Source of the DNA: a virus | Virus record (IMG/VR): IMGVR_UViG_3300032268_000189 | Coordinates: 1 to 24,667 of that record | Strand: one strand, 5' to 3' | DNA length: 24,667 nt | Part shown: positions 1 to 24,667 of the stretch, piece by piece | Position numbering within the stretch: position 1 is the first letter of the stretch | How the letters are laid out: each line of letters starts with the position of its first letter | Translations under genes and position numbers: made by a program | The notes under the pieces: generated by a model | Databases searched by the model: none | What the model was told of the DNA's origin: nothing | Seen by the model: only the letters and a program-made list of their open reading frames with translations

Positions 1-1595
1 CGCAGGTCGACGACACCATTCTTGACACCGAGCAGGTGGTCGTCGCTATCCCACTCATCAACTGGCACAAAGACACGAGGGTCGGAGGTACAGCTGTCAA
101 TAGCCGAGTTGAGGCGAGCGTTTGATTTAGTCTGCATAGCCCACTTCATGACTTCTTGCTTTTTGTTGGGGTCGTCGTAGTGGATTACCTCACTGGCGAT
201 AGTCACAGACACACGCTTTGCCAATTCTCGCAACTCGAGGTTCTCAATGTCGTTCTTCCAGTGTGTTCCAGACCATGTGTACCAGCCGAGACCGGGCGTG
301 TAGCGAACACCCTGACCAAAGTTGTCGACAATACGACGTCCATTTCCGACGTCAGTAAGCGAACGCTGTCCGGGAATTCCGCCGTCCTCAGGGTTCACCG
401 CATCGGGGTCCCTGGGAACATCGATGTTTCCCATAGTTGAAGCGCCCATGATTGATTCACCGTTGTGGACACCGATGGACACCATGCCACCAATAGTTCC
501 GTCCAGTGAGTAGTCGACATCGTCGTCAGGGTCGCTGGTTGAGACAGGAGCAGCCCGCGAAGTTAGTGCTGAGGTATTCTGAGACCCTCCAGCAATACGG
601 GCAGCAGCCTCTTTCTCCCAGTCAGAGATTCCAGTCCAGCCCCGCGAGTGCTTGGGGTTGTTGTGTACAAAGTCAATAGCTCGACGGACGTGGCCGAGAA
701 GTCCGGTCGCTCCTTCGAGTTCGAGTGGGGGACGAACCTTTTCGTAGTTGAAACGGATCATCATGTTTTCTACAGCCTGACGACCGAGTTCGTCCTGAGG
801 GAACTTGTTAGCAAGAGCACAGGACATGGCGTAGATAGTTACAGCACGCTCGCCCTCCTCAAGACCCTCCTCGAGGAGCTTGTCTACGTCAATGCGCTCG
901 CCCTTAAACTCAAGACCGTCAAGAGCAGACCAGTCACCAGAGCCCAGCGACGTCGAGCTACGCATAGAAGCAGTGCGACCACGCTTACGCAGAGTGTCGA
1001 GCAGTTCATCAGGAGCATCGGCCATGTGGATTTCCCACGGAGCATGACCAGGCTTCCACCCATAGGACACACCTGAGATGTGATTAGAGGGGTGAAGCAA
1101 AACATATCCGTTGTGCTTGATATCAATACCGGGAAGCTTGGCCGCCCTGAGGTTGCCAACTAGTTCTTCCTTGAACTCACACTTATAGAAGAGGTGCCGT
1201 CCGCGAAGGATCTGTCCCTTGTAGGTGTACTCACCAGTAATAGCTTCTACGGTTGGGGGGAGTGCCCCATTAACCATCTCCTCAAACTTGAGGAACGATT
1301 CAAAGCCACCCGATCGAGGGTCAATGTCAACTACAAAAAAGCCTGAGTCCCGACAAGCAACGCCAATGTTGTACCGAGATTCAGCACGCCACCACGACGA
1401 AATCTGATTAGGATCGGTTGTGGCCTGATTGGGCCAGTCGTAGATAGCAGGGTGCTTACCAATATCCTTGGGGTCAGAGTGCTGACCTCCACAGGTGCAT
1501 CGACCACCCTCGGTCACCCCATGACAGGGAAGAATTTTCCAGCCTAAGCCCGTGTACCACGAGGCCAGCTTTTCAAGATTTTGTTCGTCGCTCAC
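1..1595 (-). CDS. Primase-polymerase (AEP) fused to phage/plasmid primase-helicase, C-terminus cut by window edge
   Basis: The reading frame opens at GTG (1595-1593) behind an AGGA Shine-Dalgarno and stays open for 531 codons to the left edge, so the 3' end is missing. Residues about 15-190 match the bifunctional primase/polymerase (prim-pol, archaeo-eukaryotic primase) family: 'GWKILPCHG' near 18-26, a Cys/His-rich stretch (C24, H25, C33, C35), 'GKHP' 46-49, the acidic metal-binding motif 'VVDIDPR' with D90 and D92, 'GRHLFY' around H134, and 'GIDIKHNGYVLLHPS' 156-170. The last residues seen, 'LLGVKNGVVDL', match the start of the D5_N/phage-primase region that normally precedes an SF3 helicase domain; that domain would lie outside the window. 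Proteins of this architecture make primers and unwind DNA at phage origins. It diverges from the plus-strand lysis cassette and probably belongs to the replication functions at 8706-15970. The family call is firm; the helicase half is inferred. Confidence 0.88.
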   Translation of the reverse strand, partial: MSDEQNLEKLASWYTGLGWKILPCHGVTEGGRCTCGGQHSDPKDIGKHPAIYDWPNQATTDPNQISSWWRAESRYNIGVACRDSGFFVVDIDPRSGGFESFLKFEEMVNGALPPTVEAITGEYTYKGQILRGRHLFYKCEFKEELVGNLRAAKLPGIDIKHNGYVLLHPSNHISGVSYGWKPGHAPWEIHMADAPDELLDTLRKRGRTASMRSSTSLGSGDWSALDGLEFKGERIDVDKLLEEGLEEGERAVTIYAMSCALANKFPQDELGRQAVENMMIRFNYEKVRPPLELEGATGLLGHVRRAIDFVHNNPKHSRGWTGISDWEKEAAARIAGGSQNTSALTSRAAPVSTSDPDDDVDYSLDGTIGGMVSIGVHNGESIMGASTMGNIDVPRDPDAVNPEDGGIPGQRSLTDVGNGRRIVDNFGQGVRYTPGLGWYTWSGTHWKNDIENLELRELAKRVSVTIASEVIHYDDPNKKQEVMKWAMQTKSNARLNSAIDSCTSDPRVFVPVDEWDSDDHLLGVKNGVVDL

Positions 1596-1661
1596 CGTAT
1601 TCCTGACTGTCTGAGTGTCCCAACTCTATCTGCTTCTGTGTCAAAAGAGAGTGGAGAGACC

Positions 1662-1690
1662 ATACTAACACGAAAACTCGCCTCCCACAA
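1662..1690 (-). promoter_or_regulatory. Possible promoter for the primase-polymerase gene
   Basis: On the minus strand TTGTGG (1690-1685) and TAGTAT (1667-1662) are 17 bases apart, with an extended -10 'TGT' just before the second hexamer. The gene starts about 65 bases downstream. The match to sigma-70 consensus is partial and no start-site data exist, so this is a weak call. Confidence 0.25.
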
Positions 1691-1697
1691 ATCGGGG

Positions 1698-1735
1698 TAA
1701 AATAGAGGTAATACACAACTATTCCGTCGTATTAC
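1698..1735 (+). promoter_or_regulatory. -10-like motif plus inverted repeat upstream of the lysis cassette
   Basis: TAAAATAGAGG (1698-1708) is a -10-like element also found at 8654-8644 and 15985-15975 on the minus strand, each upstream of a gene. It runs into an inverted repeat, GTAATAC (1708-1714) and GTATTAC (1729-1735), with a 14-base spacer, so the half-sites lie 21 bp apart, two helical turns. This fits an operator next to a promoter, or an RNA hairpin in the leader of the gene at 1794. No convincing -35 is visible. The rest of the 198-base gap (1596-1793) shows no gene or tRNA. Confidence 0.4.
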
Positions 1736-1793
1736 AGCTACCGAGAGGCTGACGGATAATCCTGTCTGCCCACTACCAGAAAGTGTATCCCAC

Positions 1794-2093
1794 ATGAAAG
1801 AAATCACCAAGAGCATTGTGCTCCGTTCCATCGGTATTGTGCTGATGACGTTTATCCCTGGAATGGGGATTGGCGCTGTCGCAGCTGGTGGAGACTGGAT
1901 GATGGGTGGCATCATTGCCACTGGCACATCATTCGCAACCGTTATTATTTACCTCGGTGTCGTACTTGCTTGGTCAGGCAACTGGTCCGAGACCGACGTT
2001 CAAACTGCTTTCCGTGCTGCCGCATCCAAGGCCGCCGAAAACAACGAAGACGTTCAGGCCGCACTTGATAACGTCCAAGAAGACAAGCTCTAA
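1794..2093 (+). CDS. Small membrane protein with two predicted transmembrane segments
   Basis: This 99-residue protein has two hydrophobic stretches, about residues 8-32 (rich in Gly, Ile, Val) and 37-60, followed by a charged, helical-looking tail of about 40 residues (from 'SETDVQTAFRAAASKAAE'). The start is ATG with only a weak upstream AAAG. It is the first gene of the plus-strand cassette that carries two peptidoglycan endopeptidases. Size, two membrane segments and position fit a holin or other lysis accessory protein, but no family was recognised, and the long soluble tail could equally suit a membrane anchor for another factor. The membrane topology is the solid part of the call. Confidence 0.7.
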   Translation: MKEITKSIVLRSIGIVLMTFIPGMGIGAVAAGGDWMMGGIIATGTSFATVIIYLGVVLAWSGNWSETDVQTAFRAAASKAAENNEDVQAALDNVQEDKL

Positions 2094-2106
2094 GTAAAAA
2101 TATTCC

Positions 2107-3642
2107 ATGCGCTTACCGAGACAAGCGCTGGAAGTCGTAGCAACGACTAATGCGCTGATTGCTTCAATTCTTGGCGTTGTAGTGCTCCCACTTGTGCTAC
2201 TGGCTTCTCCAGCATATTCATACCCCACTCCTCAATCACAAGAGGAGTACAACCAATATGTCCGTGAAGCCGACGCCAGAATTGAACAATCACGCGCAGA
2301 TCTTGAGAGCGCTCAATCTATTCTGATTGACGCGTCTTTTGCTATTGAATCCGCACAGACGCAGTTGGCTGAGTCCGAAAATCAACTAGCCCAGACCACG
2401 CTCAATCTGGCAATAGCGCAGGTGGCGTATGAGTCTGCTGTTGCTGAAGTGTCTACGGCCCAGAGCAACTATGACAACAACCTGATCCCAGACCCCAACT
2501 CTCCGGGGGAAGAACGCGTCCCCGGAGTACGCGCTGATATTTACAATCAACTACCATCCTCCAACCCTACCCGCTCGGACAATCTCTACAATCTCTGTAA
2601 GACGGTGACGTTCACGCACATCAACCACCAGTGGGGTGGCGGAAGCGTCGAAGGGTGTGAAAACGACTATGTGATGATCCACTACACCGGATACCTTACA
2701 ATTCCAGAGTCCACACCATATGGATATGACTTCCTCAACAATGCCGACGACGGCTGGTACATGACGCTTGACGGGGTGGTTATCAACGACAACTGGGTAC
2801 TCAAAGGTTGTGGCGGTTGGTGGAGTCAAAAGTTTCACCTCGAGGCCGGACGTTCGTACCAACTTGACGCTTGGTACTATGAGTGGAGCGGTGGGGCGTG
2901 CTCAACGCTGTACTACGACAACGGGTACAACTGGGGAGTGATTCCAGCCAGCTGGTACTCGCAGAACGACTACGCCGAGACAACTTATATACACGATCCT
3001 GCTCTTCTAGCAATCCTCCAAGAAAAACAAGCCGCACAAAGTAGAGCATCGTCAAGTCTCCTAGTCGCCGAAGAGGGATACACCTCAGCTCAAGACGGAT
3101 ATAACACAGCCCTAACTCTTACGGAGCAGACAGCTCAAGCTAAATTAGAAGCTGAAGCAGCCGTTCCTCCCCTTGAAGAAGCACTGCAAAACGCCTTGGA
3201 TATGCGTGAATCGATTCAGCCTTACATCCCGTATATCGAGCCAGAGCCAGAGCCCACCCCCACCCCAGACCCAGAACCTTCCCCCGAACCTACAGTTGAA
3301 CCAACTGTAGAGCCAACTCCTCCGACTGAAGAAGAAGTCATGGAGGAGTTGTGGGCGGAGGCAACAGCTGACGACATTGTCGTCTCAGAAGAACTAGCGG
3401 CCATTCCAGTCCTCGGTAGCGCGATCGTAGCTCTGGCAGATGCGATCAACTTTGTCGGCAACGTGGGTGCTGACATGTCTCCCGAGGTCCGCGAGCAGTC
3501 TGAGAAAGTTGTTGTCTCCGCCGTTATTGTTACGCAGATTGCTACGCAAGCCGCAGCAACTGCAACTATGGCCGCTGCCTCGGCGAGCGCCTCAGCAAGT
3601 GCTTCATCATCAGGATCTTCTAGCGCGGGAAGGAGGAAGTAA
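2107..3642 (+). CDS. Secreted coiled-coil protein with a PA14-like domain and Pro/Glu repeat
   Basis: 511 residues. An N-terminal hydrophobic segment (about 13-36, ending 'ASPAYS') looks like a signal peptide or membrane anchor. Residues about 45-122 are Ala/Glu/Gln-rich heptad-like sequence. Residues about 165-280 resemble PA14-type sugar-binding beta domains: 'NADDGWYMTLDGVVINDNW' (212-230), then 'LEAGRSYQLDAWYYEW' and 'ACSTLYYD', matching the family's DDG..L.iDG..v..nW pattern. C164, C184, C235 and C265 could form disulfides outside the cell. A second helical stretch follows (about 300-365), then a Pro/Glu/Thr repeat (about 377-420, 'PEPEPTPTPDPEPSPEPT'), a hydrophobic region (about 435-490) and a low-complexity Ala/Ser tail. 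It ends one base into the next ATG (TAATG), so the two are probably co-translated. Its role is unknown: a surface lectin, superinfection or adhesion factor, or virion decoration are possible. Confidence 0.72.
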   Translation: MRLPRQALEVVATTNALIASILGVVVLPLVLLASPAYSYPTPQSQEEYNQYVREADARIEQSRADLESAQSILIDASFAIESAQTQLAESENQLAQTTLNLAIAQVAYESAVAEVSTAQSNYDNNLIPDPNSPGEERVPGVRADIYNQLPSSNPTRSDNLYNLCKTVTFTHINHQWGGGSVEGCENDYVMIHYTGYLTIPESTPYGYDFLNNADDGWYMTLDGVVINDNWVLKGCGGWWSQKFHLEAGRSYQLDAWYYEWSGGACSTLYYDNGYNWGVIPASWYSQNDYAETTYIHDPALLAILQEKQAAQSRASSSLLVAEEGYTSAQDGYNTALTLTEQTAQAKLEAEAAVPPLEEALQNALDMRESIQPYIPYIEPEPEPTPTPDPEPSPEPTVEPTVEPTPPTEEEVMEELWAEATADDIVVSEELAAIPVLGSAIVALADAINFVGNVGADMSPEVREQSEKVVVSAVIVTQIATQAAATATMAAASASASASASSSGSSSAGRRK

Positions 3643-3818
3643 TGAAAGGTTTTTTGAACGACATTATTGGTCAGCTTTGGACACTGCTCGGCATGTTTGT
3701 CGCTTGGGTTGTACTCGAAGGATCGGCTAAAGAAGTAGTCGGATGGTGCATTCTCGTGTCACTTTGCATCTGGGTCGTCACCTACAGGCTTCGTAACCCT
3801 AAAGACGACGACGAGTAA
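3642..3818 (+). CDS. Holin-like small membrane protein
   Basis: 58 residues: ATG overlaps the upstream stop codon by one base, with a strong AGGAGG (3631-3636) inside the previous gene. Two hydrophobic segments, about residues 9-25 ('LWTLLGMFVAWVVLEG') and 31-47 ('VVGWCILVSLCIWVV'), are joined by a short charged turn. The C-terminus is charged ('RLRNPKDDDE'). Small size, two membrane helices and a charged tail directly before an endolysin-type gene are the usual features of a class II holin. The family cannot be assigned from sequence alone, and the 1794 gene is a rival candidate. Confidence 0.75.
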   Translation: MKGFLNDIIGQLWTLLGMFVAWVVLEGSAKEVVGWCILVSLCIWVVTYRLRNPKDDDE

Positions 3819-3824
3819 TCACGG

Positions 3825-3830
3825 TAAAAT
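3825..3830 (+). promoter_or_regulatory. Candidate -10 element before the first endopeptidase gene
   Basis: TAAAAT sits in the 48-base gap after the holin-like gene and 37 bases before the ATG at 3867, which has its own AAGGAAG ribosome site. A short inverted repeat, GTAG-taatg-CTAC, follows at once (3832-3844). No -35 hexamer is evident. Confidence 0.35.
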
Positions 3831-3866
3831 TGTAGTAATGCTACCCCCAAAAAGGAAGAAAAAATC

Positions 3867-4673
3867 ATGGCAAAAGCACAATATGCAATCGACGGAAAGC
3901 CCGGAAAAGCTTGGAAAGTTACGTCCACAATGGGCTGGCGCATCCACCCCGTCACAAAAACTAAAAAACACCACAACGGAACTGACATTTGGTCTTCGCA
4001 AGAGCCTTGCTGGATTGAGGCACCATACGATGGCAAGGTCATCGGTATTGGAAACAACCCAGCAGGTTTTGGAAACAGCGTTACGTTGTTCCACAATATT
4101 GACGGAAAGCCCTATGTCACGCTGTACGCACACATGGCAGACGGATCAATCAAGGTCAAAAAGGGTCAAAAAGTTGAAGCCGGAACCCCTCTTGGAAAGA
4201 TGGGCACCACTGGTATGTCAACTGGCAAGCACCTTCACTGGGAGCTTCAGAAGGGCAAAGCCTGGGTCTGGAACGCAACCGGAAAAAACTTTATTGAACC
4301 AGTTTCGTTCTTCAAGGCTCTTATTGCCAAAGAGGCTGCTATTGCAACCGCACCAATAGAAACTCCGCCCGACGCTCCTGTCGCGCCAGCTCCAACGCAC
4401 GACGACCAAGGTGCCGCTGAATTGGCAAAGACTGAGGCAGCAGCAGCAGTAGCAGCAGCAGCCGTTGTACCTACAGCCGTTCCCAAGGCTCGGCCCGCAG
4501 TCAAGGTTGGATCCAAGGGAATCCACGTCAAGTATCTCCAGAAGAAACTTGGAATCACCGCCGACGGAGTTTTCGGCCCTGACACTAAGAAGCACGTCAT
4601 GGCGTTTCAAGAGAAGAATGACCTCAAAGTTGACGGAACCGTTGGGCCCAACACCTGGGCAAAGCTAGGCTAA
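3867..4673 (+). CDS. M23 peptidoglycan endopeptidase with C-terminal peptidoglycan-binding domain (endolysin)
   Basis: 268 residues. The N-terminal half is a LytM-type M23 metallopeptidase with all expected residues: 'HHNGTD' gives the H36-x3-D40 zinc ligands, 'YAHM' gives H89, and 'KHLHWE' gives H122 and H124. Family members cut peptide cross-bridges of peptidoglycan. A Pro/Ala linker (about 165-215) leads to a PG_binding_1-type domain (about 212-268) with 'YLQKKLGITADGVFGPDT' and 'VDGTVGPNTWAKLG'. There is no signal peptide, so release would depend on a holin, such as the genes at 3642 or 1794. The start is ATG behind AAGGAAG. A paralogue follows at 4827. The alternating GCA/GCT codons for the Ala run at about 4437-4463 are a small repeat tract. 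Confidence 0.92.
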   Translation: MAKAQYAIDGKPGKAWKVTSTMGWRIHPVTKTKKHHNGTDIWSSQEPCWIEAPYDGKVIGIGNNPAGFGNSVTLFHNIDGKPYVTLYAHMADGSIKVKKGQKVEAGTPLGKMGTTGMSTGKHLHWELQKGKAWVWNATGKNFIEPVSFFKALIAKEAAIATAPIETPPDAPVAPAPTHDDQGAAELAKTEAAAAVAAAAVVPTAVPKARPAVKVGSKGIHVKYLQKKLGITADGVFGPDTKKHVMAFQEKNDLKVDGTVGPNTWAKLG

Positions 4674-4826
4674 TAACTAAATAAAATCTGCGATGCGTGT
4701 GTGTGGATTCAGTATCATTTTGCGGGGTTCTGAGAAATCGGAGCCTGGTGCTTTGAGATTGAAAATCAAAAAGGTTACCTAGACACAGGGTTTAGGTTTT
4801 CACACACACACAACAGAAAGAAAAAA
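4674..4826 (+). other. Non-coding leader between the two lysin genes, possibly structured RNA
   Basis: The 153-base gap is the longest within the plus-strand cassette. A -10-like TAAAAT lies at 4682-4687. GTGTGTGTG (4697-4705) can pair with CACACACAC (4801-4809), closing a domain of about 95 bases. Inside are a possible TTCAG/CTGAG stem near 4708-4732, a small GATT-gaa-AATC hairpin (4757-4767), and the stronger hairpin at 4777-4797. The second lysin starts 16 bases after the CA run behind only a weak purine stretch, so folding could affect its translation. A 29-codon frame (4693-4782) has no ribosome site and is not called a gene. Matches no RNA family I recognise. Confidence 0.35.
4777..4800 (+). 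terminator. Terminator-like hairpin before the second lysin gene
   Basis: ACCTAGAC (4777-4784) and GTTTAGGT (4790-4797) form an 8-bp stem with one G-U pair around a 5-base loop (ACAGG). The stem's last base starts a short TTTT run (4797-4800). It lies 27 bases before the downstream ATG, so it could be a terminator or an attenuator. The short T-tract and modest GC content keep confidence low. Confidence 0.4.
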
Positions 4827-5462
4827 ATGCCAGCATTTATTCGCCCAACAAGCACATCCAACATCTCGGATGACTTTGCCGATCACGCAGCGCGTGGCTC
4901 GGTCAACCCCGGCGTCGACTATGTAGTTGGGACAGGAACTCCCGTAGTTGCTGTTGCTGACGGAGTTGTCTCTGGAGTTACCACATCTATTGCAGGAGCA
5001 GGTGGACGTATGGTCTGGCTTGACTTTGCAAATGGATACAACTGCGACTATCTCCACCTCAGCCGCGTCGATGTCACCAAAGGTCAGGCAGTCAAGCAGG
5101 GTCAGGTTCTCGGACTCTCGGGTGGCTCAGGCCGCGGCTCTGAAAAGGGCTATGGCGCACACCTTCACTTCTCGTTCCGCGCAGGTGGCGGACACGTTCA
5201 GGGTCGCGGAAACATCGACTACGAAGCATTCCTCGCAAAGAGCGGTGGAGTTGCTCCCGCAGCACTAAACACCAGCGGTCGCGCAACGGTCAAGCAGGGT
5301 TCTAACGGACCTGACGTTGTTTACCTCCAGCAGAAACTCGGTATCGGCGCAGATGGTGCGTTCGGTCCCATCACCAAGAAGGCTGTCGTGGCATTCCAGA
5401 AGTCACGCAGTCTCGCTGCTGACGGAATCGTCGGACCTATGACATGGAAGGCTATTGGATAA
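4827..5462 (+). CDS. M23-like peptidase with C-terminal peptidoglycan-binding domain; first zinc ligand replaced by Asn
   Basis: 211 residues. Residues about 15-135 follow the M23/LytM fold: 'NPGVDY' at the HxxxD site, 'GTPVVAVADGVV', 'YLHLS' (H77), 'KGQAVKQGQVLGLSGGSG' and 'GAHLHFS' (H112, H114). The normal first zinc-ligand His is Asn (N27), while D31 and the other histidines are kept. The C-terminal domain (about 152-211, 'YLQQKLGIGADGAFGPIT', 'ADGIVGPMTWKAIG') is a PG_binding_1-type repeat closely resembling the one in the preceding lysin. No signal peptide. It may be an active enzyme with altered metal binding, or a non-catalytic wall-binding protein derived from a lysin. Start ATG with a weak GAAAG upstream, preceded by a possibly structured leader. 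Confidence 0.85.
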   Translation: MPAFIRPTSTSNISDDFADHAARGSVNPGVDYVVGTGTPVVAVADGVVSGVTTSIAGAGGRMVWLDFANGYNCDYLHLSRVDVTKGQAVKQGQVLGLSGGSGRGSEKGYGAHLHFSFRAGGGHVQGRGNIDYEAFLAKSGGVAPAALNTSGRATVKQGSNGPDVVYLQQKLGIGADGAFGPITKKAVVAFQKSRSLAADGIVGPMTWKAIG

Positions 5463-5465
5463 CTA

Positions 5466-5888
5466 ATGTCCCCCGATCGCGACCCGACTCCTGGTGAACT
5501 TCGAGTTATGCTCGAGCACATTACCCGTGTGCTCGAAACTATGCAGGCTCAAATGGCTACCCGCGAGTTTGTCAACCTCAAGTTTGACTCGTATAACGAG
5601 CGCATCACGAGGCTGGAACGCGATCTCAAGGATTCAGATATCGACAATGCCAAATCAGTCACGGAGTTGAAAAAAGACGTGGCCAGTCAAATTCGTGAGT
5701 CGGATATCGAGCGTCAATCAATGAGCGCCGATATCCACTCGCGGATTGACGACATCATTGAGGATCAAAAAACCCAACGACGCACGCTCGACGGACAGCG
5801 TCACAGCAAGAATCAGGCAATTGGTATTGCCGTCCTTGGAGCCGTCTTGAGCATCATTGTGGGTATCGTCACAAATATCTTCGTCTAA
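5466..5888 (+). CDS. Coiled-coil protein with C-terminal membrane anchor (XhlA/holin-accessory-like)
   Basis: 140 residues, starting three bases after the second lysin. Residues about 10-113 are strongly charged and helical, with heptad-like spacing ('TRLERDLKDSDIDNAKSV'), and include no enzyme motif. Residues about 116-140 ('AIGIAVLGAVLSIIVGIVTNIF') form one transmembrane helix at the very C-terminus. This layout, a soluble coiled coil tethered by a C-terminal helix and encoded beside lysins, is like haemolysin XhlA-type and other lysis accessory proteins. It could help form the membrane lesion or hold lysis proteins at the membrane. The function is inferred from shape and neighbours only. 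Confidence 0.75.
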   Translation: MSPDRDPTPGELRVMLEHITRVLETMQAQMATREFVNLKFDSYNERITRLERDLKDSDIDNAKSVTELKKDVASQIRESDIERQSMSADIHSRIDDIIEDQKTQRRTLDGQRHSKNQAIGIAVLGAVLSIIVGIVTNIFV

Positions 5889-5903
5889 TCAGCATTAGTC
5901 TGG

Positions 5904-5916
5904 TAGACTTTACCTC
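5904..5916 (+). promoter_or_regulatory. Weak promoter/operator candidate
   Basis: The 55-base gap before the GTG at 5944 holds TAGACT (5904-5909), a poor -10 match, overlapping a small inverted repeat GGTA-gactt-TACC (5902-5914). The placement, before the last two plus-strand genes, is the main argument. Very weak support. Confidence 0.2.
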
Positions 5917-5943
5917 AAGTATCACAAACACTTGGAGGTTACT

Positions 5944-6216
5944 GTGTCAAATGCGGATAAGGTTCGAGAAGTACTTAAAGGTATGACGTCTCGCCAGTGT
6001 AAAGTTGCACAGTGTGTCAATCAGCAGGACACTGAGACTCAAGACCTCTTCAATGAGATTATGTGGATGGCGAAGAACAGCAAGAACCGCCCCACCAACT
6101 ATCAACTGGCTCAGGCGCTTCGTACCCTCGGATATGAGATTTCTGACGCAACCATGGACAGGCACCGTCGCAAGACGTGTGTCTGTTTTGCATATCTAGT
6201 AGAGAAAGCATCATGA
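5944..6216 (+). CDS. Small putative helix-turn-helix protein
   Basis: 90 residues from GTG at 5944, chosen because GGAGG (5934-5938) lies five bases upstream; the frame could start earlier at a TTG (5932) that overlaps this site. The C-terminal half, 'NYQLAQALRTLGYEISDATM' then 'DRHRRKTC', has the pattern of a helix-turn-helix ending in an Arg-rich recognition helix, as in small phage proteins where a Gly-containing turn is followed by 'S.xT(I/V/M)..HR'. It contains three Cys in the last third ('KTCVCF') besides two near the middle ('CKVAQC'). Its stop overlaps the next start (ATGA), so the two genes are translationally coupled. The DNA-binding role is inferred; it may regulate the cassette. 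Confidence 0.65.
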   Translation: MSNADKVREVLKGMTSRQCKVAQCVNQQDTETQDLFNEIMWMAKNSKNRPTNYQLAQALRTLGYEISDATMDRHRRKTCVCFAYLVEKAS

Positions 6217-7412
6217 GCGACGAATTAAAAAAGACCTTGTCTGACTTGGTCTCTCCCGGACAGAATGGTTCGGACACCAAGCAGACCGCAACTCCTGAGT
6301 CGTGGCGTCCCCGCGTTGAGCTGGGACCCGATGGTGGGTTCATAATCTCCACCGCAAACGCCGAAGGTAACACCCCTGGTGCCGAAGAGATTCTCCGCGA
6401 GCGCGGGCTTGATCCTGCTGAGTGGCTAGTAACATCTGTTCGTAAAGGATCGTGGCAGACGTTCCACGGTGACTGGCTTGAATCCGTCCGCGTCAACGTC
6501 ACTCCCGCCCGAGGAGTCACAGAGCGTGACTTTGATCTCGAGGATCTTATTGACCACATCAGAACGTGGCGTCCAGAGAAGAGAATTAAGACTGCTACTG
6601 GCACCGGAGCCTACGCTCACGTTGGTGCTGATAAGCAGATAGGTAAAAAGTCTGGCTCTAATGGTACCGACCAGACTGTGGGCCGCATCCTTGAGGGGAC
6701 TCGACGAAGCCTAGAACGATTCCAAGGTCTACAGAGAATGGGTCTCTCTGTGGGAACCATTGTTCTTCCCGAACTTGGTGACCACGTTGAGGGCAATGTC
6801 TCTCAGAATGGACGTCTTCAAGGACTCGCCGCATCAGACTTAGGGCAGACTGAGCAGGTCCGCGTCGCTCGACGTCTATTGCTTCAGCAAATCAAGACTT
6901 TTGCTCCTCACGCTGAACGATTGATTATCCCTGTAGTCAACGGAAACCACGATGAGGTGACTCGTCAGGTAGCAGCAGACCCTGCTGATGGCTGGAACGT
7001 CGAGATTGCATCAGCAGTGCAAGACGCCTGCGCTGAGAACCCTGCCCTGCAACACGTTGAGTTCCGATTCCCCGCCTCTGGGCATCAAACACTTGTGACT
7101 GAAATCTGCGGAACTCACTTGGGAATGTTCCACGGACACCAGTTCTCACGCGACGTCGAGAAGTATCTCAACGGACAGGCCATGGGCCAGACAGCTCTGG
7201 GCGGTGCAGACCTCTGGATCAGCGGTCACTACCACCACTTCAAGTCGCAGGACGTTGGGTCCCGCCTCTGGGTACAGGCTCCTACAGTAGACCCCGGCTC
7301 GGACTGGTACCGAGACCGCACAGGAGCATCGTCTCGTCCCGGCTTCTTGACACTTGTCTTCGGTGGAGACTATGATCCCCGAGAGTTCATCAGTATTCTT
7401 GCAGTGGACTAA
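6213..7412 (+). CDS. Calcineurin-like metallophosphoesterase
   Basis: 399 residues from ATG 6213, which overlaps the previous stop by four bases (an in-frame upstream ATG at 6177 has no ribosome site). Residues about 135-345 carry the metallophosphoesterase motif series: D140-x-Q142 ('GADKQIGK', motif I with Gln in place of the usual His), 'GDHVEGN' with D190, 'GNHDE' (244-248), 'FHGHQ' (H307, H309) and 'GHYHH' (338-342). The first 125 residues form a separate N-terminal domain with no recognised family ('GGFIISTANAEGNTPGAEEI'). Members include SbcD/Mre11-like nucleases and other phosphodiesterases; no SbcC partner is visible here, so the substrate is unknown. It is the last plus-strand gene and its stop codon overlaps that of the opposing WhiB-like gene. 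Confidence 0.88.
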   Translation: MSDELKKTLSDLVSPGQNGSDTKQTATPESWRPRVELGPDGGFIISTANAEGNTPGAEEILRERGLDPAEWLVTSVRKGSWQTFHGDWLESVRVNVTPARGVTERDFDLEDLIDHIRTWRPEKRIKTATGTGAYAHVGADKQIGKKSGSNGTDQTVGRILEGTRRSLERFQGLQRMGLSVGTIVLPELGDHVEGNVSQNGRLQGLAASDLGQTEQVRVARRLLLQQIKTFAPHAERLIIPVVNGNHDEVTRQVAADPADGWNVEIASAVQDACAENPALQHVEFRFPASGHQTLVTEICGTHLGMFHGHQFSRDVEKYLNGQAMGQTALGGADLWISGHYHHFKSQDVGSRLWVQAPTVDPGSDWYRDRTGASSRPGFLTLVFGGDYDPREFISILAVD

Positions 7413-7421
7413 CTTAGTCCA
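7405..7421. repeat. Palindrome spanning two convergent stop codons
   Basis: TGGACTAA (7405-7412), a single C, and TTAGTCCA (7414-7421) form a 17-base perfect inverted repeat. It contains the TAA of the metallophosphoesterase gene (7410-7412) and the TAG of the WhiB-like gene on the other strand (CTA at 7409-7411). As RNA either strand could form a short hairpin, but no T-tract follows, so a terminator is unproven; a protein-binding site is also possible. Confidence 0.5.
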
Positions 7422-7879
7422 TACTGCGAACGGTAGCCATCCACTGAGTTTGCACTAGTTCTACTGATCCACGTAAACGCACAGCGTGAGCAAGTTACTG
7501 TCCGCCGTACTGTCCACCGTCCACCGCCAGGAATATCAATCTGTCCGGTGCGGAGAAACTCTGTATCAGCGTTGCAGTAAAGGCAGTACGGAGCTTCGCC
7601 CTTCTTAGTTCGACGTACTTCGCGCTCGTCCTCCGTGAGACAGAGAACATCGCGGATCTCGTCCTGAGACGCTCCACCCCAAACTCCCCAAATTTCACGG
7701 TTGTTGAGGGCCTTAGAGAGGCACTCCTTCCTCACGGGGCACGACATGCACATGGTTTTGGCTTGCTCGACCTCGTCCTCATTGTCTGAGAAGAAGAAGT
7801 TTATCTTAGACTTATTACTATCCTGAGCGCATACAGCGTCGTCAAGCCATTCTTGTTCGTCATCAGACATCAAGTCCAA
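7409..7879 (-). CDS. whiB: WhiB-family regulator with extra C-terminal zinc ribbon
   Basis: 156 residues. The N-terminal domain has the four WhiB cysteines, C17, then C44 and C47 (CMSC), then C53 (C-x2-C-x5-C), which bind a [4Fe-4S] cluster, followed by 'GVWGG' (65-69) and a basic stretch 'REVRRTKKG'. WhiB proteins act with the primary sigma factor in Actinobacteria, and phage WhiBs can block host WhiB functions. Unusually, a second pair of CxxC motifs follows: C99/C102 ('YCLYC') and C130/C133 ('TCSRC'), the spacing of a zinc ribbon. The TTG start at 7879 has AGGA seven bases upstream; ATG at 7870 is an alternative that drops three residues. Either start overlaps the 3' end of the upstream unknown gene (stop 7863-7865), so translation is likely coupled. 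Confidence 0.92.
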   Translation of the reverse strand: MDLMSDDEQEWLDDAVCAQDSNKSKINFFFSDNEDEVEQAKTMCMSCPVRKECLSKALNNREIWGVWGGASQDEIRDVLCLTEDEREVRRTKKGEAPYCLYCNADTEFLRTGQIDIPGGGRWTVRRTVTCSRCAFTWISRTSANSVDGYRSQYGLS

Positions 7880-8192
7880 CCCATGTTCCTACTAAAATTG
7901 TGTCCACTAGATCTCCCCGAGGAGTCCACCCTTCGTGGTCACATATTTGTGGCTCATCGTCGCCGTCGACGTAGCCGAAATAACCTTTGTAAATATTTAT
8001 GATGTCGACTACGCGGTAGGCTTCACCAAGTCCATCGACAAGCCCGCTTCGCTGCACGGCTGAGACAAGCCCGCCGAACACCGTCTCGTGATCGACGTCT
8101 ACAAATTCTTCTGTGTAATAAATTACTCGATGATAGAGAGGGCAGTGATGGCCGCCCCACTCCATCCAGAGCACTTCACCGCGACGTTCCAA
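7863..8192 (-). CDS. Unknown small protein
   Basis: Up to 109 residues from a TTG placed directly after the upstream stop; an ATG at 8165 (residue 10) is the alternative. Not recognised. Visible features are an N-terminal 'WGGHHCPLYHRVIYY' with three His and one Cys that could bind a metal, a single distant Cys (about residue 83), and a mixed helical/strand body with many acidic residues. No membrane segment or signal peptide. It is the middle gene of a three-gene operon with the KOW-like gene and the WhiB-like gene, overlapping the latter. The overlaps on both sides and an open frame of this size support a real gene, but function is unknown. Confidence 0.62.
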   Translation of the reverse strand: MERRGEVLWMEWGGHHCPLYHRVIYYTEEFVDVDHETVFGGLVSAVQRSGLVDGLGEAYRVVDIINIYKGYFGYVDGDDEPQICDHEGWTPRGDLVDTILVGTWVGLDV

Positions 8193-8621
8193 CTAGACCA
8201 CACGCTTCTCAAGCTTGCTCGGCGGGAGGTGGACGCCATCGAGCAAAGGCTTACGGTCGTCGTCCGATCGGAACACAATGTCTCCGTAGCGAATTCCGAC
8301 AATCTTTCCGCGTCTTCCGTTGAGGCGTACTCCTTGATCTCCTGTAAACGCATCTGACTTGACGCGGATAAGGTCGGCAACCTTGAGGTCCCCCGGACGA
8401 GCGTCTACCCAAATCTCGTCTTTATACGGCTCTAGGACCGAGTGGCTCTGCGCGAGGTGCTTGAACAGGGTCAAGCCCTCTTCAATTTGTGCCGGGGTCA
8501 GCGCATCTGTGGCAATATCGTCCCATGCCTTTAACAGCGCGACAGTTAATTTACCCACAGGGATACGAACTTTGGCTCCTGCCATTTGTTCGTCTACCCA
8601 AGAAAAGTCTACTTTAGACAT
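8193..8621 (-). CDS. Unknown protein with C-terminal KOW/SH3-like motif
   Basis: 142 residues from ATG 8621 behind a good AGGAGA site. Residues about 20-70 look helical ('VALLKAWDDIATDALTPAQI'). Residues about 80-125 ('RPGDLKVADLIRVKSDAF', then 'NGRRGKIVGIRYGDIVFRSD') resemble a small beta-barrel of the KOW/SH3 type, with the typical Gly-x-x-Gly-Lys-Ile-Val-Gly-Ile pattern found in RNA- or protein-binding modules. It leads the operon that ends with the WhiB-like gene and is preceded by a promoter-like motif and by the terminator of the replication block. A role in transcription or translation is a guess; no exact family was recognised. Confidence 0.8.
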   Translation of the reverse strand: MSKVDFSWVDEQMAGAKVRIPVGKLTVALLKAWDDIATDALTPAQIEEGLTLFKHLAQSHSVLEPYKDEIWVDARPGDLKVADLIRVKSDAFTGDQGVRLNGRRGKIVGIRYGDIVFRSDDDRKPLLDGVHLPPSKLEKRVV

Positions 8622-8643
8622 TGTTCTCCTAAGTTAAAGTGTA

Positions 8644-8654
8644 CTTCTATTCTA
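8644..8654 (-). promoter_or_regulatory. Promoter-like motif for the WhiB operon
   Basis: TAGAATAGAAG (8654-8644 on the minus strand) has TAGAAT as a possible -10. It begins directly after the terminator of the upstream block and lies 22 bases before the ATG at 8621, leaving room for the AGGAGA ribosome site. The sequence is shared with 1698-1708 and 15985-15975. No good -35 is seen. Confidence 0.5.
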
Positions 8655-8690
8655 CAACAAAATAGACCCAAACTCAGCGTTTGGGCCTAT
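8652..8690 (-). terminator. Intrinsic terminator after the SSB-like gene
   Basis: Arms 8662-8673 and 8679-8690 pair as a 12-bp stem around TCAGC. In minus-strand RNA the pair at 8666/8686 is G-U, so the stem is complete; in plus-strand RNA it is an A-C mismatch. The minus-strand product continues into a T-rich run (TTTGTTG). It lies 16 bases past the end of the SSB-like gene. The tract is only moderately T-rich. Confidence 0.7.
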
Positions 8691-8705
8691 CTTGTTGCTC
8701 ACCGA

Positions 8706-9314
8706 TTAGAAAGGAGCGGAGGGGAGTGCACCAGGAATGGGAGGTGCACCAACCGGAGCAGCAACGGCTGGGGCGGGGGGAGCCACAGGAGCGCTGACAA
8801 CGGGAGCAAGAGCCGGAGCAGGAGCGGCCACGGGGGGCGCAAAAGCAACGGCGGGGGCGGGCGCAGATACAGGAGCTGCGACAGTAGTCGCAACACCGGG
8901 CTGTGTCGAGATCGGGTAGAACATCTGGATATCGTTGTTGATCTTACCCTGGTAGTCAGATTGAGTAACCTGACCACGGAATGAACGACCAATCATGGCA
9001 CGAGCAATCGTGTCAACGTCGGGGTTCTGAGCGAAGAACTCTTGAGTGAGTCCGAGTGCGCCCATCTTGCGGAAGAACATACCAAGAGCGGTAGGGTTCT
9101 CCGTGACGAGTACAAGGTTGTTCCACACACGACGACGCGCGTGAGGACCGTCAATCACCTCAGTGGTGATCTTCCACATATCGCGGCCACTCTGGGCTTT
9201 CTTATATGAGGCTTCCTTGATGTTGAGGTTGTAGTCTCCTACGGGAAGGGGCTCAAAGGATGTACCGCTATCAGCGGCTTCCTTAATTATTTCTCCCCAG
9301 TTGATCTGTGTCAC
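8706..9314 (-). CDS. Single-stranded DNA-binding-like protein (DUF669-type)
   Basis: 202 residues from GTG 9314 with AAGGAGA four bases upstream. Residues about 1-140 look like the DUF669-type phage proteins usually found beside Sak4-like ATPases: 'LPVGDYNLNIKEASYKKAQS', 'WKITTEVIDGP', 'RRRVWNNLVL', 'GRSFRGQVTQSDYQGKINND'. They are thought to bind ssDNA during recombination or replication. Residues about 145-195 are an Ala/Pro/Val linker. The chain ends '...GALPSAPF': the terminal Pro-Phe recalls bacterial SSB and T7 gp2.5 tails that recruit partners, but the usual acidic residues are missing. It is the last gene of the minus-strand replication block and is followed by a terminator. Position and pattern support the call; the fold is not proven. 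Confidence 0.7.
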   Translation of the reverse strand: MTQINWGEIIKEAADSGTSFEPLPVGDYNLNIKEASYKKAQSGRDMWKITTEVIDGPHARRRVWNNLVLVTENPTALGMFFRKMGALGLTQEFFAQNPDVDTIARAMIGRSFRGQVTQSDYQGKINNDIQMFYPISTQPGVATTVAAPVSAPAPAVAFAPPVAAPAPALAPVVSAPVAPPAPAVAAPVGAPPIPGALPSAPF

Positions 9315-9340
9315 TTTATCTCCTTAGTAATCGGGTTTTG

Positions 9341-10096
9341 TTACTGGTCCGCACTCGGCTGAGTACGGGGTCCGAAAATCAAGTCTAGCATACGCTCGAC
9401 GCCAAGGTCACCCTGTTCAACAATTGAACCGAGTCGGCCTTGTACGCGCTCGCCTGCTTCGAACTTTTCCGTGCGCTCAACGTACAGACGGCGAACCTTG
9501 TACGGTGGTTGCATGGGATCGGGATTCGGGAATGTCTCGTTGGACAGGTACCCAAGGATGTCGTAGAAATACGGTGCCTGAGTTTTGAGCTGTCCTTGGA
9601 GGTAAGGGTGCATGACACCTTCACGCTCCTGAGCCATTGCCGTGAGAACGACAGCCTCGAGAGGTGCCGTCGGGTGCGAGGTGAGGTCACGAACGTCGCG
9701 GAGGAATGCTCCCATACGACGCAGGATTTCGCCCCACTGTTGCATCTTGACCGCATCCTGTCCTGCAATGTCGGTCATGTACTTGTCCTGCAACTCCGAG
9801 ATGGAGTCGATGATCAGAGACTTGAACTGGTGCTTACCAGCCTGGAGCCACTGATAGGCCTTGAGGACAACGTGGAGATCGCGAACGATCACAACGCAGG
9901 TGTCCCAAGTTCCGTCAGCCACCGGGGGTTCTTCCCGCATGGGGTCCCAGTACTTGACGTTGATGGGAAGGAAGCGGTGGCCGCCCTCCACATCGAGCAT
10001 GAGACGAGGATAAGGTGCTGTGACGGCAAAAGTGGACTTACCCACCTTTGACGCGCCATAAATCATCATCGTCAGAGAGCGCTGAATATCAGACAC
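9341..10096 (-). CDS. Sak4-like RecA-fold ATPase
   Basis: 251 residues from GTG 10096, sharing one base with the upstream stop (TAGTG). Walker A is 'GASKVGKST' (14-22), Walker B is 'SLIIDS' (93-98), and 'VVLTAMAQ' near 149-156 fits a sensor strand. Length and layout match phage Sak4-like/AAA_24 ATPases: short RecA-core proteins that promote single-strand annealing or strand exchange and cooperate with an SSB, here the neighbouring gene. The body also contains 'DVEGGHRFLP' just after the Walker region, common in this group. No helicase motif is seen. Translation is coupled to the Cas4/RecB-like nuclease gene upstream, indicating a shared recombination job. It could alternatively load the replicative helicase. 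Confidence 0.85.
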   Translation of the reverse strand: MSDIQRSLTMMIYGASKVGKSTFAVTAPYPRLMLDVEGGHRFLPINVKYWDPMREEPPVADGTWDTCVVIVRDLHVVLKAYQWLQAGKHQFKSLIIDSISELQDKYMTDIAGQDAVKMQQWGEILRRMGAFLRDVRDLTSHPTAPLEAVVLTAMAQEREGVMHPYLQGQLKTQAPYFYDILGYLSNETFPNPDPMQPPYKVRRLYVERTEKFEAGERVQGRLGSIVEQGDLGVERMLDLIFGPRTQPSADQ

Positions 10097-11031
10097 TATT
10101 CACTACCTTTCGGGTCGTCTTTTCCGTAGTATGCATACGGGTCTGCAGCTTCGTAGCCCATTTCCAAAGCTGATTCTGCGGCACTTCCATCATCGATGAG
10201 AGGGCAGATAGCAAAGAATTCGCACTTCCACTTGCAGTCCCGGTTCGGACGAGGATAGGCCACTGCAAAGTGACTTTCGCCGTTGTCCAAAGCATCTTTA
10301 GTTCTTATCAAATCTGATACTACACCATGAAGTCGCTGCCAGAAGGCTCGCAACGTGTATACATTGTGTCGTACTTCAAATTGATCATAGAACGGGGGCT
10401 TTGCGGCAGCAGTGCGCTTTACCTTCTTGAGGAGGGTAAAGAGACCACCCTCGCTTCGCTCATCCGTTCCCTCGTTCTGAGCATTCTCCAAGAGCATGTA
10501 GGTGAGGATTTGCTCATTCATGTGAGCAGTCTCACCGAACTGAGTGAACGACCCGCCCACCGTCTTGAAGTCGCGGAACATACGAACACCATCCGCCTTA
10601 CGGCGAACTCGCATATCCAGCTTTCCCTGAAGTTGAACGCTACCGTCAAACATTGGCATGGTCAAGATTTCTTCAGTCGAGATAAACTCCAAATCGGAGT
10701 CAATCCCCTCCTCCTCAACCCAGTCGAGGTATCCTTCGAGCATGATTCGACCGAGGTCGGCTTCTGTCTCAAAGTCGCTTGTGAACTCTGTCTGGGCCTC
10801 AACGAGCTTACGCTCCTCGTGAACAAGGCCAGCGTAGATGTCGAGAAGCGGAGAGTCAGTCGAGTAGTACTGATCCAGTGCCTCGTGGACACGAGATCCA
10901 AGAGCCAAGGGGCCGCTGTACTTCTTCTGCTTTGGCTTCAGACGTCGGTAATAGGCCAGCCACCATTTACGGCGACAGTCCTTATACGTCTGAATCTCCG
11001 AGTTGGAGAGCGTGTAGGTTCCTTCTGTCAT
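10096..11031 (-). CDS. RecB/Cas4-like PD-(D/E)XK nuclease
   Basis: 311 residues from ATG 11031 behind AAGGGA. The N-terminal 'YTLSNSEIQTYKDCRRKWWL' gives the conserved C19 and Arg-rich start of the Cas4/RecB family. H50 in 'SRVHEALD' is the family's motif I His. 'GKLDMRVRR' (D139) and 'MFRDFKTVG' (D154, K156) form the PD-(D/E)XK catalytic core, and 'QILTYMLL' (174-181) matches the Q-x3-Y motif. C266, C270 and C276 near the C-terminus, with C19, fit a [4Fe-4S]-binding set as in Cas4/AddB. Such enzymes resect DNA ends. It sits upstream of the Sak4-like ATPase, one base apart, suggesting an end-processing and annealing pair. No CRISPR array was seen. Confidence 0.9.
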   Translation of the reverse strand: MTEGTYTLSNSEIQTYKDCRRKWWLAYYRRLKPKQKKYSGPLALGSRVHEALDQYYSTDSPLLDIYAGLVHEERKLVEAQTEFTSDFETEADLGRIMLEGYLDWVEEEGIDSDLEFISTEEILTMPMFDGSVQLQGKLDMRVRRKADGVRMFRDFKTVGGSFTQFGETAHMNEQILTYMLLENAQNEGTDERSEGGLFTLLKKVKRTAAAKPPFYDQFEVRHNVYTLRAFWQRLHGVVSDLIRTKDALDNGESHFAVAYPRPNRDCKWKCEFFAICPLIDDGSAAESALEMGYEAADPYAYYGKDDPKGSE

Positions 11032-11043
11032 TTTGTAATTCCC

Positions 11044-11172
11044 TTATTTAGGAGGTGCCGGAACAAGTCGACGCTTTTCAGCATCGAACTGCTTGGGGTG
11101 TTTCTTAAATCCTTTACCATTCTGACGGTCGTTGTTACGAACGCCAGAAGACTTTCCTCTTTTTTTAGCCAC
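11044..11172 (-). CDS. Small basic protein
   Basis: 42 residues from GTG 11172. This start is chosen because AGGAGGGG, which overlaps the end of the helicase gene, lies seven bases upstream; the longer frame to 11232 lies inside the helicase coding region and has no such site. About a third of residues are Lys or Arg ('MAKKRGKSSGVRNNDRQNGK', 'FKKHPKQFDAEKRR'), and there are no Cys and no hydrophobic core. Small basic proteins of this kind can bind nucleic acid or be unstructured adaptors. Between the helicase and the nuclease, it is likely co-expressed with both. No family recognised. Confidence 0.62.
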   Translation of the reverse strand: MAKKRGKSSGVRNNDRQNGKGFKKHPKQFDAEKRRLVPAPPK

Positions 11173-11176
11173 GGCT

Positions 11177-12964
11177 TTACCCCTCCTTGAGCATCTTAAG
11201 AAGTTGCTCTTTGTCTTTGACGATCTGTTCAAAATTGTCGGATTTTGATTCTAGCACGTCAACCACGCGTTCCTGCACAGTTCCGCCAGTGACATAGTCG
11301 GTAATGATGATTGAGTCGTGAATCTCAGAACCGATACGGTGAACGCGGTCATTGACCTGTCGATCATCGACGAGAGACCACGGACGTTGCAGACGAATGA
11401 GTCGACGAGCTGCCGTCAGGGTCACTCCAACGCCCCCTGCTTGGGCCGTAAAGAGTATCCACTTAGTGCGCCCAGACTGGAAGTCGTCGATAGCGTACTG
11501 TCGCTCATCGCCACTCTGAGCCCCTGTGATAAGCCCATGAGCAATGCCTTCCTTGGTGAGACGAGCACTGAGTAAGTAAATTAACTGCCGAGATACAGCA
11601 GAGACAGCAACCGAATCTGCACCAAAGTCACCGTTCTTGATATCGTCCATCAAGGCATCAATCGTGCACGACGGCTCTGAGAGGATCACGCGCTCTTCGC
11701 CCGAGTTCTCATCAATCTCGATGGTAGCGTATGCACTCGAGAGCTGGAGGAGACGAAGAGTCTGAGTCAGGACCGAGGGAGCAGTAACAATGCCACCATC
11801 CTCAATCTCGGCAATCATCTGCTCTTTCATATCCTTGTACGCTTTTTTCTGCTTGGGTGACATCTCGACATCGCGACGGTCAACAATGACCTCGGGGAGC
11901 CACGGAAGCACAACCTGCTTGAGCATGCGGCGCATACGCGGATTGATTGAGGCATAGAACTCATCCTCCATCTGTGGCTTTACACCGAGAACCATCATCC
12001 CGCCGAAAGCATTGAACATGGTATCTACCATGCGGTCAATCCATCGAGTACGGCTCGGGAATTCAGTTGGGGCAAGCCAGTGATAGATTGGCCATAGGTC
12101 AACAACATCTTTGGCAATCGGAGTTCCGGTAAGTGCGAATCTAATATCTGCGTTACCCGACGCCGACCACAGGGCGCGAGTCTGCTTTGACTTGGGGTCT
12201 TTGGATCGGTGGATTTCATCCGCGACCACAGCCTTGAAGTCAATAGAGTCGAGCTCGCGTGGGTGAACCTCACAACGGCTTTCGGTCATAGAGCCGTTCT
12301 CTCCGCCACACGCTTTACAGCGAGCTAGCGAGACCGAGCCATAGGGAGCCAGGCGCGAGTGTGTGCGGAGACTTTCCCAGTTAATGACATAGACCTGAGC
12401 AGGCTCTTCGAACTGCTTGCGACGCTGTACAGCCGTACCGCCAATGATGGTCACGTCTACACCTGGCCACCACCTGTCAAACTCGCGTTCCCAGTTTTTC
12501 TTGAGGGTATTGGGGCAGACAATCAGAGCAGGAAAAACATCCTCCCCCCGATCGTGAAGTTTCTTGATAGCTCGAATCGCCTGTGCAGTCTTACCAAGCC
12601 CCGGCTCGTCGGCCAGCAAAGCCTGACGTGCGGTAGTCAAAAACTCAACACCAGCCCGCTGGTGAGGAAACAGGTCGGCATCGCCCTCATCTGAGGTAGT
12701 GAGTTCGCGCAGTGCGTTGGCGGGGTCAATACGATTAGTTCGCTCATCCGTTGCCCATTGAGCCAGTCCCGGACCGATTGCAAGAGCATCTCGGAACGTA
12801 GAGCGCAGGGCAAGGCAGCCAGACCACGAGACGGGCATACGCCACACATCGCTCTTAGAGTCCCATGTCGCACCAGGAATCGTCTTACACAGCTCCTTGA
12901 AACGCCACTCGGCGCTAATAAGGATTTGTGTGCGCTCCTCGTTCAGTTCGACATTAATCGTCAT
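11177..12964 (-). CDS. SNF2/SF2-family DNA helicase or translocase
   Basis: 595 residues. Walker A 'DEPGLGKT' (119-126), motif II 'DEIH' (249-252), motif III 'LTGTP' (278-282), motif V 'AGGVGVTLT' (509-517) and motif VI 'VHRIGS' (541-546) are all present, and the arrangement with 'LFPHQRAGVEFL' (98-109) is that of SNF2-type ATPases such as SMARCAL1/HepA-like annealing helicases. The first 65 residues ('SAEWRFKELCKTIPGATWDS') resemble the small N-terminal HARP-like segment that binds DNA. An insert before motif II holds C216-x2-C219...C231-x2-H234, a likely zinc knuckle. The start ATG overlaps the resolvase stop (ATGA). In phage replication blocks this gene may remodel forks or help strand annealing. 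Confidence 0.9.
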   Translation of the reverse strand: MTINVELNEERTQILISAEWRFKELCKTIPGATWDSKSDVWRMPVSWSGCLALRSTFRDALAIGPGLAQWATDERTNRIDPANALRELTTSDEGDADLFPHQRAGVEFLTTARQALLADEPGLGKTAQAIRAIKKLHDRGEDVFPALIVCPNTLKKNWEREFDRWWPGVDVTIIGGTAVQRRKQFEEPAQVYVINWESLRTHSRLAPYGSVSLARCKACGGENGSMTESRCEVHPRELDSIDFKAVVADEIHRSKDPKSKQTRALWSASGNADIRFALTGTPIAKDVVDLWPIYHWLAPTEFPSRTRWIDRMVDTMFNAFGGMMVLGVKPQMEDEFYASINPRMRRMLKQVVLPWLPEVIVDRRDVEMSPKQKKAYKDMKEQMIAEIEDGGIVTAPSVLTQTLRLLQLSSAYATIEIDENSGEERVILSEPSCTIDALMDDIKNGDFGADSVAVSAVSRQLIYLLSARLTKEGIAHGLITGAQSGDERQYAIDDFQSGRTKWILFTAQAGGVGVTLTAARRLIRLQRPWSLVDDRQVNDRVHRIGSEIHDSIIITDYVTGGTVQERVVDVLESKSDNFEQIVKDKEQLLKMLKEG

Positions 12965-13437
12965 TCGTTATTTCCTTTTCTGAGTAGTGGTAAAAAATTC
13001 CACTTCTCCTGTTGTACCACATAAAGTAGCGCATGTCGAATTGCATCGAGGGCGTGCCCAGCACCTCCTCGGTACCAGTAGCCCATGGTCTTGATTTTGG
13101 CATTAGGGAACATGCTCATTGCATTGGCGGGAAGTTGATACTTCAGCTCCTCGGGGTCGCGGCCATAGTACATCATGACCGCCTTGAGAACACCGATACA
13201 CTCGAGGCTGTATGGAGCCTGAGACTTTTTAGCCGTCTGCACATTAATTGTGAATTTTTCGCAGACAATCTCAAGATCGTCTCCGTACGTCACGAACAGC
13301 TGATGAAGCTTTTGGTAGTAGTCAAACATCTCCAGCTCGTCGGCCCAGATTAGCTGCGGGTCGCCTCCCTTTTCAAAGGCAGCGAGCGCCATGCCCGTTG
13401 TCTTTCCGGGGTCTACTGCCAGCACAAACTTAGGCAT
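12961..13437 (-). CDS. RuvC-like Holliday junction resolvase/RNase H-fold nuclease
   Basis: 158 residues from ATG 13437 ('MPKFVLAVDPGKTTG'), which overlaps the polymerase stop by eight bases; a TTG eight codons upstream is less likely. The RuvC-like acidic set is visible: D9 ('AVDPGKTTG'), E60 ('IVCEKF') and D131 ('GAGHALDAIRHALLYV'). The last motif is typical of phage RuvC-like resolvases. Such enzymes cut branched recombination or replication intermediates, and here the gene lies between the polymerase and the helicase, with overlaps on both sides. The fold family is quite clear. The exact substrate is inferred. Confidence 0.88.
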   Translation of the reverse strand: MPKFVLAVDPGKTTGMALAAFEKGGDPQLIWADELEMFDYYQKLHQLFVTYGDDLEIVCEKFTINVQTAKKSQAPYSLECIGVLKAVMMYYGRDPEELKYQLPANAMSMFPNAKIKTMGYWYRGGAGHALDAIRHALLYVVQQEKWNFLPLLRKGNNE

Positions 13438-15271
13438 CGTATTTCTGGCCCCAGTTCTCAAACGGTCCGTCTACTCCAGCAGTGAGCGGAATATCCCAGC
13501 CTTCGGTGGTGGTCATGCAGGACTGCACGACACGCATGATTTCCTCGGCGTTGTCCCGAGGTGCTTGAAGCACGATTTCGTCGTGTACAGGAACAATAAG
13601 AAGTTCGGTGAGGTCAGCCTGATCAAGTCGAATCAGGCTCTGCTTGAACACTTCCGCTGCCGTTCCCTGAATGAGGTAGTTGGTCAGCGAGTAGACGCGG
13701 TCGTCGTCGCAGGGGAGTCGGCGTCCAGTTCGAGTCATAACGTAGCCCCTACCCTCTTCACGGAAACGACGCATCCCAGATTCTTCAATTCGCTTCTGGA
13801 ACATCTTGACACCGGGGTAGTTTCCGTCGAAAGCCTCGACGACCTCACGCATGATTTCAGTTGTAACACCTGCGGTCAGAGCCATCTTGTCGACACCAGC
13901 ACCATAGAGCTTTCCGTAGATAACACCCTTGATGAGTTTACGACGAGGGTCTGATTTGGTCAGCGTGTTATCTTGATAGACCTGCTGCATGATCGAGGTA
14001 AACACGTCTCCACCAGTAGCATCGGCATCGTGGAACAACTTGATAAGGGTTGCATCTTCGCTGTAGTTGGCAGTGATACGGAACTCGACTTGATCAAGGT
14101 CGGACGAGATAATGACGTGGTCCTCATCCTTCGGAATAAACGCACGACGAACTGTGGCATCCCCAGAGGGAAGGGTCTGGAGCGCGGGTTCAGTAATCGA
14201 CATACGACCAGTACGGGCACGCAGCAAGTTGATGGACGGGTGTACGAATCCATCGACATTGTCGTTGATAAAGTTGAGGAAGTACGAGCTAGCTAGCTTG
14301 TCGGCCTTGCGTTGCTTGAGTACGGCATCAGCCAACTGCTTGACATCTGCATTACCGTCACGGACCAGCATGGAGAGTTGATCCTTGCTAACCGACTTAT
14401 TGCCCGACGGAGTGGTCTCCGTGATGTTAGCACCGAGCCCCTCAAAGGCATGGACAAGTTGCATGTTGCTTGTGATTAATACACCGCCATGAGCATTTTT
14501 AGCCCACTCCTTGACGGAGTCGGAGTAGCCCAGGAGTTCGTCGTACTTGCTCTTGGAGTACTCAAGATTTATTCGAGCGCCGTTGATTTCCATGCGCGTA
14601 ACAATCTTGCGAGCGGCCATCTCGAGTTCGTAGGCAATACTATATGGCTTCCCCGGACCGCAAAGTTCATAGAACTGCTCAAACAGACGCATCGTCAGTA
14701 CGGTGTCAAGTGCTCCATACGCCCAGTACGGCTCAAACGTGACAGGGACAGTGCCCCACGTCCATCCGTTATCCATAAATTGACGATCAAGAGTGTCCTG
14801 CAAAGCAACTGAGCGACCATCTACATATCGAGCAGCAAGGCGCTTGAGTGCTGCTGTCCCAAGAGGGTCAATGATTTGAGCCATAATCATGGTGTCATGA
14901 GCTTGGTGCCACGGCAGATCCCAGCGCGACTTGACGGCAAACCATCGAGCCTCAAACGCAATGTTGTGGCAGACGATAGGGCCCTCGTAGTTCTCCATCC
15001 CCTGATAGAAAACTCCAGACCACTCCTCCCAAGGGATTGCCCAGCCTTGCTGTGCGTCGCCCACCTGAACAAGGCGAATGTTTCCGTGCCATGGGGAGAA
15101 TGTATCGGTGCGACGACCGCCTGGCTTCTCGCCCGTTTCAATATCAATGGCAATAGCGTTCATCGGTCGGCGCTCGCCAAGCCACGAGAGAAACTGTTCT
15201 GCCTTTTCGACAGTGTCTACCAAGTGAAGCTTGACGTTAGAGAGGCCGCTCTCCGCTGGGGTCGTCGTCAT
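13430..15271 (-). CDS. polA: Family A DNA polymerase with 3'-5' exonuclease
   Basis: 613 residues; no 5'-3' nuclease domain, as usual for phage enzymes. Exonuclease motifs: 'DIET' (D43, E45), 'CHNIAFEARW' (N103) and 'YGALDTVLT' (Y185, D189). Polymerase: 'RARTGRMS' (351-358), motif A 'DLDQVEFR' (D391-R398), motif B 'RRKLIKGVIYGKLYG' (443-457) and motif C 'HDE' (563-565). The position matching E. coli Phe762 is Tyr452, and motif A carries Leu where E. coli Pol I has Tyr706. ATG 15271 is backed by AGGAGA eight bases upstream, although this start lies 35 bases inside the preceding gene. It is the core replicase of the block and would extend primers made by the primase-polymerase at 1-1595. Confidence 0.96.
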   Translation of the reverse strand: MTTTPAESGLSNVKLHLVDTVEKAEQFLSWLGERRPMNAIAIDIETGEKPGGRRTDTFSPWHGNIRLVQVGDAQQGWAIPWEEWSGVFYQGMENYEGPIVCHNIAFEARWFAVKSRWDLPWHQAHDTMIMAQIIDPLGTAALKRLAARYVDGRSVALQDTLDRQFMDNGWTWGTVPVTFEPYWAYGALDTVLTMRLFEQFYELCGPGKPYSIAYELEMAARKIVTRMEINGARINLEYSKSKYDELLGYSDSVKEWAKNAHGGVLITSNMQLVHAFEGLGANITETTPSGNKSVSKDQLSMLVRDGNADVKQLADAVLKQRKADKLASSYFLNFINDNVDGFVHPSINLLRARTGRMSITEPALQTLPSGDATVRRAFIPKDEDHVIISSDLDQVEFRITANYSEDATLIKLFHDADATGGDVFTSIMQQVYQDNTLTKSDPRRKLIKGVIYGKLYGAGVDKMALTAGVTTEIMREVVEAFDGNYPGVKMFQKRIEESGMRRFREEGRGYVMTRTGRRLPCDDDRVYSLTNYLIQGTAAEVFKQSLIRLDQADLTELLIVPVHDEIVLQAPRDNAEEIMRVVQSCMTTTEGWDIPLTAGVDGPFENWGQKYDA

Positions 15272-15503
15272 CTAGTAAATCTCCTTCGTCGTTGTCGTCG
15301 TCTAAATTTTCTATCCCCTCAGTGTACTGGATATCCTCGTCCGACACAAGGGGACGGTCCATCATCTGATCGTACAAGATGTGGCCAATAATTTCGTTAG
15401 AGTCCTTGGATGAGAACCCTTGACGCTGTAATTCTTGGTGAAGCTCATGCATTTCAACCAGCAACATTTGCAGGGGGCTGTGTTGAAAGTCTGGATTTGT
15501 CAC
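15237..15503 (-). CDS. Small acidic protein of unknown function
   Basis: 88 residues from GTG 15503, overlapping the upstream stop by four bases (GTGA). The first half is helical and Gln/His/Leu-rich ('MLLVEMHELHQELQRQGF'). The second is very acidic ('NLDDDNDEGDLLDDDD'), like a disordered tail. The 3' end overlaps the polymerase start by 35 bases in a different frame, so the acidic tail is encoded by sequence that also starts the polymerase gene. Not recognised. An acidic tail of this kind may mimic DNA or bind basic partners, but there is no direct evidence. Confidence 0.7.
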   Translation of the reverse strand: MTNPDFQHSPLQMLLVEMHELHQELQRQGFSSKDSNEIIGHILYDQMMDRPLVSDEDIQYTEGIENLDDDNDEGDLLDDDDPSGERPL

Positions 15504-15970
15504 GGGATGCGCTCTATTCTGTAGATTGATTCTATACGAGAGTCGTTGTGTGATGCCGACTCAAGCAGTCGCTGTGCGACCTTAGTCAGATATCGCGCAC
15601 CTCCTTCATCATACTTGTAGAGAGCCTCGAGGACCGCCTGTGGTTCGTCACTGACTTGGGCCCAGTATCGGTTCTTTTCAGGGAACACGAGTTGAGCCTC
15701 AGGGCTTGGCTTGCAGTCAGGACATTCAAGGGAGTCAACATCAATGTCGTTCCACTCAACCTCGGTCAGACCGTACCGAGAGACCAGGGCACATGAAGCT
15801 GTATGATAAACTTTTGACCGGCCAATGCGCGAGAGGACGTAGGCTCCGCTTCCGGTCTGGTAGAGCTTGAACTCGATCCATCGGATAGAGTCACCGCGCC
15901 GTGAGGTAGATTCGCCAAGAAGACGCCCCTCGAACTCGAGGGTACGCGGCCCGTCTTTTACGTAGTACAT
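15500..15970 (-). CDS. Unknown protein with Ada-like zinc motif
   Basis: 156 residues from ATG 15970 with GAGGG just upstream. Residues 55-88 contain 'YHTASCALV' (H56, C60) and 'LECPDCKP' (C83, C86), i.e. H-x3-C-x22-C-x2-C, similar in layout to the metal-binding region of Ada-type DNA repair proteins, where a Cys/His cluster ends in 'CxxCxP'. The first 50 residues look like beta strands ('WIEFKLYQTGSGAYVLSRIG'), the last 60 like helices ('AVLEALYKYDEGGARYLTKV'). It begins the replication block, so it may be the first gene of that transcript. Function unknown; the zinc site is inferred from spacing. Confidence 0.75.
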   Translation of the reverse strand: MYYVKDGPRTLEFEGRLLGESTSRRGDSIRWIEFKLYQTGSGAYVLSRIGRSKVYHTASCALVSRYGLTEVEWNDIDVDSLECPDCKPSPEAQLVFPEKNRYWAQVSDEPQAVLEALYKYDEGGARYLTKVAQRLLESASHNDSRIESIYRIERIP

Positions 15971-15974
15971 TGTC

Positions 15975-15985
15975 CCTCTATTCTA
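15975..15985 (-). promoter_or_regulatory. Promoter-like motif at the head of the replication block
   Basis: TAGAATAGAGG (15985-15975, minus strand) is preceded by TGA, fitting an extended -10 (TGn-TAGAAT). It is shared with 8654-8644 and 1698-1708. The ATG at 15970 follows only four bases after the motif, so a transcript from here would be nearly leaderless; the GAGGG may instead just be a ribosome site. Confidence 0.4.
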
Positions 15986-15991
15986 TCATTT

Positions 15992-16243
15992 TTATGGAAC
16001 AACGGTGTGAGTATCAGCTTCGGGCTCAGGGTCTGGGACTGGTTCAAGATCCGGGTCAAGCTCCAGAAAAAGCTGAGCATTTGGATCCGTGAACGTAGTT
16101 CCGTCCCATTGGTGGCCGATGCTACACTCATTAGTTTCAGCGGTGATTTCAACTGCCCAGTCTCCAAGGGACTCGAGGTTGTCAGCGACAATTGTATTAA
16201 TAACTGTTCCGCTATTGAGATCAATCACAGCAAATCTTGGCAT
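15992..16243 (-). CDS. Small tail-fibre-associated protein
   Basis: 83 residues from ATG 16243 behind AAGGAAAA. 'RFAVIDLNSGTVINTIVADN' followed by 'GHQWDGTTFTDP' matches a common small phage protein whose gene follows tail fibres and which has the layout 'A.id..g.VvN.Iva' + 'W.ydG..F..P'. Members are thought to assist fibre folding or be part of the fibre, but this is not proven. The C-terminal third is Pro/Glu/Asp-rich ('DPDLEPVPDPEPEADT'). It directly follows the glycine-rich fibres. The 52-base gap before it (16244-16295) holds only short AT-rich repeats (two ATATCC copies). Confidence 0.65.
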   Translation of the reverse strand: MPRFAVIDLNSGTVINTIVADNLESLGDWAVEITAETNECSIGHQWDGTTFTDPNAQLFLELDPDLEPVPDPEPEADTHTVVP

Positions 16244-16295
16244 TATTTTCCTTACTACTTATATTTGGATATTTAACTATTAGTGGATATGATCT

Positions 16296-17126
16296 TTACC
16301 AGTAGATGAGTAGTGCTCCTGCCCCACCAGACCCATGAGTATCATTGTTTGTGGAGCCCCCACCGCCGCCTCCACCAAGACCACCATTCCCTGCTTTAAC
16401 ATCTGCAGTAGCGGATACTCCATTTCCTGCTATACCAGCACCACCACCGCCATTAGCAAGTCTTGGGTTGTTTCCAGAAACAGCAGCACCACCTGTATAC
16501 CCTAGAATGCTATTTCCTCCAGCACCCCCCGTAGCAGTTCCAGATGTTACTACGTTCCCAGCGCCCCCTCCGCCCCCAGCAAAACCAGAACCGCCAGAAC
16601 CACCGACAACTGTAGACCCAGCAGTAGTGCTTCTCGCACCCCCACCGCCTCCGCCAAATACACCAGCAACACTGCTGAAGTTTCCTGAACCTCCGACACC
16701 AGCGCCCCCAGCGCCACCAACTGATAACCAGAGAGTAGAACCACTTCCGCCAACGTTGCCGACAGTATCTGCGCCACCGCCTCCACCAGAAGACCCATTT
16801 GTGCCAGCAGTACCATCACCATTTTGGTTGCCTCCCCCGCCACCGCTTGCGTAGAGTCCTGAGTATCTTGAGGCATTTCCGTTAGCGCCGTCACCTCCTC
16901 CAGAGCCAATAGATACGCTAGTTACAGCAGGAACAAGGCCCCACACGACTGCGCCTGCTCCACCGCCTCCAGAAGACGAGCTCGAAGAACCCTTAGAACC
17001 ACCTCCGCCTCCACCAGCGAGGATAGCAAAAACAATTGCAGGCGCACCCGTCATGTCAACGGTTGTGCCCGATGTGACGGTTCGTTGAAGACTCATTCCC
17101 TTAGGGACAATTGCTGTTACAGACAT
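16296..17126 (-). CDS. Glycine-rich tail fibre/adhesin protein, paralogue 3 (no N-terminal tag)
   Basis: 276 residues. Opens with 'SLQRTVTSGTTVDMTGAPAI' then 'VFAILAGGGGGG', followed by about 220 residues of Gly-rich repeats (GGGGG, GGAGGAG, GSGG) broken by short Ser/Asn/Thr segments, and ends 'GGAGALLIYW'. The same head, Gly body and 'LL(I/L)YW' end occur in the two genes upstream. Gly-rich bodies of this kind in phage adhesins form polyglycine-helix sandwiches with exposed loops that bind receptors. This copy lacks the 'KRYNS.TSAWE' N-terminal tag. The ATG is two bases after the upstream stop with no ribosome site, so translation is probably coupled. Its codon pattern (GGN runs) makes long antisense Pro-rich frames that are artefacts. 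Confidence 0.8.
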   Translation of the reverse strand: MSVTAIVPKGMSLQRTVTSGTTVDMTGAPAIVFAILAGGGGGGSKGSSSSSSGGGGAGAVVWGLVPAVTSVSIGSGGGDGANGNASRYSGLYASGGGGGNQNGDGTAGTNGSSGGGGGADTVGNVGGSGSTLWLSVGGAGGAGVGGSGNFSSVAGVFGGGGGGARSTTAGSTVVGGSGGSGFAGGGGGAGNVVTSGTATGGAGGNSILGYTGGAAVSGNNPRLANGGGGAGIAGNGVSATADVKAGNGGLGGGGGGGSTNNDTHGSGGAGALLIYW

Positions 17127-17128
17127 AA

Positions 17129-18106
17129 TTACCAGTACAGAAGTACTGCTCCACCTCCTCCTGCCCCACCAGAGGCGTTGATACTAGTATTAGCGAGTGC
17201 GCCTCCGCCACCGCCTCCGCCGAGTCCACCTGCGCCGCCCGGTTTGTTTGTTGAGGTGTTAGCAGCAGCAATACCAGCGGCACCAAAACCTAAAACCCCT
17301 GTTCCACCGCTTCCTGAAGCGCCACGGGCACCACTGCTTGTGACAGACGCACCAGCAGTTCCTGCCCCGTAAAGTCCAGCCCCACCAGCCCCTGCGAGAC
17401 TAGTTCCGCTTGCGCTTGCACCAACACCAGCGGCAGAAGCGCCCCCTCCCCCACCAGTCAGACCAGAGCCTCCAGTTCCACCAGTAGTGGGGTTTGACCC
17501 TGTTGACGAGGTGTTAGAGTGCCCTCCCCCACCTCCGCCAGCAGAACCGCTCTCTCCATTTTCGCCAACAATAGCAGCATTGTCGTTTGAGTTCGAGTCT
17601 CCGCCTTTCCCGCCGTATCTATATCCAAAAGAAGACGAAGCGCCTCCTGCAGTAGAGGCAGTACCAGCACTGGTTACACCACTCCCGCCAGCACCAGACC
17701 CAAGTGACGAGGCATCCCCAGCAACAGTAAGAGAGCCTCCTCCACCGCCCGCACCACCTGCAGCGTAGAGGCCAGCGTACATGGTGGTTCCTCCCGTAGA
17801 ACCATTAACGGTACTAGAAGTTCCCCCCGCTCCACCAGAACCGATAGTTACAGTGTCTTCGGGGACTACCCAGCCAAAAGTTACGGCTCCGCCGCCACCT
17901 CCGCCTCCAGCGTGCCCAGCAGCACTGGAGCCTCCGCCCCCACCTCCGCCTCCTACGACGAGAGCAAAAACCAAAGGCGGTGCACCAGTAAGGTCTACGC
18001 TCGTTCCCGAAGTAATAGTGCGCTGTAAAGTCAATCCGTCAATGGGATTGACAACGGCAGTTTCCCATGCCGAAGTTGTAGAGTTGTATCTCTTTAGTGT
18101 GCTCAT
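17129..18106 (-). CDS. Glycine-rich tail fibre/adhesin protein, paralogue 2
   Basis: 325 residues from ATG 18106 with a GGAGTG site. N-terminal tag 'LKRYNSTTSAWETAVV' (4-19), then 'LTLQRTITSGTSVDLTGAP' and 'LVFALVVGGGGGGG', then about 270 residues of glycine-rich repeats, ending 'GGAVLLYW'. The loop residues between Gly runs differ from those of its neighbours, as expected for receptor-facing positions. The N-terminal tag, shared with the genes on both sides of 19114, may attach the protein to the fibre or be part of a common folding head. The family assignment rests on composition and these repeated modules. Confidence 0.8.
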   Translation of the reverse strand: MSTLKRYNSTTSAWETAVVNPIDGLTLQRTITSGTSVDLTGAPPLVFALVVGGGGGGGGSSAAGHAGGGGGGGAVTFGWVVPEDTVTIGSGGAGGTSSTVNGSTGGTTMYAGLYAAGGAGGGGGSLTVAGDASSLGSGAGGSGVTSAGTASTAGGASSSFGYRYGGKGGDSNSNDNAAIVGENGESGSAGGGGGGHSNTSSTGSNPTTGGTGGSGLTGGGGGASAAGVGASASGTSLAGAGGAGLYGAGTAGASVTSSGARGASGSGGTGVLGFGAAGIAAANTSTNKPGGAGGLGGGGGGGALANTSINASGGAGGGGAVLLYW

Positions 18107-18115
18107 GTGTCACTC

Positions 18116-19113
18116 CTACCAGTACAGCAAGATCGCGCCAACACCGCCGACGCCTCCCGCTCCACCTGAAGTTCCAGCGCCTCCGCCGCCTCCGCCGTCT
18201 CCGCCTCGTCCACCGGCGCGAGCGGTTGTTCCAGTTCCCGAAGCACCTGAAGCAGGGCCAGTTACCGTTCCGTAACTATATGTGCCCGGCACTAAATATC
18301 CAGCGCCTCCGCCACCAGCGGCCTGCTTACCAACAGCCGACGTAGCGGCAACGGATACCGCTGTTGCTCCCGCACCGCCAAGCCCAACCCCGCCAGCGCC
18401 TCCAGTGATGAGACCCGTTGAGGTTGCATTTGTGCAGGCGCTTCCGCCACCCCCGCCAGTTAGAGTAAGAATTGTTGATGATGTCCCAGCGCCAGTTCCA
18501 GCGGTCGAAGCAGTTGCGGTTCCAGTTGTCAGTGCTCCACCACCACCGCCCCCAGAGATAGCAATAGCGCTACCAGAACCACCAGTAGCAGCGGTAGCAG
18601 CAGTTACAGCCGACCCGCCTGCTCCGCCAATTTGATATCCCATATAAGAGACAGTAGTGGCAGCAATAGTTCCAGCAGTAGTTGTATTTCCAGCGCCACC
18701 AGATCCAGCACCACTCACAGCAGATGTTGCAGCGGCAGCCTTGCCACCTGCGGTTCCACCTTCAGCATAAAGACCTCCGTATGAGGAAGACCCGCCGTTA
18801 GTTGCAGCGGTTGCTCCTGTAGCGCCAGTCCCACCAGCACCAATAATGCACGAAGTAGAAGCAGGAACCCAACCAGAAACAACGGCTCCTCCGCCTCCAC
18901 CGCCACCAACTTGGTAGTTGACGTTGTTGCCGTTTCCGCCACCTCCGCCACCTCCGACGACGACAGCATAGATGATGGGGGGAGCACCAACAAGGCTAAC
19001 TGTTGTTGTAGCAGGGTTGATAATTGTCTGCTGAAGAGTCAGGACGCCTGTAGCACCAACAATGACTGGCTCCCACGCAGAAGTACCAGAGTTATATCTT
19101 TTCAGGATTGGCA

Positions 19114-19114
<1 letters not shown>
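18116..19114 (-). CDS. Glycine-rich tail fibre/adhesin protein, paralogue 1
   Basis: 332 residues from ATG 19114, which overlaps the upstream stop by one base (TAATG); an in-frame ATG at 19165 would lie inside that gene. The tag is 'ILKRYNSGTSAWEPVIVGATG' (residues 3-23), closest to that of the collagen fibre gene upstream ('[20 protein letters not shown]'). Then 'LTLQQTIINPATTTVSLVGA' and 'IIYAVVVGGGGGGG', about 250 residues of Gly-rich repeats, and 'GGVGAILLYW' at the end. It is the first of three tandem paralogues. As with its relatives, a role at the fibre tip in host binding is inferred. Confidence 0.8.
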
Positions 19115-21489
<2,375 letters not shown>

Positions 21490-21499
21490 TATTTATCTC

Positions 21500-21640
21500 C
21501 TACTGAAGTTCTCTCCACGCGAGGTACTCTTGGTACATTCGGTTGGCTGGGTCGGCTGGGATAGACCAAATTTTTCCAGAGTCGTCTGTGTAGCGGATAC
21601 TTACTCCGCCAGTTTCTTCATTGACTATTTCTTCGTACAC
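21500..21640 (-). CDS. 46-residue protein between two fibre genes
   Basis: GTG 21640 with AGGAGA five bases upstream (overlapping the previous stop) opens a 46-codon frame ending at TAG 21502-21500. It begins 'MYEEIVNEETGGVSIRYTDD' and contains 'WSIPADPANRMYQEYLAWRE'. The 'IP.DPAN..YQEYLAW' pattern is common in small phage proteins or tail-fibre appendices encoded beside fibre genes, for which no firm function is known. Nine bases separate it from the upstream stop and ten from the next start. Too short for default gene finders, but start, ribosome site and packing all support it. Confidence 0.72.
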   Translation of the reverse strand: MYEEIVNEETGGVSIRYTDDSGKIWSIPADPANRMYQEYLAWRELQ

Positions 21641-21648
21641 TGTGTCTC

Positions 21649-24621
21649 CTATAATTCCGAGTCAAATTCTATGTACGCTGCTGCGTCATTATTTGCACCA
21701 AGTACCGCTGCCGCACCGTCAGTAGCACTACTAGTTGTGACTTGTAGGCTCACAGGATTGGTTGAAGACTGGTAAATGACGATGGCGCTGACTGTTTCTG
21801 CATCGATGGTCAGTGTGCGGAAAGCACCCGAATAACTCACTGCCGGGGTAGTCCTCAATTCTACTGGCAGATGGATTGGCATATAGCAGGCAGTTGTTGA
21901 GTTGTAAACGCCAGAAGCAAATAACGAATACGCTTGCTTGGCTACAATCCTTTGGTAGTACCGCTGACACGCAGCCAACTCCGCTTGAAAAGAGGGCGCA
22001 TTTCGACGGAAAGGTGTAGCAACTGAACCCTTTTCAATTTGAACACCCCAGATATCAATTGTTTGTGTTGAGTTGACGGTGGAAGATTGAAAAGTAAGGA
22101 TAATAGAGTCATTGCCGTCCGTACCAATAGTTTTACCTGATAGTGAAGGCAATGTTACCGTCGCGGTGTAGTTAGCCCACGAGGTGGTCAAGGTCTTTGC
22201 GCTGCCGTTTGTAGTTGTACTTGCAGATGGACTGCCACCTGTTCCAAAGTATTGAGTAAAAATAGGAGTTACTGTTCTTGTTGCGTTTGCGTCTCTCTTT
22301 GCCCAAAATGAGACAGTAATGGTCTCACCTGCAAGGGTGCGAACACTTTCGATGCGCTGTTCAAGTATGTTTGAGAAAGTAGCACCAGTACCACCAGTTG
22401 TTTGGTTGTATCTGTAAAAGAATCTACCTTCATATCCAGAGACAGGTGCGGTTCCTAAAGTAAAAGCCTGTTGTGAGATTGTTCGAACACCAGTACCATC
22501 AAACGCCGCTCGCCAACGGTCCGCCGAATACGTATTGCTTACAGCGCTGGCAAAAGATGCGCCCCGCTGCCAAATATCAAAACCGCCATTAATGATGAAG
22601 TTGTACGAGGGCGAAGTCGCGTTGACAAAGTTTGTGCCGTTGTGAAGAAGTGTCTGCCCAGTGGCCGCGGATGTGATAGCCACATCAGAGAGATCATCAC
22701 TCGATAAAAGTGAGTTTTCCCACGTTGTTCCCGAGTAGCGAACTGTTTGCCCTGTAGCAGGAGACGAGACGACGACATCATTGAGATCATTGAATGCCAT
22801 CTGAGTGCCATTGACTGTGGTGTCTCCCCACAACACATCGGTACTGACGGGTGCAGTGGCAGAGTAGACAATTCCTGCGAGACCAGTGTTTCCCGTGAGT
22901 CCTGTAAGGCCAGTTGCACCTGTGTTACCGATAGCACCAGTTGCACCTGTTGGTCCGACAGCTCCGGTGTTGCCGACAGCACCCGTGTTCCCCACCGCGC
23001 CAGTTGCACCTGTGTTACCGATAGCACCCGTTGCACCAATCGCACCCGTAGGTCCAACCTGTGTGTACATGACCTGAGTAGCAGTCAGAACTACAGAAGC
23101 AGTAGATGGCTTGGTTGGAGAACCGTTGTCCGCAACTGAGTAGTACTGGATACTGACATCGGTAGACGATGTGCTCCAGTAAAACTCGTAGTAGTCGTTT
23201 GCCGATGTAGTTGTGAAGACAAAGTTCCATCCATAGATAGCGTGGAATGGGTCGCCGGGGTTTTTTCTTGCAGGTAGTCCAACTTTGCCAGTAGAACCAA
23301 CAACATCAGTTCCGTTTTTCTTGAGCCAAATAAATGAGTCTTGAGGGGCGTTATTTGCGTTTTCTAGTTGAACAGAGAACTGAATATCGTAAGTGCCGAT
23401 ATTGGCAAAGGTAATTCTTGTTAGTTTACCGCTACCGTTATTGGCAACTGACACGCCGTTTGACTCATCGGTCTGCCCAAGAACAAGGGCGGCTGCTTGG
23501 TTTGCTACCGCGCTACCTACAGTTGTAGCACCGCCAGCAAACTGGTCTGAGTAGTCTGAGAAAGCACCGTAGTATCCGAGTGCGCCACCAGTTCCAGTCG
23601 GTCCAGTCGCACCTGTATTGCCGACTGCGCCAGTTGGGCCGGAGACAGTGGAGTTAGCACCCGTGGGTCCGGTAGCACCTGTTGCCCCAGTCACACCAGT
23701 ATTACCAGCAACTCCAGTAGCCCCTACTGATCCTGTTGGACCCGTAATTCCGGTTGCACCAATCGCGCCCGTAGGGCCTGTTACTCCCGTATTACCCTGT
23801 GGGCCAACGGATCCTCGCAACTCGAGTGCCGTCATAACCGGACCAGTGTTTTCACCAAAGCTAATGGTTCCAGCAGAGATGGTATTTACCTTTAAGTGGT
23901 AAGTGTATGTTCCTGCTACTGCTAAAGTATCGATGTAATTTAGGGCAAATGGATTATTTTCAGAGACGGCAGATTTTTCTGTTTGAACATTTGGGCCCAG
24001 TGGAGTTGTCCCACGATACAGCTGCATTCGAAGCCAAGCACCAGCATTTGTGTTTGCTGTGTCCCCGGAGGCAATAATTTGAACGGGGCTGTTAACGGCA
24101 GTGGTTGTAATGGTGACGCTAATAATTGTAAAAGGCAACGTAGAACTTGTACTGACGCTTACGGGCGAGACGGTGTAGGTCTGCACAAAATTCATTGCGC
24201 TGGGGGTTAGTACCCCACCCGAACCAGGCTCTTGTGGATAGACCAACACTTCATTAGTGTCTGGATCAAACGCTAGGCTGTATAGCCCAGTAGCACTTGC
24301 TAGTGAATCGTAGGGGGACTCATATTTGACACCATTGAGTACGACATGGCCATCATCGCCGACATTTATGGACAGATTTCCACCCGATGAAAGCGACGTA
24401 ATTTGCGACAAGTGCTCGGTGCTGATAGATCCCAGCTGGATCTTGTTACTAGTTACAGCCCGATCTTGGACATTGTCGGTAGCAACACCTTGATTGGCAA
24501 TTTGAGTGGATCCAACAGAGTTTTCTTGGATCGTCTTCTTCTCGGTGGAGATAACCCTCGACTCGAGGTCGTTGAGCTTGTTTCCGACATTGCGGTTACG
24601 TCGTACGCGTCTAGTCGCCAA
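21649..24621 (-). CDS. Large collagen-like tail fibre protein with C1q-like and carbohydrate-binding-like domains
   Basis: 990 residues from TTG 24621, eleven bases inside the upstream gene, with GGAGG nine bases upstream. Basic N-terminus and helical segment (to about 60, '[20 protein letters not shown]'), which could dock to the tail. A beta domain (about 140-270) leads to collagen triplets (272-345), then a C1q/TNF-like head (about 350-520, '[20 protein letters not shown]'), a second collagen stretch (about 525-590), and after a linker the domain from '[16 protein letters not shown]' (about 670 on), seen in many phage fibres and thought to bind sugars. It ends '[11 protein letters not shown]'. 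Likely the main receptor-binding fibre. Domains other than collagen are assigned by pattern. Confidence 0.87.
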
Positions 24622-24667
24622 AGCCGTCCACCTCCCACTCAGGAATAACTGTCAGCGTAACTTCTTC
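24611..24667 (-). CDS. C-terminal end of an upstream tail protein (partial)
   Basis: The last 18 residues ('[18 protein letters not shown]') and the TAG stop (24613-24611) are in the window; the rest lies past the right edge. Its stop falls inside the next gene's start region, an 11-base overlap, so the two are translationally coupled. Probably a tail or baseplate protein by position; nothing else can be said. Confidence 0.6.

Follow-up and report, generated by a model that had tools for sequence, protein, structure and literature searches.

The whiB-ribbon locus

The window, by which we mean the whole stretch of virus DNA that was analysed (24,667 nucleotides, a virus record without a near DNA-level match in the phage collection), encodes on its minus strand a protein in which a WhiB-like (Wbl) domain is followed by a linker, a predicted zinc-ribbon module and a predicted C-terminal helix (Table 1). 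An open reading frame of 156 codons from a TTG lies at exactly 7409–7879, as an earlier, sequence-only reading of this DNA had reported. The TTG at 7879 adds three residues to the product of the conserved ATG at 7870; residues are numbered here from that ATG, which lowers the numbers of the earlier reading by three. The cysteines that it had listed as Cys17/44/47/53 and Cys99/102/130/133 are all in place, at 14/41/44/50 and 96/99/127/130 in the present numbering.

Table 1. Features of the whiB-ribbon locus in the window
Feature	Position	Strand	Basis or remark
WhiB-ribbon protein CDS	7409..7870	-	153 aa + stop; ATG 7870 common to close relatives (loci L007-L009)
WhiB (Wbl) domain, residues 1-80	7631..7870	-	Pfam PF02467, Foldseek, alignment columns
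Linker, residues 81-93, conserved E-x-R-R	7592..7630	-	alignment
Zinc-ribbon module, residues 94-136: C96/C99, GGRW loop, C127/C130	7463..7591	-	invariance, predicted structure
C-terminal helix, residues 137-149	7424..7462	-	predicted structure; R137, S139, N141 in 110/110
Acidic partner ORF, ~109 aa	7863..8192	-	8-bp overlap with whiB (7863-7870)
Replication/recombination operon upstream of whiB module	8193..15271	-	domain searches and shared gene order

In the window, the whiB-ribbon gene is the last gene of a minus-strand replication operon and faces a plus-strand phosphoesterase gene; in named relatives, too, it closes the replication operon. The upstream genes encode a 142-residue ORF, a DUF669/SSB-like protein, a Sak4-like protein, a PD-(D/E)XK exonuclease, a SNF2 helicase, a phrog_1981 protein that is RuvC-like by synteny, and DNA polymerase I. 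Pumpernickel, Zooman and A3Wally, all phages of Microbacterium, have these genes in the same order; in Racecar, an Arthrobacter phage, the whiB-ribbon gene also lies near a helicase and a primase, but in a different arrangement. Elsewhere in the window, two large collagen-repeat tail fibre proteins (19114–21489 and 21649–24621, both minus strand) adjoin the operon, and two plus-strand genes (3867–4673 and 4827–5462) each encode an endolysin-like combination of M23 peptidase and PG_binding_1, apparently as paralogues.

A relative of the acidic protein is encoded directly upstream of whiB in 90 of 95 homologous loci, and the two genes overlap in 62 of the 78 loci tested. These proteins, of about 110 residues, have a median net charge of -15; the AlphaFold2 model of the acidic protein is confident, with a pLDDT of 86.9, and neither a family match nor a fold match in the PDB was obtained. 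The protein may be a partner of WhiB-ribbon. That it might be a DNA mimic or a WhiB antagonist is a guess.

The WhiB half

Genes for WhiB proteins serve as markers of actinophages (PMC9878933), and few regulators are more common in actinophages than WhiB (PMC8612146). When the phage collection and viral contigs were searched, the loci retrieved, together with the window, supplied 157 proteins, of which 110 distinct ones were aligned; they come mostly from IMG/VR, and also from Microbacterium, Arthrobacter and lake actinophages. The assignment of the N-terminal half to the WhiB family was borne out by a match to PF02467 (E=1.1e-17; 64.8 bits, where 23.6 would suffice). The cluster cysteines C14, C41, C44 and C50, in the Wbl spacing C..CxxCxxxxxC, are present in 110/110 homologues, and the Wbl G[I/V]W[G/A]G turn appears as GVWGG at residues 62–66 of the window protein. 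The C-terminal AT-hook RGRP of the WhiB7 subclass is absent from the window protein sequence.

Foldseek against the PDB matched the WhiB half only, to structures of WhiB, WhiB1, WhiB3 and WhiB7 in complex with sigma-A4 or RNA polymerase. WhiB7 and WhiB3 (PDB 7kif, 7kug, 8cwt, 8cyf) share with the phage protein the WhiB domain, the four cluster cysteines, a G[VI]WGG turn and the aromatics that meet sigma-A region 4, and the E/Q-I-W that precedes the turn in ribbon WhiBs resembles the EPW motif of WhiB7. In the aligned columns the sigma-A4 contacts correspond to W8, F26, F27 and W64 of the window protein. F26, F27 and W64, the equivalents of F17, F18 and W60 of WhiB1, are kept in 106, 108 and 105 of the 110 sequences, respectively; their WhiB3 counterparts, F31, F32 and W76, cannot be dispensed with for binding to sigma-A4 (PMC10245118). 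The tryptophan of the turn, W64, is replaced by arginine in the other five sequences, which are of a Microbacterium-phage type and in which sigma docking may differ.

Conservation and predicted fold of the tail

The second cysteine set has the pattern CxxC-x27-CxxC and is separate from the WhiB domain. This set, noted in the earlier reading, is a genuine feature: all eight cysteines are invariant and the extra ones are retained in 110/110 homologues, which rules out a chance pattern, although, as the search queries included the tail, this figure measures conservation inside the clade and not the frequency of the tail among all phage WhiBs. A ninth cysteine of the window protein, C77, is not conserved among the 110. 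Around the cysteines, L106, P114, G116, G117, R118, W119, F132, W134, S136, R137, S139 and N141 are each found in at least 107 of the 110 sequences, so that GGRW is nearly invariant and the motif W-x-SRxSxN is likewise kept. Summed over nine homologue pairs, synonymous differences in the tail amount to 0.59 per site and nonsynonymous ones to 0.08 (pN/pS ~0.13), and within the window's own close group there are at most 3 nonsynonymous differences against up to 22 synonymous ones. Purifying selection on the tail is strong.

Linker and ribbon together are basic (median +6), and the C-terminal extension has a median net charge of +6, being at least +4 in 86/110. Most relatives have a Lys-rich end. 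Since the window protein is without one (the 12 residues after N141 have a net charge of 0) and the end is strongly acidic in one subclade (-13), a basic tail cannot be essential.

The AlphaFold2 model, built with 54 sequences, has a pLDDT of 91.6 and a pTM of 0.83, with pLDDT values of about 96–97 across most of the tail. The predicted tail consists of two cysteine knuckles, an antiparallel hairpin (residues 106–112 and 121–127), a short strand (133–135) and a helix (137–149). Judged on the predicted strands and the invariant CxxC pairs, it has the two knuckles and the antiparallel β-hairpin that define a zinc-ribbon fold. From the strand positions, the hairpin would pair residue 106 with residue 127 and bring C127/C130 near C96/C99. 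We infer that the tail binds metal, presumably zinc. Conservation, selection and the confident predicted fold thus back the architecture of a WhiB protein with an added ribbon.

The tail could not be placed in a curated zinc-ribbon family: many zinc-ribbon models of Pfam and NCBIfam match it weakly, all below threshold. Pfam, NCBIfam and PHROGs contain nothing that passes its cut-off for the tail, which also has no PHROG when taken in isolation, and on these searches it was rejected as a member of a known family. Foldseek against the PDB matched the ribbon to no solved structure convincingly, the non-WhiB matches being weak; in the viral library the best match is a protein of 142 residues, aligned almost from end to end.

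Carriers and other phage WhiB C-termini

The search for other WhiBs with the same tail that the earlier reading had called for was productive, the 110 distinct homologues being its outcome. Carriers named by the homologue search, in part of which the tail itself was inspected, are the Microbacterium phages Pumpernickel, Zooman, Big4, A3Wally and Cece, the Actinomycetia phage DSL-LC01, and the Arthrobacter phages Racecar, Talia1610, Mimi and Atuin. Several carriers hold one or two more WhiB genes, and those inspected are without the ribbon. A tail shared with host WhiBs found no support: among the matches listed in 396 actinobacterial genomes none has the ribbon in frame, and a scan of genome contigs with two degenerate patterns found no host WhiB with the same tail. 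The literature search found no description of a WhiB with a zinc ribbon or zinc finger; the conserved combination is real and, within a regulator family already familiar from phages, apparently a variant not described before.

For comparison, a second scan that started from WhiBs not belonging to the ribbon clade yielded 69 distinct C-termini, in a sample skewed to relatives of the query. In agreement with the statement that most WhiB proteins end soon after their basic region, 57/69 have no C-terminal cysteine pair, and most of these C-termini are 12–30 residues long. The remaining 12/69, a figure that is no more than indicative given the skew, bear cysteine pairs: nine have at least two, mostly in a treble-clef-like arrangement (CxxCGxxF..CSxxCR), and three have one. 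A zinc tail is therefore not unique to this clade among phage WhiBs, and such tails seem to recur in at least three forms, of which the GGRW ribbon is one. Mycobacteriophages MooMoo and Yorick and the loci L178, L184, L197, L213, L236 and L194 likewise have extra cysteine pairs after the WhiB domain; unlike the ribbon, their tails are treble-clef-like or of a CxxxH..CxxC type, occur in one to three copies, lack GGRW and W-x-SRxSxN, and belong to WhiBs with separate positions in the tree. WhiBs with one to three treble-clef-like C-terminal modules were also noted at L159 (1474–1872) and L160 (756–1247), besides those at L178, L197, L213 and L236.

A possible split version in Streptomyces phages

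Only the WhiB domain was used for the phylogeny (69 columns, 124 rows); the tree is short and did not converge. The ribbon proteins form a single clade in 978/1000 bootstraps. Nearest to it are the WhiBs of Streptomyces Woodruffvirus and the short WhiB of DSL-LC01 (886/1000 with both); an exclusive clade of ribbon and Woodruffvirus proteins appears in 484/1000 and, with an AU p=0.20, is neither rejected nor shown.

The Woodruffvirus WhiBs have no tail, and a small ribbon gene directly follows whiB in all six Woodruffvirus-type genomes inspected (Abt2graduatex2, Xkcd426, phiSAJS1, Mischief19, Geonosis and YDN12). These stand-alone genes, among them Abt2graduatex2 gp38, Mischief19 gp46 and phiSAJS1 gp45, belong to family phrog_15307. 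Like the tail, their products have the pattern CxxC...CxxCG[FY]xW, with GGRW in some members only; they differ from it in being separately encoded, in a longer loop, and in having E-A after the tryptophan instead of SRxSxN. Aligned with hhalign, the Woodruffvirus ribbons match the tail with 89% probability and a score of 33.3, whereas 100 column shuffles with fixed cysteines reached 22.9 at most; phrog_15307 itself gave no match to the tail. A fusion or fission of neighbouring whiB and ribbon genes is the likely explanation of these findings. It is not proven, because the tree is short and unconverged, the shuffle null holds no unrelated zinc ribbon, and TurkishDelight gp83 (L170, 2141–3205) has a Woodruffvirus-type ribbon inside a protein of 354 residues with no WhiB annotated nearby. 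A comparison of the genes upstream of the Woodruffvirus whiB with the acidic partner gave no support for a relationship.

Proposed role

The related phages presumably use the host RNA polymerase, since neither a recognisable sigma region 2 nor an RNA polymerase beta subunit was found in the 12 related phage records searched. A sigma-region-4-like HTH protein of about 200 residues occurs in several carriers (loci L331–L335), and in Microbacterium phages it is listed twice, near both ends of the record; as no sigma region 2 was found, it was rejected as a phage sigma factor. The suggestion that a phage WhiB with an added ribbon could redirect host sigma-factor complexes, or block them, is compatible with the evidence, and such a role is plausible because the aromatics equivalent to those that dock WhiB1 and WhiB3 on sigma-A4 are conserved and the related phages searched show no recognisable sigma region 2 or RNA polymerase beta of their own.

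To account for what is observed, namely the domains and their conservation, the selection on the tail, the predicted fold, the single ribbon clade and the place in the genome, we favour a phage Wbl regulator, docked on sigma-A, in which the ribbon and helix replace the basic or AT-hook end and pick out the promoters of the phage, with activation in the middle or late stage as the probable effect; we regard this proposal as about evenly poised between right and wrong. The WhiB half would most likely hold a [4Fe-4S] cluster and, within RNA polymerase, dock on the host's primary sigma factor at its region 4. Where WhiB7 uses an AT-hook on DNA and WhiB3 an Arg-rich motif, the phage protein has the predicted zinc-ribbon module and helix. 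Through its GGRW loop, the basic linker and, in most relatives, the Lys-rich end, the ribbon would touch the DNA of the promoter on the upstream side of the -35 element, or else the polymerase surface next to it, and this contact would select phage promoters, the protein being made, probably at a middle or late stage, from the final gene of the replication operon. As to the sign of the effect, activation of phage promoters, to which we give about an even chance, would be likelier than its main rival, antagonism of host Wbl proteins, which we consider doubtful.

What counts against an activator is WhiBTM4: no other phage WhiB has been followed during infection, according to PMC8612146, and this one reportedly represses the whiB2 of the host and is no phage activator (PMC8612146; PMC6282962). 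WhiBTM4 reduces whiB2 expression and yields a whiB2-mutant phenotype (PMC6282962; PMC8612146), and a similar antagonist would compete with host proteins of the WhiB2/WhiB class for sigma-A or promoter DNA, with host division shut down or superinfection blocked as the outcome; the conserved sigma-contact residues would suit it, and the ribbon would add affinity only. We think this a minority prospect, as a distinct, strongly conserved module and a constant operon-end position suit an accessory host-attack gene less well than a phage regulator that acts on schedule, and the ribbon-less WhiB copies in some of the same phages could fill the antagonist's role. Zinc ribbons in general frequently contact RNA polymerase. 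Together with the conserved docking aromatics, this speaks for a general transcription blocker that would cover the beta flap tip as well as sigma-A region 4 and stop -35 recognition, its ribbon lying on the polymerase and not on DNA; in the Wbl–sigma-A4 complexes of PMC10245118, however, the regulator is bound to DNA, which it contacts by an AT-hook or an Arg-rich motif, and we judge such a blocker improbable. That genes for DNA polymerase, helicase, exonuclease and Sak4 are its constant neighbours could instead point to a replication-linked protein, the WhiB fold serving as a scaffold and the ribbon binding single-stranded DNA or a replication protein of the same operon. Conservation of the sigma-A4 docking residues would then be unneeded, and the gene arrangement around whiB differs in Racecar; this we consider very improbable indeed.

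Under the preferred reading of a sigma-docked promoter selector, a conserved ribbon that stands in for the usual DNA-binding end in at least 100 large and freshwater actinophages offers a handle on how host RNA polymerase is steered. A more speculative extension, which we hold to be rather unlikely, is that exchangeable metal-binding heads, fused to or encoded beside a sigma-A-docking WhiB half, set promoter choice, and that here the co-translated acidic protein, as a DNA mimic, would restrain WhiB-ribbon. The split version in Streptomyces phages provides a natural two-part test system.
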